A stretch of 64,000 nucleotides of DNA from assembly GCA_028290705.1 (NCBI GenBank), contig JAQGJH010000088.1:1-64000 (forward strand), in the 5' to 3' direction. The translations under genes were made by a program, and so were the position numbers. Below the pieces are notes generated by a model. That model did not search any database. It was given only the letters and a program-made list of their open reading frames with translations, and had not been told where the DNA came from. This document shows positions 1 through 64,000 of this stretch, one piece after another (the first letter of the stretch is position 1; each line of letters begins with the position of its first letter). Source of the DNA: Hyphomicrobiales bacterium (lineage in GTDB: Bacteria; Pseudomonadota; Alphaproteobacteria; Rhizobiales; Beijerinckiaceae).

Positions 1-632
1 ACGCTCAGGCCGCCGCCGAGAACGGCGGTGTAGGCGAGCTGCTTGGCGCCGTTGGCGAAGGACGACCAGTGACCAGCGCCGTAGAACGTGCTGGGCATGA
101 ACGAGAAGTTGTCGCGAGCCGCACCGAAGGTGAAGCCGGCGAAGCGGATGTAGGCGGCTTCGAGGGTCGGCGAAGCGCCAGAAGCCGAAAGGCTCGGGCC
201 GGCTTCGGCGAGAACGCCGGTGGTGCGGGCGAGACGGAGCGCCAGGACGGTCTGAACCGTGCCCCAGGCCGTCGGCGTGCGGGCGTCGAGGTCAACGCGG
301 CCGCGAGCTTCCCAGCCATACGCGTTCACGGCGTCGCTGGAGGTGCCCAGGAAGTTCGTGCGGACACCGGTCGTGCCGTTGAACGTCGGAGCCGTCGTCG
401 GCGAGAAGATGTTCTGCGTGGCCGAGAAGGCATAGTCAGCGCGAACGCGACCGCCGACCTTCACGCAGGTGTCCGTGCCGGGGATGTAGAAGAAGCCTGC
501 GCCATAAGCGTCGCAAACTTTGACATAAGCCACGGGAGCTGCCTTGCGGGAAGGCAGATCGGCGGCAGAGGCGCCAGCAGTCGCGACAAGAGCCGCTGCG
601 GAACCGAGGAGAAGGCTCTTACCGAGCTTCAT
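1..632 (-). CDS. Outer-membrane porin (Omp2/RopA type), 3' end cut off by window edge
   Basis: This gene is open at the left window edge, so the ORF track missed it. The start is an ATG preceded by a good Shine-Dalgarno (CTGGAGG). The protein starts with a signal peptide ([18 protein letters not shown]) of about 23 residues. The mature N terminus [10 protein letters not shown] is followed by a Cys-containing stretch ([20 protein letters not shown]) and then GGRVRADY, the classic opening of the Hyphomicrobiales porin family (Porin_2). About 210 of the usual 400-500 residues are visible, rich in alternating beta-strand patterns. It should form a trimeric beta-barrel for passive uptake of small hydrophilic solutes in the outer membrane. 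It appears to be a single-gene unit. The family assignment is firm; substrate preference cannot be judged. Confidence 0.93.
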
Positions 633-1126
633 ATGCAAACCTCCAGTGTGAAAGACCCGATTCAAGAGCTGGTTCAGTCCGGCCTCGATGTCCTTGTCAG
701 GGCAAGCCCCACGAGGTCGAACCGTCATTCCCCTTAACTCTCGAGCCCGAAGCGCCTGCATCTGTGCGTGCCGACTGCTTCGGTGTTTCCAACAATAACC
801 CGAGCGGGACGGCAGGGGAGGCTTTTTGAGCCGGATTCAGGGGAATCCAGAGGTTTGTCCGCCTCTTGCTGCATTATTGCCACATCTTTATGGCTAAGCT
901 AGAGCTAATTTTCGCGATTTGTTCCGTTTTGCCGCCCGGTTTGGGTGAAGCTGCGTTCATGGCAAGGCTTCCGATGGGTCGGGGAAGCTCTCGAAAACGT
1001 GAGCAAAGGGTGAGTCGGGAAAGAATCAGGCCGATTCTCCCCAACGTCCGAGAGCCGTCGCGAATGCCCATGAAAAAAGGCGGCCCCGGAAAAGGCCGCC
1101 TCTTCACGTCTCACGATCATTTAGCG
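633..1126. other. Intergenic region between porin promoter side and DUF2336 gene end
   Basis: This is about 490 bases without a convincing gene. It should contain the porin promoter and 5' untranslated leader, but I could not pick a clear -35/-10 pair. The part near 870-920 is AT-richer than its surroundings. The right end holds the terminator of the DUF2336 gene, listed separately. ORFs called here on either strand lack family features and overlap the terminator. Confidence 0.6.
1073..1100 (-). terminator. Rho-independent terminator of the DUF2336 gene
   Basis: On the minus strand a perfect 7-bp stem (GGCGGCC/GGCCGCC) is followed directly by six T. It lies 27 bases after the stop codon of the DUF2336 gene. 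Confidence 0.85.
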
Positions 1127-2335
1127 TCAAGCAGCCAGCAGACGCCGCGAATGCACCGGCAGATCCAGGATCAGGTCGCCTCCCCTGCCCTCGTCGCCCG
1201 AAGGAAGAGCCAGACGCCTGACCGAATCCCGCGCGGCCTCGGCCTGGAAGCGCCGCAGAAGCGCGATCAATTTGCCGGCTTCCGGAGTCGTCATGCGCGA
1301 GCAGGCGCCGAGCACGTGGTCGACCAGGGGACGCAACAGATGCGCGCCTTCTTCTCTGTCGCACGCACAATCGTGACGGCCCTGCGCCTCGATGGCAGCC
1401 TGGAAGGCCGGCAGCAGCCAGATCGGGAGACCTGCACGCTGATAGAGAGCATGGAAGCCCTGGGCATCCGGACGGCCGATCAGGCCCGCGACCTTGGCAA
1501 AAGGAAGCCCCGACAATTCGCACAAGGCGGATTCGAAGAGGGACCGGTCGCCACTGAGCAGCGCTCTCAGCAGGAGCCCCGGCGTCAGGGCGCCGGTGAC
1601 CCGGAGACGTCGGGCGACGCCCGATGCCGTCGGTCCACCCGCCTCCGCGGCGTCGGCCGCGACCAACACCGCCACCTTCTCGCGCGCCTCGCGCGTCACC
1701 CGCTCGCAGCGCTCGGTCGAAAGCCAGCCTGTTTCGAGGGCGAATCGAGAAAGCGATGCCGCCACCGCAGCCGAGAGGTCGAGCCGGATCACGGCCGGAA
1801 CCTCGGGCCGACGGAGAATGGCCTCCCGAATGTCGCCGTCCTGGCCGAAGCGCTGCACGATCGTGGCGAGCGCGTCGCAGGTCAAAGCCGCGCCGCCATT
1901 GCGCGCCAGCGTCAGCACCGCCTCGCGCGTCGCGGTCTCGGCAAGAGCGCTGCCGACCACGGCCGGAAGCTCGGCGCGATCCGCAATCGCGATCTGCGCC
2001 GCCGCGCCAGAAACCCGTGCGCACTCGATCAGTTCTTCGCTCGACAGGACCGGAGAACGGCCAAGCACGACGGCGGCGACCTCAGGCTGGTCGTTCGCCA
2101 GCCCGACGATGACGTGATGGGGAGCCGCCGCGGCCCGCGCCAGCCCCTCGGCCATGGCCCGCCGAACCGGAATGGAAGGATCTTCGAGAAGGACCGTGAG
2201 AATGCTCTCGACGTCGAGCCGCTCTTCCACCGTCAGGTCCATGTGGAGAAAATCCTGCACGAGCGACGCGACACCCTCGGCGCGCTCGCCCGGAGTGGTA
2301 GTCTTGGCCCATGCGAAGAAATGCCGGCTGATCAT
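1127..2335 (-). CDS. DUF2336 domain-containing protein
   Basis: The protein is about 402 residues, almost entirely alpha-helical, with HEAT-like repeats such as LLEDPSIPVRRAMAEGLA and FGQDGDIREAILRRPEVP. This matches the alphaproteobacterial DUF2336 family, whose biochemical role is unknown. I chose the internal ATG (MISRHFFAW), which matches how family members begin and has AGGTG a suitable distance upstream; the ORF track starts three codons earlier at a GTG. There is no signal peptide or membrane segment, so it is probably cytoplasmic. It is divergent from the MaoC gene and ends in its own terminator. Family recognition is from the repeat pattern; function is not inferable. Confidence 0.85.
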   Translation of the reverse strand: MISRHFFAWAKTTTPGERAEGVASLVQDFLHMDLTVEERLDVESILTVLLEDPSIPVRRAMAEGLARAAAAPHHVIVGLANDQPEVAAVVLGRSPVLSSEELIECARVSGAAAQIAIADRAELPAVVGSALAETATREAVLTLARNGGAALTCDALATIVQRFGQDGDIREAILRRPEVPAVIRLDLSAAVAASLSRFALETGWLSTERCERVTREAREKVAVLVAADAAEAGGPTASGVARRLRVTGALTPGLLLRALLSGDRSLFESALCELSGLPFAKVAGLIGRPDAQGFHALYQRAGLPIWLLPAFQAAIEAQGRHDCACDREEGAHLLRPLVDHVLGACSRMTTPEAGKLIALLRRFQAEAARDSVRRLALPSGDEGRGGDLILDLPVHSRRLLAA

Positions 2336-2475
2336 CTCAAACACCTACTGCTCGCAACAAAAACTCAAACGGGCGATGGTCGTCGATATCGCCGTGTCCC
2401 CACTATCCGGCGTCATGGTAAACGGACGCTTAAGCTATTGATCTGTCACATAATGATACAGGTATCGGAGATGCC

Positions 2476-2967
2476 ATGACCGCCTCCCCGCCATCAGAGC
2501 CGCATCCGCGCGGCGGCTGGTACGTCGAAGATTTCAAGGCCGGCGCGGTCCATCGCCATCGCCTGCGCCGGACGGTGACCCAGATGGACAACATGCTGTT
2601 TTCCAACCTGACCCTGAATCCCCAGCCGCTGCATATCGATGCGCATTTCTGCGCGACCGAGACGGAATGGGGCCGCCCGCTGATGAATTCGCTGTTCACC
2701 CTCGGGCTGATGATCGGCATCGCGGTGAACGATCTGTCGGTGGGCACCACCATCGCAAATCTGGGCATGACCGACGTGCACTTCCCGGCTCCGCTGTTCG
2801 AAGGCGACACCGTCAGATGCGAGACCGAAATCGTCGAGACGCGGCCGTCCGCCTCAAGGCCCGACGCCGGGATCGTGACGTTTTTCCATCGGGCGTACAA
2901 TCAGGACGACGTGCTGGTGGCTGAATGCCGCCGCCACGCTTTCATGAAGCGGCGGCCGGTGCCATGA
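2476..2967 (+). CDS. MaoC-family hot-dog-fold acyl-CoA hydratase
   Basis: At 163 residues this is a single hot-dog domain. The segment NPQPLHIDAHFC followed by WGRPLMNSLFTLGLMIG is the substrate/catalytic region of MaoC-type enoyl-CoA hydratases. There is no signal peptide, so it acts on a CoA thioester in the cytoplasm. Its stop codon overlaps the start of the CitE-like lyase (ATGA), so the two are translationally coupled and probably act on successive intermediates. A MaoC plus CitE pair is known in itaconate breakdown (itaconyl-CoA hydratase plus citramalyl-CoA lyase) and in related C4/C5 dicarboxyl-CoA chemistry. The CoA transferase that would complete such a route is not adjacent, so the substrate remains open. 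Confidence 0.88.
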   Translation: MTASPPSEPHPRGGWYVEDFKAGAVHRHRLRRTVTQMDNMLFSNLTLNPQPLHIDAHFCATETEWGRPLMNSLFTLGLMIGIAVNDLSVGTTIANLGMTDVHFPAPLFEGDTVRCETEIVETRPSASRPDAGIVTFFHRAYNQDDVLVAECRRHAFMKRRPVP

Positions 2968-3878
2968 CTGCTCTCATGCACCAGGACATGCGCTCCCTCC
3001 TCTTCGTCCCCGCCGACGCGCCGCGCCGATTGGCGCGCGCAGCGCAGAGCGGAGCCGATGCGCTCGTCGTCGACCTCGAAGATTCAGTCACACTCCCGCA
3101 CAAAGAGCAGGCCCGCGCCGCCGCGGCGGAATTCCTGCGCGATCTGTCGGCGCGGGATGGCGCGCCTCTGGTCTTCGTGAGGATCAACGGACTCGAGTCC
3201 GGACTTGCGGACGCAGATCTCGACGCCGTCATGCCCGCGCGGCCGCATGGAATCATGCTGCCGAAATCCCGGTCGGGCATGGACGTTCAGCATCTCGCCG
3301 CCAAGCTGGCCGTGCAGGAAGCCGAAAACGATCTGCCGGACGGCTCCACCCGCATTCTGCCGATCGTGACGGAATCCGGCGCCGCCATCTTCGGCCTCTC
3401 GACCTATGCGCGCGCCAGCCACCGCCTGACGGCGCTGGCCTGGGGAGCCGAGGATCTGTCGGCCGACATCGGCGCGGAGGACAATCGCGACGAACGCGGC
3501 GAATGGTCCCCGCCCTTCGCCCTCGTCCGCCACCTGACTCTCTTCGCCGCCGCCGCCGCAGGCGTTCCCGCGATCGACACGGTTTTCGCCGACTTCGGCG
3601 ATCTCGACGGTCTGCGGCACGAATGTTCGCGCGCCCGCGCGGATGGCTTCGCGGCCAAACTCGCGATCCATCCCGATCAGGTCGCGCTGATCAACACGCT
3701 GTTCACGCCGTCAGGCGAAATCCTCGCGCGCGCGGAGGCGATCGTGGCGGCCTTTTCTGCACGCCCGGACGCGGGCGCCGTCAGCATCGATGGACGCATG
3801 TTCGATCGTCCGCATCTTGCGCGCGCGCAGCGCATCATCGCGCGCGCGGCCCGCGCTCATCAGCCTCCGCCGGACTGA
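2964..3878 (+). CDS. HpcH/HpaI aldolase / CitE-like acyl-CoA lyase
   Basis: This is a TIM-barrel CoA-ester lyase of about 304 residues. Features of the citrate lyase beta/malyl-CoA lyase family are RSLLFVPADAP at the N terminus, VVDLEDSV, VFVRINGL, TESGAAIF, WGAEDLSADIGA (metal-binding acidic residues) and GFAAKLAIHPDQV. I start at the ATG that overlaps the MaoC stop codon; the ORF track extends upstream inside the MaoC gene. It should cleave a 3-hydroxy-acyl-CoA (malyl-, methylmalyl- or citramalyl-CoA) by retro-Claisen chemistry using Mg2+. The 3' end overlaps the convergent flavin reductase gene by 19 bases. Subfamily assignment needs a phylogeny. Confidence 0.88.
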   Translation: MTALMHQDMRSLLFVPADAPRRLARAAQSGADALVVDLEDSVTLPHKEQARAAAAEFLRDLSARDGAPLVFVRINGLESGLADADLDAVMPARPHGIMLPKSRSGMDVQHLAAKLAVQEAENDLPDGSTRILPIVTESGAAIFGLSTYARASHRLTALAWGAEDLSADIGAEDNRDERGEWSPPFALVRHLTLFAAAAAGVPAIDTVFADFGDLDGLRHECSRARADGFAAKLAIHPDQVALINTLFTPSGEILARAEAIVAAFSARPDAGAVSIDGRMFDRPHLARAQRIIARAARAHQPPPD

Positions 3879-4492
3879 TTGCCGGCGCCCGCCGGGCGCT
3901 TCACGGCAAACACCTTGTCGACGACGGCATAATCCTGATAGCCGCAGCGCGCGATCGGCATCATGGCGGCAATGTCGATCATGCCGTTGACGAGATATTT
4001 TTCGTCAATGTGAATGCCCACGACCTGCCCCAGCACGAGATAGCGATCCGTCAGGCCGCCGTTCATGTCCTGCAGCCGGACGATCTGCGTCACCTTGCAC
4101 TCGAGCGAGCCTGGAGACGCGGCGACGCGCGGGGCCTTGACGATCTGGCATGGCGCGGTTTCGAGCCCGGCATGGGTGAACTCGCTCGAGCCGCGCGGCA
4201 GGGGCGCCGACGTGGCGTTCATCTCCATGCGCAGATCGTAGGTCGCCATGTTCCAGACGAACTCGCCCGACGCTTCGGCGAGCGCGGCTGAATCCTTGTA
4301 GCCCTCGCTGCTGAACCCGACCAGCGGCGGCGCGCCCGAGAAAGCGTTGAAGAAACTGTAGGGCGCGAGATTGACCGTGCCATCCGGCCCCATGGTGGAG
4401 ATCCACCCGACCGGTCGCGGCGCGATCAGCGCCTTGAAGGGATCATAGGGGAAGATCGCTTTGTCGCGCTTGTGAGGCTCGAAGAAGATCAC
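3860..4492 (-). CDS. Flavin reductase family protein (FMN-binding split barrel)
   Basis: The protein is 210 residues. It begins at GTG, giving IFFEPHKRDKAIFPYDPFKALIAPRPVGWISTMG, the start of DIM6/NTAB-type FMN-binding proteins. The first part, with SYKDS-like (GYKDSA) and NLAPYSFFNAFS segments, shapes the FMN site. The GTG overlaps the stop of the upstream nitroreductase (GTGA) and the Shine-Dalgarno (GAGGGGGAT) lies inside that gene. The ORF track extends it far upstream, which I reject. The likely role is a cytoplasmic NAD(P)H:flavin oxidoreductase. Pairing with a nitroreductase suggests a shared flavin redox function, but the substrate is unknown. Confidence 0.88.
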   Translation of the reverse strand: MIFFEPHKRDKAIFPYDPFKALIAPRPVGWISTMGPDGTVNLAPYSFFNAFSGAPPLVGFSSEGYKDSAALAEASGEFVWNMATYDLRMEMNATSAPLPRGSSEFTHAGLETAPCQIVKAPRVAASPGSLECKVTQIVRLQDMNGGLTDRYLVLGQVVGIHIDEKYLVNGMIDIAAMMPIARCGYQDYAVVDKVFAVKRPAGAGNQSGGG

Positions 4493-5070
4493 GGTCGATC
4501 CCCCTCGGCGGCGAAATGCGTCACGATATCGTCGAGCGACGGCCGCGGGCGATCCGCCGGAGCGTTCTCGCTCTGCCCGATGTGGATGAAGCCCGCGATG
4601 CGCTCGTGTTCCGCAAGGCCGAAATGCGTCAGCACGTCCCGATCGTAGCTGTACCATTGCGTCAGCCAGGAGGCTCCGAAACCCATGGCCGTCGCGGCGA
4701 CCAGCAGGTTCATGCACACGGCCCCAGCCGAGAGTTCCTGCTCCCATTCCGGGACCTTGGCGGGGGCGGCGCGCGACACGACCGCGATCACCAGCGGCGC
4801 GAGGCTCAACCGCTTGCGTTCGGCGTCGATGCGGTTTTGCGGCGCATCGGGCTCCATTCGCGCGAAGGCTTCGGCGATGATCGCGCCTGCCCGCTCGCGT
4901 CCAGCGCCTTCGAAGACGATGAACCGCCATGGCGCGAGCTTGCCATGGTCGGGGACGCGCGACGCGAGCCTCAGAAGGGTCTCGACCTGGGCAGCGTCGG
5001 GTCCCGGCTTGCGCAAGGCGACGGGCGCGACGGAACGACGTGTGGAGAGCAGCGACAGCGTGTCATTCAT
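4489..5070 (-). CDS. Nitroreductase family protein (YdjA-like)
   Basis: This is an FMN-dependent nitroreductase-fold protein of 193 residues. The N-terminal RRSVAPVALRKPGP, followed by LLRLASRVPDHGKLAPWRFIVF, resembles YdjA and related small nitroreductases; EWEQELSAGAVCMNLLVAATAMGFGASW is the dimer and FMN-binding segment. It is predicted to be cytoplasmic and to use NAD(P)H. It is the first gene of a two-gene unit with the flavin reductase, sharing a GTGA overlap. The natural substrate cannot be deduced. Confidence 0.88.
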   Translation of the reverse strand: MNDTLSLLSTRRSVAPVALRKPGPDAAQVETLLRLASRVPDHGKLAPWRFIVFEGAGRERAGAIIAEAFARMEPDAPQNRIDAERKRLSLAPLVIAVVSRAAPAKVPEWEQELSAGAVCMNLLVAATAMGFGASWLTQWYSYDRDVLTHFGLAEHERIAGFIHIGQSENAPADRPRPSLDDIVTHFAAEGDRP

Positions 5071-5440
5071 GCCGGGTTCATTTCACCTCTGCAAAAAGGA
5101 TGGAAGGTCGCAGGGTCCCTTGTCTGGCGCTCGACATTGACCGTCTTGGACAACGGTCGCGCCAAAGCCTTGCGTACACGTGAAGAGCGTCTAGACTTTG
5201 CAGGCTTTTGACAAGATCCCGGCCCGGGCGCAAGCGCCCCTGATCGGGACCCGAGAAGGTGATCGCAGATGGCGGCTCGTCCGCCGGCTGCGCTGATGAG
5301 GGAGGAATTGGCTAGCCTGGCGCGGATTGCGACCGGCGCCGCAGCCGTGATTCACCCCGATTGGACGATCGAAGCGACGGGCCGGACGCCTCCGTTGCTT
5401 CCCAGGTTTTCCGGCTCCGGACCGCTTTGGTGAACACTAG
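5071..5440. other. Intergenic region with a GC-rich inverted repeat and a possible 54-codon leader ORF
   Basis: About 370 bases separate the nitroreductase start from the YfhO-like gene. Positions 5215-5251 form an imperfect nested inverted repeat: an inner GGGCG/CGCCC stem with a CAAG loop, flanked by GATCCCG and CGGGACC. A short ORF follows and is listed separately. No promoter is obvious by eye. Confidence 0.5.
5269..5433 (+). CDS. Possible 54-residue leader peptide upstream of the YfhO-like gene
   Basis: The ATG is preceded by GAGAAGG at normal Shine-Dalgarno spacing. The reading frame encodes MAARPPAALMREELASLAR... and ends with TGA 7 bases before the ATG of the YfhO-like gene, which has no ribosome binding site of its own. 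That arrangement suggests translational coupling. It sits just after a nested inverted repeat. There is no recognised domain, and the ORF is too short for the supplied track. Coding status is uncertain; chance occurrence in GC-rich DNA is a real alternative. Confidence 0.3.
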   Translation: MAARPPAALMREELASLARIATGAAAVIHPDWTIEATGRTPPLLPRFSGSGPLW

Positions 5441-7900
5441 ATGTCGCAATTCGATCTTGCCGGCCCCGTAGCGCTGAACTCGGGCGTGGTTCGTCAGGCC
5501 TGGAGGGATCTGGCCTCCGAAAAAACCCGTGCGCGGCGCTGGACGCGAGTCCAGATGGCAGCGGCCGTCGCGGGCCTCATGGCCTTCGCAGGCCTCGCAC
5601 TCGCCTCCTGGATCTGGTCCGGCGCAGTCGTCCCATGGGATTCCAAGAATCAGTTTTACCCGTTCTTCCGCTTCCTCGCCGAGTCGCTTTCGCGTGGCGA
5701 GATCCCGGTCTGGAACCCCTATCATTTCGGCGGCCATCCCTCGGCGGCCGACCCGCAATCGCTGCTCTTCACACCGAGCATGGTGCTCTTCGCCCTCGTG
5801 GCCCCCAAAGCATCCATGATGCTCTTCGACGCCGTGATCTTCGGGCATCTGTTTGCCGGTGGCGTCGGGGTCCTTGGTCTTTTCAGACGGCGGGGCTGGC
5901 ATCACGCCGGAGCCGTGCTGGCCGCCATGGTGTTCATGCTGGGCGGCGCAGCCGCATCCCGCCTGCAGCATACGGGAATCATCATTTCCTACGCCTTCTT
6001 CCCCCTCGCGCTGCTTTGCCTGGAGGTGGCGCTCGGTCGCCGGTCCTATCTCTACACGGGGCTGTTCGCATTGTTCGCGACCCTGATGGTGCTCGGTCGC
6101 GATCAGGTGGCGTTTCTGTTTGCCTTTGCGCTGGTCGGGGCATTCGCCTGGCATGTCGCCCGAGACGAGCGTCCAGGCGCGTTCCTTCGCAGTCGCCTTC
6201 CCCTGATGGTCACGGCCGCGGTCCTCATCGTCGCGGCCCTGCTCGTTCCGAGCCTGTTGACCATGCAGTTCCTCGCCGCATCGAACCGCCCCGGCATTCC
6301 CTACGGGGTCGCGGCAGCGGGCTCTCTGCACCCGGCGAATTTCGCGACCTTCCTGGTTGGAAACATTTTTGGATCGACCGACTGGACGTACAACTATTTC
6401 GGGCCGGGCTATGAGGCCACCGAACTGGCCGACTTCACCGACCGCACGATCAACTACCTGTTCGTCGGCACATTGCCGATGGTGCTGCTGCTTTGGCACG
6501 GTCTTGCCGGCGGACGGATCCTAGGACGCAACATCCGCTACGTCCTGCTCGTCGGCCTGATCGCCGCCCTTTACGCGGTCGGACGCTACACACCCGTCTT
6601 CGGCCTGCTGTTCGACCACGTGCCGGGATTCTCGCTCTATCGCCGGCCGGCCGATGCGACCTTCCTGCTCAACGTCGCCGTCGCGATTGCGTCCGGCTAT
6701 CTGCTGCATCGCTACGTCGCAGAAGGATTCCCGCGGCCGTTTCACGGTCTGCATCCGGCCCTTGCCTCGGGGCTCGCTGTGCTGGCTGCCGGCCTTGTGA
6801 TCGGGACGATCAGCTCGGCCCTGTCGTTCGCCGACGCGAGGAATCAGCTCCCTGCCAGCCTGCGCACCCTCGCCTGGGCCGCAGCCATCGCGCTCGGCGT
6901 CGTCGCTGTTCTGTTCCTTGCGGATCACGGCGGCCCTCGCCGCCGCGCGATGGCCGCCATCGTGCTCGTCGCCTTCGCGGGAGGCGAACTCATTCTCCGC
7001 AACGCCGCCTCTTCGCTCAACGCGGAACCGGCAGCCCGCTATGCCGTCTACGACGGCCTCGCGCCGTCCGACCGGCGCGGCCTCGAGATTCTTGCAGCCG
7101 AAATCCGCAAGGCGCATCAGCGCGGCGCTTATCCACGTGTCGAAATCCTCGGTCTCGGCGGGCCCTGGCAGAACGCCGCCATGGTGCTGGGGCTTGAAAA
7201 TACCCTCGGGTACAACCCTTTGCGGATTGCCGATTATGCCCGGGCGGTTGGCCCCGGTGAAAATGCCGGCGACCCCAATCTCCGGCATTTTCCCGGGACG
7301 TTTCGTGGATATCGCTGCAATCTGGCCGGCCTTCTGAGCCTCGAATATCTCGTGCTCGACCGTCCGCTCAACAAGTTGCCGCGACACGTCCCACGTCCAC
7401 GCGCCACGCTGATCTACTCGGGCGACAACATGTACGTGTATCAGCTCGGCGAACCAGCCCCCCGCGCCTACCTCGCCATGCAGGTCAAGCCGGTGGACCG
7501 CGAGACCGTGCTGGAGGAAAGCGCCGTCCCGGACTTCAATCGCAGCCGCGAGGCGCTGATCGACTATCGGCAGATGGCCGAGCTGAGCGAGATGTATGCG
7601 CTGCGCGACAGCGAGACGCTGCCGGATTCAAGCGTTCAGATCCGCAGCCACGGCGGCAGCCGCGTCGTTCTGGAAGTCGACAGCGACAGGGCCGGAGTGC
7701 TCGTGCTGCACGACCTCTACTATCCGGGTTGGCAGGTGCGGGTGGATGGTGAGCCAAAAACCCTCTTGCGCGCCAACATTCTGTTTCGCGGCGTCGAAGT
7801 ACCGGCCGGCCGCCATCTCGTGGAGTTCGAGTACAAGCCGTTCTCATGGTCGAACCTCGGCTCGATCGTGGCCGGACTTGTCTCTCGCGACAAAAGCTAG
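5441..7900 (+). CDS. YfhO-like multi-spanning membrane protein
   Basis: This is a large integral membrane protein of 819 residues. After a short cytoplasmic tail the first membrane segment lies near residues 38-56. The following loop contains WDSKNQFYPFFRFLAESLSRGEIPVWNPYHFGG, the pattern of bacterial YfhO (DUF6541-like GT-C relatives) with an acidic residue in the first large loop. About ten to twelve further hydrophobic helices run to about residue 520. The C-terminal 280 residues form a soluble domain ending in a beta-rich LHDLYYPGWQVRVDGEP..LFRGVEVPAG motif, typical of YfhO proteins. Family knowledge points to lipid-linked sugar transfer or envelope glycosylation. No Shine-Dalgarno is visible, so coupling to the short upstream ORF is possible. 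It is probably co-transcribed with the next two genes. Confidence 0.85.
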   Translation: MSQFDLAGPVALNSGVVRQAWRDLASEKTRARRWTRVQMAAAVAGLMAFAGLALASWIWSGAVVPWDSKNQFYPFFRFLAESLSRGEIPVWNPYHFGGHPSAADPQSLLFTPSMVLFALVAPKASMMLFDAVIFGHLFAGGVGVLGLFRRRGWHHAGAVLAAMVFMLGGAAASRLQHTGIIISYAFFPLALLCLEVALGRRSYLYTGLFALFATLMVLGRDQVAFLFAFALVGAFAWHVARDERPGAFLRSRLPLMVTAAVLIVAALLVPSLLTMQFLAASNRPGIPYGVAAAGSLHPANFATFLVGNIFGSTDWTYNYFGPGYEATELADFTDRTINYLFVGTLPMVLLLWHGLAGGRILGRNIRYVLLVGLIAALYAVGRYTPVFGLLFDHVPGFSLYRRPADATFLLNVAVAIASGYLLHRYVAEGFPRPFHGLHPALASGLAVLAAGLVIGTISSALSFADARNQLPASLRTLAWAAAIALGVVAVLFLADHGGPRRRAMAAIVLVAFAGGELILRNAASSLNAEPAARYAVYDGLAPSDRRGLEILAAEIRKAHQRGAYPRVEILGLGGPWQNAAMVLGLENTLGYNPLRIADYARAVGPGENAGDPNLRHFPGTFRGYRCNLAGLLSLEYLVLDRPLNKLPRHVPRPRATLIYSGDNMYVYQLGEPAPRAYLAMQVKPVDRETVLEESAVPDFNRSREALIDYRQMAELSEMYALRDSETLPDSSVQIRSHGGSRVVLEVDSDRAGVLVLHDLYYPGWQVRVDGEPKTLLRANILFRGVEVPAGRHLVEFEYKPFSWSNLGSIVAGLVSRDKS

Positions 7901-7954
7901 CGGCTGCGCGCCGCGTTGACCGCAGGCCCGGATTGCGGCAAGGACTCAGGCACC

Positions 7955-8926
7955 ATGAAATGGATCGCGCCTCACGCTGCTTCGGCCCGCGCCAGAAGCC
8001 TCACGGCCCGGATGGGGCTGGTGGCGGCGCTCGTCTGCGCGCCGCTGGCCCAGGCTCAGGACTGGCAGCCTGCGCAGCCGAACCGCGGCCTCTTCTCGCC
8101 TCCCTCAGCCACGACGTCCCCAGGCGGCGGAACCCTGTTCCTGTCGGCGACCTTCGGCGGCGAATCGCAGACGCTCGTCAGTGGCGTCCACTGGCGCGTC
8201 TTTCAGGAGCGAGCCGAAAACGAGAAGCACCAGCTCGTGGCGGAATCGCGCGAAACGACGCCGTCGCTCAGCCTGCCCGACGGCGACTATGTCGTGCACG
8301 TCGCATACGGTCTCGCGTCGGCGACGCGACGGGTCTCCATCAGCGGTTCCAACGTGTCGGAGCGCATGCCGCTGAATGCCGGCGCGCTCATGGTCGTCGC
8401 GACCTTGGGAGACACGCCGATTCAGCCCAACCGGCTGACGCTCGCGGTCTATGTTCCCGAACGCACGGGATCGGAGGCGAAGCTCGTCGCCCCCAACGCC
8501 AAGCCCGGCGAGATGATCCGCCTGCCGGAAGGCAATTACCGCATCGTCTCGACCTATCTCGACCCCAACGTTACGTCGACGGCCCCGGGAGCGGACGGCA
8601 CGCCCGCCAACGCCACCAACTCGGTCGTCACCGCCGAAGTGCGCGTCGAATCCGGAAAACTCACGGAAACGACCGTTCGGCATCGAGCTTCCGTCGTCAC
8701 GTTGAAACTGGTGCACACACCCGGCGGCGAAGCGCTGGCCAACACCAGCTTCACGGTCCTGACCCCGGGCGGCGACGTCATCCGGGAAATGATCGGCGCG
8801 TTCCCGAGTCTCGTGCTGGCCGAAGGCGAATATTTCGTCATCGCGCGCCGGGACGGGAAAACCCATCAGGCGACGTTCACCGTCCAGTCAAATCTCGACC
8901 GCGAGATCGAAGTTCCCGCCAAATAG
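7955..8926 (+). CDS. Secreted protein with three tandem beta-sandwich-like repeats
   Basis: I do not recognise a named family. The start chosen is the ATG with AAGGACTC upstream (MKWIAPHAAS...). A signal peptide with hydrophobic core MGLVAALVCAPLAQAQ follows at about residues 20-36, so export is likely. The mature part shows a recurring unit with the signature L-x-[DE]-G-[DNE]-Y: LPDGDYVVHVAYG near residue 106, LPEGNYRIVSTYL near 190 and LAEGEYFVIARRD near 288. Each is followed by a VTAEV/ATFTVQS-like strand pair. Such repeats resemble the prealbumin-like units attached to vWA proteins in Hyphomicrobiales, but no vWA domain is present here. It lies 54 bases after the YfhO gene and 17 bases before the solo Lrp-domain gene. 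Confidence 0.75.
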   Translation: MKWIAPHAASARARSLTARMGLVAALVCAPLAQAQDWQPAQPNRGLFSPPSATTSPGGGTLFLSATFGGESQTLVSGVHWRVFQERAENEKHQLVAESRETTPSLSLPDGDYVVHVAYGLASATRRVSISGSNVSERMPLNAGALMVVATLGDTPIQPNRLTLAVYVPERTGSEAKLVAPNAKPGEMIRLPEGNYRIVSTYLDPNVTSTAPGADGTPANATNSVVTAEVRVESGKLTETTVRHRASVVTLKLVHTPGGEALANTSFTVLTPGGDVIREMIGAFPSLVLAEGEYFVIARRDGKTHQATFTVQSNLDREIEVPAK

Positions 8927-8943
8927 GCCCGAGGATCGAAGCC

Positions 8944-9180
8944 ATGCAGACCTTCTTCGTCGAGATCAAATGCGCGCTGGGCCGCACCTACGAGGTGGCG
9001 AGCGCTTTGGCAGAGGCCGAGATTGCTTCGGAGATCTACTCGATCGCCGGCAATTATGACATTCTCGCAAAATTCTACGTCTCGAAGGAAACCGACATCG
9101 GCCATTTCGTCGGCGAGAAGGTGCAGGTCCTGCCCGGCATCGTGGACACGCGCACGATCATCACCTTCAAGGCGTTTTGA
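8944..9180 (+). CDS. Stand-alone Lrp/AsnC ligand-binding (RAM) domain protein
   Basis: At 78 residues this protein is only the alpha-beta RAM domain of Lrp/AsnC regulators (MQTFFVEIKCALGRTYEVASALAE ... GNYDILAKFYV ... GIVDTRTIITFKAF). The DNA-binding helix-turn-helix is absent. The GNYD segment corresponds to the effector-binding turn. Solo domains of this kind assemble into rings and may bind amino acids or partner with full-length Lrp proteins. It is the last gene of the YfhO run. The ORF track gives a much longer frame that merely overlaps the upstream gene; the ATG at this position is the natural start. Confidence 0.88.
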   Translation: MQTFFVEIKCALGRTYEVASALAEAEIASEIYSIAGNYDILAKFYVSKETDIGHFVGEKVQVLPGIVDTRTIITFKAF

Positions 9181-9213
9181 GCCGGATCGCATGCGGCCTG
9201 ACTGGTAGAAGGG

Positions 9214-9498
9214 TCACTTGGCCTTCGAAGGCGCTTCCGCCACGGCGGTTTCCAAAGCGCGACGAATATAGCGCTGATAAGGAATTCCCTCGCGCTCCGC
9301 CCTGCTGCGAACCGCATCGAGCAGCAGCTTGGGGAGGCGCATGTTCACCCGCTCGGATTTCGGCTGCAACTCGAAGCGCATCGGCTTGAACTGCGACAGA
9401 TCGTATTCCGTCAAATCTGCAGTATCGATGAAAGCCTCGGCTTCCTCATCGGTCGTCATGATCGGAATGAGCTTCAGTCCGGATGGCTCTTTCTTCAT
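9214..9498 (-). CDS. brnA: BrnA-type antitoxin
   Basis: The protein is 94 residues. The N-terminal half (LIPIMTTDEEAEAFIDTADLTEYDLSQFKPMRFEL) is the toxin-embracing region of BrnA; the C-terminal VNMRLPKLLLDAVRSRAEREGIPYQRYIRRALE is the ribbon-helix-helix DNA-binding domain. A strong GGAGGAGG sets the ATG; the longer ORF in the track runs through the toxin gene. The start lies inside the 3' end of brnT, the normal arrangement for this type II system. BrnA should neutralise BrnT and repress the shared promoter. Here the partner toxin is frameshifted. Confidence 0.88.
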   Translation of the reverse strand: MKKEPSGLKLIPIMTTDEEAEAFIDTADLTEYDLSQFKPMRFELQPKSERVNMRLPKLLLDAVRSRAEREGIPYQRYIRRALETAVAEAPSKAK

Positions 9499-9773
9499 AA
9501 TACGCGACCTCCTCCGCATGCATGAACCGCGCGCTGATCGGGCGGATGAATGTTCCGCCGTCGCGATGCCGAAGCGTAAAAACGAGGAACACCCAGCGCC
9601 CCGATTGCAATCGCCCAATGACTTTCGAGCGTCTTTCATGATCTGAGTGGCCGACATCGGGATACACGGCCGGATGCCCGCAGAAAACGGCTTCCATTTT
9701 CCAGGACGCTGACACCGTGCTTGACGCACTTTGAGCGATTGCCAGCATCCCAGTCGAACCCGTCGAACCGCAT
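9446..9773 (-). pseudogene. brnT: BrnT-type ribonuclease toxin, frameshifted
   Basis: The first frame encodes MRFDGFDWDAGNRSKCVKHGVSVLE, the start of BrnT (the WD..N..K...HGV motif). After a run of four A (positions 9697-9700, TTTT on the plus strand) the frame shifts. The rest of BrnT continues in the next frame: GHPAVYPDVGHSDHERR, VFLVFTLRH and the end FIRPISARFMHAEE. Removing one base from the A run restores a 108-codon BrnT. As written, translation ends after about 45 residues. BrnT is normally a RelE-fold ribonuclease. Either the toxin is inactivated, or expression needs slippage, or the base is a sequencing error. Confidence 0.85.
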
Positions 9774-9832
9774 GATACTATCCGAATGTATGTACAAAAG
9801 TCAATAAACAGAGCCAAAGCTTAAACTGAGCA

Positions 9833-9871
9833 TTAAAAAACTGAAAGGGGCGACGCCGACGCGCCGCCCCT
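9833..9871 (-). terminator. Rho-independent terminator of thrS
   Basis: On the minus strand a GC stem (AGGGGCG/CGCCCCT) is followed by TTCAGTTTTTT. It lies 26 bases after the thrS stop codon. Confidence 0.8.
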
Positions 9872-9896
9872 CCTGGTTCGATGTTGATCCCCAGCC

Positions 9897-11834
9897 TTAT
9901 CCGGCGCGCTTCAGGTCCGGCGCGACCGCCTCGGCGGAGAGCGTCGTCAAGGCCTCCTCCATCGACATGGAGGTCTGCGCCTGCGACCCGAGGCGTCGGA
10001 TCGACACGGTCTTTTCGGCCGCTTCCTTCTTGCCGACCACCACCAGCACCGGCACTTTCGCCAGCGAATGCTCGCGCACCTTGTAGGTGATCTTCTCGTT
10101 GCGCAGATCGCCCTCGACCTTCAGGCCGCGCTTGCGCGCCGCCGCGATCAGTTCGAGCGCGTAATCATCGGCCTCCTGGGTGATCGTGCAGACCACGACC
10201 TGCAGCGGCGAAAGCCACAGCGGCAGATGGCCGGCATGATGCTCGATCAGGATGCCGGTGAATCGCTCCAGCGAGCCGAACATGGCGCGATGAATCATCA
10301 CGGGAGTCGTCTTCTCGCTGTCGGGCGCAATGTAGAAAGCCCCGAAGCGCGACGGCAGGTTGAAGTCGACCTGCGTGGTGCCGCACTGCCATTCGCGCCC
10401 GATGGCGTCGCGAAGCGTATATTCGAGCTTCGGCCCGTAAAATGCGCCCTCGCCCGGATTGATGCCGGTCTTGATGCCGCTTTCCGCGACCTTGTCGAGA
10501 ACGCGCTTCAAAGCCGCCTCGGCCTTGTCCCAGACATCGTCCGACCCGACCCGCTTTTCCGGCCGCGTCGACAGCTTCAGCACGATGTCGCTGAAGCCGA
10601 AATCCGCGTAGATCGACATGATGAGATCGTTGATCTCCATCGATTCCGCCATGATCTGCTCTTCGGTGCAGAAAATATGCGCGTCGTCCTGCGTGAAGGC
10701 GCGCACGCGCATGATGCCGTGCAGCGCGCCCGACGGCTCGTAGCGATGCACCACGCCGAACTCGGCGATCTTCAGCGGCAGGTCGCGATACGATTTCAGC
10801 CCGTTCTTGAAGATCTGGACGTGACCCGGACAGTTCATCGGCTTCAGCGCGAAGACGCGCTCGTCCTCGGTCTGCGTGATGAACATGTTCTCGCGATAGG
10901 TCTGCCAGTGGCCGGACGTTTCCCAGAGCGCCCGATCGAGCACTTGCGGCGTGTTCACCTCGACGTAGCCCGCATCGTGCTGACGCCGCCGCATGTAGGT
11001 GATGAGCGTCTGGAACAGCGTCCAGCCCTTGGAATGCCAGAAGACCGTGCCGGGGCCCTCCTCCTGAAAATGGAAGAGATCCATCTCGCGGCCCAGGCGC
11101 CGATGATCGCGCCGCTCGGCCTCCTCGAGTTGCTTCAGATAGGCATCGAGATCTTCCTGCCTGGCAAACGCGGTCGCATAGATGCGCGACAGCATCGGCT
11201 TGGTGGAATCGCCGCGCCAGTACGCGCCCGCGACCTTCATCAGCTTGAAGGCTGAGCCGATCTTGCCCGTCGAGGTCATGTGCGGACCACGACAGAGATC
11301 GAGCCAGTCGCCCTGCCGGTAGATCTTGAGATCCTGGTCGGCCGGGATCGTCTGCACGAGTTCGACCTTGAACGCTTCGCCGGCCTTCTCGAAATGAGCA
11401 ACCGCCTGGTCACGTGTCCAGACTTCCTTCACGAAGGCTTTGTCGCGTCCGATGATCTCCCGCATCTTCTTCTCGATGGCGTCGAAATCCTCGGGCGTGA
11501 ACGGCTCGTTGCGGAAGAAATCGTAGTAGAAGCCATTCTCGATCACCGGGCCGATGGTCACTTGCGTGCCGGGATAGAGCGTCTGCACGGCCTCCGCGAG
11601 CACGTGCGCGCAATCGTGCCGGATCAACTCCAGCGCGCGCGGATCCTCACGGTTGACGAACTCGATGCGAGCGTCCTGCGCGATCGGATCGGCCAGATCG
11701 GTCACGACGCCGTCGAGCGCCATGGCGACGGTGCGCTTGGCGAGTGACGGGGAAATGGATTTGGCGATGTCGAGGCCGGTCGTGCCGGCGGGGAACTGAC
11801 GCTGCGCGCCGTCCGGGAAAGTCACGGAAATCAT
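9897..11834 (-). CDS. thrS: Threonine--tRNA ligase
   Basis: This class II aminoacyl-tRNA synthetase of 645 residues charges tRNA-Thr in the cytoplasm. Domains in order are the N-terminal TGS domain ([24 protein letters not shown], about 1-62), the editing/SAD domain with the zinc-like [10 protein letters not shown] motif (about 63-225), the catalytic core with [12 protein letters not shown], the motif 2 region ([23 protein letters not shown]) and motif 3, and the C-terminal anticodon-binding domain with [12 protein letters not shown] start at the ATG preceded by AAAGGAG; the ORF track extends 88 codons further into non-coding leader. It is a single-gene unit with its own terminator. The 250-base leader contains a small CGCCGA/TCGGCG hairpin near 11856-11873. 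Confidence 0.97.
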
Positions 11835-12085
11835 GTCGTCTCCTTTGTGCTCACTCGCCGAAACCAATCGGCGTAAGCGTCTGCGCGGCCGGTATACCAA
11901 TCCGCCGTCGCCGCGCAAGCCGCGAAGAACCCGACCGCGTTCCTGTATGCGGACCGGCGTGCCGCAATTGTGTTCAAATGGCTGAATTTGAGCCAATTTC
12001 GCTTGACCTCGTGGCCACTCGGTCATAGGTCGCGCCCATTGCAAGGACGGGCGCGGCATGTCGTGGCCCGAAGGAGATGCATCTG

Positions 12086-13117
12086 ATGAAGCGTACAATG
12101 GTAGCTGCTACGGCCGTGCTCGCGCTGGTCGGTTCCGGTTTCGGCGCGCAGGCTCAGCAGTCGGTCGAGTCTTTCTACAAGGGCAAGAACATCGAGCTGC
12201 TGATCGGCTATTCGGCCGGCGGCGGTTACGATACGTTCGCCCGCCTGGTCGCCCGCTACATGACCAAGCACATCCCCGGCAATCCCAACATCGTGCCGCG
12301 CAACATGCCCGGCGGCGGCGGCCGCGTGGTCAGCGGCTTCGTGGCCCGCGTCGCACCGAAGGACGGCACCGTCCTGGCGACCGCCGATCAGTCGCTCACC
12401 CTGCAGCAGGCGCTCGGCGACAAGACCATCCAGTTCGACAACAACGCCTTCAACTGGATCGGCAATCCGGCCGACGACAACAACACGCTCGTGACCAATG
12501 CGTCGACCGGCGTGAAGACGGTGGAAGACGCGACGAAGACGGAAGTGGCCCTCGGGGCGACCGGCGCAAACACCACCTCGGAACAATATCCGAAGGTCAT
12601 GAACGCGATGCTTGGCACCAAGTTCAAGATCGTCAATGGCTATCCGGGCGGCAATGACGCGACGCTGGCGATGGAGCGCCAGGAAGTCGGCGGTCGCGGC
12701 TCGAACAGCTGGGCGACCTGGAAGTTCACGCGTCCGGACTGGATCAAGGACGGCAAGATGAACATCCTTGTGCAGATCGGCCTCAAGAAGGCTGCCGATC
12801 TTCCCGACGTTCCGCTGCTGCTCGACCTCGCCAAGAACGAACAGGACCGCGCCGCCCTGCGGCTGCTCTCGGCGCCCGTCGCCATCGGCAGGCCGCTGTT
12901 CACGACGCCCGGCGTTCCCGCCGAACGTGTGAAGGCCCTGCGCGACGCCTTCGACGCGACCATGAAGGATCCGGAATTCCTCGAGGCCGCCCAGAAGGAG
13001 CGTCTCGAGATCAATCCGGTGAGCGGCGTGGAATTGCAGAAGATCGTCTCCGAAATCGTCTCCGCGCCGAAGGAGACCGTGGAACGCCTCGTCTCGATCG
13101 TCGGCAGCGGCGCCTGA
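12086..13117 (+). CDS. Tripartite tricarboxylate transporter substrate-binding (TctC/Bug) protein
   Basis: A 343-residue periplasmic binding protein with a signal peptide ([24 protein letters not shown]). The mature start [34 protein letters not shown] and the NMPGGGGR loop are typical of the Bug/TctC family. AAGGAG lies 9 bases before the chosen ATG; the earlier in-frame ATG abuts the ribosome binding site. Family members bind a carboxylate between two lobes and deliver it to TctA/TctB. No such membrane genes are nearby, so this is an orphan binding protein of unknown ligand. A terminator follows. Confidence 0.88.
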
Positions 13118-13132
13118 CCCCCTGACGCTTGT

Positions 13133-13154
13133 GCGCCCCGGTTCGCCGGGGCGC
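13133..13154 (+). terminator. Terminator-like hairpin after the TctC-type gene
   Basis: A perfect 9-bp stem (GCGCCCCGG/CCGGGGCGC) has a TTCG tetraloop, 15 bases after the stop codon. The trailing T run is weak (GCTTC), so termination efficiency is uncertain. Confidence 0.6.
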
Positions 13155-13221
13155 GCTTCAAGTACGGCACGGCCATGCTTTGCCCTTGTGTCCGTCCGGC
13201 CGAGAAGCGAGTGTAGCGAAC

Positions 13222-14052
13222 ATGATCGCTCATCTCCGCGACGGACAGAACGGATTGCGGCTGGTCCTTCTGGGGCTGGCCCTCGTGATTCTGGTCATGC
13301 TCGGATGGCGCGGTCTGGAAAGCGGGCCGATCCGCCGGCCATCGGCTCTCGCCAGGATCATTCCCGACATATCCGTGTCGGTGGGCGGCGACGCACGGCC
13401 CGCCATCGAGATTTCCCTGACACAGGCGGCCGAATACGCGCCCGCCCTCGCGCGGATCCAGCAGAATTTTGCTCAGGATTATGAACGCCTGATCGACGAA
13501 TTCGCCGAACGCGCCACCGCGGCCGGCAAGGTCGAAAGCGTCGACTATTATCTGGCCGAGATGCTGCGTGGGCTGCGTCAGCGGCGTGGCATTCTGGCGG
13601 CGCGCGCCAAGCCCGCGCCGCTCGCGCGAATCTTCGAGGTCCAGGCCCAGATGCTCGCCGCGCTCTCGCGCACCAATCCGCGGCTCTGCGTCGATTTTCT
13701 CTATGGAAACACCAGTCCGGATTTCTATGCCTTCGCGGCGACCCACCGCCGCCTGGTGGCCGACATGGCCTTGGCGGCGATCGATGCGCTGACTGACGGT
13801 CGCCTCCAGAAAGTCGAGCGCCGCGCTCCCTCCAACGTCGATTTCGATCTGCTGGAGAAAGAACTGACGGCGCGCGGCCTGTCCCGCGCCGAGATCGACG
13901 CCTTGCTGGATGGCCGAGCCCCTGAGCGGCCGCCGGGCGATGCGCGCATGTGCGAGGCCGGACGCCGCTACATCGACGCCCTGCAGGCTCTTCCGGAAGG
14001 ATCGCGCGCCCGCATCCACGGTCTCGCAGTCGAACTCATGGCGAGATCCTGA
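13222..14052 (+). CDS. Hypothetical protein with one N-terminal membrane segment
   Basis: I do not recognise a family. The protein is about 276 residues from the ATG giving MIAHLRDGQNGLR; the ORF track adds an upstream extension that crosses the terminator of the previous gene. One hydrophobic helix (LVLLGLALVILVMLGW, about 14-30) is followed by a mainly helical soluble region. Two Cys are visible (RLCVDFLYG and ARMCEAGRRYIDAL). It probably sits in the inner membrane with a periplasmic domain. It is convergent with yidD. Codon use looks like its neighbours. Confidence 0.7.
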   Translation: MIAHLRDGQNGLRLVLLGLALVILVMLGWRGLESGPIRRPSALARIIPDISVSVGGDARPAIEISLTQAAEYAPALARIQQNFAQDYERLIDEFAERATAAGKVESVDYYLAEMLRGLRQRRGILAARAKPAPLARIFEVQAQMLAALSRTNPRLCVDFLYGNTSPDFYAFAATHRRLVADMALAAIDALTDGRLQKVERRAPSNVDFDLLEKELTARGLSRAEIDALLDGRAPERPPGDARMCEAGRRYIDALQALPEGSRARIHGLAVELMARS

Positions 14053-14076
14053 CGGGTATGGCCAAGCCCCGAGAGA

Positions 14077-14397
14077 TCAAGCCTTTGGCGAGGTTTGTTC
14101 GACCGCTTCGCAAGCTAGCGGACCGCGCCAGCGGCCATAGCGCCAGGGCGTCAGCGGCCCGGCCGTCTCCGGAGGAGTCTCGGGAACGGGATCGTACCCC
14201 GCCGTTCCCCAGGGCTGGCAGCGACAGATGCGCGCCAACCCCATCCATCCGCCGGGCCAGAAACCGTGGGTCTGGATCGCCTCGTCGGTGAACTCGGAAC
14301 AGCTCGGCATGTGGCGGCATTGCCGGCCCACGAGCGCGGACAGCGTCAACTGATAGGTGCGGATGGCGTAATGAGCAGCCCGCCGGACCGGCTTCAT
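14077..14397 (-). CDS. yidD: Membrane protein insertion efficiency factor YidD
   Basis: The 106-residue protein carries the YidD core: YQLTLSALVGRQCRHMPSCSEFTDEAIQTHGFWPGGWMGLARICRCQPWG, with its conserved Cys and the CR..P.CS signature. An N-terminal amphipathic helix (RRAAHYAIRTYQLTLS) would attach it to the inner membrane near YidC. The start follows the stop of the upstream scaffold gene by 8 bases, so the two are probably co-transcribed. The proline-rich tail (PETPPETAGPL) is a variable extension. Confidence 0.93.
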   Translation of the reverse strand: MKPVRRAAHYAIRTYQLTLSALVGRQCRHMPSCSEFTDEAIQTHGFWPGGWMGLARICRCQPWGTAGYDPVPETPPETAGPLTPWRYGRWRGPLACEAVEQTSPKA

Positions 14398-14405
14398 GTC
14401 GCGTC

Positions 14406-14867
14406 CTAGCCCGAGGCTGCCGTCGAGGTTTCGGCCGTCTCGGCGCCCTCGGCCTTCTCCAGCGCCGCAACCACGGCATCGAAGGTCAGGAGCGTCGACG
14501 CATGACGCGCCTTGTAGTCGCGGACGGGTTCGAGCACGGCGACGTCCTGCCACTTTCCGGCGGGCGGCGCGCCATTCTCCTTCAGCATGCGGCGAACCGT
14601 CTCGCGCAGCTCACGCAATTCCTCTGCCGTCGAGCCGACGACGTTGCGCGCCATGATCGAAGAAGAGGCCTGACCCAGGGCGCAGGCCTTCACGTCATGG
14701 GCAAAGTCCGAGACCTTCCCGTCTTCCACCCGAAGGTCGACCGTCACGGTGGAGCCGCACAGCTTCGAATGTGCCGTGGCGCTCGCGTCCGGACTGTCGA
14801 GCCGCCCCAGCCGCGGGATGTCTCCCGCGAGTTCCAGGATGCGGCGGTTATAGATGTCGTTCAGCAT
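14406..14867 (-). CDS. Iron-sulfur cluster assembly scaffold protein, NifU/IscU-like
   Basis: The protein is 153 residues. It has MLNDIYNRRILELAG at the N terminus, then HSKLCGSTVTVDLRVEDGKVSDFAHDVKACALGQASSSIMARNV and a second helical half. Cys in KLCGS and KACALGQA correspond to the cluster-ligand Cys of IscU/SufU scaffolds; the usual third Cys is not obvious in the C-terminal part. It is likely cytoplasmic and may handle nascent Fe-S clusters. The ORF track start is 58 codons too far upstream. It heads a small unit with yidD and is divergent from folE, an order common in this group. Confidence 0.87.
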   Translation of the reverse strand: MLNDIYNRRILELAGDIPRLGRLDSPDASATAHSKLCGSTVTVDLRVEDGKVSDFAHDVKACALGQASSSIMARNVVGSTAEELRELRETVRRMLKENGAPPAGKWQDVAVLEPVRDYKARHASTLLTFDAVVAALEKAEGAETAETSTAASG

Positions 14868-15058
14868 GGCGATGACCTGACACGGCGGGACCAGCCCCTT
14901 ATATAGGGAGGCCGGCCATCTGACGAGGCATGCGGCGCGCGCGGCATTTCGACCGATGGCCAAGCTTTGCGCGTCCGACCTGAAAAGACGAAAACCCACT
15001 GGTCCAACGCTCGCGCGATCCCGTAACAGCAAAGTCCGCAACTCTGAGGAGGCACCAC

Positions 15059-15697
15059 ATGGATGCCGTGGTTAAGCCCTTGTCGACCCGTCTGGCCCCT
15101 GCCCCGACCATCCGCGCTGCCGAAGCCCGGCCGAGCCGGGAGGAAGCAGAGGCCGCCGTGCGCGTGCTGCTCCGCTGGGCGGGTGACAATCCCGACCGCG
15201 AAGGTCTGCTCGACACCCCCAAGCGGGTCGTGAAGGCTTACGAGGAATTGTTCCGCGGCTATCGCGAAGACGGACGCGAAGTGCTCGAACGCGTGTTCGA
15301 GGAGGTCGAGGGCTATGACGACATGGTTCTGGTCCGCGACATTCCGTTCGCGTCCCATTGCGAACACCACATGGTGCCGTTCATCGGCCGCGCTCACATC
15401 GCCTACTATCCTTCCGAAGGCGTCGTCGGCCTGTCGAAACTCGCGCGTGTCGTCGAGATCTTCGCACGCCGCTTGCAGACGCAGGAAACCATGACCGCGC
15501 AGATCACCGAGGCGATCGACACGACGTTGAGGCCGCGCGGGATCGCCGTGATGATCGAGGCCGAGCACATGTGCATGTCGATCCGCGGCATCCAGAAACA
15601 GGGCTCGTCCACCGTCACGTCGCAGTTCACCGGTGTGTTCCGTGACGATCCGAGCGAACAGGTCCGCTTCTACACGCTGTTACGCGGCTTCAAGTAA
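15059..15697 (+). CDS. folE: GTP cyclohydrolase I
   Basis: This enzyme of 212 residues converts GTP to 7,8-dihydroneopterin triphosphate, the first step of folate synthesis. The zinc and active-site motifs are clear: [20 protein letters not shown], and MCMSIRGI. The [20 protein letters not shown] helix and VTSQFTGVF are also present. The start has GAGGAGG upstream. It acts in the cytoplasm as a decamer. The N-terminal 25 residues before [14 protein letters not shown] are a poorly conserved extension. The gene is near hisI, with one opposite-strand gene between them. Confidence 0.97.
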
Positions 15698-15703
15698 AAG
15701 CAC

Positions 15704-16555
15704 TCAGCGGCCGGGCAGGACGACGACCCTCGTTTTGACCGGCAGCTTGTCGCGAACGAGCAGAAGACTCGGCTGTTCGCGGCGCTCCACCTCCCAACGC
15801 GATCCGACGCGCCCGAGAAAATTCTCGAGCGTCGAACGGTTGAAAAAGTGCATCGGCACGATGATGCGCGGCCCGATCTTGTCGATCACGCTCATCATCC
15901 CGTCGATGTCCAGCGTGTAGCTGCCGTCCACCGGCACGAGCAACACGTCGATCTGCCCGATTTGGCGCACGTGCTCCGGCGTCAACTCGTGATGCAGGTG
16001 GCCGAGATGCGCGATGCAGATCTGCCCGCTCTCGAACACGAAGATCGAGTTGCCGAGATAATCCGTCCCGCGCGACCAGTCGCGGATGTTCGTCTGCACG
16101 TTGCGGATGCGCATGTCGTCGATGCGCACGTCATGGGCGATCTCGCCGCCATCGGGATTCCAGCCGCGCAGAACCTGCCTGATCGAAGGATCGGGAAAAT
16201 TGGTATAATGCGTCGAATGCGCCTTGTTCATCGTCACGGCGGTGAGAGGCAACGACGGCTTGACGTAATCATTGTAGTCGGTGGCGATGCGAACGCCGCC
16301 CGACGTCTCGATCACGAAGGTCGCATGCCCGACGAAATCGAGCCGGACCTCCTCGCTCTGCGCCGCCGCAAACTGCACGCGTGGGGCGCCCTGCGAAATC
16401 AGACGGGGGCAGGATTCCGGCTCCGCCGCCAGCGACAGAGACGACATCAAGCCGGCGACGACCGCCATGCTGAGGCGCAACCCGCTCCGCCGGGCTGATG
16501 AGCCGACCCTGCATTTCGATCCGCGATCGGGCGAGGCGATGCTGGTCTGCGGCAT
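15704..16555 (-). CDS. MBL-fold metal-dependent hydrolase, exported
   Basis: This is a metallo-beta-lactamase-fold protein of about 283 residues. It starts at MPQTSIASPD; a hydrophobic stretch (LSMAVVAGLMSSLSLAAEP) at about 26-45 suggests a signal peptide with cleavage after SLAA, so it is probably periplasmic. Catalytic-domain features are VRLDFVGHATFVIET, HSTHYTNF, CIAHLGHLHHEL and IIVPMHFFNRS, close to the UlaG/DUF-type branch that binds two metals. The usual HxHxDH is modified (THYTNF), so activity should be tested. It is convergent with folE and divergent from hisI. Confidence 0.8.
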   Translation of the reverse strand: MPQTSIASPDRGSKCRVGSSARRSGLRLSMAVVAGLMSSLSLAAEPESCPRLISQGAPRVQFAAAQSEEVRLDFVGHATFVIETSGGVRIATDYNDYVKPSLPLTAVTMNKAHSTHYTNFPDPSIRQVLRGWNPDGGEIAHDVRIDDMRIRNVQTNIRDWSRGTDYLGNSIFVFESGQICIAHLGHLHHELTPEHVRQIGQIDVLLVPVDGSYTLDIDGMMSVIDKIGPRIIVPMHFFNRSTLENFLGRVGSRWEVERREQPSLLLVRDKLPVKTRVVVLPGR

Positions 16556-16656
16556 GGACAGTTCTCTGAACGACGTGAGAAAGAAAGAGTGTGGCGCGGC
16601 CTTCCGCAACGCGCCCTTCACGATTATGTCAGCCGCAGCAATCCGGAGGCAGCCCG

Positions 16657-17109
16657 ATGCACGTTCACGACCCGGCCGGGACAGGCTTTGCGGCCCGCGG
16701 TTCCAAGCACGCCATCGAGGAAGGCGACGCCTTCGCGCCGAAGTTCGATGCCGATGGCTTGATCGTCTGCGTCACGACGGAACGCGTCACCGGCGACATT
16801 CTGATGGTGGCCTACATGAACGCCGAGGCGCTTCGGCTGACCATCGAGACGGGCGTGGCGCATTACTGGTCCCGCTCCCGCAATGAGCTCTGGCGCAAGG
16901 GCGACACGTCGGGACAGATCCAGACGGTCGTGGACATCCGCACCGATTGCGACCAGGACGCCATTCTGCTCGTGGTCGAGGCCGGAGGCGATGGCAAGGC
17001 CTGCCATACGGGCCGCCGCTCTTGCTTCTACCGCCGGATCGAACGATCCGCCGAGGGACCGAGGCTCGTCTTCACGGAAGACCCGGCGGCATTAAAGAAC
17101 TCGCCATAA
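16657..17109 (+). CDS. hisI: Phosphoribosyl-AMP cyclohydrolase
   Basis: This enzyme of 150 residues opens the adenine ring of PR-AMP, step three of histidine synthesis. Conserved motifs are [34 protein letters not shown], the metal site DCDQDAILL and the zinc Cys in [12 protein letters not shown]. It is monofunctional (no HisE domain). CGGAGG precedes the chosen ATG. It is cytoplasmic. The next gene, encoding a patatin-like protein, begins 71 bases downstream and may be co-transcribed. Confidence 0.96.
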
Positions 17110-17180
17110 GTCGGGCGCATGATGGCCATTGGGAACACTCAAGCTGTTTCCGGGATTAACGCTTCGGGAGATCTCGAGCG

Positions 17181-18227
17181 ATGCTGTCGTTTTCGCGCAA
17201 GGCATTCGAGAAGTCCGACGCGGGCGGTTCGGCCCCCACGGCGACCGAGCCGCCGCGCCGCCGACCGGTCGTCGGACTCGCGCTCGGCGCGGGAGCGGCG
17301 CGCGGCTGGTCTCACATCGGCGTTCTGCGTGAACTGGCGGCCCACGGCCTGCAGCCCGACATTGTGGCTGGCACCTCCATCGGCGCGGTGGTGGGCGGCT
17401 GCTACGTCGGCGGCCAACTGGACGCCCTCGAAGGTTTCGCCCGCTCGCTGAGCCGCCGGCGCATCTTCAGCCTGATGGACGTTTCCTTTTCCGGGTCGGG
17501 CCTGATCGGAGGCACGCGCCTCAAGGCTCTGCTGAATGACGCTCTGGCGGACAGTCAGATAGAGAATATGCCCACCGGTTTCGCCGCCGTGGCGACCGAA
17601 ATGGGTTCGGGTCACGAAGTCTGGCTGAGCAAGGGCCATCTGGTCGACGCCGTGCGGGCGTCCTATGCCCTGCCGGGGATTTTCGAGCCCGTGCAGGTCT
17701 CTGGGCGCTGGCTCTTCGACGGGGCCTTGGTCAATCCGGTTCCCGTGACGGTCTGCCGTGCTCTCGGGGCCGAACTCGTCATCGCCGTCAACATCATCGC
17801 CGACACTCTGTTCCGCGGCACCGTGATCAGCGACCAGCTGGTTTTCGACCGGACGCTCCATTCCATCGGCGAGAAGGCCAGCGGCGTCGCGGCCGCAACC
17901 GAGGCCCCGGGCTTCTTCACCGGAATGCGGGGGCGCGCCTCGAATCTCCGCCGGCAGTTCGGACGCCACGACAATGGCGCGCCGGGCATCGCCAGCGCCA
18001 TGATGGATGCCTTCAACATCACGCAGGACCGCATTGCGCGCTCTCGCCTGGCGGGAGATCCGCCAGACGTCATGATCTCGGCGCGGCTCGGCAAAATCGG
18101 CCTGTTCGATTTCCATCGCGCCGAAGAACTGATCTCGATGGGACGCGAGGCGGCGCGCCGCGCCATCCCGGACATTGCCGAACACATCGCCCTGATGCCG
18201 ACCGGCGGAGACGTTTCCGCCATCTGA
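17181..18227 (+). CDS. Patatin-like phospholipase family protein (RssA-like)
   Basis: The protein is 348 residues. The oxyanion-hole segment GLALGAGAARGWSHIGVLRELAAHG, the nucleophile elbow GTSIGAVVGG and the catalytic Asp in FDGALVNPVPV (the DG[GA] motif) define a Ser-Asp dyad serine hydrolase of the bacterial patatin family. No signal peptide is visible; it is probably cytoplasmic or membrane-peripheral. The C-terminal 120 residues extend beyond the domain. It is convergent with the CBS gene, separated by 2 bases. The lipid substrate is unknown. Confidence 0.92.
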   Translation: MLSFSRKAFEKSDAGGSAPTATEPPRRRPVVGLALGAGAARGWSHIGVLRELAAHGLQPDIVAGTSIGAVVGGCYVGGQLDALEGFARSLSRRRIFSLMDVSFSGSGLIGGTRLKALLNDALADSQIENMPTGFAAVATEMGSGHEVWLSKGHLVDAVRASYALPGIFEPVQVSGRWLFDGALVNPVPVTVCRALGAELVIAVNIIADTLFRGTVISDQLVFDRTLHSIGEKASGVAAATEAPGFFTGMRGRASNLRRQFGRHDNGAPGIASAMMDAFNITQDRIARSRLAGDPPDVMISARLGKIGLFDFHRAEELISMGREAARRAIPDIAEHIALMPTGGDVSAI

Positions 18228-18229
18228 CC

Positions 18230-18661
18230 TCAAGCGGTGGCGATGTAATCCTTCAGGGCCTGCTGCTCGACCTCGAACTCTTCGAGCCGGCTCTTGACCA
18301 CGTCGCCGATCGAAACGAGCCCGACGAGTCGGCCTTCCTCGACGACGGGAACGTGCCGGAAGCGCCCGGTCGTCATCTGCCGCATCATCGAATTGATCGT
18401 GGCCGTCTCTGACGCCGTGACCACGCGCGCGGTCATGTGCTTCGACACGATGTCGTCGAGCGCGGCGTCGCCCTGACGGGCAACCGCGCGCACGACGTCG
18501 CGCTCCGAAACGATGCCGAGGACTTCGCGGTCGCTGCCCGTGACGACGAGCGCGCCGATGCCCTTGTCGGACAGAAGCTGAGCCACCTCGCGGAGCGTGC
18601 GATGTGGCTCGGTCGTGATCACGTCACGACCCTTTTTTGCGAGAATGCGCGAGACCGTCAT
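18230..18661 (-). CDS. CBS-pair domain protein
   Basis: At 143 residues this is just two CBS motifs: ILAKKGRDVITTEPHRTLREVAQLLSDKGIGALVV (first) and KHMTARVVTASETATINSMMRQMTTGRFRHVPVVEEGRLVGLVSIGDVV (second). Together they form one Bateman module for adenine nucleotides. The ATG with GGAGG upstream is used rather than the longer ORF. Similar solo CBS proteins act as energy-state sensors; a partner is not evident. It is cytoplasmic. Confidence 0.93.
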   Translation of the reverse strand: MTVSRILAKKGRDVITTEPHRTLREVAQLLSDKGIGALVVTGSDREVLGIVSERDVVRAVARQGDAALDDIVSKHMTARVVTASETATINSMMRQMTTGRFRHVPVVEEGRLVGLVSIGDVVKSRLEEFEVEQQALKDYIATA

Positions 18662-18752
18662 GGTTTCATCCTCCGCCTGGCGGTGAGCCGCCTGTGCGTT
18701 TCTCATAGGATGAGCGCGAAATCTGGCTGCTGCAAGGTGCCACTACGGCTTT

Positions 18753-19664
18753 TCAGCTGCGCCTTTCGAAGGACTGACCGTCGAATTCGTCAGTGCTGTA
18801 GAGCGCTTCCTCGCCTCGAACCGGCGGATCCAGCCAGGAAAAACAGAGCAGTCCCGCCAGGAAGCCACCGAGATGCGCTTCCCAGGCGACGCCGGAATCC
18901 GTGAGGCCCAGCGGCTGCGCGCCAATGCCGAAGATCAGGTTCATGGCAAACCAGAAGATGATGAAGGTGAGCGCACGACGGTCGCGAACCACCCGCGACA
19001 ACGGCAAGGCCGGCTGGCGATAGGCAGCGTTCTCATCGGGACCCAGACGCAGGCTCTGGCCCAGCGGCGCGCCCGGCTGGAACACGAAGCGGATGCTGGC
19101 CGCCATCACGCCGGACACGGCAGCCGACGCGCCGATCACCGGCGTCGCATCGAAGCGATGAAAAACATAATGCGCCAAGGCTCCCGCGAGGGCTGTCAGC
19201 ACGACGAGAAAGACGAAACGCAGCGTCCCGAATCGCCGCGCGACGGGCGCCCCGAAGGCCGCAAGCCAGACCGAATTGATGCCGAAATGCATCCAGTCGG
19301 CGTGCAGGATCGAATAGGTCAGGACCGTCCAGGGTTGGGATGTGCCATCGCCGAAGAAATACCGGGCGAACTCGATTTCAGACCCGCCCTGCAGCGCCAG
19401 CAGGCGGAAAGCCGCCGCCACTCCCGCGGGATCGAATTGCGCGGTGATGCGCGCCGGCACGAAGGCCATCAGAGCGAGTATTTCGCCATCCTGCTGGTCG
19501 CCCAGCAGATAGGTGCGGACCGCGTGCACGAGCCCCATGCCGAGAATCATCGCCAGCACGACGCCCGGAAGGTTGAAGATGCGCTCGCGTCTGACCTGTC
19601 GCACTGCTGACCCCGGCCGCTCTGCGGCATGGCCGCGATGGATGACGAGGCATGAATTAGACAT
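18753..19664 (-). CDS. Rhomboid family intramembrane serine protease
   Basis: The 303-residue protein has about seven hydrophobic helices. Active-site elements are HADWMHFGINSVWLAAFG (the HxxxN oxyanion motif), the catalytic Ser in VIGASAAVSGVMAA (GxSx) and the catalytic His in WEAHLGGFLAGLL. It should cleave transmembrane substrates in the inner membrane. The first 25 residues are soluble, and an in-frame GTG just before RQVRRERIFNLPG is an alternative start with a better upstream GGGG. A long loop after the fourth helix (PLGQSLRLGPDENAAYRQ) is typical of alphaproteobacterial members. Confidence 0.93.
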   Translation of the reverse strand: MSNSCLVIHRGHAAERPGSAVRQVRRERIFNLPGVVLAMILGMGLVHAVRTYLLGDQQDGEILALMAFVPARITAQFDPAGVAAAFRLLALQGGSEIEFARYFFGDGTSQPWTVLTYSILHADWMHFGINSVWLAAFGAPVARRFGTLRFVFLVVLTALAGALAHYVFHRFDATPVIGASAAVSGVMAASIRFVFQPGAPLGQSLRLGPDENAAYRQPALPLSRVVRDRRALTFIIFWFAMNLIFGIGAQPLGLTDSGVAWEAHLGGFLAGLLCFSWLDPPVRGEEALYSTDEFDGQSFERRS

Positions 19665-19785
19665 CGCCCGTCAAAGCGCAAGGCGCGAAGCAGCGCAGGA
19701 GAGTTGCGGCGACACTGCGGCGCAAATCGATCGAATGCTTCAATCCACAGCGTACACAGAGGGTTAGCCCTAATAATCCGGAATC

Positions 19786-19805
19786 CGTTAGCGCTGCCGC
19801 TAACG
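19786..19805. promoter_or_regulatory. Perfect inverted repeat in the divergent rhomboid/PAS promoter region
   Basis: CGTTAGCG and CGCTAACG are perfect 8-base arms around a CTGC spacer. The repeat sits in the 278-base gap between two divergent genes, so it could be an operator or a small hairpin. A nearby GGGTTAGCCC (19761-19770) shares the GTTAGC core. Confidence 0.4.
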
Positions 19806-19942
19806 CGTCGCTAAACCTCGATGATGGCTCACGTCTTTCAAATGGCACGGCGCTCGCAGCAGGACACGGGAAGACCCCGTTACCCACGCCGGATGTTCCC
19901 GTTCGGCACAGATTTGCGCCGTGGAGCCACAAGCGTCCCGAA

Positions 19943-20482
19943 ATGAAACACCAGACGAGCCGAGACGTCTTTGCCTATTGGGACCGCCTGCGTGGTGCGG
20001 CGGCCCTGCCGGATCGTCGCGACTTCGATCCTCTGGCAGTTCGCGATTCGCTGGACTGGATCGTCATGATCGACACGGACGTCGCCACCGGAGCGCCCAT
20101 CCGGGTTGCCGGTTCGGGCGTCAGCGCGCTCTTCGGCCGCGAATTGCGCGGCTCCTCGTTCGTCTCTCTGTGGCGGCTGCGCGACCGCGCCGAAGCCATC
20201 GACTGGATCGAAGCCGCGTGCGTCGCCGAGGCGCCGTCCTGCGAATCGCTCCTGGTCGCACCCCTCGATCGCGACCCCGTCGCCATGGAATTGCTGATCC
20301 TGCCGTTCCGGCACCTCGATGTCGCGGCCGCGCGGGCGCTCTGCGTCCTTTCGGTCGACCCGACGCCGCGTTGGGCGGGCCTCATGCCCCTCGCCCCCCT
20401 CGCATGGACGGGCGCTCAAGGCGTTTCGCCCGCGACTCGCGAGCAGCCGCGCTCGACCATCCGCGTGCTTTCCCGCATCTGA
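19943..20482 (+). CDS. PAS domain-containing protein (PAS_5 type)
   Basis: This protein of 179 residues matches the short alphaproteobacterial PAS_5 family: YWDRLRGAAALPDRRDFDPLAVRDSLDWIVMIDTD, then PIRVAGSGVSALFGREL, then a beta-rich second half ending before a disordered tail. There is no output domain. It is probably a cytoplasmic sensor or adaptor. It is followed 89 bases later by the tandem PilZ gene, so a joint c-di-GMP-related role is possible but unproven. Confidence 0.85.
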   Translation: MKHQTSRDVFAYWDRLRGAAALPDRRDFDPLAVRDSLDWIVMIDTDVATGAPIRVAGSGVSALFGRELRGSSFVSLWRLRDRAEAIDWIEAACVAEAPSCESLLVAPLDRDPVAMELLILPFRHLDVAAARALCVLSVDPTPRWAGLMPLAPLAWTGAQGVSPATREQPRSTIRVLSRI

Positions 20483-20571
20483 GCGATTTTCCGAAGGCTC
20501 AAGCCGTTCCGGTAAGCCGCCCTTAACGTCCGGAGCGGTAAGCTTGGCAATCCAGGAAATTAGGATGTGCC

Positions 20572-21201
20572 ATGAAGAGCCAGGGAGCATTACGAACCAA
20601 TGTGTTCTCGCGCTTCCGCTCCAGTGCGGACGAGCGCCGACGCCACAATCGCGTCGATGTTGCCCTGCTGGGACGCTACATGCTGTCCGACCGTCATGAA
20701 TACCCGTGCCAGACCCGCAACATGTCGCCAGGCGGCCTGGCGCTTTTCGCGCCGACGCACGGCGAACTCGGCGAGCGGGTCGTCGTCTATCTGGATCAGC
20801 TCGGCCGCATCGAGGGCCACATCACGCGCAAGCTCGACAACGGCTTCGCGATGGCGCTCAACGTGCCGGTATCGAAACGCGACAAGATCGCCGATCAGCT
20901 CACCTGGTTGATCAACCGCGCCGCTCTCGGCATGCCCGAGGATCGCCGACATGAGCGCGAGACCGTCGGCAACCGACGCGCCATCCTGCGCCTTTCCACC
21001 GGCCGCGAATTTTCATCCCGGATCATCGACATCTCGCTGTCGGGCATCGCCATTCAGGAGAAAGAGCAGCTGCCGATCGGGACGCGTCTCGTGGTCGGAA
21101 AAACGCCGGGCCGGGTCGTGCGCCATTTCGACGGCGGATTCGCCATCGAGTTCATGACCGTGCTGACGCGCAGCGACCCGAAGGACCCCATCGTCTTCTG
21201 A
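20572..21201 (+). CDS. Tandem PilZ domain protein (c-di-GMP receptor candidate)
   Basis: The protein is 209 residues with two PilZ-like units. The first (about 20-105) has RRRHNRVDVALLGRY and NMSPGGLALF, matching the RxxxR and [DN]xSxxG c-di-GMP contacts. The second (about 123-205) has DRRHERE with RRAILRLSTGREF, then DISLSGIAIQ. Both binding motifs look intact, so it may bind c-di-GMP at two sites. It is cytoplasmic, with no output domain. It is convergent with the gamma carbonic anhydrase gene. Confidence 0.9.
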   Translation: MKSQGALRTNVFSRFRSSADERRRHNRVDVALLGRYMLSDRHEYPCQTRNMSPGGLALFAPTHGELGERVVVYLDQLGRIEGHITRKLDNGFAMALNVPVSKRDKIADQLTWLINRAALGMPEDRRHERETVGNRRAILRLSTGREFSSRIIDISLSGIAIQEKEQLPIGTRLVVGKTPGRVVRHFDGGFAIEFMTVLTRSDPKDPIVF

Positions 21202-21204
21202 GGA

Positions 21205-21735
21205 TTAGTCGACGCGCTTCAAGTCCTGCGCGAAGCGCTTCCAGTTCGCCACATAGCGCGTCGCCGAATTCGTCAGCCGCGTCACCGCGTCCGCATCGAG
21301 CGTCCGCACCACCCTGGCGGGACTGCCGACGATCAGCGAATTGTCCGGAAACTCCTTGTCCTCGGTGATCAGCGCATTGGCTCCCACCAGGCAGTTTCGT
21401 CCGATCCGCGAGCGGTTGAGAACCGTCGCACCCATGCCGATCAACGTGTTGTCGCCAATGATGCAGCCATGCAGGATGGCGCGATGTCCGATCGTGCAAT
21501 CGGCGCCGACCTCGAGCGGAGCGCCCGGATCGGTGTGCATCACCGTTCCTTCCTGCACGTTCGAGCGCGGCCCGATGGTGATCCATTCGTTGTCGCCGCG
21601 CAGCACGCAGCCGAACCAGATTCCTGCGTCCTCGTGAAGCCGCACGCGACCGATCAGCACCGCGTCGGGCGCGACCCAGAACCGGCCCGGAGCCGGGAGG
21701 TCGGGCGTGTCGGAGCCCAGCGCATAGATCGGCAT
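21205..21735 (-). CDS. Gamma carbonic anhydrase family protein (hexapeptide repeat)
   Basis: The 176-residue left-handed beta-helix protein is built of hexapeptide repeats (WVAPDAVLIGRVRLHEDAGIWFGCVLRGD...). Metal-ligand His positions are in MHTDPG, CTIGHRAILHGCIIG. This is the YrdA/CaiE-like gamma-CA branch, usually trimeric and metal-binding, with carbonic anhydrase activity shown only for some members. GGAGG sets the ATG. It is followed downstream on the other strand by the PilZ gene and preceded by the DUF3126 and cysE genes on the same strand. Confidence 0.92.
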   Translation of the reverse strand: MPIYALGSDTPDLPAPGRFWVAPDAVLIGRVRLHEDAGIWFGCVLRGDNEWITIGPRSNVQEGTVMHTDPGAPLEVGADCTIGHRAILHGCIIGDNTLIGMGATVLNRSRIGRNCLVGANALITEDKEFPDNSLIVGSPARVVRTLDADAVTRLTNSATRYVANWKRFAQDLKRVD

Positions 21736-21768
21736 GCCTAACCTCCGGAAAGATGATCGGCGACGCGC

Positions 21769-22170
21769 TCAGAAATCGTCGAGATCGATGTCGAGAATCG
21801 CCATCTGGAGCGTGAAGCTGCGGCCCTTCGGATCGTCGGCCGAAATCACCCCGAGGAAGTCCGGCCCGTTGTTGAGCTCGACGGAGTCGGTCTTTTTCGC
21901 GCGCGGCACGATCTTGAGCTGCTCGCTCTCGAAAGCCTTGCGGAGGTAATCCTGCAGAACCTCGCGACCCACCGGGATCTTCATCTCGAACGCGAAGGAG
22001 CGGTCGCCGTCCTCGTCATCGACCGCGATGCTGCCGATCTTGCGCTCGCCCAGATGCACGTCCGCACTCTCGATGTCGCGCGGATTCAGCGCGACCTTGA
22101 GGGAATCATTGTCGAAGGACTTGCGCAGGAAAGCCTGCAGTTTACGCAATTCGGTCTTGTCCAATGCCAT
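21769..22170 (-). CDS. DUF3126 family protein with internal duplication
   Basis: The 133-residue cytoplasmic protein is of unknown function. The two halves resemble each other: LQAFLRKSFDNDSLKVALNP..DVHLGERKIGSIAVDDEDGDRSFAFEMKI in the first and LQDYLRKAFESEQLKIVPRA..VELNNGPDFLGVISADDPKGRSFTLQMAIL in the second. Family members near cysE in other Hyphomicrobiales carry DUF3126, so the neighbourhood fits. It may form an alpha-beta pseudo-dimer. It is probably co-transcribed with cysE, 92 bases upstream. Confidence 0.85.
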   Translation of the reverse strand: MALDKTELRKLQAFLRKSFDNDSLKVALNPRDIESADVHLGERKIGSIAVDDEDGDRSFAFEMKIPVGREVLQDYLRKAFESEQLKIVPRAKKTDSVELNNGPDFLGVISADDPKGRSFTLQMAILDIDLDDF

Positions 22171-22262
22171 CTCCGATGTCCCCCGGACCCGTCGCGCGGG
22201 ACGCAGCCTTTGCCAGAAAAGACCGGCTGCCGCAAGGCGACCGGGTCAATGGAGAGCCGATC

Positions 22263-23090
22263 TCAGCTCTCGAATTTGTCCGCCAGAATCTGGTCCATGC
22301 TGCGCGCGGGCTCGGCGCAACCGGCCTCACCGACGACGCGTGCGGGCACGCCCGCCACGGTCTTGTTGTGCGGCACAGCGGCGAGCACGACCGACCCCGC
22401 TGCGACGCGTGCGCAATGGCCCACTTCGATATTGCCCAAAATTTTCGCGCCGGCGCCGATCAGCACGCCGTGACGAATCTTGGGGTGCCGGTCGCCGCGC
22501 TCCTTGCCGGTGCCGCCGAGCGTCACGTCCTGCAGCAGCGAGACGTTGTCCTCGATCACCGCCGTCGAGCCGACGACGAGTCCCGTCGCGTGGTCGAGGA
22601 AAATGCCCTTGCCGATGCGCGCCGCCGGATGCACGTCCGTCTGGAACACCTCGGACGAACGGCTCTGCAGGTAGAGCGCGAAATCCTTGCGTCCCTGGCT
22701 CCACATCCAGTGCGCCAGCCTGTGCGTCTGGATCGCGTGGAAGCCCTTGAAATACAGAACGGGTTCGATCAACCGCGTGCACGCGGGATCGCGGTCCGCG
22801 ACGGCCAGCAGATCGGCCCGGATGGCTTCCGTGATCGACGGGTCGGCCACCATCGCCTCACGATAATGATGCCCGATCAGGTCACCCGACAAGGCGCGAT
22901 GACCGAGTCGCGTCGCAACCCGATGCGCCACGATGCTCTCGAACGAGTCATGGTCGAGGATGGTCGACTGAATGAAGCCCGCGAGTTCCGGCTCGCGGCG
23001 CACCGCCTCTTCGGCTTCCGTCCGCATGCGGGCGAAAATCGGGTCGACTGCGCTCAACTCGACGATCTCGGCGGACTTTGCCTGAGCCAT
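22263..23090 (-). CDS. cysE: Serine O-acetyltransferase
   Basis: The enzyme of 275 residues makes O-acetyl-L-serine from serine and acetyl-CoA, committing sulfur into cysteine. The N-terminal helical domain (about 10-150, with FESIVAHRVATRLGH and YFKGFHAIQTHRLAHWMW) is followed by the left-handed beta-helix: VHPAARIGKGIFLDHATGLVVGSTAVIEDNVSLLQDVTLGGTGKERGDRHPKI. The catalytic Asp/His in LDHATG and the His in GDRHPK are present. The C-terminal tail is the segment that can dock in cysteine synthase. A GAGGAG sets the ATG; the ORF track merges it with the upstream hydrolase region. Confidence 0.97.
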   Translation of the reverse strand: MAQAKSAEIVELSAVDPIFARMRTEAEEAVRREPELAGFIQSTILDHDSFESIVAHRVATRLGHRALSGDLIGHHYREAMVADPSITEAIRADLLAVADRDPACTRLIEPVLYFKGFHAIQTHRLAHWMWSQGRKDFALYLQSRSSEVFQTDVHPAARIGKGIFLDHATGLVVGSTAVIEDNVSLLQDVTLGGTGKERGDRHPKIRHGVLIGAGAKILGNIEVGHCARVAAGSVVLAAVPHNKTVAGVPARVVGEAGCAEPARSMDQILADKFES

Positions 23091-23161
23091 GAAGCAACTC
23101 CTCTGCGGCCCTTCATAACACGACAGGCGGTTCCGGCGCGAGCCTGCGCCGGTGGCGGGAG

Positions 23162-23929
23162 TCACCCCAACCTCGAGAGAAACGCGAGGGTTCCTTCCTT
23201 GTAGGTCCTGTCGCCCACCGCCAGATTGTGATCCCTCCCCGGAATGTCGAGGGCTTCCGCACCGGGAATCATGGCCGCCAGCTTGTGCGCGTCTCCGGCG
23301 ACCGGATCCTTGGTGCCGACCGCGACCAGCACCGGCACGCGGATGGCAGCCGCCTCGGCCTCGCTCAGGGTCTGCCGGGACCCGCGAATGCAGGCCGCGA
23401 GCGCCCGTAGATCGCTTTTCGTCTGCTCTGCAAAAGCCCGGAACATGCGTTGCATCGGGTCCGTGAGGCTGTCCAGCGACGGAGCCTCCATGGCGTCCGC
23501 AATGCCGATCGGCAGTCCGACGCCGGCGATGAGATGATGCCCCAGCCCACCGAGAACGGCCGACCGGACGCGTTTTGGGTGAGCCAGCGCCAGATAGGCG
23601 GTGATCCGCGCCCCCATGGAATAGCCCATGACGTCGGCCTGCGCGATGCCGAGATGATCGAGCAGGCGGCGCGCATCCTCGGCCATGATGCGCGTGTCGT
23701 AGAGCGCGGGATCGTAGAGCTTCTCGCTCTGCCCATGGCCGCGATTGTCCAACGCGATGACCCGGCGGCCGGCATGCGTGAGGGTCTTGACCCAAAGCGT
23801 ATTCAGCCAGTTGACCGCATGGGTCGAGCCAAAGCCGTGGATCAGCAGGATCGGCCTTTCCAGGTCGGGGCCGGTCGGCGCTTGGTCGATGAAGGCGATG
23901 CGGACGCCGTCGGAAGAAAAGCTCTGCAT
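23162..23929 (-). CDS. Alpha/beta hydrolase
   Basis: This is an alpha/beta-hydrolase fold protein of about 255 residues from MQSFSSDGVRIAFID. Motifs are ILLIHGFGSTHAVNW (oxyanion HG), the nucleophile elbow GYSMGAR, and a C-terminal His in IPGRDHNLAVGD. LDNRGHGQSEKLYD is typical of haloperoxidase/esterase-like members. A longer form starting at MVAPLFPEP (23974) has a better AAGGGTGG upstream and is possible. It is cytoplasmic. The substrate is unknown. It is divergent from the zinc-finger gene and upstream of cysE. Confidence 0.88.
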   Translation of the reverse strand: MQSFSSDGVRIAFIDQAPTGPDLERPILLIHGFGSTHAVNWLNTLWVKTLTHAGRRVIALDNRGHGQSEKLYDPALYDTRIMAEDARRLLDHLGIAQADVMGYSMGARITAYLALAHPKRVRSAVLGGLGHHLIAGVGLPIGIADAMEAPSLDSLTDPMQRMFRAFAEQTKSDLRALAACIRGSRQTLSEAEAAAIRVPVLVAVGTKDPVAGDAHKLAAMIPGAEALDIPGRDHNLAVGDRTYKEGTLAFLSRLG

Positions 23930-24079
23930 GAAGATCCAGGGGCTGGTCGGCTCGGGGAAAAGCGGCGCGACCATACCGAAAGCCACCCTTGGGGTGAAGC
24001 CTCGCGTCCATTTGACTCTACCCAAAACGACGGCGCTCGCTTATGTTGCGCCGCGTTCGCACCAGTCAGGATCGTTTCG

Positions 24080-24325
24080 ATGGCCGATCATCCCACGCCG
24101 CATTTCCACAATCAGCCCGGCGTTCCGGTCGTCCGCGTCGGCGCGAAGGAATTCATGTGCATCGGCGCCCTGCCGCCGTTCGACCATCCGCACATCTTCA
24201 TCGACATGGGCGATGAGGCCGAGGCCGTCTGTCCCTATTGCTCGACCCTCTTTCGCTACGACGAAGCGCTCCATGGCCATGCCGATCCGGCAGCCTGCGA
24301 GTTCAAGTCGGAGCGTGCCGCCTGA
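24080..24325 (+). CDS. Zinc-finger domain protein (zf-CHCC type)
   Basis: The 81-residue protein ends with MGDEAEAVCPYCSTLFRYDEALHGHADPAACEF. The pattern Cys-x2-Cys with a downstream His and Cys is the CHCC zinc finger related to mitochondrial NDUFS6. It may have a role in respiratory complex I assembly, by analogy only. The ORF track extends it upstream through non-coding sequence. It is followed 7 bases later by the FAD monooxygenase gene, so both are probably in one transcript. Confidence 0.88.
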   Translation: MADHPTPHFHNQPGVPVVRVGAKEFMCIGALPPFDHPHIFIDMGDEAEAVCPYCSTLFRYDEALHGHADPAACEFKSERAA

Positions 24326-24332
24326 TCTCTTG

Positions 24333-25547
24333 GTGAGCACGTCCCGTCATGCGATCGTCTCCGGAGCCGGCATCGGCGGCTTGACCGCGGCGCTCGCCCT
24401 CGCCAGGGCCGGGGTGGACGTGACCTTGCTCGAACAGGCTCCCGCGCTCGTCGAGGCCGGAGCCGGACTGCAACTCTCCCCGAACGCAAGCGGCATACTC
24501 GCGAGCTTCGGCATCCTCGACAAACTTGCGGGTCTCGCGGTCGCGCCCGACCGGCTCCGCATCCGCAGCGCGCGCTCCGGCCACGACATCGTCCGCATGC
24601 CACTGGGTCCGGTCGCGGAACTGCGCTGGGGCGCACCGTCCCTGGTGGTTCATCGCGCCGACCTGCAGGCTGCGCTCGTCGCGCGCGTGCAGGCGGAACC
24701 TCGCGTCGCGCTTCGCACCGGATGCACCGTCACGGGCTTCGTCGCATCGCCCTCGCGCGTGTCGGTGGCGATCTTGAAGGACCACCGGCAGGAACAGGTC
24801 GAGGCCGATGTCCTGGTCGGCGCCGACGGGGCGCATTCGATGATTCGAGACCGGCTCGCCCTGGGCCCGGCGGACCGGCCGCAATATTCCGGACGCACCG
24901 CGTGGCGCGCCCTCGTGCCCGGAACCGAGGCGCCCGACTTCGCCCTGCGGCTGGAGACGAGCCTCTGGCTGAGCTCGCGCGCCCACCTGGTGCATTACCC
25001 GCTGCGGGAAGGTGCGCTCGTCAATCTGGTGGCCATCACGGATGAGGACTGGCGCGGCGGCAAGCGTCGCGACTTCTGGTCCGAGCCAGGTGACGCGTCG
25101 CAGATCCAGCAGCGTTTTTCCGGATGGGACCGGGATGCACGCCGGCTCGTCGCCTCGGCGCGCGAATGGCGGCGCTGGCCACTCTTCGACCGCAATCCCG
25201 TTTCACGCTGGAGCGTCGATCGAGTCGCGCTCTTGGGCGATGCCGCGCATCCGATGCTGCCGTTCTTCGCGCAGGGCGCCGCGCAGGCGATCGAGGATGC
25301 GGCTGCGCTCGGTTCGGTTCTCGCTCCGGACGAAACCGGACAAAGGCGCGAGATTGCGGCAGCGCTGGCCGCCTATGAACAATCGCGCGTCCCGCGCGCC
25401 GCCCGCGTCCAGCGCGCCTCGAGGAACCAGGGCGTGCTCTATCACCTCCCCGGCCCCGCCGCCTTCGCTCGCGATCTCGCGATGCGGGCGATGGGAGTCG
25501 AAAAGATGATGTCGCGCCTGGACTGGCTCTACGCTTATCGTGCGTAG
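24333..25547 (+). CDS. FAD-dependent monooxygenase (salicylate hydroxylase-like)
   Basis: This is an aromatic-ring hydroxylase-fold protein of about 404 residues. The Rossmann GAGIGGLTAALALARAGVDVTLLEQAP binds FAD; VLVGADGAHSMIRD and GDAAHPMLPFFAQGAAQAIEDA are the second and third FAD/NAD(P)H fingerprints. I take the GTG giving VSTSRHAIVSGAG; there is no ideal ribosome binding site, and translation may continue from the zinc-finger gene. It would hydroxylate an aromatic or similar substrate with NAD(P)H and O2. The substrate is not inferable. Confidence 0.92.
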   Translation: MSTSRHAIVSGAGIGGLTAALALARAGVDVTLLEQAPALVEAGAGLQLSPNASGILASFGILDKLAGLAVAPDRLRIRSARSGHDIVRMPLGPVAELRWGAPSLVVHRADLQAALVARVQAEPRVALRTGCTVTGFVASPSRVSVAILKDHRQEQVEADVLVGADGAHSMIRDRLALGPADRPQYSGRTAWRALVPGTEAPDFALRLETSLWLSSRAHLVHYPLREGALVNLVAITDEDWRGGKRRDFWSEPGDASQIQQRFSGWDRDARRLVASAREWRRWPLFDRNPVSRWSVDRVALLGDAAHPMLPFFAQGAAQAIEDAAALGSVLAPDETGQRREIAAALAAYEQSRVPRAARVQRASRNQGVLYHLPGPAAFARDLAMRAMGVEKMMSRLDWLYAYRA

Positions 25548-25646
25548 AGATGATTCACGCGGCGCGAGTCTGCGTACACATCAATGGTTGTGAGCGTCGG
25601 GAAGAGTGTTCCGCACGCATGGAGTGGGTGAAGGCGGCGGGCGAAC

Positions 25647-26597
25647 ATGGCACCCGGCAATTCTTTCAGTGGTCAATTCGGCCGCGACGAACCGGAACTG
25701 CGCAGTGCGCACGTGATCGTCGTCGGCAACGAAAAGGGCGGCACGGGCAAGTCCACCGTATCGATCCATCTTACCGTGGCTCTGCTGAAGGCGGGATACA
25801 GAGTCGCGTCGATCGACCTCGACACGCGACAGAAAACCCTGACGCGCTTTCTTGAAAATCGCCATTCCTTCGCCGACGGCGCGCAATGGCCGGTCGAAAT
25901 GCCTTTCCATCACGCGCTCGAACGCGGCGCTTCGGCGAGCATCCAGGACAACGAAACGCACGAATTCGCCGCTTTCGCGGAAGCGATCTCGCAGGTCGAA
26001 CATGCCTATGAATTCGTCGTCATCGACACGCCGGCGAGCGATTCCTATCTCATGCGTCTCGCCCATTCGCTGGCCGACACACTGGTCTCGCCGGTGAACG
26101 AATCCTACATCGACGTTGACGTGTTCTCGCGCGTCCATCACGACCGCAGCCAGCGTGGCGCCATCGCGCACTATGCGGATCTCGTCCTCGAAGCCCGCCG
26201 ACGAAGACGTCTCGTCGATGGCGGGATCATCGACTGGGTGTTGCTGCGCAACCGGTTGGCGTCGCTCAAGTCGAACAATGCGAAACAGATCGAACGATCG
26301 ATTTCGCGTCTCGCCTCGGAATTGCAGTTCAGGCCCGCGGAAGGCCTGCACGACCGGGTGATCTTCCGCGAATTGTTCCCGATCGGCCTGACCGCGTTGG
26401 ACCCGATCGAGGAAGGTCTGAAGAACCAGACGCTTTCCACCTCGCAAAAGTCGGCCCGGCGGGAAATCGCCGAACTCGTCACATCGCTGCAATTGCCGCT
26501 GCGCGGAAGCGACGTTCCCCACCTTCAGGCCCGCCATCTCTGGTTCGAGCGCGTCTCGAACTATTATCGCGACATTGCCTCGCACGACGACGACTGA
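25647..26597 (+). CDS. mipZ: Division-plane positioning ATPase MipZ
   Basis: This is a ParA/MinD-superfamily ATPase of 316 residues. The deviant Walker A is GNEKGGTGKST (about 27-37); DLDTRQKTLTRFLENR and VVIDTPASDSYLMRLAHSLADTLVSPVNESYIDVDVF are characteristic of MipZ rather than ParA. In Caulobacter it forms bipolar gradients from ParB-origin complexes and blocks FtsZ away from midcell; the same role is expected here. It is cytoplasmic and nucleoid-associated. It is convergent with the second TctC-type gene, 8 bases away. Confidence 0.95.
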   Translation: MAPGNSFSGQFGRDEPELRSAHVIVVGNEKGGTGKSTVSIHLTVALLKAGYRVASIDLDTRQKTLTRFLENRHSFADGAQWPVEMPFHHALERGASASIQDNETHEFAAFAEAISQVEHAYEFVVIDTPASDSYLMRLAHSLADTLVSPVNESYIDVDVFSRVHHDRSQRGAIAHYADLVLEARRRRRLVDGGIIDWVLLRNRLASLKSNNAKQIERSISRLASELQFRPAEGLHDRVIFRELFPIGLTALDPIEEGLKNQTLSTSQKSARREIAELVTSLQLPLRGSDVPHLQARHLWFERVSNYYRDIASHDDD

Positions 26598-26605
26598 TCC
26601 GCAGA

Positions 26606-27727
26606 TCAGCGCGGCGCGGTTTTCACATATGCCTCCAGGAATTCCCGCGTCCCCGGCGAAATCGACAATTGCTTTCGCACCCGGCCGTTGACCTCGGGCC
26701 CGACGATGAACTCGGGGACGTAACCCAGCAGCCGTTCGCCCTCCTCGGCATATTCCTTGTCGTTGTTCAATCGTTCGATCGCAGCCGACAGGGCCTGTAC
26801 GGCTTCGGGCGGAGCTCCGGGCGGCAGGACGATCAGCCGCTGCATCGCGCCATTGACCGCGATGATGGCGCGATAAACGTCCCACAATTCTCCGGCGGGA
26901 GGCCGGCCCTTGATCCTCTCGTAGAGCTGCGGGAACGACAGCATGTCGACACCTTCCATCTGCTTGGGCGTGCGGAAGGTCTCGCCGTCATAGCTCGGGT
27001 CGTAGAAAATCGGGATGACTTCGCCGGATTTGACCAGCGTCGGTTCGATCAGACCACGATAGCTCGGCGGCGACTCCGCGTAGAAGTTGATCTCGTTCTG
27101 CTGCAGCGCCAGCCGCGCCGCCTGGCTGCCGCGGTAACCGGTCACGTATTTGAATTTCACGCCCAGCATGTCGAGCGTCAGCCGCAGCAGCAGGTCCTTG
27201 GCGTTGTCAGCCCCGAGCCCGCCCGAAATCAGGCCCTCGGCCTTGGCGATGTCCGTCGCATCGCGCAAGCCAGGCTTGATGTCCGCGCGGGCGAAATAGA
27301 CGGTCGTACCGGGCTGATAGGCGAGAAACTCGAAAGACTTGAAATCCACGCGCCGCGGCGAGCGATCGTTGATGTAGCGCCAGGTCGCGCCGCTCAGATA
27401 ACCGATCATGGTGCCGTCTTTCGGCGCGATTTCGCCGAGGTAATTGGTGCCCACGAGCCCGCCCGCCCCATCCATGTTCTGAACCAGAATGGCAGGCTGG
27501 CCGTCGATGTGGCGCGCGAGATAGCGGGCGAACAGCCGTCCTTCAATGTCGGTGGGGCCACCGGCCGCATAATTGATCAGGACGGAGAGTCGCTTGCCCT
27601 TGTAGAAGCCCTCCTCGGCGGCGGCCGATGGCTGCGGAGCGGCCATGGCGACCACGGCGACCGCGATGCCGATGCGAAGCACGGCGTGAATGCCTGCACG
27701 AAGCGCGGCGCGAACGGCGCTGGCCAT
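26606..27727 (-). CDS. Second TctC/Bug-type substrate-binding protein
   Basis: The protein is about 373 residues with an N-terminal signal sequence (AVLRIGIAVAVVAMAAPQPSAAAEEG). The mature FYKGKRLSVLINYAAGGPTDIEGRLFARYLARHIDG and the QNMDGAGGLVGTNYLGEIAPKDGTMIG segment mark the family. The ATG is set by GGGGAGG; the ORF track uses a TTG five codons earlier. It belongs to the Bug superfamily but is divergent from the one at 12.1 kb. No TctA/TctB genes are adjacent. The ligand is unknown. It is periplasmic. Confidence 0.87.
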   Translation of the reverse strand: MASAVRAALRAGIHAVLRIGIAVAVVAMAAPQPSAAAEEGFYKGKRLSVLINYAAGGPTDIEGRLFARYLARHIDGQPAILVQNMDGAGGLVGTNYLGEIAPKDGTMIGYLSGATWRYINDRSPRRVDFKSFEFLAYQPGTTVYFARADIKPGLRDATDIAKAEGLISGGLGADNAKDLLLRLTLDMLGVKFKYVTGYRGSQAARLALQQNEINFYAESPPSYRGLIEPTLVKSGEVIPIFYDPSYDGETFRTPKQMEGVDMLSFPQLYERIKGRPPAGELWDVYRAIIAVNGAMQRLIVLPPGAPPEAVQALSAAIERLNNDKEYAEEGERLLGYVPEFIVGPEVNGRVRKQLSISPGTREFLEAYVKTAPR

Positions 27728-27811
27728 GGCTTTCCTCCCCAAAATTCTTTTATTCTGAGGTCAGACTAACTCATCGCCGCTCTCGCACAAGCGGAGGGGA
27801 AGCTGGAACCC

Positions 27812-28180
27812 ATGGCAACGATCCTCGACCAGAGACCTTTCCTCCCGGCGCGAGATTACGCGCGCTCGCTCGATTTCTACGCGCGCATGGGATGGAAAAC
27901 CCTCTATCGGGATGATGGGATCTCGCTTCTCGAAATGGGAGCGGCGCGTCTTTTCGTTCAGAACTTTTACGAAAAGCCGTTCGCCGAGAACCTGATGATT
28001 CACCTCGTGGTGGATGATGCACAAGCCTGGCATGACATCGCGACGCGCGTGAAACAGGAGGGCGGCTTCGACGAGGTTCGCGTCCATGCGCCCAAGCGCG
28101 AGGATTACGGCGCGCTCGTCACCCATGTCATCGACCCGGCGGGCGTGCTGCTGCACTTCGCCCAGATGGATGCCAGATGA
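27812..28180 (+). CDS. VOC family protein (glyoxalase/bleomycin-resistance fold)
   Basis: The 122-residue protein has two beta-alpha-beta-beta-beta units: FLPARDYARSLDFYARMGWKTLYRD...MGAARLFVQNFYEK, then MIHLVVDDAQAWHDIATRV...VTHVIDPAGVLLHFAQM. It resembles antibiotic-resistance/bleomycin-binding members; metal ligands are not obvious. It is cytoplasmic. GGAGGGG precedes the ATG. It ends 13 bases before the 3' end of the convergent tRNA-Leu gene. Confidence 0.88.
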   Translation: MATILDQRPFLPARDYARSLDFYARMGWKTLYRDDGISLLEMGAARLFVQNFYEKPFAENLMIHLVVDDAQAWHDIATRVKQEGGFDEVRVHAPKREDYGALVTHVIDPAGVLLHFAQMDAR

Positions 28181-28193
28181 AGCCGCTGCAGAA

Positions 28194-28278
28194 TGGTGGC
28201 CCCTGCGGGGGTCGAACCCGCAAGCCGTGAGGCGGTCGATTTTAAGTCGACTGCGTTTACCAGTTTCGCCAAGGGGCC
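28194..28278 (-). tRNA. tRNA-Leu (anticodon TAA)
   Basis: The minus strand reads as an 85-nt class II tRNA with a GGCCCCT/AGGGGCC acceptor stem, a long variable arm, GGTTCGACCCC T-arm and an encoded CCA. The anticodon loop CTTAAAA between GTCGA and TCGAC gives TAA, decoding UUA/UUG leucine codons. Confidence 0.95.
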
Positions 28279-28454
28279 GGCGCGTTCGAGCTTCACGTCC
28301 TACCCAAACCGCGGCTGGCTGCCTAGGCGGTTTCGCAAGGTCCCGCATCGCAGGGCCGTTGACCAAGTCGAGCCCCGGACGACCTCCGGGCTTTACGCCC
28401 GGCAAATTGCGCGCGATCCTGTGCTTTCATTGATGAATCTGGAGGTAAGACGGC

Positions 28455-29366
28455 ATGCTGAAGGCAATGCGGATCAGTCTCGCGGCCGCGATCGTCGCCT
28501 GTCTGGCGACTCCTGCCGCCGCCAAGGGACCGATTCGCAAGTTGAAGGTTGGCAACTGGACCGGCGGCTCCTTCACCAACGACACGACCGGCCGCTTCAC
28601 CCATTGCGGCGCTTGGGCTTCCTACGTCAGCGGCATCACGTTCTTCGTCGTCGTCGACCACCAGATGCAGTGGAAGCTCGGATTCAGCCACAAAGCCTGG
28701 CGGATGACGCCGGGCCAGAGCATTCCCATTGCCCTGACGTTCGACGGCCGCGGCCCCGTCCAGGTGACCGGAACGGCTCAATCCTCGACCTTCGCGGTCG
28801 TGCCCATGCCGGTCAATTCGGCGCTCATCCGCGCCTTCCGGGCGGCCAGTGGCATGCAGGCATACGCGGAGGGCAACCGCTACACGTTCAAGCTGGACGA
28901 CACGTCGCGGCTGCTGCCCGCTCTGGTCGACTGCGTTCGCCAGGAAGGCGACCAGCCGGGAGTCGCGGCTGCCCCGCCGGCGCCGGCGCCCGCCGCACCG
29001 CCGCTGAGCCCCGAGGTGCAGGCGGAGCGAAACCGGTTGATCAACGAGGCCGCCGGCGTCCACGTCGCCTGCATGCGCGATCAGATGAAGCAGCTCGTCC
29101 CTTATTCCAACGAGAGCGCTGAGATTCTCGCGCAGGTGGTCGTCACCAAATGCGCCGAAGCCGAAAAGAAGTTCGTGAGTCTCGGGATCGCCATGTTCGG
29201 CGCGTCGCGCGAGACGGTCGAGAGGCTCGTGACGCAGCGGCTCGACCGTCAGAAGAAAGAGATGATCGCCGACATCGTCACCTTCCGCGCCGAACTTTCG
29301 AAAGCCCAGTCGAGCAAGCCGAAGCCCCCTGCCCCGGCGGCGAAACCAGCTGACATCGGTATCTGA
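28455..29366 (+). CDS. Hypothetical secreted protein
   Basis: I do not recognise the family. The 303-residue protein has a signal peptide (MRISLAAAIVACLATPAAAKG). The mature N-terminal domain (LKVGNWTGGSFTNDTTGRFTHCGAWASYVSGITFFVVVDHQMQWKLGF) is beta-rich with a Cys pair (HCGAW and DCVRQ), probably disulfide-linked in the periplasm. A proline/alanine linker (about 175-195) separates a helical C-terminal domain with two more Cys (HVACMRDQ, TKCAEAEK). The start has GGAGG. The stop is 4 bases from the convergent TadG-like gene. The N-terminal domain occurs elsewhere in Hyphomicrobiales, but its role is unknown to me. Confidence 0.75.
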   Translation: MLKAMRISLAAAIVACLATPAAAKGPIRKLKVGNWTGGSFTNDTTGRFTHCGAWASYVSGITFFVVVDHQMQWKLGFSHKAWRMTPGQSIPIALTFDGRGPVQVTGTAQSSTFAVVPMPVNSALIRAFRAASGMQAYAEGNRYTFKLDDTSRLLPALVDCVRQEGDQPGVAAAPPAPAPAAPPLSPEVQAERNRLINEAAGVHVACMRDQMKQLVPYSNESAEILAQVVVTKCAEAEKKFVSLGIAMFGASRETVERLVTQRLDRQKKEMIADIVTFRAELSKAQSSKPKPPAPAAKPADIGI

Positions 29367-29370
29367 TCGA

Positions 29371-31110
29371 TTAGTTGGAAATACGCAGCCGCGTGATTGC
29401 CTTGGCGATCTCCTGGAAGGCCGTGACGATCTGCGTGCCGTCGCCCGCCGTGAAAGCGGAATCCGTCGAGGAGGCGCAAGTCTGCAGAACGCCCAGACCC
29501 GTGGCGTCGATCGGATCGGTGGGCGTCGAGAAGCCCACCGTGAAGAGCTGGATCCCCGCCGCCTTGATGTTGGTGCAAGCCTCCAGCGTCTTGGCGTCCA
29601 TCAAGGTGCGCGAATTGCTCGACGTCGTATTGGACCCGAGACGCTTGTTCTTCATGTAACCGAACGCGTTGAAGATGCCGCCGTTGACGTTGGCGGAGCT
29701 GGCCGCCCAATTGTTCTTGCCGTCGCTCATCAGCACCATGACCTTGATGACGTTGCGCCCGTCGTTCGTCTTGGCCCCGTATCCGCGCGCGTCCTGGTAA
29801 CCCACGGAAGAATTGCCGTGCACGTTGAAGGGTCCGTTCGGCGACAGAGTCCGCCAGCCCCACATCAATCCGGCCATGGCGTTCGTGTCGCCGTGCGCCA
29901 CCAGATTGTTCTGGATCGTGGCGTTCACGACGGTCATGTCCGTGCTGAGCTGCTGCAGCGACTTGGTGGTGCACAGCAGGTTCGGCCCCGACATGAAACC
30001 GCTTCCCAGCGCCGTCACGGCCGTGGAGACCATAGCCTGGTTCTTGTATTTGCAGACCTTCGTCTGGCCGTCGCCCGTGCCGATGCTGCCAATGTTGAGC
30101 GAATGGCCCGGCGTGTCCGCCTTGTTGTAGGCGTCGTTGTTCTGGCACGTGCCGCCGGTGTCGGTCAGGTATTTGTTGATCGAACCATTGGCTGTGTCGT
30201 TCTCGTCCGGGTACAGCATGGGCACGAACAACGTGTCGGGTACGGACGAACTCGCGACGGTGTCGGTGGTCATGTAGGGCGCGGGACGCTCCTCGACGCA
30301 TCCGCCCCAGGTCGTGGAGATGCCGGTGAACAGGTCGAACTTCGACGCCGGCAGCCACGGCGCCGTCGAGGGAAGCTGGAAGTTCTGCCAGTGGATCGAC
30401 GACTTGCCGAGTTTGTCCATGAAACTCGCATTGGCGTTGCCCGATCCGATGTTGACCGCGGCGCCGAACGGCACGATCGAGAAAGCTGCCTGCGGCTGCG
30501 GAATGCCCGCCGGGTTCATGGCCGTCACCATGGCCTTGGCTGCGTCCTGAAGCGCTTGCAGCTTGGTCTTCCCTCCGGCCGAATTGTTCATCGAGCCGGA
30601 ATTGTCCAGCACCAGCGTGATCTCGTAGAAATTGTTCTGCGTCTGCGCGCAGGCGGTCGCGGCGACCGGCGTCACCGGCATGTTCACCAGCTTCATGACC
30701 GAGTTCTGACTGTTGTCGCGTGCCGTGACGCAGACGCTCCGAAAGTCGGAAGACACGCTCGGCGCCCCGTATAGCTTGGCGGTCGTGTCGCGTCCCATGT
30801 TTGCCTGAAACTGGGCATCCGCGTAGGTCGCCAACTGGGTGCTGTTCATGTAGCGGGCTTGCTGCGTCACAGCCAACACGGTCGCGTCCAGCGCATTCTG
30901 GATCTCGACTTTGCGCTTGGTGGCCTGGGCGTAATCGAGCGCCGATCCGGCCAGGACCATCATTGGGAGAAACGCGATCCCGAACATGAGCGCGACGTTT
31001 CCGCTTTCGGAGAGGCGGAAGCTTTGCGCCTTTCGGCCGCGCCGACAGGCCGCAGCTCGCGGCGCATCATCTCCGCAGGCATTCGCCAACTTCATGTTCT
31101 GATTGATCAT
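29371..31110 (-). CDS. TadG-like pilus-associated protein with vWA domain
   Basis: The 579-residue protein starts with a short basic tail, then SGNVALMFGIAFLPMMVLAGSALDYAQATKRK (about 35-67), the TadE/TadG-type N-terminal helix for membrane insertion. A von Willebrand A domain follows, with the MIDAS motif DNSGSM (about 168) and VMVLMSDGKNN later. The long insert contains several Cys (GGCVEE, GGTCQNN, VCKYKN, LLCTT). It is probably anchored in the inner membrane and exposed to the periplasm or surface. No other tad/flp gene is nearby. It starts 5 bases after a stem-loop with no Shine-Dalgarno visible. Confidence 0.88.
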   Translation of the reverse strand: MINQNMKLANACGDDAPRAAACRRGRKAQSFRLSESGNVALMFGIAFLPMMVLAGSALDYAQATKRKVEIQNALDATVLAVTQQARYMNSTQLATYADAQFQANMGRDTTAKLYGAPSVSSDFRSVCVTARDNSQNSVMKLVNMPVTPVAATACAQTQNNFYEITLVLDNSGSMNNSAGGKTKLQALQDAAKAMVTAMNPAGIPQPQAAFSIVPFGAAVNIGSGNANASFMDKLGKSSIHWQNFQLPSTAPWLPASKFDLFTGISTTWGGCVEERPAPYMTTDTVASSSVPDTLFVPMLYPDENDTANGSINKYLTDTGGTCQNNDAYNKADTPGHSLNIGSIGTGDGQTKVCKYKNQAMVSTAVTALGSGFMSGPNLLCTTKSLQQLSTDMTVVNATIQNNLVAHGDTNAMAGLMWGWRTLSPNGPFNVHGNSSVGYQDARGYGAKTNDGRNVIKVMVLMSDGKNNWAASSANVNGGIFNAFGYMKNKRLGSNTTSSNSRTLMDAKTLEACTNIKAAGIQLFTVGFSTPTDPIDATGLGVLQTCASSTDSAFTAGDGTQIVTAFQEIAKAITRLRISN

Positions 31111-31115
31111 TTTGA

Positions 31116-31150
31116 CTAAAGCTCTGCCACAAACTACGGCAAAGCTTTAG
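31116..31150 (-). promoter_or_regulatory. Stem-loop directly upstream of the TadG-like start codon
   Basis: CTAAAGCT and AGCTTTAG form a perfect 8-bp outer stem, continued after one mismatch by TGCC/GGCA, with a 9-base loop. The structure ends 5 bases before the ATG on the minus strand, where a ribosome binding site would be. It could be an operator or a translational control element. Confidence 0.5.
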
Positions 31151-31257
31151 AGGCCAGCCCTTAACGACCCATGAAGCAGACCTTGGACTCGGCAGTTCCT
31201 AGGACAACTGCAAAGTCTTGGCTAACATTGTGTTTTCCAATTGTTTTGCTGATCGTC

Positions 31258-31473
31258 TCAACTCTCGGGGGTCGCCTTGCTCCAGACCACTTCGCTGCGG
31301 TCGTTGAGCAGGACGGCGAAATTCGACCGCTCCCAGGTCGGCGCTCGCGTCATGGAATGATGCGCGAGCGCAATCGCGTCGGTCTCGGTCCGAGCCTCGA
31401 TGCGCTCCTCGTAGACGCGCTGAACCACCACTTCGCCAAGCCTGAGAGCCAGCTGAAACTGATAAACGCCCAT
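31258..31473 (-). CDS. Small hypothetical protein
   Basis: I do not recognise this 71-residue protein. AAGGAGG lies 5 bases before the ATG (MGVYQFQLALRLGEVVVQRVYEERIEARTETDAIALA), the best ribosome binding site in the neighbourhood, and the sequence has a beta-alpha pattern. There is no signal peptide or membrane segment. It is flanked by the TadG-like gene (same strand, downstream) and the divergent DUF4112 gene. Coding is likely from the ribosome binding site and composition. Confidence 0.55.
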   Translation of the reverse strand: MGVYQFQLALRLGEVVVQRVYEERIEARTETDAIALAHHSMTRAPTWERSNFAVLLNDRSEVVWSKATPES

Positions 31474-31697
31474 CGCGACCTCCTTCAATCGGCCCACTCG
31501 GGAGCTCGATGTTCGGCGGAGGAAGCCACATGGCCGATGAACTGGCGATGAACCAGGGCGTAACCCTTGTACGCGACGAGCGGCGCACCATTTTCAGGGC
31601 ATCGGGGTCCGGGCCCCTCTGGCGGCGCTTCCGAGCCCGCGATGTCGGACTCTTCCACCTGACGGACGCAGCCGCGTCCTGCACTTGGGAGGTTTTC

Positions 31698-32150
31698 TTG
31701 CCCACAGCCGCCGCCGATCGCATGAACTTCGCCCAGCGCACGCCGCGCTACGACCAACAGAGCGCGAGCCTCGACGCCAGCCGCAAGCGCCTGGACGCGT
31801 TGGCGCGGCTGCTCGACAGCGCCGTCGCCATTCCGGGCACCAACATCCGGTTCGGTGCGGACGCCCTGCTGAACGTCATTCCGGGCTTCGGTCTCGTCAC
31901 CGCTAAAGCGCTGTCAGCCTATCTGATCTGGGAAGCGCGCCGGCTCGGCGTCCCCTCGTCGACGCTCGCGCGCATGCTGGGCCATCTCGGCGTGGACTTC
32001 GTGATCAGCGCCGTGCCGGTCGTCGGCTGGGTCGGCGATGCCTTCTACCGGGCCAACCTGAAGAACATGGCGCTGCTGCGCGAACATCTGGATCGCCGCG
32101 CGGGAGAACCCGAGATCCTGGCGCCCCTCGACACGCGTGGCGGAGCCTGA
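31698..32150 (+). CDS. DUF4112 domain-containing protein
   Basis: The 150-residue protein carries LDALARLLDSAVAIPGTNIRFGADALLNVIPGFGLVTAKALSAYLIWEARRLGVP, then LARMLGHLGVDFVISAVPVVGWVGDAFYRAN, the DUF4112 signature with two membrane-embedded helices. I start at a TTG preceded by GGGAGG at good spacing (LPTAAADRMNF...); the next ATG, eight codons later, is the alternative. It is probably an inner-membrane protein of unknown function. It is coupled to the next gene (3-base gap). Confidence 0.85.
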   Translation: MPTAAADRMNFAQRTPRYDQQSASLDASRKRLDALARLLDSAVAIPGTNIRFGADALLNVIPGFGLVTAKALSAYLIWEARRLGVPSSTLARMLGHLGVDFVISAVPVVGWVGDAFYRANLKNMALLREHLDRRAGEPEILAPLDTRGGA

Positions 32151-32153
32151 GCC

Positions 32154-32471
32154 ATGCGCAAGCTCATCTGGGGTGGAACCTGGTTCATGCTGGCGCTGTG
32201 GTCGCTCCTGGCCTGGGCCAGCCACAGCCTCGTCGAATGGGCCGGACAGGTCGCGGCCCGCAACTCGGACATGGTGACGATGCACCCCGAGACGGTCGAA
32301 TGGCTGTCCTGGCTCGCCAATGTCGCGGGCGTCGCCGGCGGCACGATCGTGATCGTCATCTGGGCAATCGGATGCGCCCTGGCGCTCGGGCTGGCCACCG
32401 TCCTCTCGTGGATCGTCGGACGCGGGGAGCCCAGCCGCCTGCCGACCCGCCAGACGCTCAGCCGGCCCTGA
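32154..32471 (+). CDS. Small hypothetical membrane protein
   Basis: The 105-residue protein has two hydrophobic helices (LIWGGTWFMLALWSLLAWASHSL, about 4-26; VAGVAGGTIVIVIWAIGCALALGLATVLSWIV, about 57-88). It follows the DUF4112 gene by 3 bases and is probably co-translated. I do not recognise the family. Its 3' end overlaps the convergent truncated-haemoglobin gene by 14 bases. Confidence 0.72.
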   Translation: MRKLIWGGTWFMLALWSLLAWASHSLVEWAGQVAARNSDMVTMHPETVEWLSWLANVAGVAGGTIVIVIWAIGCALALGLATVLSWIVGRGEPSRLPTRQTLSRP

Positions 32472-32910
32472 TCGGCGCCTTCAGCGGCGGCAGGACGCCC
32501 CGGTGGAAATCGAGCGACAATTGCAGCGACTGGGCGATGCGATGCGCCCGGTCTATGAAGAGTTCGGCGGCCGCGGGAGGGCACAACTCGCGCGCCGTGG
32601 TTTCGAAGATCTTCAACCAATGGGTGAAGTGTTCGCGGTCAAGCCCCGGAATCTTCACGTGCGCTGGCACGGGCCGGCCATCGTAGCGTTTTGTCATCAG
32701 CACGACCGACGACCAGAAATCCACCATTTTGGCGAGATGCGGTTCCCAGTCCGAAATCTGGCTTGAAAAGATCGGCCCCAGCACCGCATCGGCCCGGATC
32801 CGCTCATAGAATCCATGCACGAGCCGAACGATCATGGCCTCGTCGACGCCCGCCAGAACACCGGGGGCTGGAGGGCGCTCGACGATGCGGGGCGGTGGTC
32901 GGTCGATCAT
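32458..32910 (-). CDS. Group III truncated haemoglobin
   Basis: The 150-residue protein has a 2-over-2 globin pattern: IVRLVHGFYERIRADAVLGPIFSSQISDWEPHLAKMVDFWSSVVLMTKRYDG..HVKIPGLDREHFTHWLKIFETTARE. The proximal His is expected in the segment HVKIPGL/EHFTHW, and FYxxI..D..LGP is typical of group III (trHbP). It binds haem and O2 or NO in the cytoplasm. The ATG with GAGGAG upstream was chosen over the longer ORF. It stands alone. Confidence 0.92.
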   Translation of the reverse strand: MIDRPPPRIVERPPAPGVLAGVDEAMIVRLVHGFYERIRADAVLGPIFSSQISDWEPHLAKMVDFWSSVVLMTKRYDGRPVPAHVKIPGLDREHFTHWLKIFETTARELCPPAAAELFIDRAHRIAQSLQLSLDFHRGVLPPLKAPIRAG

Positions 32911-33000
32911 GGCGTGCTCCTCGCACGTATCTAGCGCCCGGCTCATCCCCGTGAACAGGGAGCGCGTGGTCGCATCCCGGTCGCAACGGCTCGATGCGCG

Positions 33001-33504
33001 CTAGCCCTGCTCGCTTTTGGCGATCGGCGGCTGGAAGGCCAGCCCCATGTCCCATGGAAAGTAGATCCAGGTGTCCTGCGACACCTCGGTGACGAACGTG
33101 TCGACCAGAGGCCGGCCCAGCGGCTTGGCATAGACCGTGGCGAAATGCGCATGCGGCAGCATCTCGCGCACGACACGGGCCGTGGAGCCGGTGTCCACCA
33201 GGTCGTCGATCACCAGCACACCCTTGCCGTCGCCGAGCTTCACCACCTCGGGCGAGATCGTCTTGAGCACCTGCAGGCCGCCCTGGGTGCGGTACTCGTG
33301 GTAGCTGGCGATGCAGACGGTCTCGATGATCCGGGTGCCCAGTTCGCGCGCCACGATCGCGGCGGGCACGAGACCTCCCCGGGTGATGCACACGATCGCC
33401 TCGAACGGCCCGGCTCCCGCCAGCCGCCACGCCAGGGCGCGCGCATCGCGGTGGAACTGGTCCCAGGAGACGGGAAATGCTTTCTGGGCGTGCGGATCGG
33501 ACAT
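33001..33504 (-). CDS. gpt: Xanthine phosphoribosyltransferase
   Basis: The purine-salvage enzyme of 167 residues transfers ribose-5-phosphate from PRPP to xanthine/guanine. The PRPP loop [22 protein letters not shown] and the N-terminal [38 protein letters not shown] are diagnostic, as is the C-terminal [13 protein letters not shown]. It is cytoplasmic, possibly membrane-peripheral as in Escherichia coli. The ORF track start runs into the upstream gene and was trimmed to MSDPHAQK. Confidence 0.95.
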
Positions 33505-33604
33505 GGCGCTCTCGGGGGCTGGGAGGCAGTCGCCTCGCTTAGCAAGCCCGACGCGCCCGCGCGAGCGGAATCGCAGCTGTCTGTGGACGAAGCGTGCCCG
33601 GGCC

Positions 33605-34381
33605 CTAGCCGACGTTGCGGGCAGCGCGAAGCGGAACAAGCATGGCCTCGATCTTCCGCACGCCGATCGCCACCTCTTCCGGATCGCGTCCGCGCACCAC
33701 GATCTGGTTCTTGAACTTGCCGTCCACATAAGACGGATAGGAACCGATCGACAGGCCGGGATGCGCCTGCGCCACCTCGGAAAGGCCAGCCGCATAAGCG
33801 CCTTCCGGAACCTCCGCCTCGATCGACTCCATCGTCAGCCGGACGCCCGTCTGCAGCGTCGGGGCGACGTGATCGAGCATGGACTGCATGATCATCGGCA
33901 CGCCCGCCATGACGATGACGTTGCCGATCCGGAAGCCCGGGACACGGCTGACCGAATTGAGCACCAGATCGCCGCCGGTCGGCACCCGCGCCATCCGACG
34001 GCGGGCGGCGTTGAGATCTTCCGGCTTCATGCGCTCCAGCATGGCCGCGATGATGCGCTCATCCTCGTAGAGCTCGACTCCAAAGGCCTTGGCGACGGCA
34101 TCCGCCGTGATGTCGTCGTGCGTCGGACCGATACCGCCGGTCGTGAACACATAAGTGTAACGCACCCGCATGGCGTTCAGCGCGGAGACGATCTCGTCCT
34201 CGACGTCCGGCACGATACGCACCTCGCGCAGGTCGATGCCGATGTTGGTCAGATAATCGGCGATGTAGCCGATATTCTTGTCCTTGGTCCGTCCGGACAG
34301 GATCTCGTCTCCGATCACCAGAATGGCGGCCGTGATCTCCGTCTCTGTGCCTGCGAACGTCTCTGGCGTCGTATCGGTCAT
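33605..34381 (-). CDS. CinA N-terminal-like molybdopterin-binding domain protein
   Basis: The 258-residue protein has the MoaB/Mog-fold core: [42 protein letters not shown], then [24 protein letters not shown]. The C-terminal CinA deamidase domain is absent. Members are annotated as competence/damage-inducible protein A; a real role may be in nucleotide (ADP-ribose/NMN) metabolism. The ATG with GGGAG upstream is used. It is cytoplasmic. Confidence 0.9.
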
Positions 34382-34450
34382 GAAAGAAACTCCCGGCTCC
34401 GGTTTAGGAACAGGGAGACGGCGCACGCAAGCAAAAAGCGCGAACGCTGC

Positions 34451-34774
34451 TCATCCGTGCGCGCTGATGTGAACGACCTCGTAGATCGCCGGCTCGGCCG
34501 AACGGGTCAATTCGCCGATCCGCGGCCACTTGTCCCGGAATTCGGGCATGCGATGGGCAGCCGAAAGCTGCTCGGCGTTGGCCCATTGGACGTAATTGAC
34601 GATTTTGGCCCCATCCTTGGACCTGTGAAGGCTGACCGAGACGAAGCCCGGCTGTTTCGCCATGAAGGCCGCGCGTTCGCGCATCAGCGACAGAACCTCG
34701 TCGCAATCCTTCGGATCGAGGTCCATCGTGGTGATCTGGGTGCAATAAGCGGACGTTTCGCTGATCTGCGGCAT
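34451..34774 (-). CDS. Antibiotic biosynthesis monooxygenase (ABM) domain protein
   Basis: The 107-residue protein has a dimeric ferredoxin-like fold: ISETSAYCTQITTMDLDPKDCDEVLSLMRERAAFMAKQPGFVSVSLHRSKDGAKIVNYVQWANAEQL. GAGGAG sets the ATG. The catalytic role is unknown; some members are haem-degrading or quinone monooxygenases. Just after the stop codon the minus strand reads AGCGTTCGCGCTTTTTG, a weak terminator-like hairpin. Confidence 0.88.
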   Translation of the reverse strand: MPQISETSAYCTQITTMDLDPKDCDEVLSLMRERAAFMAKQPGFVSVSLHRSKDGAKIVNYVQWANAEQLSAAHRMPEFRDKWPRIGELTRSAEPAIYEVVHISAHG

Positions 34775-34869
34775 GAGCAATCTCCTCATGGGTCCCGGTC
34801 GGGACCGGCTGGCGGAGACGGGTCAACGCCGCAACGTCCCAAAAGGTCGCGCGGCGACGCGGGGACCGG

Positions 34870-35706
34870 CTAGGCCAGTTCCCAGGCGATGTTGTTGCGC
34901 GTGCGAAGGACCTCCCGATACCCGTAGTCCAGAAGCTGCCGGTTGAGATCGGACGACCAGCGCGCCTGCGAATGGGCGCAGATCAGGAGCCGCGGCCAGA
35001 GGCTGCGCGGAGCCTCGCGGAAAAACGGTTCGAGGACCACGTCTTCCGCCCCTTCGACGTCGATCTTGAGAATGTCGACGCGCGGATAGTCCTCCTCGGA
35101 CAGGACGTTCTTCAGGGACTTCGAAGGCACCCTCAGATAATCGCCCCCCGAATCGCTGATCCGGATCGACGTCTCGCCCTGGTTCGCCGGATCGAGGAAC
35201 AGCGTGATCTCCCCGTCCCGGTCGGCGATCGCGCAATCAATCGCCTTGACCGAGCCAAACGGGTTTTGGCGGATATTGTAGATAAGCCGCTCGAACACGA
35301 TGGGGTTGGGCTCCACGGCCAGAATGCGGGCGCGCTGCCCTGCCCGGCTCGCGGCGAACAGTGTGTAGCCGCCGATATTGGCTCCGACGTCGACGAAGAT
35401 CGTGTCGTCGCGCAAATGCGCCTCGACCAGAGAAAGCTCTTCCGGGTCAAAGAATTGCGGCGTGAACAAGATGCGCTTTTCGCAGGTGTTGTTGTAAGGG
35501 TAGAGCCGCATCTTGGCGCCAAGCGCCTCGACGTCGAGCGGCCGACCGGCAAGAGCCTTGACGGCAAGCCCGCGCAGGATGAAGGCCCGCCGCGCGCCGG
35601 CCCAGCTGTGTGGGCAACGCCGGGTCAAATCCAGAATTCCGGCGGTCATCCCCTTGGGGGCATACCGGCCGAAAGATGTCAGGTCGTTTTGTATCGATCT
35701 CAGCAT
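34870..35706 (-). CDS. FkbM family methyltransferase
   Basis: The 278-residue SAM-dependent methyltransferase carries the core motif TIFVDVGANIGGYTLFAASRAG, with ILAVEPNPIVFERLIYNI, DCAIADRDGEITLFL, DILKIDVEGAEDVVLEPF. FkbM enzymes O-methylate sugars or polyketides. An N-terminal region of about 70 residues precedes the domain. It is divergent from map. No sugar-biosynthesis genes are adjacent, so the acceptor is unknown. Confidence 0.93.
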   Translation of the reverse strand: MLRSIQNDLTSFGRYAPKGMTAGILDLTRRCPHSWAGARRAFILRGLAVKALAGRPLDVEALGAKMRLYPYNNTCEKRILFTPQFFDPEELSLVEAHLRDDTIFVDVGANIGGYTLFAASRAGQRARILAVEPNPIVFERLIYNIRQNPFGSVKAIDCAIADRDGEITLFLDPANQGETSIRISDSGGDYLRVPSKSLKNVLSEEDYPRVDILKIDVEGAEDVVLEPFFREAPRSLWPRLLICAHSQARWSSDLNRQLLDYGYREVLRTRNNIAWELA

Positions 35707-35930
35707 CGCCTGTCCGCAGCCCCGACCGCCGCCCCTCGGCGCGAAGAACCCCCAGGAGCGTCAACCGGTTGATCCGGCCTGTCCGCTTCAGTTTCTACCA
35801 TGCCGCGCGGCCGGGATGCCAGCGCTCCGGAGCGACCTGGCGGCTTGAATGCACTGTCATTGGGCTTGCGGACGCGACGAACTTGCTTAGATTCCGTGAC
35901 AGATCCTCCGACACCCATTATGGACGACCG

Positions 35931-36767
35931 ATGACATTCGTGGATGCGGCCCTGGCGCCGAGCCGGAAGACCGGCCAGATCAAGCTGCATGGGCCGGCCG
36001 ACTTTGCCGCCATGCGCAAGGCCGGACGGCTGACCGCCGAGGCGCTCGACATGCTCACGCCGCACGTCGCGCCCGGCGTGCCGACCGAGACGCTCGACAA
36101 GCTGATCTTCGACTTCGCCATGGACCACGGGGCCTATCCGGCTCCTCTGGGCTATCGCGGATATCGCAAGTCGATCTGCACCTCGATCAACCATGTCGTC
36201 TGCCACGGCATTCCCGATCACAAGCCGCTCCGCGACGGCGACGTCGTCAACATCGACGTGACCTTGATCGTCGACGGCTGGCATGGCGACTCGAGCCGCA
36301 TGTATCTGGTCGGCGACGTGCCGCGCCGCGCCGCGCGGCTGGTCGAGGTCACCTACGAGTCGCTGATGCGCGGCATCGCGGTGGTGCGGCCGGGGGCGAC
36401 CACGGGCGACATCGGCGCCGCCATTCAGGAATTCGCCGAGGCCGAGCGTTGTTCGGTCGTGCGCGAATTCTGCGGCCACGGTCTGGGACGTCTCTTTCAC
36501 GACGAGCCCAACATTCTGCACTACGGCCGCCGCGGCGAAGGCGTGGTGCTCAAACCCGGCATGTTCTTCACCATCGAGCCGATGATCAATCTCGGACGGC
36601 CCCACGTGAAGGTCCTGTCCGACGGCTGGACCGCCGTGACGCGCGACCGCTCGCTGACCGCGCAGTTCGAGCACACCGTGGGTGTGACCGACGACGGCGT
36701 CGAGATCTTCACGCTGTCGCCCGCGGGCTTCCACCAGCCTCCCTACGGCGCCGCCAGCGCGCCGTGA
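35931..36767 (+). CDS. map: Type I methionine aminopeptidase
   Basis: The 278-residue enzyme removes N-terminal methionine in the cytoplasm. Metal ligands are visible: two Asp in [19 protein letters not shown], His in [16 protein letters not shown], Glu in [12 protein letters not shown] and Glu in [33 protein letters not shown] is the substrate-pocket region. The start used is ATG giving [12 protein letters not shown]; the ORF track extends far upstream. The stop overlaps radC (GTGA). Confidence 0.97.
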
Positions 36768-37453
36768 CGTCTGGCGAGCCCCAGCCGCATTACGCGGGCC
36801 ACCGCGACCGCCTGCGAGCACGTTTCGCCGAGGGTGGCGACCGGGGCATGCCCGATTACGAACTGCTCGAACTGATCCTTTTCCGCGCCATGCCGCGGCG
36901 GGACGTGAAGCCGGTCGCCAAGGCGCTGATCGCCCGCTTCGGCTCGTTCGCGGAAGTCCTCGGCGCGCCGGTGGAGCGTCTGCAGGAGATCGATGGCGTC
37001 GGCCTGTCGGTCGCGCTCGACATCAAGATCGTCGAGGCTTCGGCCCGACGCCTCGCCAAAGGCGCCGTGCGTGACCGCCCGGTTCTAGGATCGTGGTCGG
37101 ACGTGATCGGCTACTGCCGCACCGCCATGGCCTTCGCCGACCGAGAAGAGTTTCGCATTCTCTTCCTCGACAAGCGCAACTGCCTGATCGCCGATGAGGT
37201 GCAAGGCTCCGGCACCGTCGACCATACGCCCGTCTATCCGCGCGAAGTGGTGCGCCGGGCGCTCGAACTCAGCGCCACCGCCATCGTGCTGGTCCACAAT
37301 CACCCCTCGGGCGATCCGACACCATCTTCGGCGGACATTCGCATGACGCAGGAAATCATCAGCATCTCCAAACCGATGGGGATTGCAGTCCACGATCACA
37401 TCATCGTCGGACGGCAGGGTCACGCCAGTTTTCGCGGCCTGAAGCTTATTTGA
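36764..37453 (+). CDS. radC: DNA repair protein RadC (JAMM domain)
   Basis: The 229-residue protein has an N-terminal helix-hairpin-helix (about 20-90; [16 protein letters not shown]) and a C-terminal JAB1/MPN+ domain with the metal motif [17 protein letters not shown] and the upstream [30 protein letters not shown]. The start is GTG overlapping the map stop, so translation is coupled; map-radC is a common pairing. Despite the name, a direct repair role is not established. The JAMM metal ligands are intact. Confidence 0.96.
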
Positions 37454-37546
37454 AACGGAACCGACACGCTCTCACGCATCGTTAATGGACGTAGGGTAAT
37501 CTACCTAGATTGCTAAACTTCATTGCTGCCTGAAAGTCGTTTTCTC

Positions 37547-39133
37547 ATGTTTTCAGATTCGCCTCTGTCGCAGAGCGACAGCCGTGACGTGCGCCATTTT
37601 CTTCGTGCCTGCAACAGAGTCGGCGCGGCTCTGGTCACCATTCCGATCGTGAGTGGATGGGCGCTTCTGTTGAGACATGGCGTCGTTCCCGAAACGTCCC
37701 AACTGATCACGGCCGCGGCCGCGACCTCCGCTCTCATGTTCGGCGGCTATCTCCTGCGCTGCGCCGTGCGCGGCATAGCCGCCTGCGAGGCTCATGCGTG
37801 GGAACTCGCCGGCCACGATCTTCTGTCGGGGCTCGCCAATCGCCTGCTATTCACGCGCCTTCTCGACGGCGAGATCGCCCGCAGCAAGCGATACGGCGTG
37901 TCCTTCGCGCTGATGTATCTCGATCTCGACCGGTTCAAGGAAATCAACGATCGCTACGGCCACGATGCGGGCGACCGCATGATCGTCGCCGTCACGCGGC
38001 GCATCACAGACGTGCTGCGCGAGAGCGACCGGTTCGGCCGCTTCGGCGGCGATGAATTCGCCATCATCCAGGGCGACATCTCGAACCCGCGCGATGCCGG
38101 CTCCCTCGCCCGCCGTATCCTCGAGGCCATGCAGGCGCCCTTCGACCTCGGCGACCAGCAGGTCTTCGCCAACGTGTCGATCGGCATTGCGGTCTGTCCG
38201 GAGAATGGACTGGACCGGGAAGAACTGATGCGCCTGGCCGATCTGGCGCTGTATCGCGCCAAGAATGAAGGCCGCAATCGCTTCGCCTTTTTCGAAGCCG
38301 ACATGGGTGAGGAACTGACGCGTCGGAAGACGGACGAGGACGAACTGGCCATTGCGATCGCGGCCGGCCAGTTGCGTCTCGATTACCAGCCCATCATGTC
38401 GGCCGATGGCGTGCGCATGTCGGGAGTGGAGGCGCTGGTGCGCTGGCCGCATCCGATCCGGGGAATCATTCCGCCGGACGAATTCATCGGACTGGCCGAA
38501 GAGCGCGGACTGATTGCGCCGCTCGGCGAGTGGGTGCTTCGCAAAGCCTGCGAGGACGCCCGCAACTGGCCCGGCCTGCGCGTCGCCGTCAATGTCTCGG
38601 CCATTCAGTTCCGCCGCAAGGAATTCACCGAAATCGTCAGCCGCATTCTGGAAGAAACCGGTCTCGAGCCGAGCCGTCTGGAACTCGAACTGACCGAAAC
38701 GGTCGTGGTGGGCGACTCGGAAACCGCCGAGCAGAACATGATCGGGCTGCGCAAGCTGGGCGTCCGTCTGGCTCTCGACGATTTCGGCACCGGCTACTCC
38801 AGCCTGATCTATCTCCGGCGTTTTCCGCTCGACAAGATCAAGATCGACCGGTCCTTCGTGCAGACGCTCGAACTGACCGGCGAAAGCGCCATCATCGTGC
38901 ATTCCATCGTCCACCTGGGCCGCGAACTCGGCCTGACCGTGACCGCCGAGGGCGTGGAAACGGTCGAGCACCTGCGGTTCCTCCGCGCGGTGGAATGCGA
39001 CGAACTGCAGGGCTTCTACTTCTCGCCGCCGGTATCGGGCCTGAACATCACACGGATGCTCGCGGCATCGTCGCATGGTTCCAGCACGACCCCCACCATC
39101 GCGTCGCAAAGCGCCAGCCTGGCGCAAGCGTGA
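37547..39133 (+). CDS. Bifunctional GGDEF-EAL c-di-GMP enzyme
   Basis: The protein is 528 residues. Two membrane helices (about 28-42 and 50-70) lead to a GGDEF domain (about 95-260) with intact GRFGGDEF and the upstream product-inhibition site RESD five residues earlier. The EAL domain (about 270-520) has GVEALVRW, DDFGTGYSSL, TAEGVET and LQGFYFSPP, so both active sites look intact. It may make or break c-di-GMP in the inner membrane. I use the ATG (MFSDSPLSQ); the ORF track uses an upstream TTG. It lies just before the flagellar cluster. Confidence 0.95.
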   Translation: MFSDSPLSQSDSRDVRHFLRACNRVGAALVTIPIVSGWALLLRHGVVPETSQLITAAAATSALMFGGYLLRCAVRGIAACEAHAWELAGHDLLSGLANRLLFTRLLDGEIARSKRYGVSFALMYLDLDRFKEINDRYGHDAGDRMIVAVTRRITDVLRESDRFGRFGGDEFAIIQGDISNPRDAGSLARRILEAMQAPFDLGDQQVFANVSIGIAVCPENGLDREELMRLADLALYRAKNEGRNRFAFFEADMGEELTRRKTDEDELAIAIAAGQLRLDYQPIMSADGVRMSGVEALVRWPHPIRGIIPPDEFIGLAEERGLIAPLGEWVLRKACEDARNWPGLRVAVNVSAIQFRRKEFTEIVSRILEETGLEPSRLELELTETVVVGDSETAEQNMIGLRKLGVRLALDDFGTGYSSLIYLRRFPLDKIKIDRSFVQTLELTGESAIIVHSIVHLGRELGLTVTAEGVETVEHLRFLRAVECDELQGFYFSPPVSGLNITRMLAASSHGSSTTPTIASQSASLAQA

Positions 39134-39174
39134 CCGGCGAAGCTCGGCCCTCAGCATCGCCGGAGACGGCATGA

Positions 39175-39750
39175 ATGAAGGTCGAGCCGCCGCGCACCGC
39201 CGTCGACCCGCTGGCCACCGTGCTGGCGCAGATCGCCGCTGGGCGCACGCCCGACCCTCTCGCGGTCCACGCTTTGCGGCAAATGCTGCCAGCCGCAACC
39301 GTGGCGGGCATCCTTCAGGGAAAACCGCACCAGACGCCCATCGCGGTCGCGCCCATCACCCCTGCCCGCGCGCTCGACGCCACCGAGAGCCTTCAAAGGC
39401 ACATGCCGAAACTCACGGAGTGGGACGGAGCGACGCTCGACGACTACGAGCCGGCTGCGGCCCGCCGGGGTCCCGCCGGCGACGCCGTGCCTTCGCGAAG
39501 CGCACCGCAGGACGGCCCACTCCTGGCGCAACAGCCCGTCGCGCCCGAGCCGGCGACGCCGGCGCCACCCGGGCCCGTGGAAGCGCGCCGCGTCACTCCG
39601 GACCCGCCGCCCCAGACCAGGCGGCAACGCGCCGAGGACGCCGCCAGGAAAGCTCGCGCACGCGCGGCGAAGATCTGGATCGTGCGCGGGCCGGTGACCT
39701 GGATCGGTGTCAGCCTTCTGCTCACCCTGGCGGCATTTACACTTTTGTAA
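39175..39750 (+). CDS. Hypothetical tail-anchored protein
   Basis: I do not recognise this 191-residue protein. The N-terminal 50 residues are helical (LATVLAQIAAG, VHALRQMLPA), the middle is a long Pro/Ala-rich disordered segment, and the extreme C terminus is a single hydrophobic helix (GPVTWIGVSLLLTLAAFTLL), so it is likely C-tail anchored in the inner membrane. CGGAG lies at good distance before the ATG. It is 41 bases downstream of the GGDEF-EAL gene and may share its transcript. Confidence 0.62.
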   Translation: MKVEPPRTAVDPLATVLAQIAAGRTPDPLAVHALRQMLPAATVAGILQGKPHQTPIAVAPITPARALDATESLQRHMPKLTEWDGATLDDYEPAAARRGPAGDAVPSRSAPQDGPLLAQQPVAPEPATPAPPGPVEARRVTPDPPPQTRRQRAEDAARKARARAAKIWIVRGPVTWIGVSLLLTLAAFTLL

Positions 39751-39824
39751 GGACCGGCAGTCCAGCCTCGATCCAGCCCCGCTCCCTAAGTTGCGGTTGT
39801 CACTCCAACCCGGGCCTCAGTCTC

Positions 39825-40166
39825 ATGTCGCAAGACGTCATCGAATCCCTCCAGAGCCTTTGCGATCGACTTCGTGAAAAGCTGATGCAGCAGCCGGAAT
39901 ACCGCGCGCTCATGAGCCTCGAAAAGACGATCGAGGAAATCAGCTCCTGCATGGGCCTGGGGACGCTGCCCGCCGCCGAACCCGAGCATGATTTTGCACC
40001 CTCTCCCGCACCCATGATGGAGTCGCGCGGCCTCGACGCGGCCTCGATGTCGATGCACCAGGGAGCCGGAAAAGTGGCCGACGTGCTGGCCGACGCGCTG
40101 ATGGATCGCAAGCATCAATCGTCCCGCGCGACCGCCGACCACCTGCCGAGCCACCGCGTCGCCTGA
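39825..40166 (+). CDS. Hypothetical small helical protein
   Basis: The 113-residue protein, MSQDVIESLQSLCDRLREKLMQQPEYRALMSLEKTIEEISSCMG at the N terminus, is strongly helical with possible coiled coil (about 3-45). The rest is less ordered. Two Cys occur at about 13 and 42. No domain is recognised. The ORF track merges it with upstream frames. A bidirectional terminator follows, so it closes the plus-strand transcript before the flagellar cluster. Confidence 0.6.
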   Translation: MSQDVIESLQSLCDRLREKLMQQPEYRALMSLEKTIEEISSCMGLGTLPAAEPEHDFAPSPAPMMESRGLDAASMSMHQGAGKVADVLADALMDRKHQSSRATADHLPSHRVA

Positions 40167-40191
40167 GCACGACACCCTCGTACGAAAGCAA

Positions 40192-40219
40192 AACGCCACC
40201 GGGTTTCGGTGGCGTTTTT
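40192..40219. terminator. Bidirectional terminator at the end of the flagellar cluster
   Basis: A perfect 10-bp stem (AACGCCACCG/CGGTGGCGTT) is flanked by T runs on both strands (TTTTT on plus, TTTTG on minus). It lies between two convergent transcription units. Confidence 0.9.
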
Positions 40220-40254
40220 GCGTTTCGGTCGAGATCGCGGGTCGCTGCGCGTTC

Positions 40255-40710
40255 TTACCTCCGGATATCCTCCGAAGGAATGAACGAGAATTCCGGGACG
40301 AGAATGTCCTGGATGACGTCCGCCTTGAGCCGCGCCTTCACCTCGCGCTTGATGTTCTCGCGGAACGCCAGGAGGTCGAACTTTTTAAGATCCCGAAAGT
40401 CGAGCCTCTCGTCCGAATAGATCAATCGGAAGGCCTCGTCGGTGATGAACACGTCCGGCGGCAATTCGAGCTTCTTCAACGCTTCGGCATCGGCCGTATA
40501 GGCAATCTGCACCACGACATACCCGCGGATCGCCCCGCCGGCGATGATCGGAACGTTGAGTCCCTTGATTTTGCGCATCTCGATGGACTTCGGAGTCTCG
40601 TTGATGACGCCCGCGCTCTGCTCCTGCTTCAACTTCCAGAAGGTGGCGCCGTAACTCGCGCCGAGCGCGACGGCACAAACCCACAAACCAGCGAGAAGAC
40701 GCATGATCAT
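40255..40710 (-). CDS. FliL-like hypothetical protein, last gene of the hook/export operon
   Basis: The 151-residue protein has an N-terminal membrane helix (LLAGLWVCAVALGASYGATF, about 4-24) and a soluble domain: YVVVQIAYTADAEALKKLELPPDVFITDEAFRLIYSD..FRENIKREVKARLKADVIQDILVPEFSFI. The last segment resembles the end of FliL (REVKxRL..xxVIxxILVxxF), but the bona fide fliL is at 60.1 kb, so this may be a second FliL-like motor-associated protein. It overlaps the FlgN-like gene (ATGA). The FliL resemblance is by eye and moderately sure. Confidence 0.65.
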   Translation of the reverse strand: MIMRLLAGLWVCAVALGASYGATFWKLKQEQSAGVINETPKSIEMRKIKGLNVPIIAGGAIRGYVVVQIAYTADAEALKKLELPPDVFITDEAFRLIYSDERLDFRDLKKFDLLAFRENIKREVKARLKADVIQDILVPEFSFIPSEDIRR

Positions 40711-41111
40711 CTGCGGGCATCCCGCGAGATGCGCGCCGAATAGGTGCCGTCAGACGCGGCATCCTGTATCGACGTGGCGACCAGGTTGGCGATTTCCTCA
40801 GCCGCGGTGAGATGAAGCTTGAGCACGCGCTGGTTCTCGTCCAGCAGATCGCGCAGCCGGCCGAGGCGCGCCGCGAGGATCGGCGTGCGTTCATGCGCGG
40901 GCAGCACGCGCATGGCGCGCGTCAGCTCCAGCAGGCTGAAATTCTTCTGATGATTGAGTCGCTCGAAGTCCGCGCTCCCGAGCTGCCTCAGGAGCTGCGT
41001 CTCCTCCTCGACGACCTGCGACAATCGCTCGACCGCATTGATGACGGCGGTTCCCCCGCCACCTGCACCCAAGGCCTCCTGCCGCTGCTCGCCTACGATC
41101 TGAAAGCCCAC
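40707..41111 (-). CDS. FlgN-like flagellar export chaperone candidate
   Basis: The 134-residue protein is helical with coiled-coil heptads: VERLSQVVEEETQLLRQLGSADFERLNHQKNFSLLELTRAM, then LGRLRDLLDENQRVLKLHLTAAEEIANLVATSI. This pattern and the position right after the rod-binding protein fit FlgN, the chaperone for FlgK/FlgL, though similarity is low. The start is GTG with AAGGGT upstream, 3 bases after the FlgJ gene. Alternative: an unrelated flagellar coiled-coil protein. Confidence 0.65.
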   Translation of the reverse strand: MGFQIVGEQRQEALGAGGGGTAVINAVERLSQVVEEETQLLRQLGSADFERLNHQKNFSLLELTRAMRVLPAHERTPILAARLGRLRDLLDENQRVLKLHLTAAEEIANLVATSIQDAASDGTYSARISRDARR

Positions 41112-41114
41112 GTC

Positions 41115-41558
41115 TCAACCCTTTCCGAGCACGGTGTCGCGCAAAATGCCGAGGCCCTTGCCCTTGGTCAGTTCGGCCGCCAGCTTGTCGGCCAGCATGG
41201 ATCGCCAGACTCCGCCGGCATTGTCCTTGCCGAAGAACTGTCCGCCGTCTTTCGGCAGCATGGTTTCGACCATCATCTTGGCCATCATGGTTTCGAGGCC
41301 GCGTTTGGCTTCGTCCATGCCACCCTGACCCGAAACTGCGGCGCCGGTCGGCGCGCTGAAGAAGCGCGCTTCCGCCTCGGGAGACCAGCGGCCGCTGAAT
41401 GGCCGGAGCGAAGGAGCCTGCGCACTCAGCACATCCCTGAAGGATCCGAGCGACGCGTCACCGAAGTCCAGCAGCTTCTGCTTCGCGGCCTGCGCGCGTG
41501 CGGGATCGGCCGCCATGGCGACTTCGAGAACGATATCGGTGACGGGCTTGATGGACAA
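41115..41558 (-). CDS. flgJ: Rod-binding protein (FlgJ N-terminal domain only)
   Basis: The 147-residue protein has the FlgJ rod-binding signature in GMDEAKRGLETMMAKMMVETMLPKDGGQFFGKDNAGGVWRSMLADKLAAELTKGKGLGILRD. The muramidase domain found in gammaproteobacterial FlgJ is absent, as is usual in alphaproteobacteria. It would help polymerise the rod in the periplasm. The separate lytic transglycosylase at 51.1 kb may supply the hydrolase. Confidence 0.88.
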   Translation of the reverse strand: MSIKPVTDIVLEVAMAADPARAQAAKQKLLDFGDASLGSFRDVLSAQAPSLRPFSGRWSPEAEARFFSAPTGAAVSGQGGMDEAKRGLETMMAKMMVETMLPKDGGQFFGKDNAGGVWRSMLADKLAAELTKGKGLGILRDTVLGKG

Positions 41559-41606
41559 GCGAACGAAGCTCCCAAGCGAAACTGCCGCGATAGTGCAGCC
41601 TTTGGC

Positions 41607-42002
41607 TTACTTCAGGCTTGTGACACGGGCCCATTCGACGTCGAGCAGGTCCTCCAGCATCTTCTTCTCCTCGTGGCGGCGATCGTCGCGCTGCACCGCG
41701 ACATGCAGACGCTCGATGCAAACGGCGCGCGCCGCCGTCTCCTTGTATCTCGCCTCGCAAGCTGACTGCTCCGTCATGGCGCGCTGCTGGGCGATGAGGA
41801 TTTTCCGCAGCACGGCGCCGCCGGTACGCGCCAATGCGAAACCCGGGGCATCGTCGCGGCTCATCGCCTCGATCATCTGCAACTCGTCCTGCGCCAGCCG
41901 CTGACGTTCGGCATTGGCGCGGCCGAGCCGCATTTCGGCATCTTTTCGAAGTTGCTGCTGCACCTGCAGGATGCGTTCGACGTTGGCCAGCCGCTTTCCC
42001 AT
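41607..42002 (-). CDS. FliJ-like coiled-coil protein
   Basis: The 131-residue protein is helical throughout: RLANVERILQVQQQLRKDAEMRLGRANAERQRLAQDELQMIEAMS, and a second helix CEARYKETAARAVCIERLHVAVQRDDRRHEEKKMLEDLLDVEWARVTS. Length and coiled-coil architecture fit FliJ, the stalk of the export ATPase, but identity is not certain. Its ATG overlaps the fliR stop (TGATG). Confidence 0.65.
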   Translation of the reverse strand: MGKRLANVERILQVQQQLRKDAEMRLGRANAERQRLAQDELQMIEAMSRDDAPGFALARTGGAVLRKILIAQQRAMTEQSACEARYKETAARAVCIERLHVAVQRDDRRHEEKKMLEDLLDVEWARVTSLK

Positions 42003-42754
42003 CAACGCACCACGAATTGCTGGAAGCCGATGAGAAAGCCCTGGAACAGCGGCTTGCCGAGCGTCATGAGAAGCAGCAACCCGCCCGCGATGAGGAAGGG
42101 CATGGAGGCGAAGTAAACTTGAATCGTCGGAGTCATCTTGTTCGCGAGACCAAAGGCAAAGTTGAGCGCCAGGGAGAGAACCAGGAACGGGCTGCTGATC
42201 CGCAGCGCCAGCAGGGAAGCTTCCGTCAGCGCGTCGGCCACTTCCGTCAGGCTGAAGCGAGCGGGAAGACCGCTGCCGGGCGGCAGGGCATCGTAAGACA
42301 GGAACAATCCTCGCAAAACTTCGAGATGAAGATCCGCGAGGAAGAAAAGCAGCACCGCGCTGAGCGTGATGAGCGTCACGATCGGCGGCGCGGCCTCGCT
42401 CTCCTCCATTGGCATGCCGGCAATGCCCGCGAGCCCGATCGACGTCGCGATCGCCGACGCCATCATCTCGAGCATCAGGAAGAAGAGGCGGGCCAGCAGG
42501 CCGATCATCAGGCCGATGAGCAGTTCGGTGACGATCACCCGGATCAGCGCCGAAAGGGCGGCGGGCTTCATCAAGTCGGCGAATCGCTCATTGAGCAGCG
42601 GCAGGAATGCCAGGCTGAGTGCGATCGCGATGAACAGGCGGGCCCGAACCGGGACGCGCTGGCTCGACAGGCCCGGCATGATCATCAGGCACGCGCCGAC
42701 GCGGCAGAAGACCACGAAGGCGGAGAGGACCGCGGCCGTCAGCGCCTCGTTCAT
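42002..42754 (-). CDS. fliR: Flagellar export gate protein FliR
   Basis: The 250-residue membrane protein has about six helices and conserved text: [89 protein letters not shown]. With FliP and FliQ it forms the export gate. It overlaps flhA by 4 bases (ATGA). In the same operon as fliQ and flhA, as in other rhizobia. Confidence 0.96.
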
Positions 42755-44844
42755 GGAGCGATGGCGCCCAGCGGCTTGATCTCGACACCGCGCGCGATCT
42801 CGAGATGCGACAGAACGGGCAGCTTGGCGAACATGCGCTCGACGATCATCCGCACATAGGGACGGGCTTCCGGCGTCGTGATCAACGCGAACTGATGTCC
42901 CTCGTCGATATAGCGTCGGATCGCGACCGAAGCATCGGCGGCGAACTCATCCATCATCTTGGGGTCGAAATCGAGCTCGATCACTTCGCCCTTCTGATCC
43001 CGCTTGAGCGCCTTGTGGAAGGCCAGGTCCCAGCGATTGCCCAGGCGCAGCAGTTTGAGAACGCCGTCCTCCATCAGGTCGCCACAGATCTGCTGCGACA
43101 TGCGCAGGCGAACGTGCTCGGCGACCTGCTCGGCCCGGCGCGCATGCGGCGCAATTTCGGCGACGGCTTCGAGGATCAGGTGCAGGTTGCGGATGGACAC
43201 ACGTTCCGCCAGCAGCAGCTTCAGCACCGATTGCAGGCCCGAATAGGTGATCTGCGCCGGGCAAATGTCTTCGATGAGCTTCTTGTACTCCGGATCGAGC
43301 CTGTCGAGCAGGCCGCGCATGTCCTTGTAGGACAGGAGCTGAGCGAGATTGTTCCGAATGACCTCGCTGAGATGGGTCAGCACCGTGGAGCTGTTGTCGA
43401 TGGCTTTGAAGCCCTCGCGCTTCAGTTCCGACTTGAAGGTTTCCGCCACCCAAACGGCCTTCATGCCGAAAGCAGGGTCGAAGCCTTCGTCATAAGGCAG
43501 GTCGGGCTTCGCCCCCTCCCCTGTCACGACCAGAAGATCGCCGATGCGAATGTCGGCCGCCGCCACGACGGTTCCGTGGATCTTGATCTGGTATGACTTC
43601 GGCCCGATCGTGAGGCTGTCCGAGACCTTGATTTCCGGAACGACGAAACCGTACAGCATCGCGAACTTGCGCCGCATCTTCGAGACACGATGGGCCAGCT
43701 CTCCATGCGCCATGAGCATGCGGGGCGCGAGCTGCTTGCCGAGAACGAGCTCGATCTCGACCGTGCGCAGGCTTTCCTTGACGGATTCCTGCGCCTCCAC
43801 GACCTTCGCGGCGTCAGCCTTGCGCTCGCGCTCGGCATCGCGCGCGATGACTTCGGCGCGCCGCTTCGGAATGATGTGCGCCAAAAATCCCATCGACGCG
43901 CCCAGCACGGCAAAAGGCATAAACGGCAGCCCAGGCATGACGGCGAGCAAAGCCATCAGCATGGAGGCGACGAACAGAGCCGGTGGATAGTTGCTGAGCT
44001 GGCCGAACACCGCCTTTTCGGCGGACCCGCGCGTACCGCCCTTCGAGACGAGCAGGCCGGCAGCCAGCGACACGATCAGTGCCGGGATCTGCGAGACGAG
44101 TCCGTCGCCGACCGAGAGCTTGATGAAGACGTCCGCGGCGCTCGACAGCGACATCCCGTGACGCGTGACGCCGATCACGATGCCGCCGAAAATATTCACC
44201 GCCAGAATGATGATGCCCGCGATCGCATCGCCGCGCACGAACTTCGATGCGCCGTCCATGGAGCCGAAGAAGGCGCTTTCCTCTTCGAGTTCGCGCCGGC
44301 GATTCTGCGCCTCCTTGTCGTCGATCAGACCCGCGGAAAGATCCGCGTCGATCGCCATCTGCTTGCCCGGAATGGCATCGAGCGTGAAGCGGGCGCCAAC
44401 CTCAGCGATACGCGTCGCGCCCTTGGTGATGACCAGGAAGTTGACCGTGATGAGGATGAAGAAGACGATCAGTCCGATGACGAAATCGCCGCTCATCACG
44501 AGATTGGCGAAGCCGCTGATGATGTATCCGGCGGCGGTCGTGCCCTCGGACCCGTGCGACAGGATCAGACGCGTCGTCGCGATGTTGAGCGACAGCCGCA
44601 GCATGGTCGCCACGAGCAGAATGGTTGGAAAAGCCGAGAACTCGAGCGGTCGCTGGATCCACAGCGCAACCATCAAGATCAAAACGGAGAGCGCGATCGA
44701 CAGCGCGAGACCGAGATCGATCAAAATCGCGGGGATCGGCAGAAAGAAGATCGACAGGATCGCGACGATGCCGCCCGCGAACCAGATGTCGCGAAATCCT
44801 GCGGCACGCTTGTCGGCAGCCTTGATGAGGGCCAGGTCGGTCAT
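42751..44844 (-). CDS. flhA: Flagellar export gate protein FlhA
   Basis: The 697-residue protein has an N-terminal membrane half with eight helices ([47 protein letters not shown]...) and the FHIPEP-type core [24 protein letters not shown]-like GVTRHGMSL. The C-terminal cytoplasmic domain (about 360-697) contains [20 protein letters not shown] and [32 protein letters not shown]. It forms the nonameric ring that receives substrates and chaperones. The ATG follows GGAGG; the ORF track extends 24 codons. Confidence 0.97.
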
Positions 44845-44922
44845 GAGTCCTCCGCGAATGACATGCGGAGAATGACGGCCGAAGCTTGCGCGGACATGCC
44901 CAAGCACGTCCACCACGTGGGA

Positions 44923-45189
44923 TCAGAAGCCCTTTTCGATCCGCGAATAGACGTTCTGGGTGAACGCCAGCATCTGCTCGCCGATGAACGGGCCGCTGAG
45001 AACCAGCACCACCAGGATCGCGATGATCTTCGGCACGAAGGTCAGGGTCATTTCCTGCACCTGCGTGAGCGCCTGCATCAACGCAATCACGATCCCGACC
45101 ACCATGGCGGTGCCCACGGCCGGCCCCGACCCTTTGATGATGACCCAGAATGCGAGCTGGATCAGATCGAATGCATCGCTCTCGCTCAT
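44923..45189 (-). CDS. fliQ: Flagellar export gate protein FliQ
   Basis: The 88-residue protein has two membrane helices (AFWVIIKGSGPAVGTAMVVGIVIALMQALTQVQEMTLTFVPKIIAILVVLVLSGPFIGEQMLAF). It partners FliP and FliR. The start overlaps the flgD stop (ATGA). A 78-base gap separates it from flhA. Confidence 0.96.
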   Translation of the reverse strand: MSESDAFDLIQLAFWVIIKGSGPAVGTAMVVGIVIALMQALTQVQEMTLTFVPKIIAILVVLVLSGPFIGEQMLAFTQNVYSRIEKGF

Positions 45190-45593
45190 GCGTCTGCGAT
45201 CGAGATTCCGGACGCCACGTTCAGCGTCGCGCCCGACTGGAGTGTCGCGACGACGCCGGTCGACTCGATCTTGACCGATTTGACGATTCCGGAGGTCAGC
45301 CCGTCGGCCGAGGTCGCGACCCGCCCGATCAAGCCGTTGGCCTGCGAGATCTGCGACATGGCCACGAGCGAATCGATCTTGGTGTTCAACTGGACCGATT
45401 GTTCGACGTTCGAGAACGACGCCAGCTGCGAAAGAAACTGCGACGATTCCATCGGCTCGGTCGGATCCTGATTCTGCATCTGGGTGACCAGAAGCTTCAG
45501 GAACGAATTGTAATCGACCAGGTTCTTGTCGCCGGTCTTCGCCGTCGTGGCGGCCGGGGTCTGCCCTGCGGCAGAGGTGGGATTGACGATCAT
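45186..45593 (-). CDS. flgD: Hook-capping protein FlgD (short form)
   Basis: The 135-residue protein has the FlgD N-terminal signature YNSFLKLLVTQMQNQDPTEPMESSQFLSQLASFSNVEQSVQLNTKIDSL. It lacks the longer C-terminal Tudor/FnIII domains, as in other rhizobia. It caps the growing hook. Exported by the flagellar system, no Sec signal. It overlaps fliQ. Confidence 0.95.
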   Translation of the reverse strand: MIVNPTSAAGQTPAATTAKTGDKNLVDYNSFLKLLVTQMQNQDPTEPMESSQFLSQLASFSNVEQSVQLNTKIDSLVAMSQISQANGLIGRVATSADGLTSGIVKSVKIESTGVVATLQSGATLNVASGISIADA

Positions 45594-45603
45594 CTGGCTC
45601 TCC

Positions 45604-46008
45604 TCAGGCGGCCGGCATGGTGATGCGCTGACGCTCGGGAGCGAAGATCTGGGCTTCGAGCGGGAACAAGCGGCGGATGGTCTTCAGCGCTTCGAAACGG
45701 CGCTTGACCGCGAGCAGATCGCGCACCTGAGCGAGACCCTTGAGGATGTCGGCGTTCTGGAACGTCTCCATCAGCACGTCGAGCATCTGCTCGGCCTGCG
45801 ATTCGGCACGGCACGCCGGATCCATCAGCATCACCTGGATGGTGAAATACAACTGGCGCAGAGGCGTGGTCGTGTCCTCGGGCGTCAGCACGTGCGCCTC
45901 GAGCAGGAATGTGACGTCGTTCATGAGCTCGATCGAAACCTTGCGATCGACTTTGATGACGGCGCCGTTGAGATAGAGTTTTTCACCAGAACGTAGGGAG
46001 AGCTGCAT
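45604..46008 (-). CDS. flbT: Flagellin mRNA regulator FlbT
   Basis: The 134-residue protein matches FlbT: LSLRSGEKLYLNGAVIKVDRKVSIELMNDVTFLLEAHVLTPEDTTTPLRQLYFTIQVMLMDPACRAE. In Caulobacter it binds the 5' untranslated region of flagellin mRNA and promotes its decay; in Brucella and Sinorhizobium related roles are reported. Cytoplasmic. It is adjacent to flaF, as usual. Confidence 0.96.
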   Translation of the reverse strand: MQLSLRSGEKLYLNGAVIKVDRKVSIELMNDVTFLLEAHVLTPEDTTTPLRQLYFTIQVMLMDPACRAESQAEQMLDVLMETFQNADILKGLAQVRDLLAVKRRFEALKTIRRLFPLEAQIFAPERQRITMPAA

Positions 46009-46016
46009 GTTCGGCC

Positions 46017-46364
46017 TCAGTTCAAACCGTCACGAATGATCGCATTGATCGATTGGATTCCCTCAAGGTCAGTCGATTGACCTTTGCGGATCAGGTCCAC
46101 TTCCTTGATGACCCAGATGCCGATCGACACGATCGACGCACGAGTCGCTTCCGGAAGTGCATTGCCCGGGTTCACAAGATCCTCGATGAGGATTGTCCAG
46201 AGCTGTTCAGAAAAATAAAGCGCCTGGGTGGCGGCAGCGGAGCCGACGCCCTCGCGCATCGCCACCTCGAGCAGGCGTATGGCTTCGTCGAAGGCGTCAC
46301 GCTCGCGCGAGCGCTCTTCCTCGCTGCTGTCCTCGATAATCTCGTCGTAGGAAACCTGATACAT
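46017..46364 (-). CDS. flaF: Flagellin synthesis regulator FlaF
   Basis: The 115-residue helical protein matches FlaF: YDEIIEDSSEEERSRERDAFDEAIRLLEVAMREGVGSAAATQALYFSEQLWTILIEDLVNPGNALPEATRASIVSIGIWVIKEVDLIRKGQ. FlaF supports flagellin production or secretion, antagonising FlbT in Caulobacter. It lies between flgL and flbT, 8 bases from flbT. Confidence 0.96.
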   Translation of the reverse strand: MYQVSYDEIIEDSSEEERSRERDAFDEAIRLLEVAMREGVGSAAATQALYFSEQLWTILIEDLVNPGNALPEATRASIVSIGIWVIKEVDLIRKGQSTDLEGIQSINAIIRDGLN

Positions 46365-46378
46365 GGCTCACTCTTCGT

Positions 46379-47428
46379 TCAAAGGTATTTCAGCAGGCCG
46401 AGCTGCTTGATTCTCGAAGTCAGCGCGTAGGCAGTTTCGATCTGCGTCGACAGCGCCGTGTAGCGCACCGACATTTCGTAAGGGTCGACGTCTTCGAGCG
46501 AGCCCAGATTCATGGCCAGCGACTGGCTCTGGATTTCGAGCCGCTCGGTCGCGTCCCTGACTTGCGCCTGCAAGCTGCCGGTCCGCGCCTGCATGGCGGT
46601 GACGCTCGTCTGCCCGCGGGACAGCGCCTCGATGGCCTTGTCCAGCACGACGGTGGAGGCCTTTGGTCCGAGCCCGTCGATGTTCAGCTGCGACATCATC
46701 GTGAGCGCCTTGGTGACGTCACGGAACGCCTGATTATCGGTCGAAACCGAACCGTCGATCACCTCGCTCATGGAGATGCGCGACCGGATGACCTTGTCGG
46801 AGGCGGATGAGAAGCTGGAGCGCCAGCCCGTATCGTCAAAGAGATCCTTGAATCCCCCATCCAGATAGGCCGCCATGTCGACGTCGTTGATCGCCTGAGC
46901 TGCGGGATCGGTCTGGGAGAACCCGAAGGCAGCGACGAAGCTCGCATCCACCGCCATCCTGCCAGCCGCCGTGGCGGCGCCGGGATCGGGATCGACCGGC
47001 AGCACGTCGGTATTCAGTCCGGCGAACAGGAATTGACCATTGTAGCTCGTATTGAGCTTGTCGTTCAGCGTCTTCAACGCATCCGTGGCGCTTTGCTTGA
47101 TCAAGGCCAGGTCGACACCCGGCGACTTGGCGCGCACCAGCAGTTCCATCACGTCCGAAATGGTCTGGCCAATCGAATCGAGGTTCGTCTGCGTCGTGTC
47201 CAATCGCCCGGAGACCGTGGCATTCAACGACTTGATGGTGTCGATGCGTGCGATCTGCTGATTGAAGTCGACTGAAAGGCTCGAGTTCAGGCCGAGCGCG
47301 AGTCCGCGATCGGCGATGCGTCCGGTGCTCGCCTGCTCCTGGACGATCGACATCTCGCGCTGAAGCTTCAGCACGGTCGTTCTCATCAATTGCGACGAGG
47401 AAAGGTCTGAGACTCCGGCCGCCTTCAT
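46379..47428 (-). CDS. flgL: Hook-filament junction protein FlgL
   Basis: The 349-residue protein has a flagellin-like N-terminal helix (SSQLMRTTVLKLQREMSIVQEQASTGRIADRGLALG) and C-terminal helix (RLEIQSQSLAMNLGSLEDVDPYEMSVRYTALSTQIETAYALTSRIKQLGLLKYL). It forms the second junction layer between hook and filament. It is 3 bases from flgK and 14 from flaF. The middle domain is variable. Confidence 0.94.
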   Translation of the reverse strand: MKAAGVSDLSSSQLMRTTVLKLQREMSIVQEQASTGRIADRGLALGLNSSLSVDFNQQIARIDTIKSLNATVSGRLDTTQTNLDSIGQTISDVMELLVRAKSPGVDLALIKQSATDALKTLNDKLNTSYNGQFLFAGLNTDVLPVDPDPGAATAAGRMAVDASFVAAFGFSQTDPAAQAINDVDMAAYLDGGFKDLFDDTGWRSSFSSASDKVIRSRISMSEVIDGSVSTDNQAFRDVTKALTMMSQLNIDGLGPKASTVVLDKAIEALSRGQTSVTAMQARTGSLQAQVRDATERLEIQSQSLAMNLGSLEDVDPYEMSVRYTALSTQIETAYALTSRIKQLGLLKYL

Positions 47429-47431
47429 GGC

Positions 47432-48898
47432 TTACCTCACTGCCGCAAAGAGCGATTGCATCATGCTGTCGACGACTGAAATAAGCTTGGCCGAGCCTTG
47501 GTAAGCCCGCTCCAGATCGAGCATCTTGGACATTTCATTGTCGAGGCTCACGCCAGTTGTGCTCGAGAGCGTCTGGGTCGCGCGACTGAGCAAGGTGCTG
47601 GTCTGGTCCGCATCGTCGGTCGTGGTTTTGCGCAACGCCTCGATCCAGCCGACCGAGGATGAGGCATAGCTGGTCAGCGAGCCTTTGCTCAGCGCGCCGC
47701 CCGAGGAGTCGAACGTCTGCAACTGATCGAACGCGCTGATGAGCGTCTGATAGCGGTCGGAATAAGCCGCCGCGCTTGTGGTGTTGACTTTGTAGTTCGG
47801 ATCGAGCGGGTCCGAGATGCCGCCGTCCCGCAGCAGGAATGGATTTCCGCCTTGCGCGAGGTCGACCGTCGCGGCGACCCGGATGCTGCTTGCGAGACCC
47901 GTCTGCAAGGACGCGCCCGGGAGCACAGTGGAAACACCATCGCGGAAGAGACCGGCGCGCGCGCCGGCGCCGTTCACGTCAGTCTCGGCGAACATCTCGA
48001 TCACGCCGCGCGCGACTTCGTCGAGCTGACCCTGATAGGAGACCGCGACATCGTCGCGCAACGCCGTCAAACCGACGATGTTTCCCGACTTGCTCTGCAT
48101 CACGGCGCCCGGGCCCGTCACCGGGGTGCCGTCGACGAAGACAGCATTGCCCTGCACGCCGGGCGTGAACTGCGACACGGGCTGGAAAGTGACGCTCCGA
48201 CGCACGCCCTCGAACAGCGTTGCGCCGCCGTCCGTGTAGATCTGCATGTCGTTGCCCGGGCGGACCGTCGTACGGATCCCGATCTCGGCCGAGAGCTCCA
48301 ACAAGACTTGGTCGCGCGCATCCATCTGATCGGTCACGTCTCGACCGACGCCAGAGTCTGCGATGATCCGGGTGTTCAGCTTCTCGAAGGTCGCCAGAAG
48401 CGTATTGACCTTGTCGACCGATGACGAAATGGCCGCATCCGCGGTCTTCCGAACGGACTGTACGGCCGAGCTTGCATCGTTCAGCGTCTGAACGAGATTT
48501 TTGGCCGCATCCACGGCGTTTTGCGCGAGAACCTGGCTATCCGGTGAAGACGCAGCCTGCTGCAGGGCTTCTACGAGAGATCCCAGGCGTCCGGCGGGAG
48601 TCGCCTTACCCAGCGCCGGATCGACCGTCTGCTGCAGCCTGTTGATGCCATCCAGCATCGAACTCTGCATGGTTGCGTCTGAATTGGTGCGGATCACACG
48701 CAGAAACAGCGCTTCGTCCGCACTGCGCGTGATCTGAAGAAGCTGAACGCCGCCACTCGGATCGACGGTGACTTCCGCAGTCTTGCGGGAGTACCCGGCT
48801 TCGTTGACTCCCGCAATGTTGCGCGAGACGACATTCGTCTCCGCCGACCTGACCGTCAGCGAGCTTCTTGCACTATTCAGGGCGGCGGTCAGGCTCAT
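47432..48898 (-). CDS. flgK: Hook-associated protein FlgK
   Basis: The 488-residue protein has the N-terminal rod-type motif (SLTAALNSARSSLTVRSAETNVVSRNIAGVNEAGYSRK) and C-terminal TTGVSLDNEMSKMLDLERAYQGSAKLISVVDSMMQSLFAAVR, both typical of FlgK. It is the first junction layer on top of the hook. It is exported by the flagellar system. It lies between flgE and flgL. Confidence 0.96.
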   Translation of the reverse strand: MSLTAALNSARSSLTVRSAETNVVSRNIAGVNEAGYSRKTAEVTVDPSGGVQLLQITRSADEALFLRVIRTNSDATMQSSMLDGINRLQQTVDPALGKATPAGRLGSLVEALQQAASSPDSQVLAQNAVDAAKNLVQTLNDASSAVQSVRKTADAAISSSVDKVNTLLATFEKLNTRIIADSGVGRDVTDQMDARDQVLLELSAEIGIRTTVRPGNDMQIYTDGGATLFEGVRRSVTFQPVSQFTPGVQGNAVFVDGTPVTGPGAVMQSKSGNIVGLTALRDDVAVSYQGQLDEVARGVIEMFAETDVNGAGARAGLFRDGVSTVLPGASLQTGLASSIRVAATVDLAQGGNPFLLRDGGISDPLDPNYKVNTTSAAAYSDRYQTLISAFDQLQTFDSSGGALSKGSLTSYASSSVGWIEALRKTTTDDADQTSTLLSRATQTLSSTTGVSLDNEMSKMLDLERAYQGSAKLISVVDSMMQSLFAAVR

Positions 48899-48919
48899 GG
48901 ATCATGCTTCTCTGGACGC

Positions 48920-50170
48920 TTACGAACGAAGGTTCACGAGAACTTCGATCAGGTCGGCGCCCGTCTGGAACACTTTGGAATTGGCGGTGTAGCCGCGCTG
49001 GGATTCGATCATGGTGGCGAGCTCGTTGGCGAGGTCGACGGTCGAATCTTCGAGGGTCGACGACACGATTTTGCCGAGACCGCCAGACTGCGCTGCTCCG
49101 ACCACGACGCCGCCGGAATCGGCGGATTCGGCATAGACGTTGCCGCCTCGCTGCTCGAGATTGTTCGGGCTGCGCACGTTTGCCAGCGCGATCTTGTAGG
49201 TCGGCGTGCGCGTTCCGTTCGCGTAGATCGAGAAGAGCGTGCCGTCTTCGGCAATTTCGACACGGTCGACGGCGCTCGGAGCATTGCCGTTGATCGCGGT
49301 ATCGATCACCGAATAGCTTGCGGCGAGTTGCGTCGTCTTGGAAAGGTCGAGCTCCAGGGTCGCGCCGTTCGGAACGGCGATGCTCAGCGGAGAGCCTGCC
49401 AGCATCTTCCCGTTGGCCGGGTCGAAATCCAGCGTCTGCGTCACGATCGGTCCGGCCGCGTAGGGGAACCCACCCGTGGCGCTCGCGCCCGCCTTGTCGA
49501 ACACGGACACTTCCCAGGTGTTGTCCGCGGTCTTGTTGAAATAGACGTCGAGCTTCACCGGCGCGCCGAGATTGTCGTAGGCGACGATGGAAGACTTGCC
49601 GACCGTTGCAGAGGTGGCGGAATTCGCAGACGGCAGATCGCCGGCCGCAGTGGCGGTGGCGGCCGACGGAAGATTGGCCGTAAAGCTGCCGCTCGTCGAC
49701 GCCTTGGCGGTGAGCGACAATTGCCCGATGGTGATGGCGGTCGTTCCGCCGATGCCGGCGTCACCAGTCGGCACTGAATCCCCGAGCGGGTATCCCATCA
49801 GCTTGAAGCCGGCGGTATTGATCAGAAATCCATCCTCGTCCGGGATGAAGCCGCCGGCACGCGTCAGAAACGAAGCGCCCGAAGGATCGTTGACGACGAA
49901 GAAGCCGTCGCCGTTGATGGCTAGATCGGTGACGTTCGTGGTGCCGCGCAGCGCGCCCTGCGAAGAGGCAGACTGACGGATATGCGCCGTGACGCCGCCC
50001 GAAGCATAGGAATGCGTGGCCTGCTGTCCCAGCACGGTCTCGAACTCGGTCGACTGTTGCTTGTAGCCCGTCGTGTTGACGTTCGCGATATTGTCCGAAA
50101 CGACGGAAAGGCGGCTGGCCTGCGCAGACATTCCGGAAGCGGCGGTGCGCATCGTCGCGAAGAAGCTCAT
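48920..50170 (-). CDS. flgE: Flagellar hook protein FlgE
   Basis: The 416-residue protein starts with FFATMRTAASGMSAQASRLSVVSDNIANVNTTGYKQQSTEFETVL and ends with LANELATMIESQRGYTANSKVFQTGADLIEVLVNLRS, the hook-protein end motifs. The central part includes GTTNVTDLAINGDGFFVV and the variable surface domain. It polymerises into the hook. It heads the flgE-flgK-flgL-flaF-flbT-flgD operon, 143 bases after ftcR. Confidence 0.97.
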   Translation of the reverse strand: MSFFATMRTAASGMSAQASRLSVVSDNIANVNTTGYKQQSTEFETVLGQQATHSYASGGVTAHIRQSASSQGALRGTTNVTDLAINGDGFFVVNDPSGASFLTRAGGFIPDEDGFLINTAGFKLMGYPLGDSVPTGDAGIGGTTAITIGQLSLTAKASTSGSFTANLPSAATATAAGDLPSANSATSATVGKSSIVAYDNLGAPVKLDVYFNKTADNTWEVSVFDKAGASATGGFPYAAGPIVTQTLDFDPANGKMLAGSPLSIAVPNGATLELDLSKTTQLAASYSVIDTAINGNAPSAVDRVEIAEDGTLFSIYANGTRTPTYKIALANVRSPNNLEQRGGNVYAESADSGGVVVGAAQSGGLGKIVSSTLEDSTVDLANELATMIESQRGYTANSKVFQTGADLIEVLVNLRS

Positions 50171-50264
50171 GAGAAGACCTCGTTGGGTACTGAACTGGCC
50201 CGAATGTAAGCGCGATCACTTGCGCGAAGCTGGTGCGAACCTTGCCCCCGGGGCCCTGGCTCCT

Positions 50265-50280
50265 GGGTTCGCCGGAACCC
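50265..50280 (-). terminator. Hairpin between ftcR and flgE
   Basis: GGGTTC and GAACCC form a 6-bp stem around GCCG, 34 bases after the ftcR stop codon. There is no T run, so it may be a weak or Rho-assisted terminator or part of the flgE leader. Confidence 0.3.
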
Positions 50281-50313
50281 GAAGGCCCGGCGAACGTTGT
50301 CGGCGAGCGTGGC

Positions 50314-50982
50314 TCAGCAAGTCAGGCAGTAGCCGAGGTATCTCTTGGAATCGATCGGATCGTATCCGAGGCGCGCACGCAGCTTCTTGCGAAGTTTGCT
50401 CATATGGCTTTCCACGACCGCTTCCTCGACGTTTTCGTCGAAGATGCCGTAGACGGCATTGAAGATCTGCGCCTTGCTGACACGCTTGCCGCGGTGCTGC
50501 ACCAGATATTCCAGCATGCGACGCTCGCGGCGCGGAAGCTCGATGATCTCGCCGCTGATCTCGGGATCGCGTCCGTCGAAGAAGACGCGCATGTCGCCGA
50601 CCGTGGCGTAATCCTGCGTGACCTGCACACGACGACGAATGGCGTCGACGCGAGCCAGGATTTCGCGGGCATGAACCGGCTTGCGAACCACGTCGTCGAC
50701 GCCGCAGGCGAACAGTTCGAGCGTGTGCTCCAGAGAGGGAGCATCATTCATCGCAATGACCGGTGCGCGCGAACGCTGCCGAATGATTTTCGAGAACTGA
50801 TGACGATCGCGACAATCGCCGATCAGGAAGGCCTCGACGGCTTCGAGATCCTGCGGACCCGCGCTGTTCACCCAGTCGTGGAATTCCTCGGGGAAGAATG
50901 CCGTGAGAGAGACACCCTCGCGGCCAAAGGAGGTGGTGTAGCCCGACGCGACAATCTCGCGTTCATCGACGAAGACCAGCAT
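50314..50982 (-). CDS. ftcR: Flagellar transcriptional regulator FtcR (Rem-like)
   Basis: The 222-residue OmpR-type protein matches Brucella FtcR closely: [25 protein letters not shown] at the start, [11 protein letters not shown], then the winged-helix DNA-binding domain [71 protein letters not shown]. The receiver domain lacks the usual phosphorylatable Asp neighbourhood, as in Rem. It activates flagellar genes such as the hook operon. The ORF track start was trimmed to the conserved one. A CtrA-type box lies about 100 bases upstream. Confidence 0.95.
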
Positions 50983-51083
50983 GGTCTGCCTGTGCCTTTC
51001 AAGGAATCTGTTCGACGCTTTTGCCAGAATCAGCACTCGCAAAGCTTCAGCCTTTGCTTGACCACAACCATGCCCATTATTGG

Positions 51084-51098
51084 TTAATGAACGTTTAA
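51084..51098. promoter_or_regulatory. CtrA-type binding box upstream of ftcR
   Basis: The plus strand reads TTAATGAACGTTTAA, an exact TTAA-N7-TTAA with a following C, and the minus strand reads TTAA-N7-TTAAC as well. It is 102-116 bases upstream of the ftcR ATG and overlaps the stop codon of the transglycosylase gene. It matches the CtrA consensus of alphaproteobacteria; binding is an inference. Confidence 0.6.
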
Positions 51099-51691
51099 CC
51101 GGGCGCCTGACAGAAGGTTCTGGCGTTAGGAGTCCAGGCTCCAAGTCCAGCCGAAACCATGTTGCCAATAACCGCACAAACATATCGTTTCTGTGCAGAT
51201 GTATTATTTGGGCCAGCATGATAACGAGCCACAGCCATCGTCCAGCTGCCTTCGCGCTGCTTCAGCTCGATCAGGAACTTTGCGCCATAGTCGACATTCT
51301 TCGCCGGGTTGAACATCTCCGCTACGGAAGCGAATTTTTTCCCGTGGAAGTAGTGATTGATCTGCATGCAACCGATATCGATGAGCTTCGCGCCGCGCCC
51401 GCGGGCTAGTTCCACTTGACGCATGGCCTCCGTCATGCTGGGCGAGAAGACCGACTTGCCCTCGACGTTGATCGCGTGCGGATCGAGCTTACCGCGACGT
51501 CCCGTCTCGGTGAGACTCACGGCATAGAGAACATTGACCGGCACGCGGTGCTGCTGTGACGCGCGCAGCATCTCGCGCTCGCAGACGTTGGTGCTCGTCT
51601 GCGGCACGCGCGTCTGTGGTGTGGCCGACGCGCTACAGATAAATGCCAGAAGCCACGGAAGCGCGATCGCGAGGCGTGACGGTCTCATCAT
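51095..51691 (-). CDS. Lytic transglycosylase at the end of the motor/fliK operon
   Basis: The 198-residue protein has a signal peptide ([18 protein letters not shown]) and an SLT fold: [15 protein letters not shown] (catalytic Glu in the ETG motif), [14 protein letters not shown] (the GLMQI-like motif), [12 protein letters not shown]. It should cut periplasmic peptidoglycan to let the rod through; SltF of Rhodobacter and similar enzymes do this in alphaproteobacteria. Its start lies inside the 3' end of fliK (59-base overlap). A short FlgJ without hydrolase is encoded in the neighbouring operon. Confidence 0.88.
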
Positions 51692-53045
51692 ACTCGGACT
51701 TTCCTGAAGCTCTCTCGTGACCGCGTTGACCGCGCGAGCGATCCTCGGCATGGGACGATGCGTCCTGTTGCTGGGCCGACGCGGAATTGTTGGATGTGCC
51801 GTTTTGACTGGACTGGCCGGATTGCTGCTGGGCGTTCTGACCGTTCTGCGATAATCCGCCTGCATCCGCTGCCGACGCGGCGCGGATGGTCAAACCGTCG
51901 AGCTGGCAATTCTCGCCTTGAAGGCTTCGATGCAGCACGTCCTGGCTGCGCTTGATCATGTCGAGCGTCTCGGGCTTCGCCACTTCGATCTGGATGGTCA
52001 GTGCGCCGCCCGAGAGTTTCATCTTCACATTGACGACGCCGAGGGCTTCCGGCTCGAGCTGGATGTCCATGGTTTTGGACACGTCATGCGTGGCGGGCTT
52101 GTGCATCTCGGCGGCGACGGGCGCGGTCGCGGCCTGAACCTCGCGTACGACCTGACCGGCAATCTGTCGCATCGGTTCGTTGACGACAGGATAGTGAGTC
52201 GTCGTGTTGACGTTGCGCACCGCGACGCTGCGCGTCTCTTCGACCGCCTCGTCGTCGCCGGTCTTCGAAAGCATCTGTCGGGCGAAGCCATCGAGCGGCT
52301 TGCCGCCTTCCTCCGCCATGGCAGGGTCCGTCGTCCCAGTCGCGAGCGCCGCATTGCCGGCCGCCTGGCCATCGTCCGGCATGGCGACAGGTGTTTGAGT
52401 CGCGGCGGTCCCCTGGATCGACATGCCCTTTGTGGCTGACCCGTCTCGACCTTGCGGCGGCTCGCCCTTGGCCGAAGGCGCGTCCTTGCGGACGCCACTT
52501 TGTCCGGACTGTCCGGGAGCAGCCAACAAAGCCGCAACGGCGGCCTCGGCCGCCTGCGACGGCAATGCGGTCGTGTCCACCGGCACGTCGCTGGGCGGCG
52601 TGACGTCCACCGACGGCAGACCAAGTTCGCCGCCAGCTTCAAGACCGGGCATTTCAGATTTTGCCGCAGCAACCCCGACACTTTCTGCCGAAGTCTCGAC
52701 GTTCCGCGGCGGCAGCACGATCTTGCCGGTCTCACCTGACAGGACCTGCGCCAGAAGCGCCTGCCAGCCAGCCTCGGCTGCAGGCAAAGAGGCGCCGCCA
52801 TCCGCCGCCACGTTGGCCGCATCGATGGGCGCGTCGAGCTTGAAGCCGGGATTGAGTTGCGACGGATGCCGCAAAACCGTCGGCTCTTGCGGCCCGCTCT
52901 TGGAGGGAATCGCCGGGGCGGCCTGCTCTTCGAGAACGCTGCCGAAAGCCTCAGCCGCGGAGCCGTCGGACTGGCCGGCATCGGCGCGCTGCTGCGGAAC
53001 GTTGCGCGGCGGCGGCGCCGTCACGACTGCGAGCTTGGGTCCCAT
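51633..53045 (-). CDS. fliK: Flagellar hook-length control protein FliK
   Basis: The 470-residue protein has a low-complexity Pro/Ala/Gln-rich N-terminal region and a conserved C-terminal domain: MDIQLEPEALGVVNVKMKLSGGALTIQIEVAKPETLDMIKRSQDVLHRSLQGENCQLDGLTI, the FliK hook-length domain (MotD in older rhizobial naming). The tail is Gln/Ser-rich and basic. It is exported and switches substrate specificity when the hook is complete. It starts at TGATG overlap with motC; the track's upstream extension was trimmed. Confidence 0.92.
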   Translation of the reverse strand: MGPKLAVVTAPPPRNVPQQRADAGQSDGSAAEAFGSVLEEQAAPAIPSKSGPQEPTVLRHPSQLNPGFKLDAPIDAANVAADGGASLPAAEAGWQALLAQVLSGETGKIVLPPRNVETSAESVGVAAAKSEMPGLEAGGELGLPSVDVTPPSDVPVDTTALPSQAAEAAVAALLAAPGQSGQSGVRKDAPSAKGEPPQGRDGSATKGMSIQGTAATQTPVAMPDDGQAAGNAALATGTTDPAMAEEGGKPLDGFARQMLSKTGDDEAVEETRSVAVRNVNTTTHYPVVNEPMRQIAGQVVREVQAATAPVAAEMHKPATHDVSKTMDIQLEPEALGVVNVKMKLSGGALTIQIEVAKPETLDMIKRSQDVLHRSLQGENCQLDGLTIRAASAADAGGLSQNGQNAQQQSGQSSQNGTSNNSASAQQQDASSHAEDRSRGQRGHERASGKSEYDETVTPRDRASVASGIYL

Positions 53046-54220
53046 CAGCGTCGTTTCCTCACGAGTAACTCGTTGGTTGCAACCATCAACCGCTCGGCAT
53101 CGGCCAGCAGCGCCGCGGATTTGTCGCGGCTCGGGTCCGGCGCAACTTCGGGAGCTTGCGCCTCGGGCCATGTGCGAACCATGCGGGCCATTTTCAGCGC
53201 GGCCTGGTGCAGCACCGAATCGGCGCGCGACAATCTCGACGGATCGAGCTTCTCCAGCGCCATCAGATCCGCGTCGGCGTTGGGGTCGCCGGCCTTGGCG
53301 GCCGCACGATACAGACGGGCGCGCACGACGTCGCACCCTGGATCGACCGGCGGACGCATGACCAGTTCAGAGAAGGACACGGCCGATTGCATCGCGCCCT
53401 GCAACAGAGTCGTGCGCGCGATGATGATCGCCAGGCGGCATCGTTCGTCCCTGTCGAACGTGGCGAGCACCGGCTCCAGCGAATTGGCATGATCGACGTT
53501 CGGATTTGCGCCGATCTTCACCAGCGAATTCGCAAACGTGGTCCGAAACTCTTCGGCATAAAGCGATTGCTTGAAGCGGCGTGCATATTGCCGGGCCAAA
53601 ATCGCGAATCTTTCGGCATCGGCCGTCTCGCCGACGAGCGAGATCTGCCGGCGGAGAGCCGTTTCCTCGACGAGCGTCCCGGGCGCGAGCAGCCGGGCGA
53701 TGCCCAGAAGCTCGATCGATTTCTCGCGGTCTTCGGCGAGCACCAGCGCCGCCTGCACGAGTGCGAGCTGCCCCCCGAGCGAGGGATCCGCGTGGCGAGC
53801 ATCGATCGGCAGCAACATCTCGCGCGCCTGCGCGGCGCGCCCCTCGGCAAACGCCAAAGCGCCCCGCGCGAGGCTGAGTTCCGATGCCGCAAAGGCGCCG
53901 CCGCGTGCAATCTGGCGAAGCACCCTCGGAGATCCACCGCTCAACGTCAGCAATGCCGCCGCGCGCGCATTGCGCGGTTCGCGCCAGACCTCAGCCGGCG
54001 CTTCGATGAACTGCCGGCCGATTTGCGCGATCAGTCGCGGCTGCTCCTCACGCGCGGCCGATTTGCCCGCGGCGATCTGGTTCTGCACCTCCTGCAGCGC
54101 GCGGATGAGCAGATAGGGCGCAGGCGACTCCGCCCGCGCCGTGGAGACGCCGAGCGACGCCACGATCGAAACAGGCGCACACGTCAGCGCCAGAACGGCT
54201 GCCAGGACCTTGAGCCTCAT
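53045..54220 (-). CDS. motC: Motor protein MotC (periplasmic)
   Basis: The 391-residue protein has a signal peptide (KVLAAVLALTCAPVSIVASLG), then helical repeats: SPAPYLLIRALQEVQNQIAAGKSAAREEQPRLIAQIGRQFIEAPAEVWREPRNARAA, which match rhizobial MotC. MotC binds MotB in the periplasm and is needed for motor rotation in Sinorhizobium. It lies between motB (4-base overlap) and fliK. Confidence 0.93.
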   Translation of the reverse strand: MRLKVLAAVLALTCAPVSIVASLGVSTARAESPAPYLLIRALQEVQNQIAAGKSAAREEQPRLIAQIGRQFIEAPAEVWREPRNARAAALLTLSGGSPRVLRQIARGGAFAASELSLARGALAFAEGRAAQAREMLLPIDARHADPSLGGQLALVQAALVLAEDREKSIELLGIARLLAPGTLVEETALRRQISLVGETADAERFAILARQYARRFKQSLYAEEFRTTFANSLVKIGANPNVDHANSLEPVLATFDRDERCRLAIIIARTTLLQGAMQSAVSFSELVMRPPVDPGCDVVRARLYRAAAKAGDPNADADLMALEKLDPSRLSRADSVLHQAALKMARMVRTWPEAQAPEVAPDPSRDKSAALLADAERLMVATNELLVRKRR

Positions 54221-55479
54221 TTCGCCTTCCGGAGCAGAATTTCGATGCGGCGATTTTCAGCGGCGTTCGGATCCTTGGGCACGCGCAGGGCGCGGTCGGC
54301 ATGCCCTTCGATCCGCTCGATCCGTTTTTCATCCAGGGTGCCGCGCACCAGCATGTAGGCGGCCATCTGCGCCCGTGCGGCCGACAGCCTCCAGTTGTCA
54401 TAGGCGCGCGTCCGGAACGGCCGACCGTCCGTATGGCCGCGAATGATGAACGTGCCGGGGCGGGCCGTGAGGAGCTGGCCGATCTTTTCCATGGCGCGAA
54501 CGACGGCTGCCTGCGGCTCCGCCGAGCCTACGGCAAACATCCCGAAGTTCAGGTCGTCCGTGAGGCTGATGAGAATCCCCTCGTCGACGGCACGGACATC
54601 GAGCCCCGGACCCTGGTCGAGACCGGCGGACGACAGCGCCTCGGCGATCTGCTTTTTGAGCACGCCTGCCTCAGCCGCCGCCTGCTTGCCTTGCGCATTG
54701 GCTTCGGCCGGCTTGTCGAGCACGACGGCCTCGGTCGGGGCAGGCTTGGCGCCGGGCTTCGCAGCCTCCGGATGAAGCTCCGCGGCATTGTCGATGGACT
54801 TGGCTTCGGCGACGGGCTTGGCGCCCGTCTTCGTGTCACGACGAGCGGCCGGCGGTGGCGAGGTCGGCCCCGCGAGCCCGACGACGGGCTTCGCCTCGGG
54901 CGGGACGACGGGCGATGGCGGCGCGAACGGATCGCGGAACGGCACGGGTCCGTCGCCGAGTTGATCGACTTCGGCCGACAGCGCCAGGCCGTCCGCCGCG
55001 GATGCGCCACGAGAGGTGCCGGCGATCTCGTCCAGCACCACGAAGGGGTCGCGGGTGGCGACGGGATCGAACCAGCCATGCGTCGCGGATGCCTGCTCGG
55101 CGGGCGGCTCGTCTGTCGAGACGCGACCGCCATTGGCCGCACCCGGTCCGCTCTTTCCGTCGACGTTGTTCAGCGTGCCCGATTTCGGCTTCGCCTTTTC
55201 GTCGGCGGCGGACGCGTCGAAATCAGCCTCCTTGGGGTCCTTCAGGCCCTTGCGCGCAGGCGTCGTGTCCGAAATGCGGATGGGATTGAAATAACGCGCG
55301 ACCGACGAGCGCGTTTCCTTGTTGGTCGAATTGACGATCCAGAGCACCAGAAAGAAGGCGAACATGGCGGTCATGAAGTCGGCGAACGCGACTTTCCACG
55401 CGCCGCCATGCGGATGATCCTCATGCGGGTGGCCCCGCTTGATGATGATCATCTCCATGTCCGACTTTTCGAGGCTCAT
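54217..55479 (-). CDS. motB: Flagellar stator protein MotB
   Basis: The 420-residue protein has a single membrane helix (GGAWKVAFADFMTAMFAFFLVLWIVN, about 25-50) with the proton-binding Asp at about residue 34. A Pro/Ala-rich periplasmic segment follows, then an OmpA-like peptidoglycan-binding domain (FIIRGHTDGRPFRTRAYDNWRLSAARAQMAAYMLVRGTLDEKRI..GHADRALRVPKDPNAAENRRIEILL). The partner MotA is not in this window. It overlaps motC by 4 bases; 5 bases separate it from fliH. Confidence 0.96.
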   Translation of the reverse strand: MSLEKSDMEMIIIKRGHPHEDHPHGGAWKVAFADFMTAMFAFFLVLWIVNSTNKETRSSVARYFNPIRISDTTPARKGLKDPKEADFDASAADEKAKPKSGTLNNVDGKSGPGAANGGRVSTDEPPAEQASATHGWFDPVATRDPFVVLDEIAGTSRGASAADGLALSAEVDQLGDGPVPFRDPFAPPSPVVPPEAKPVVGLAGPTSPPPAARRDTKTGAKPVAEAKSIDNAAELHPEAAKPGAKPAPTEAVVLDKPAEANAQGKQAAAEAGVLKKQIAEALSSAGLDQGPGLDVRAVDEGILISLTDDLNFGMFAVGSAEPQAAVVRAMEKIGQLLTARPGTFIIRGHTDGRPFRTRAYDNWRLSAARAQMAAYMLVRGTLDEKRIERIEGHADRALRVPKDPNAAENRRIEILLRKAK

Positions 55480-55484
55480 GGATC

Positions 55485-56156
55485 TTATCCTTCGAGATTC
55501 AGGTCGCCGCGCCAGGCAGCGAGACGTGTTTCAATGAGGGTCTGGTCGACGCGAACCCAGACTTCCGCGCCATCGCTTTCATTGAATTCGATGGTCGCAC
55601 TCAGCGGCTCGATGTGCGGGCGCAGCGCTTCGATCAGATCGGCCGGGCCATGCACCGTCACGACACCCGCGTCTCCGTCGCGGAGAAGGCGCGTGATCGA
55701 ATCGGTGAACTCCTGCACGGCGCGCATGCGCAGCGATTCCTCGACCACCTGCTTCAGCACGCGTTCGGCGCCTTCGCAGATCGTCTTCTCGATCATCCCC
55801 AGGGCCTTTTCGACGCCGGTCGCGAGATGCCCGGACTGCTCGCGGCACCATTCCTCACGAGCCGCCGCCATTCTCTCCTCGAAGCGAGCCTCTTCTTCGG
55901 CCCGCAAGGCCGCGGCCTCGAATGCCGCAGCGACGCGCCCCTCTTCGAACCCGCGATCATAGGCCTCCTGCGCCACGTCCGCGGGTTCGGGCTCGAGTTC
56001 TGCCTGCGGCGCCGGAAGAACGTTCGACGCGACCAGGTGGAGCTGATTGCGAAGCATCTCGGGAAGGCGCGGCGGCTCGATCTGTCGTGGCGCGAGCTCG
56101 CGCGTCGCGCTGGCGTCCAGAACGGGCAGAAAATGCGTCAATGGCATCGGCTTCAT
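55485..56156 (-). CDS. fliH: FliH-like flagellar assembly protein
   Basis: The 223-residue protein is Glu/Ala-rich with a long helical middle (AYDRGFEEGRVAAAFEAAALRAEEEARFEERMAAAREEW), a FliH feature, and a C-terminal helical/beta segment (VVTVHGPADLIEALRPHIEPLSATIEFNESDGAEVWVRVDQTLIETRLAAW). It would regulate the export ATPase FliI, which is not in this window. Overlaps fliF by 4 bases. Confidence 0.8.
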   Translation of the reverse strand: MKPMPLTHFLPVLDASATRELAPRQIEPPRLPEMLRNQLHLVASNVLPAPQAELEPEPADVAQEAYDRGFEEGRVAAAFEAAALRAEEEARFEERMAAAREEWCREQSGHLATGVEKALGMIEKTICEGAERVLKQVVEESLRMRAVQEFTDSITRLLRDGDAGVVTVHGPADLIEALRPHIEPLSATIEFNESDGAEVWVRVDQTLIETRLAAWRGDLNLEG

Positions 56157-57871
56157 GCTGCAGCTCCTTCACGCATCCATTGCCTGAGAACGGCAACGGC
56201 CTGATCTTCATTGACCCGCACGAGGTGCTCGAGCCGCTTCTGCGGCGACCGTGCGGACTGGCGCGCCATGTCGTCGAGCATGCCCTGCTCCGGCCAATCG
56301 GACATGTCGTCGGTCGCGCCGAGTCCGCTCATCGAAAAGTCAGGCATGCCGCCTGCCCCGCCCAGCATGGGCGGCAAATTGGCGTCGAGCCCGGCGCTCA
56401 TGGCTGAGAAGTCCATGCCTGGCGGCAGCATCGGCGGCGCATCGGCCATGGCGGAATCGTCGGGCTTCGTCGAGTCCTGGATCGCCTTGATGGCGGGCTT
56501 CAGGCCGAACCACACGATCATGACGGCGATGACCAGAGCGGTCAGCGATTTGATCAGCGTCGCCGAATGCCGGTCCAGCATCTCCATCACGGAAGGCGGC
56601 GGAACGGGCTCGAGGTCGCGAGCAGCGTCGAGGAACTCCACCGCCGAAACCTTGATGACGTCGCCACGATCCTTGCGCAGACCGCCGGCCGAGGATACGA
56701 GCTGCTCGATCTCCGAAAGCTTGGCCTCGAGATCCTCCGGCTTCGCATTCGGCCCTAGGCTCGCGGCGATCGCCGACTTGTTCAGCAGCACGGCGATCGA
56801 AACATTGTCGATGGCGTATCCGCCGCTGACGATCGAGATCCGCTTCGAGGACAGCTCGTAATTGGTGAGTTCCTCGCGCTTCTGGTTGTCTTCGCTGGAC
56901 TGCTTGCCGTCTCCGCCGCGCGGCCGCTCCTGCGGAACGTTGCGGTCGACGCTGGCGGGATTCTGGCTCGTGGCGTTCTGGGCCGTTTGAGATTCCTTGA
57001 TCACCCGGACCGAACGCTCGACCCGCGATTCCGGATTGAAAATCGTCTCGCTGGTCTCGCGCTTGTCGGTGTTGAGCCGCGCCGCCACGCTGACCTGGAA
57101 GTTCTTCAGGCTGAGATAGGGAGCGAGCGTCCGCCGCACGCTTTCCTGAATTTCATTGGCGACGGATTGTTCGAGCTCGCGCTTGCGTCCGACGCCGGCG
57201 TCCGTGCCGTCCATGGCGCTCGAAAGCAGCCGCCCGTCCGTGGTCAGCACCGTCACCTGATCGATTGCGAGACCCGGCACCGAAGACGACACGAGATGAC
57301 GAATGGCTTGCGCAGAGCTCGAATCATAAGCCGACTCCATCCGCAGCACCACGGAGGCGGACGATGGCTTGCGCTGGCGGCGGAACGATCCCTCGTCAGG
57401 AAGCACGATATGAACGCGCGCAGCCTTGATGCCCCGCATGAGCTGGATGGTGCGCGCAAGCTCACCCTCGATGGCTCGCACACGCGTGACTTCCTGCATG
57501 AAGGAGGTGAGACCGAGCGAACCGAGCTTGTCGAACAATTCGTAGCCGGCGTTTGAATTGGTCGGCAGGCCCTTCTCGGCGAGCAGCATGCGCGCCTGCG
57601 CACTCTGGCCATAAGGAACCATGACGGCCGCGCCATCCGCACTGACGTCGAAGCTGATTCCCGCTTCGCGCAGGGCCACGCCGATTCGGCCGACGTCGGC
57701 GCGGTCCAGACCCGAATACAGCGGCTCGAACGACGGACGACTCAACACGAAGCCCGCCACGCCGGTCAGCGAGAAGACGAGCACGCCGATGACCCCGAGC
57801 GCGATGAGCCGGCGCGTCCCGAGCTGGAGAAGCCCGGTCCAGACGCGTTCTGCTTGTTCGACGACGCTCAT
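56153..57871 (-). CDS. fliF: MS-ring protein FliF
   Basis: The 572-residue protein has membrane helices near the ends ([24 protein letters not shown], about 18-42, and [20 protein letters not shown], about 441-461) and the periplasmic ring-building region: [75 protein letters not shown]. The C-terminal cytoplasmic tail, [33 protein letters not shown], contacts FliG. It is the first gene of the fliF-fliH-motB-motC-fliK unit. Confidence 0.96.
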   Translation of the reverse strand: [572 protein letters not shown]

Positions 57872-57944
57872 TCACAGATTCCCCGAAAGCCCACTGCTTC
57901 GCACTGCCAAATTGACCGAGGAAGCTTGCACCAGGGTTGCAAAG

Positions 57945-57973
57945 AAAAAAGGCCGCTTCCAAAAGAAGCGGCC
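57945..57973 (-). terminator. Rho-independent terminator of the flagellin gene
   Basis: On the minus strand a 9-bp stem (GGCCGCTTC/GAAGCGGCC) with a short loop is followed by TTTTTT. It lies 27 bases after the flagellin stop codon, separating it from fliF. Confidence 0.92.
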
Positions 57974-58000
57974 CTCGAAAAAGCTCAACGATCTCAGTGA

Positions 58001-58921
58001 TCAGCCCTTGAAGAGCGACAAGATCTGCTGGCTGTTCTGGTTGGCGATGGACAAGGACTGCACGCCAAGCTGCTGTTGTACCTGAAGCGCTTGAAGTCGC
58101 GTCGATTCTTTGCTCATGTCGGCATCGATCAACTGTCCGATGCCCTTGGTGACGGCATCCATCAGGTTGGACACGAAGTCCATCTGCATGCTGATGCGAT
58201 TCTTCACCGCGCCGAGATCGCTCGCCGAGGTCGTTACGTCGGTGAGGGCCGCATCCACGATGTTGATGTAATCGTCGAGCGTGGCCAGATCGGCGGCCGA
58301 ATCCGTGATGGTGGAAATGTCCAGCGTGGCCACGCTGGCCGTCGTGGCGTTGACCGTGCGCGACTTGTCCAGAACGCCGAGCTGGCCGTTCGAGTCGTAG
58401 AGCGCCGTCTGGGCGATGTCGACGTCGATCGTTCCGATGACGATCGTGCCGGCCGAGCGCGTGAAGGATGAGACGACGCTCTTGGTGGCATTGTAGCCCG
58501 CGGCCGACGAGTCGACCGAAAGCCAGTTTTCACCCGAAAACACCGAGGAGTCGGCGACACTCTTCAGCTGCTCCTGCAGCTGCGTGATTTCCGCCTGTAC
58601 CTTGCCGCGATCGAGGCCAGGCTCGCGCGCCGCGACCAGTTTCGCCTTGATCTGGCTGACGAGATCCGAGGTCGTGTTCATGGCTGCGGCCGCGACGTCG
58701 ACCGTCGCGGCGCCCATCCCGAGCGCGTCCTTGACGGTCGAGATCGCGGAATTGTCGGATTTCATCGTGGTGGCAATGGCCCAGTAGGCAGCATTGTCCG
58801 ACGCGTTCGCCACCCGCATGCCGGTCGAGATCCGGTCCTGCGTCGTCTGCATGGCCTTGTTCGTGGCGTTCAGGTTTTGCAGTGCCGTGATAGCGGACGC
58901 ATTGGTGAGAAGACTGGTCAT
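58001..58921 (-). CDS. fliC: Flagellin
   Basis: The 306-residue protein is a short flagellin. N-terminal D0/D1: SLLTNASAITALQNLNATNKAMQTTQDRISTGMRVANASDNAAYWAIATTMKSDNSAIS. C-terminal: NRISMQMDFVSNLMDAVTKGIGQLIDADMSKESTRLQALQVQQQLGVQSLSIANQNSQQILSLF. The variable D2/D3 region is short. It is the only flagellin gene in the window and has its own terminator. Regulation by FlbT/FlaF and FtcR is expected from the family. AGGGA precedes the ATG. Secreted to the filament. Confidence 0.97.
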   Translation of the reverse strand: MTSLLTNASAITALQNLNATNKAMQTTQDRISTGMRVANASDNAAYWAIATTMKSDNSAISTVKDALGMGAATVDVAAAAMNTTSDLVSQIKAKLVAAREPGLDRGKVQAEITQLQEQLKSVADSSVFSGENWLSVDSSAAGYNATKSVVSSFTRSAGTIVIGTIDVDIAQTALYDSNGQLGVLDKSRTVNATTASVATLDISTITDSAADLATLDDYINIVDAALTDVTTSASDLGAVKNRISMQMDFVSNLMDAVTKGIGQLIDADMSKESTRLQALQVQQQLGVQSLSIANQNSQQILSLFKG

Positions 58922-59345
58922 GCGCGTGTCCCTACTGTCGTCAGATCTACGACCTGCCGGATTGCTGTCGGCTCGATGGACGCGGCGTCATGCCCTCGAA
59001 GCGCGAATCGGCGTGGTTCGATCCATCATCATGGTTAATAGTCTGATTTCAGGCTTAAGACTTCGTTACTCCAGCTCCCGTTTCAGCTGGATTTGCCATT
59101 TTTTGTAGGGGACTAGCAGTTGCTTGACCTCTCCTAACGGCAACCTTGGCTGACCTAAGGTAAGCTCGTCGCCACTCCGGGGCGTCGTCGTGGCCTGGCA
59201 AACGCCAAAAGCCGCGCGACACGGCGGTGTCGACGGCGGCGTTGGGTCCGGGAGCAATCGCTGGAAATGCCGCCACGCCGCATGCCGCCTCCCGACAGAT
59301 CGGGAGACGAAAGACTGGCGCGGACGGCTCGTGGACGGAGCGGCT
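58922..59345. promoter_or_regulatory. Flagellin upstream region
   Basis: About 420 bases without a supported gene. Near 59030-59110 it is AT-richer, with the inverted repeats CCAGCT..AGCTGG (around 59071-59090) and GTCT..AGAC (around 59041-59061), where flagellin control elements are expected. A hairpin CTCCCGA/TCGGGAG at 59289-59306 lies 40 bases after the fliP stop and may act as a weak terminator. I could not identify a definite promoter. Confidence 0.4.
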
Positions 59346-60089
59346 TCAGCCGTAGGATCTGATCAGGCTGCCGATCACCATGTTCCACCCGTCGATGAGA
59401 ACGAAGAACAGCACTTTCAATGGAAGTGCGATCACCGATGGTGGAAGCATCATCATGCCCATCGACATGGTCAACGTCGAAACGATCATGTCGATGACGA
59501 GAAACGGCAGCACGATCAGGAAGCCGATTTCGAAGCCGCGTCGCAGTTCGGAAATCATGAACGCGGGAATCAGCACGCGCAGGTCCGTGGAGGCGCGGTC
59601 AGCAGATCGAAGATCCGTGCGAGCCAGTTCCTCGAACATGGCGAGATCCTTGTCTCTCACCTGCGTCAGCATGAAGTCACGAAACGGAGCCACGATGCGC
59701 CCGTAGGCTTCCTGCTCGGTGATCTCGTTGTCGAGCAGAGGGCGAAGCCCGTCGTTCCAGGATTTCTCGAACACCGGCGACATGACGAAAAACGTCATGA
59801 ACAGCGCCAGGCTGACGAGCACCAGATTTGCGGGCGTGCTCTGCAGGCCGATGCCCGACCGCAGGAAGGAAAGCGCGACGGCGAAACGCGTGAAACTCGT
59901 CACCATGACCATCAGGCCGGGGGCCAGCGACAGCACGGTGATGACCGCCGCAAGCTGAACGATGCGGCCCGTGACGGTGCCGCTCCCCTGCGGCAGCAAG
60001 GCATTCAGATCGAGTGTCTGAGCCAGAGCGGACCCGTTCAGCGCGAACAGGAGCCCGAGCCCGGCCGCGAGCGCAAGCTTCGACCTCAT
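59346..60089 (-). CDS. fliP: Flagellar export gate protein FliP
   Basis: The 247-residue membrane protein has a signal-like N terminus (LALAAGLGLLFALNGSALAQ) and four conserved helices: LAAVITVLSLAPGLMVMVTSFTRFAVALSFLRSGIG, LVLVSLALFMTFFVMSPVFEKSWND, and PAFMISELRRGFEIGFLIVLPFLVIDMIVSTLTMSMGMMMLPPSVIALPLKVLFFVLIDGW. With FliQ and FliR it forms the gate. Overlaps fliL by 4 bases. Confidence 0.97.
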   Translation of the reverse strand: MRSKLALAAGLGLLFALNGSALAQTLDLNALLPQGSGTVTGRIVQLAAVITVLSLAPGLMVMVTSFTRFAVALSFLRSGIGLQSTPANLVLVSLALFMTFFVMSPVFEKSWNDGLRPLLDNEITEQEAYGRIVAPFRDFMLTQVRDKDLAMFEELARTDLRSADRASTDLRVLIPAFMISELRRGFEIGFLIVLPFLVIDMIVSTLTMSMGMMMLPPSVIALPLKVLFFVLIDGWNMVIGSLIRSYG

Positions 60090-60616
60090 TGCACCACCAG
60101 CGTCTGAATGACGAGATCCTTCACCTTGCCATCCGATCTGAGCGCGACGCGATCCTTCATGTCCTGCCGCAGATAGGCGAGCCCTTCAGGCCCCTGGATT
60201 TCCCGCAGCGAGACGCTGCGCAGAAACGCCAGCAGATCGTTCGAAATCTCTCCGGCCAGAACGCTGACATTGGCGATGTCGGCCTGGTCGTAGACGATCG
60301 ACGCCTCGAGCCTGATCCAGGATTCGGGCGGCATGGCCACGTTGGTGAGCACGTGCGGAAGATCCTTGACGACGATTTTGGAGGGAAGCTTCGCCGGCTC
60401 CGCACCTGCCGCTGGAGCGGGCGGAGGAGCCGGAGCTGCAGGCGCCGCCGGAGCCGCTGGCTTCGCACCTTCAGGTGAAACTGGAACATGAACCGCTTTG
60501 AAGACCTGCAGGCCATGCGCAGCGCCGGCTCCGCCCGCGAGCAGCGTCAGCAGAATGATGCTGACGAGCCCTCCCGCTGACTTCTTGCCGCCGTCTTCGC
60601 CCTTCTTGGACGCCAT
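60086..60616 (-). CDS. fliL: Flagellar basal-body-associated protein FliL
   Basis: The 176-residue protein has a short cytoplasmic tail (MASKKGEDGGKKSAGG), a membrane helix (LVSIILLTLLAGGAGAAHGLQVF) and a Pro/Ala linker, then the FliL domain: KIVVKDLPHVLTNVAMPPESWIRLEASIVYDQADIANVSVLAGEISNDLLAFLRSVSLREIQGPEGLAYLRQDMKDRVALRSDGKVKDLVIQTLVVQ. It surrounds MotB in the stator. Overlaps fliP (ATGA). Confidence 0.95.
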   Translation of the reverse strand: MASKKGEDGGKKSAGGLVSIILLTLLAGGAGAAHGLQVFKAVHVPVSPEGAKPAAPAAPAAPAPPPAPAAGAEPAKLPSKIVVKDLPHVLTNVAMPPESWIRLEASIVYDQADIANVSVLAGEISNDLLAFLRSVSLREIQGPEGLAYLRQDMKDRVALRSDGKVKDLVIQTLVVQ

Positions 60617-60628
60617 GCCTTCACCCCG

Positions 60629-61324
60629 TCAGAACGGCTTGATGATGTCGTAGATCTGATGCCCGTAGGCCGGCTGCTGCACTTCGCTGACGCGGCCACG
60701 GCCGCCATAGGAAATGCGCGCTTCCGCGATCTTCTCGTATGAGATGAGATTGTCTCGCGAAATGTCGCGCGGCCGGACGACACCAGCGATATTCAGCAGG
60801 CGCAGTTCATAATTCACGCGAACCTCCTGCGATCCGCTGATCAGCAGGTTGCCGTTGGGCATGACGTCCGTGACCACGGCGGCGATCGAAAGCTGGATCT
60901 TTTCGGCACGGTCGATATTGCCCTTGCCGGCCGCCGAGGATTTCGAATCGATGTTCAGGCTTCCATCGGCCGCATAGCCCGGGCCGAGAGACGTTCCGGC
61001 CGAAAAGCCTGTCGACGCCTTGGCTTCCTGCGAGCGATCCGTGCTGTTGCCCATGGTGGCGCGATCGTTGATCGCAATGCTCACAGTGATCACGTCGCCG
61101 ACTTTGGAGGCGCGCGGATCGCGGAACAGATCCCCGCGCGAATCGTCCCACAGCGACACCATGCCGTTGCGAATGCCGGGCGTCGGCGCAGAGCCCGGAA
61201 AGTTCTGCACGGGTGCGTAGAGACCGCTGCCGATCGGCGTCATCGCGGGCTCGCGCCCGGCTTCGCTCAATCGGGCGCAGCCGGTCACCATCACGGCCAG
61301 ACTGAGAACTGCTACGACCTTCAT
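60629..61324 (-). CDS. flgH: L-ring protein FlgH (lipoprotein)
   Basis: The 231-residue outer-membrane lipoprotein has a lipobox MKVVAVLSLAVMVTGCARLS. Ring core: SLWDDSRGDLFRDPRASKVGDVITVSIAINDRATMGN, NGNLLISGSQEVRVNYELRLLNIAGVVRPRDISRDNLISYEKIAEARISYGGRG. It forms the L ring with FlgI. Overlaps motE by 4 bases. Confidence 0.97.
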   Translation of the reverse strand: MKVVAVLSLAVMVTGCARLSEAGREPAMTPIGSGLYAPVQNFPGSAPTPGIRNGMVSLWDDSRGDLFRDPRASKVGDVITVSIAINDRATMGNSTDRSQEAKASTGFSAGTSLGPGYAADGSLNIDSKSSAAGKGNIDRAEKIQLSIAAVVTDVMPNGNLLISGSQEVRVNYELRLLNIAGVVRPRDISRDNLISYEKIAEARISYGGRGRVSEVQQPAYGHQIYDIIKPF

Positions 61325-62241
61325 GGTACACTCCTGGCAACTTCACGGCGCACGCCGACACCGGCCATTTCGGCTGCGATGCGCGCGGCGCGGCCGGCTT
61401 CGATTTCGTTGAGAATGGTGCTGGCGAGACGCGGATTGAGCTTGAGCAGAATGGCAGAGGCGCCGCTCTCGTCCATCGCCGAGAACTGCGCGGCAGCGGC
61501 TTCCGGCCGCATCTTCGAATAGATCGCCACGACGGATTCTTCCGCCTTCTTCAGCGCCTCTTCGCGCTTCGCGATCCACTCCGCTGTCTCGAGCCGCTTG
61601 GCCTCCAGCTCGGCGATCCGGTCGCGCATCCGCGCTTCCATCTCGACGATCTGCTTCGCCTGCCAGGCCAGACGGCCTTCCGAGGCCGCCGAACTGAAAT
61701 TGGTGCAGAAGCGCGTCACCAAGCTGGGGTCGACGGCATCGGCCGCCGGCACAGGCGCGGGCTTGATCTCCGCGGCTCTGGCCTCGGCAGCCTTGGCTTC
61801 CATGGCTTTCGGATCAGCGGCCGCAAGTTTCGAGTCGACGATCTTCGTCTCGGCTGCCTTGGGCTCCGGGGCCTTGGACGATGGCGATATCGCGCCGGGC
61901 TCCTTCAGCACGAGCTTCGGAAGATCGTCCAGAGCCGGGATCTTGCCGGCCTTTGCGGCGCGGGGCGCGACGGGCTTCTTCGCCGCCTTGCGCGGCTCCG
62001 GCTTGCGCTCGACACGCGGCTGAGCAGGCGACAGGACGCCGGCAGGCATCGTACGCGGGGCAGGTTTGATCGCGGGAGCCGGCGCGGCAGACCGGCTGCG
62101 AGCGCCGGGCGAAAGATCGAGCGGAGCCCCGGCTGAACCTTCGCCCGGCGCGGCCTGCACGGCGCCGGCGCACGCAAAGCTCACCACGAGTGAGAAAGCC
62201 AGCCCCTTGCAACCCGCATATCTCGAACGCCTGGACGTCAT
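61321..62241 (-). CDS. motE: MotE (MgtE N-terminal domain-like flagellar protein)
   Basis: The 306-residue exported protein has a signal peptide (GLAFSLVVSFACAGAVQA) and a long Ala/Lys/Pro-rich disordered region (about 30-190). The C terminus is helical and MgtE-N-like: ERIAELEAKRLETAEWIAKREEALKKAEESVVAIYSKMRPEAAAAQFSAMDESGASAILLKLNPRLASTILNEIEAGRAARIAAEM. In Sinorhizobium MotE is the periplasmic chaperone of MotC. The start was trimmed from the track. Overlaps flgH; 66 bases after flgI. Confidence 0.9.
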   Translation of the reverse strand: MTSRRSRYAGCKGLAFSLVVSFACAGAVQAAPGEGSAGAPLDLSPGARSRSAAPAPAIKPAPRTMPAGVLSPAQPRVERKPEPRKAAKKPVAPRAAKAGKIPALDDLPKLVLKEPGAISPSSKAPEPKAAETKIVDSKLAAADPKAMEAKAAEARAAEIKPAPVPAADAVDPSLVTRFCTNFSSAASEGRLAWQAKQIVEMEARMRDRIAELEAKRLETAEWIAKREEALKKAEESVVAIYSKMRPEAAAAQFSAMDESGASAILLKLNPRLASTILNEIEAGRAARIAAEMAGVGVRREVARSVP

Positions 62242-62307
62242 GTCCCATCGATCTCCGACACATTGAATCTCACCGACACCATCGGTCGGCAAGCTTGTGT
62301 CGGGCTG

Positions 62308-63432
62308 TTACTGGACGACGAGATCCGCCTGCAGCGCACCGGCTGTCTTGATGGCCTGCAGGATCGCGATGATGCCCGTGGGCTTGAGCCCCATCTGGTT
62401 GAGGCCGCGCACGAGCGACTTCAGCGTCGTTCCGCCCACCACGGCGATGTTGCCCGGCTCCTGGTCGACGCCGATGCGCGTTTGCGGCGTCACCACGGTC
62501 TCGCCGTTGGAGAAAGGACGAGGTTGCGACACCGTCGGAGTTTCGGTGACACGAACCGTCAGGTTCCCATGCGTCACCGCGACGGTCGAAATCTGAACGT
62601 CCTGCCCGATCACCACGGTGCCGGAACGGGCGTCGACGACGACGCGCGCCGGCACGTCCGGCATGACGGTCAGATCGCCGATCTCCGCCATGAAACGGGT
62701 CGGCATCACCTTGGCCGGACGGTTGAGAACGATGCTGCGGAAATCACGCTCGGTTGCGGTGCGCATGCCGTAGCGCCGCTGGGTATAGGCGTTGATCGCA
62801 TCCGCGACCTCGACCGCCGTCTTGAAATCAGGATTGCGCAGTTCGAGAACCATCGCGGCCATGTCGGCAAAGCGGCCCGGCAACTCGCGCTCGATCATCG
62901 CCCCGTTGGCGATGCGCGCCGCGGTCGGCACGCCCTGGGTGACCGTCTCGGCCTGCCCCACGGTCTGAAAACCCGTCACGGCCACCTGCCCCTGCGCCAC
63001 GGCATAAGTCACGCCATCGACTCCGGCCATCGGGGTGATGACCAACGTGCCGCCCATGAGCGACGTCGCATCGCCGAGCGACGACACGGTCACGTCGACG
63101 CGACTGCCGCGGCCCGTGAAAGCCGGCAGATCGGCCGTCACGACCACCGCCGCGACGTTACGCGTGCGCAGCGTGCCGTTGCGAACGCTCACGCCCATGC
63201 GGTCGAGCATGGACTGGAGCGACTGCTCCGTGAAGACGGAGTTCCGCAGCGAGTCGCCCGTGCCGTTCAGCCCGACGACGAGGCCGTACCCAACCAGCTG
63301 GTTGTCACGAACACCCTGCAGATTGGCGATATCCTTGATGCGCGATTGCGCTTGCGCAGCGCAGGATGCGCCCATTACGGCGAGCGCCGCCAGGACGCCC
63401 CGCAGCCAGACACCACCCTGACGCATGCGCAT
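62308..63432 (-). CDS. flgI: P-ring protein FlgI
   Basis: The 374-residue periplasmic protein has a signal peptide (GVWLRGVLAALAVMGASCAAQAQ) and the FlgI core: SRIKDIANLQGVRDNQLVGYGLVVGLNGTGDSLRNSVFTEQSLQSMLDRMGVSVRNGTLRTRNVAAVVVTADLPAF. It forms the P ring around the rod. GGAGGA fits the ATG at 63432 (9 bases); a GTG two codons earlier overlaps the flgA stop and is the alternative. Confidence 0.97.
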   Translation of the reverse strand: MRMRQGGVWLRGVLAALAVMGASCAAQAQSRIKDIANLQGVRDNQLVGYGLVVGLNGTGDSLRNSVFTEQSLQSMLDRMGVSVRNGTLRTRNVAAVVVTADLPAFTGRGSRVDVTVSSLGDATSLMGGTLVITPMAGVDGVTYAVAQGQVAVTGFQTVGQAETVTQGVPTAARIANGAMIERELPGRFADMAAMVLELRNPDFKTAVEVADAINAYTQRRYGMRTATERDFRSIVLNRPAKVMPTRFMAEIGDLTVMPDVPARVVVDARSGTVVIGQDVQISTVAVTHGNLTVRVTETPTVSQPRPFSNGETVVTPQTRIGVDQEPGNIAVVGGTTLKSLVRGLNQMGLKPTGIIAILQAIKTAGALQADLVVQ

Positions 63433-63434
63433 GC

Positions 63435-63902
63435 TCACATTCCTCCACTGACCCGGACACTGCCGTCACGCTGCACCACGCCGATGACGGTGCGGCCGCC
63501 ATCGAGGATGCGAACGCTGATCGAGTCGCCAAGCGCCCCGGCCTGCAGCACGGAACCCACCGTCGAGATCGCCAGCGCGCCCTCCTGGTACTCGACCCTG
63601 ATCTGCCGGCCGACCAAAGCGAGCCGCTGCTCCTCGACATTGAGGACGGAGATCGGCTGGTTGGCGAGAAGCGTGCGCTTCGCGACCTTGCCTTCGAGAG
63701 AATCCGGCAGGCGGACATAGGCGGCCGTCTGCGGCTCGTTGATGTAGAACGTGCGCGCGCTGAGCATCGAGGCCGAGATCGGATCTCCCGGATAGATGGT
63801 CTTCACCGGAACCGCGAGCTGGATCTCGCCGGCAATCGCGGCAGATCCCGCAAGCATGCCCGCGAAAAGGCCCGTCAGGACGAGAGCGCTGCGCACCTTC
63901 AT
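63435..63902 (-). CDS. flgA: P-ring assembly chaperone FlgA
   Basis: The 155-residue exported protein has a signal peptide (ALVLTGLFAGMLAGSAAIAG), an SAF-like segment IQLAVPVKTIYPGDPISASMLSARTFYI, and the C-terminal KRTLLANQPISVLNVEEQRLALVGRQIRVEYQEGALAISTVGSVLQAGALGDSISVRILDGGRTVIGVV. It helps FlgI assemble. 3 bases from flgG; its stop overlaps the alternative GTG start of flgI. Confidence 0.95.
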   Translation of the reverse strand: MKVRSALVLTGLFAGMLAGSAAIAGEIQLAVPVKTIYPGDPISASMLSARTFYINEPQTAAYVRLPDSLEGKVAKRTLLANQPISVLNVEEQRLALVGRQIRVEYQEGALAISTVGSVLQAGALGDSISVRILDGGRTVIGVVQRDGSVRVSGGM

Positions 63903-63905
63903 GCC

Positions 63906-64000
63906 TTACCTCATTCCCTTGGAAACGGTCGCGGCCATTTCATCGGCCGCGGTGATGACCTTGGAATTCATCTCATAGGCGCGCTGAGCCGAAATGAGCT
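63906..64000 (-). CDS. flgG: Distal rod protein FlgG, C-terminal end only
   Basis: The gene enters from beyond the window. The visible 31 codons read [30 protein letters not shown], the C-terminal helix shared by rod proteins, best matching FlgG (QRAYE.N.K). flgG followed by flgA is the usual rhizobial order. FlgF is a less likely alternative. Confidence 0.88.

Follow-up and report, generated by a model that had tools for sequence, protein, structure and literature searches.

The gene at 40255-40710 on the minus strand of the window (the whole 64,000-nucleotide stretch of contig JAQGJH010000088.1 that was analysed) is, by sequence comparison, an orthologue of MotF, i.e., of SMc03057 of Sinorhizobium meliloti and ATU8132 of Agrobacterium fabrum. 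Published mutants of these orthologous genes, on which the functional side of the assignment is modelled, make it very probable that this FliL-like protein acts at the stator together with FliL and is needed for swimming. The kind of gene is already known and already bears the name motF; the assignment provides a name and a likely role for a protein that is labelled hypothetical in most of the records examined and has no name in the curated libraries.

The motF gene, its operon and its orthologues

The open reading frame is complete and runs on the minus strand from an ATG start at 40710 to a TAA stop at 40255; the coordinates given in the original prediction proved exact. The plus-strand reading of the same interval was also translated and ruled out, the gene and its neighbours lying on the minus strand. 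The gene is the last one in a minus-strand run flhA-fliR-(FliJ-like)-flgJ-flgN-motF, the members of which, together with the hairpin that follows them, are listed below.

42751..44841, minus strand: flhA (PF00771, E 1.4e-233)
42002..42754, minus strand: fliR (PF01311, E 1.8e-43)
41607..42005, minus strand: FliJ-like small helical protein, so called from its position alone (the place of SMc03056/ATU0583); no family match
41115..41558, minus strand: flgJ-like rod-binding protein (PF10135, 31.4 bits, above the cut-off), found in 31/31 loci
40707..41111, minus strand: flgN-like export chaperone gene (weak PF05130 match, E 2.1e-4, below the cut-off), adjoining motF in 31/31 loci
40255..40710, minus strand: motF orthologue, 151 aa (reading frame, family alignment, S. 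meliloti match, FliL profile homology)
40190..40220, minus strand: hairpin with the stem AAAACGCCACC/GGTGGCGTTTT, 3' of the motF stop (sequence and folding energy)

The placement of the gene at the end of the operon, as originally predicted, holds on both sides: the stop codon of flgN overlaps the start codon of motF in an ATGA, and the hairpin lies past the motF stop, with about 34 bases in between. The folding energy of the hairpin is -22.9 kcal/mol (z -5.8), and none of 200 shuffled sequences folded to an equally low value. It is likely to be an intrinsic terminator and possibly works both ways; a scan for consensus terminators listed none at this position. As to the product of 41607-42005, it is poorly conserved (a BLASTP match in 4 of 31 loci, though many of the locus sequences were truncated at this point), and ATU0583, occupying the FliJ-like position in A. 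fabrum, is needed for the motility of that organism.

The homologue from S. meliloti, retrieved by scanning plasmid records, aligns with the window protein over its full length with 30% identity (155 aligned columns, pairwise E 7e-27), and the gene order in the S. meliloti record, fliR-hypothetical-rod-binding-hypothetical-X, equals that of the window. The block SMc03056-SMc03071-SMc03072-SMc03057 of S. meliloti corresponds to ATU0583-flgJ-flgN-motF of A. fabrum, its last gene being the one named motF (PMC9812332); as far as the work of Sobe et al. is reported in PMC9812332, SMc03057/ATU8132 was described there as a paralogue of FliL. A phylogeny computed from 66 proteins places the window protein together with that of S. 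meliloti in one MotF clade, supported at 100/100. The gene is filed here as motF because of this match, the published block and this clade.

Several plasmid records deserve a remark of their own. CP090106.1, labelled as pSymB of S. meliloti, is 3.7 Mb long and carries a flagellar cluster of the chromosomal type; a chromosome was probably deposited here under a plasmid name. A MotF-like gene (locus L035, 6983-7516) on the Agrobacterium tumefaciens plasmid CP129669.1, whose product is 28% identical to the MotF of S. meliloti (pairwise E 3e-23), has no flagellar neighbours and is found near lspA, a gene for a transglutaminase-like peptidase (PF06035) and L,D-transpeptidase genes. Similar weak MotF-like matches occur on other Rhizobium and Agrobacterium plasmids.

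Relationship to FliL and to a thiL/hppA-linked family

The original prediction described a short tail, one membrane helix and a periplasmic domain, and hydropathy analysis agrees with it. The sole strongly hydrophobic stretch of the protein starts within the first few residues: the best 19-residue window begins at residue 1 (Kyte-Doolittle 1.82) and there is no later peak, so that a membrane helix of approximately the first 22 residues is followed by about 125 mostly polar ones. This leaves a cytoplasmic tail of 0-5 residues, shorter than in most other FliL proteins examined; in the FliL of the window the hydrophobic stretch begins at residue 15. The family alignment shows VPxIxDGxVQGYVVA and DEAFR as family motifs, along with the C-terminal segment VNxRL...VxDVLVEEF. 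Searches with the single window protein against Pfam and NCBIfam gave no match above the chance level, searches of the PDB with the sequence and with the profile returned chance matches only, and an AlphaFold model, computed from an input of just two sequences, had a pLDDT of 38, too low for judging whether the domain has the stomatin/SPFH-like, ring-forming fold of FliL.

The similarity of the C-terminal segment to that of FliL, also claimed in the original prediction, is borne out by profiles and not by pairwise comparison, since BLASTP of the window MotF against the window FliL gave nothing at E<=100. The window MotF itself does not match PF03748, and 5 of 29 MotF family members touch this model at E up to 1, the best E being 0.014, below the cut-off. 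The MotF profile aligned with rhizobial FliL in the membrane helix alone (E 0.0084). With an alignment of 85 FliL proteins (hhalign) it aligned over 138 columns, with E 2.4e-4, a score of 31.5 and a probability of 43%; 100 column shuffles scored at most 20.5 and the reversed profile 14.3.

When the MotF profile was run against 385 genomes of the class, it picked up bridging proteins from other orders (E down to 5e-9), several of which match PF03748, one of them above the cut-off. In hhalign comparisons the profile of this bridging family matched FliL with E 5e-17 and MotF with E 1.8e-18, the latter closeness being biased, as the family was chosen with the MotF profile; shuffles of the MotF side reached E 0.009 at best. 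When the bridging profile was built without any MotF, it still found the window MotF with E 5.9e-10 and reached the canonical FliL of the other genomes of the order, with E down to 2.4e-19 and in the same register. The homology of MotF to FliL, traced through the bridging proteins, is well supported, because the bridging profile matches both of them in the same register.

The opposite view would be that MotF is an unrelated single-helix periplasmic protein whose likeness to FliL arose by convergence. The lack of a curated family match, the weakness of the direct MotF-FliL profile match and the low pLDDT of the two-sequence AlphaFold model speak for it, but it would leave unexplained a full-length bridge in one register, whose steps each have an E of roughly 1e-17 to 1e-18 (the best shuffle reaching 0.009), and the bridge members that pass the PF03748 cut-off or come near it; we consider convergence very improbable. 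Even harder to accept is a recent duplication of the fliL gene of the same cluster as the origin of MotF. The two genes do share a cluster and an architecture and co-occur strictly, yet pairwise similarity between MotF and the window FliL is absent, the MotF profile finds in rhizobial FliL nothing beyond the membrane helix (E 0.0084), and the tree groups rhizobial FliL with the other FliL proteins (100/99), leaving MotF on the other side; there is hardly any chance that this reading is right.

The bridging proteins form an unnamed family from other alphaproteobacterial orders, with one membrane helix and a FliL-like domain. In most of its loci (L093-L108, L111, L145-L150) the gene lies between nusB-thiL and either hppA, encoding an H+-pyrophosphatase, or an MFS transporter gene; flagellar neighbours were found in none of the loci read, and 10 of 12 genomes with this family have a separate canonical FliL. 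The 66-protein tree, which is built on few columns and has long branches (as the tool warned), separates MotF and the bridging family by the 100/99 branch from all FliL proteins. MotF is thus placed as a deep paralogue, whose nearest detectable relatives are members of the thiL/hppA-linked family and not the fliL of its own cluster. It is conceivable, though rather doubtful, that MotF was recruited from this non-flagellar FliL-like family and did not originate by duplication of fliL. The family itself might assist the pyrophosphatase or some other membrane protein. Its existence hints at FliL-like domains outside flagella and, if such an accessory function is true, these domains may have a more general part in membrane machines that translocate ions. 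In the literature searched, FliL together with hppA and pyrophosphatase turned up in one paper, as single passing mentions.

Distribution and the role at the motor

MotF was found in 79 of the 298 genomes of the order, belonging to 35 genera and 15 families, with one copy in each genome, and flgJ and flgN lie directly upstream of it in all 31 loci examined; chance is therefore excluded as an explanation of this gene. Although motF has been described as almost exclusive to Rhizobiaceae (PMC9812332), it is more widespread, occurring in no fewer than 15 families of the order. A confident fliL of the rhizobial type accompanies motF in 76 of the 79 genomes, on the same contig in 65 of them (median distance 23 kb) and within 40 kb in 62; among the 76 genomes with such a fliL, none lacks motF. 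MotF marks one type of motor rather than flagella generally, because some FliL is present in 215 of the 298 genomes. Its strict pairing with the rhizobial FliL suggests that this type of motor needs two different FliL-domain proteins.

The genes of the window that bear on the motor are the following.

60086..60616, minus strand: true fliL (PF03748, 38.1 bits, above the cut-off), 19.4 kb from motF
54217..55479, minus strand: motB (PF13677, PF00691)
53045..54220, minus strand: motC candidate, flanked by motB and fliK, which is the arrangement in S. meliloti; no Pfam match
61321..62292, minus strand: motE candidate, between flgI and flgH; weak PF03448 (MgtE_N) match

The true fliL was correctly expected elsewhere in the window, and it is the sole PF03748 match of the genome. 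As for the motC and motE candidates, both are barely recognised by Pfam; the position between flgI and flgH is that of motE in Rhizobiaceae (PMC10954123).

The stator role of MotF is proposed because of published mutants of its orthologues. Cells of A. fabrum with an in-frame deletion of motF lost their motility as other motility mutants do; the deletion was complemented, and among four mutants only that of motF gave rise to suppressors (PMC9812332). Suppressors of S. meliloti motF mutants map to motA (G136S and Y248H; Sobe et al., as far as reported in PMC9812332). The S. meliloti motF mutants have FlaA at the wild-type level, and its production is absent in mutants of the three genes that precede motF in the block (PMC9812332). 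FliL is reported to encircle the MotA/MotB units, probably helping to open the proton channel (PMC10954123).

The main rival explanation assigns MotF to the export/rod block, where it would assist FlgJ and FlgN as an assembly factor anchored in the membrane. It is the gene arrangement that makes this reading attractive: the linkage flgJ-flgN-motF is preserved in 31/31 loci, the codons of flgN and motF overlap, and the stator genes are some 10-15 kb away. Nevertheless, an assembly factor would hardly be expected to leave FlaA at the wild-type level in S. meliloti mutants when loss of any of the other three genes abolishes it (PMC9812332), to acquire suppressors in motA (as PMC9812332 relates from Sobe et al.), or to have the architecture of FliL and profile homology to it. 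We regard this explanation as unlikely.

The preferred reading, a FliL-like protein at the stator, could be outlined as follows. MotF would be an inner-membrane protein with one helix, exposing its FliL-like domain to the periplasm; most likely it shares with FliL a place around the stator units of MotA/MotB and should help these to reach their working, proton-conducting state. In cells devoid of it the flagellar parts would be present, and the cells would not swim. The original suggestion of a paralogous, stator-associated FliL-like protein agrees with what Sobe et al., to the extent that PMC9812332 conveys it, published on the orthologous gene. As to the fine tuning of the motor that was suggested along with it, the motility lost on deletion in A. 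fabrum points instead to a required role. A contact of MotF with MotC or MotE is a guess based on co-occurrence.

Comparison with known systems

Two different proteins go by the name motF: one is the FliL paralogue of rhizobia, the other is specific to Cereibacter. The MotF of the Fla1 system of Cereibacter (Rhodobacter) sphaeroides, which is Cereibacter-specific (PMC10954123), shares with the window protein its name and the description of a flagellar protein essential for rotation, and the two are likened by description alone. MotK of C. sphaeroides was also considered and rejected, having an AMIN-type N-terminus, consisting mainly of TPR repeats and being encoded at a different gene position. 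The thiL/hppA-linked family differs from MotF in its gene neighbours, which are thiamine-monophosphate kinase-like, H+-pyrophosphatase or transporter genes. With FliL (PF03748), MotF shares the N-terminal membrane helix, the periplasmic domain and the C-terminal segment in the same register, but it has almost no cytoplasmic tail, occupies another position in the operons and ends without the conserved V-Q of FliL. The closest counterparts are the MotF proteins of S. meliloti and A. fabrum, encoded in the same place behind fliR-X-flgJ-flgN and belonging to the same length class and architecture, although the window protein, with its 151 residues, lacks the C-terminal tail of about 37 residues present in the S. 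meliloti protein (188 aa).

Follow-up and report, generated by a model that had tools for sequence, protein, structure and literature searches.

The promoter region of ftcR, which encodes an orphan regulator of flagellar genes, carries an inverted repeat that is most probably a binding site for the cell-cycle response regulator CtrA, as judged by its sequence and its recurrence upstream of ftcR orthologues. The repeat, GGTTAATGAACGTTTAACC (51082-51100), contains the sole TTAA-N7-TTAA found by a pattern search of the window, i.e. the entire 64 kb stretch of DNA analysed here. No match arose in 100 dinucleotide-preserving shuffles of the window, so that none is expected by chance. The original prediction had described an exact, near-palindromic CtrA-type box about 100 bases before the ftcR start, lying across the stop codon of the preceding transglycosylase gene and lacking a second exact copy nearby. 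All of these features were recovered: a sequence check confirmed TTAATGAACGTTTAAC at 51084-51099, the arms GGTTAA and TTAACC form the repeat, about 100 nt separate the box from the ATG of ftcR at 50982, and one half-site holds the stop codon (Table 1). Owing to the two arms, TTAA-N7-TTAAC, the CtrA full-site sequence, is readable on either strand, and it is exact on both (51083-51099). The sequence quoted in the original prediction is likewise exact; however, it is the plus-strand copy, which faces the transglycosylase gene, whereas the minus-strand copy, TTAAACGTTCATTAACCAA, faces ftcR and fits the consensus better. With a position weight matrix (PWM) of the orthologue consensus, the ftcR-facing copy scored 21.9 and the plus-strand copy 12.7. 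A promoter scan of positions 50900-51300 recognized no sigma-70-type promoter around the box.

Table 1 Features at and around the CtrA-type box upstream of ftcR (window coordinates).
Feature	Position	Strand	Evidence or remark
CtrA-type box, inverted repeat GGTTAA-N7-TTAACC	51082..51100	.	Pattern search and orthologue footprint; minus-strand reading TTAAACGTTCATTAACC
ftcR-distal (upstream) TTAA half-site	51095..51098	-	Holds the transglycosylase TAA stop codon (51095-51097)
ftcR-proximal half-site TTAACCAA	51080..51087	-	7 of 8 positions match the orthologue consensus TTAACCAT
GANTC, possible CcrM methylation site	51027..51031	.	Between box and ftcR start
Second GANTC	51004..51008	.	Between box and ftcR start
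ftcR, orphan OmpR-type flagellar gene regulator (FtcR/Rem family), 222 aa	50314..50982	-	Trans_reg_C, 57 bits
Lytic transglycosylase (SLT domain), gene upstream of ftcR	51095..51865	-	Pfam; same upstream neighbour in many relatives
flgE, hook protein, first gene after ftcR	48920..50170	-

FtcR was assigned to the FtcR/Rem family by its OmpR-type C-terminal DNA-binding domain, a weakly matching receiver domain that stays below the Pfam cut-off, and the location of its gene in a hook/basal-body cluster (Pfam, conserved context). The genes around ftcR and the transglycosylase gene include fliK, motB, fliF, flagellin, flgE, flgK, flgL, flhA and flgH. The true start of the transglycosylase probably lies inside the open reading frame given in Table 1. 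Five contigs of the draft genome (C59, C67, C107, C114 and C145) carry flagellin genes, five in all, which are 71-100% identical to the flagellin gene at 58001-58921. The ftcR orthologues were found at 58-97% identity. One genome (G142) has two ftcR copies (L089 and L090) on a single contig, separated by about 30 kb; their equal match score, at 56% identity to the query, suggests a duplicated segment.

Conservation of the box was assessed in the upstream regions of 146 ftcR orthologues, 131 of them non-redundant, from 14 unevenly sampled families of the order, with expected counts taken from first-order Markov simulations. Of the 131 non-redundant orthologues, 36 have an exact box in the 350 nt that precede the gene, compared with about 1.3 expected. 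Within the same family the count is 26 of 72 (simulated mean 0.55, maximum 3), and in the other families it is 10 of 59 (simulated mean 0.7, maximum 4). The conservation that the original prediction proposed to check thus holds, at the 7-nt spacer, for many orthologues but not for most, the exact box being absent in about 70% of them and from several families altogether. A leave-one-out matrix scan added degenerate boxes, such that 38 of the 72 same-family regions scored above all 30 shuffles, with some other families again having none. Across the 131 orthologues, the spacer profile peaks sharply at 7 nt (n = 36), with seven cases at spacer 6, four at spacer 8 and 0-6 at the others. More distal segments (-700 to -350) contain an exact box in 3/131 cases, and no exact box occurs in the coding segments of the ftcR orthologues.

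The gene-facing consensus of the box-aligned orthologues reads TTAA-N7-TTAACCAT. It matches both TTAA-N7-TTAAC, the CtrA consensus that ChIP-seq yielded for Hyphomonas (PMC7200025), and the TTAACCAT variant, an extended CtrA form known from Caulobacter (PMC6180460). The five closest sequences vary in the spacer and keep the arms, with one base changed in L019, and the box lies at offsets of -116, -118, -119 and -123 in close relatives. A coding origin of the footprint, through a longer FtcR frame that is open to 51219, was rejected because the box offsets do not follow a constant frame and the coding segments are free of boxes. In four orthologues (L025, L046, L024 and L056), a conserved GTTGACAAT-like sequence directly follows the box upstream of ftcR and is possibly a -35 element beside it.

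The genomic background of the motif, proposed as a check in the original prediction, was determined in the draft genome (3.02 Mb, 148 contigs, 74% complete). TTAA-N7-TTAAC occurs at 13 distinct sites (17 strand-wise matches, four sites being two-sided), compared with five matches of the backwards control pattern, and nearly all sites lie between genes or near gene starts. Their neighbours, which are plausible CtrA targets, comprise minC, a ChpT-encoding frame, a gene with a match to FtsK, an AmiC-type amidase gene and exopolysaccharide genes. The presence of the motif before minC, chpT and ftsK in the genome that carries the ftcR box, its presence before minC in the family and its recurrence among ftcR orthologues support the CtrA-type reading; the wider interpretation of the original prediction, in which CtrA binding would tie the hook operon to the cell cycle, is supported in part.

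CtrA itself is encoded (NF045991, 423 bits at a cut-off of 350), as are SciP, a CcrM-like RAMA-domain protein and a part of ChpT that scored 188.7 bits across 114 aa at the locus edge (cut-off 240). The genes ctrA, chpT and sciP lie together on one 17 kb contig (C78, L098), where the frame that encodes ChpT has an exact CtrA box before it. A search for GcrA found none in this 74% complete draft assembly.

We propose that a CckA-ChpT relay would supply phosphorylated CtrA, which would most likely bind the two TTAA half-sites and activate ftcR, and that FtcR would in turn activate the hook and basal-body genes. The cell cycle would then gate flagellar synthesis via one entry point, and not via CtrA boxes at each operon. 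Our data show the box with its conservation, spacing and orientation, the genes for CtrA and its partners, and the lack of other exact boxes nearby; that CtrA occupies the site, that it activates ftcR and does not repress it, and that it does so in time with the cell cycle is what we infer. With respect to a single entry point, we counted boxes in 12 ftcR regions, namely the window and segments of 11-40 kb from 11 relatives picked because they carry the box. No exact box other than that at ftcR occurs in 11 of these 12 regions, a count that refers to exact boxes and leaves room for degenerate CtrA sites elsewhere; the remaining region (G114) has an additional exact box about 16 kb from the ftcR box. 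With a single exact box per ftcR region, FtcR would be the main route by which CtrA reaches the flagellar cluster.

Two other candidate sites in the window were rejected. The best near-match to the box, TTAAGCGTCCGTTTACCAT (2415-2433, minus strand), lies some 80 nt ahead of a DUF2336 gene (1127-2335) and is unconserved there, with a box upstream of DUF2336 in 0/30 relatives. The CtrA half-site form TTAACCAT also occurs at 59031-59038 on the minus strand, some 110 nt ahead of the flagellin gene at 58001-58921. It was dismissed as a second CtrA input as judged from 30 flagellin upstream regions, of which one has a full box and three have TTAACCAT. Both sets of upstream regions also served as negative controls for the ftcR box.

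The two GANTC sites between the box and ftcR (Table 1) belong to a wider pattern. In the 150 nt that precede ftcR orthologues, this sequence is more frequent than simulated (127 sites compared with 71.5), and in the ftcR coding sequence it is strongly depleted (160 compared with 533). These counts hint at a CcrM-linked methylation input at ftcR, which we regard as a lead only.

CtrA might also recognize the box and there mainly repress ftcR, or use it as an anti-silencing site against the zinc-finger silencer MucR. We consider such a role rather unlikely, yet it has some foundation. The genome encodes two MucR homologues, and a review on Brucella proposes CtrA and VjbR as MucR counter-silencers at ftcR (PMC12548446). 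Moreover, repressing CtrA sites in Caulobacter overlap -10 elements (PMC6180460). In S. meliloti, however, CtrA is mainly an activator (PMC4433202), which argues against repression.

A site for FtcR itself is far less probable. FtcR, like CtrA, has a Trans_reg_C domain, and as an OmpR-type winged-helix regulator it would likely recognize a pair of half-sites spaced by about one helical turn; a box in the promoter region of its own gene could therefore be autoregulatory. However, the two-sided motif GTTAA-N7-TTAAC is in excess not only in 68 genomes with ftcR (359 compared with 94 for the control) but also in 81 family genomes without it (345 compared with 156). The same extended motif is found upstream of minC in 17/30 family genomes (this genome and 16 of 29 relatives), several of which lack ftcR, at about 16-59 nt from the minC start, and CtrA of B. 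abortus binds the minC promoter (PMC2877005). The motif excess in genomes without ftcR and the shared extended motif at minC thus favour CtrA over FtcR, and we judged FtcR autoregulation unlikely on these grounds. In addition, flgE, fliF and flagellin, the expected targets of FtcR, have no exact box.

The least credible reading is that the box arose as a chance match in AT-rich sequence or as a side effect of the stop codon of the transglycosylase gene: one half-site does hold the stop codon and A and T are commoner in intergenic DNA, but the shuffles gave no matches, the orthologue enrichment is strong and specific to spacer 7, and most boxes of the orthologues do not coincide with a stop codon. 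The stop-codon explanation was rejected since L020 and L021 retain the distal half-site with the transglycosylase stop codon further downstream, and a chance or by-product origin is contradicted at the family level.

The idea that CtrA acts on ftcR is not new, as comparable wiring was suggested earlier for related bacteria. Our analysis adds how broadly the box is conserved, controls for specificity and the finding of one exact box per cluster. The precedents conflict, and the CtrA route to the flagellar genes is disputed in this order. In S. meliloti, a CtrA motif was noted in the rem promoter and Rem was proposed as an intermediate between CtrA and the flagellar genes (Rotter 2006, cited in PMC4433202). 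However, rem showed no CtrA ChIP-seq signal and its expression was unchanged on CtrA depletion, whereas flagellin and mcp genes are direct CtrA targets (PMC4433202). For Brucella, in contrast, a 2025 review names CtrA as a possible direct regulator of ftcR that may counter MucR silencing (PMC12548446, Table 1, citing the CtrA ChIP data of Francis 2017). A footprint conserved in another family offers cultivable species for a direct test of the link between CtrA and FtcR, and it suggests that the circuit is simple, with a single point of entry.

The system described here resembles that of S. meliloti in the Rem/FtcR gene family, the upstream CtrA motif and the proposed role of the regulator between CtrA and the flagellar genes. 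It differs in that the exact box is widely conserved, here in another family, and in that the flagellin upstream regions are without a box. With Brucella it shares CtrA as a possible regulator of ftcR, which in Brucella also employs VjbR and MucR. The extended motif at minC here recalls the minC site of Brucella abortus (PMC2877005); minC is a cell-division gene, and its box lies nearer to the start. In Caulobacter, Hyphomonas and Rhodobacter, the same TTAA-N7-TTAA(C) recognition sequence is found near flagellar genes (PMC7200025, PMC6180460). There, CtrA sites directly precede several structural flagellar operons, and in Hyphomonas most motility operons have one (PMC7200025), whereas the only exact box of the cluster described here lies at the regulator gene. 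We tentatively suggest, at somewhat less than even confidence, that CtrA controls the flagellar cluster via one ftcR box in Beijerinckiaceae and some related families, and that this link was gained or lost repeatedly across the order. Such a wiring would be unlike that of Caulobacter, with its many direct sites, and unlike that of S. meliloti, where CtrA was not found to occupy rem.
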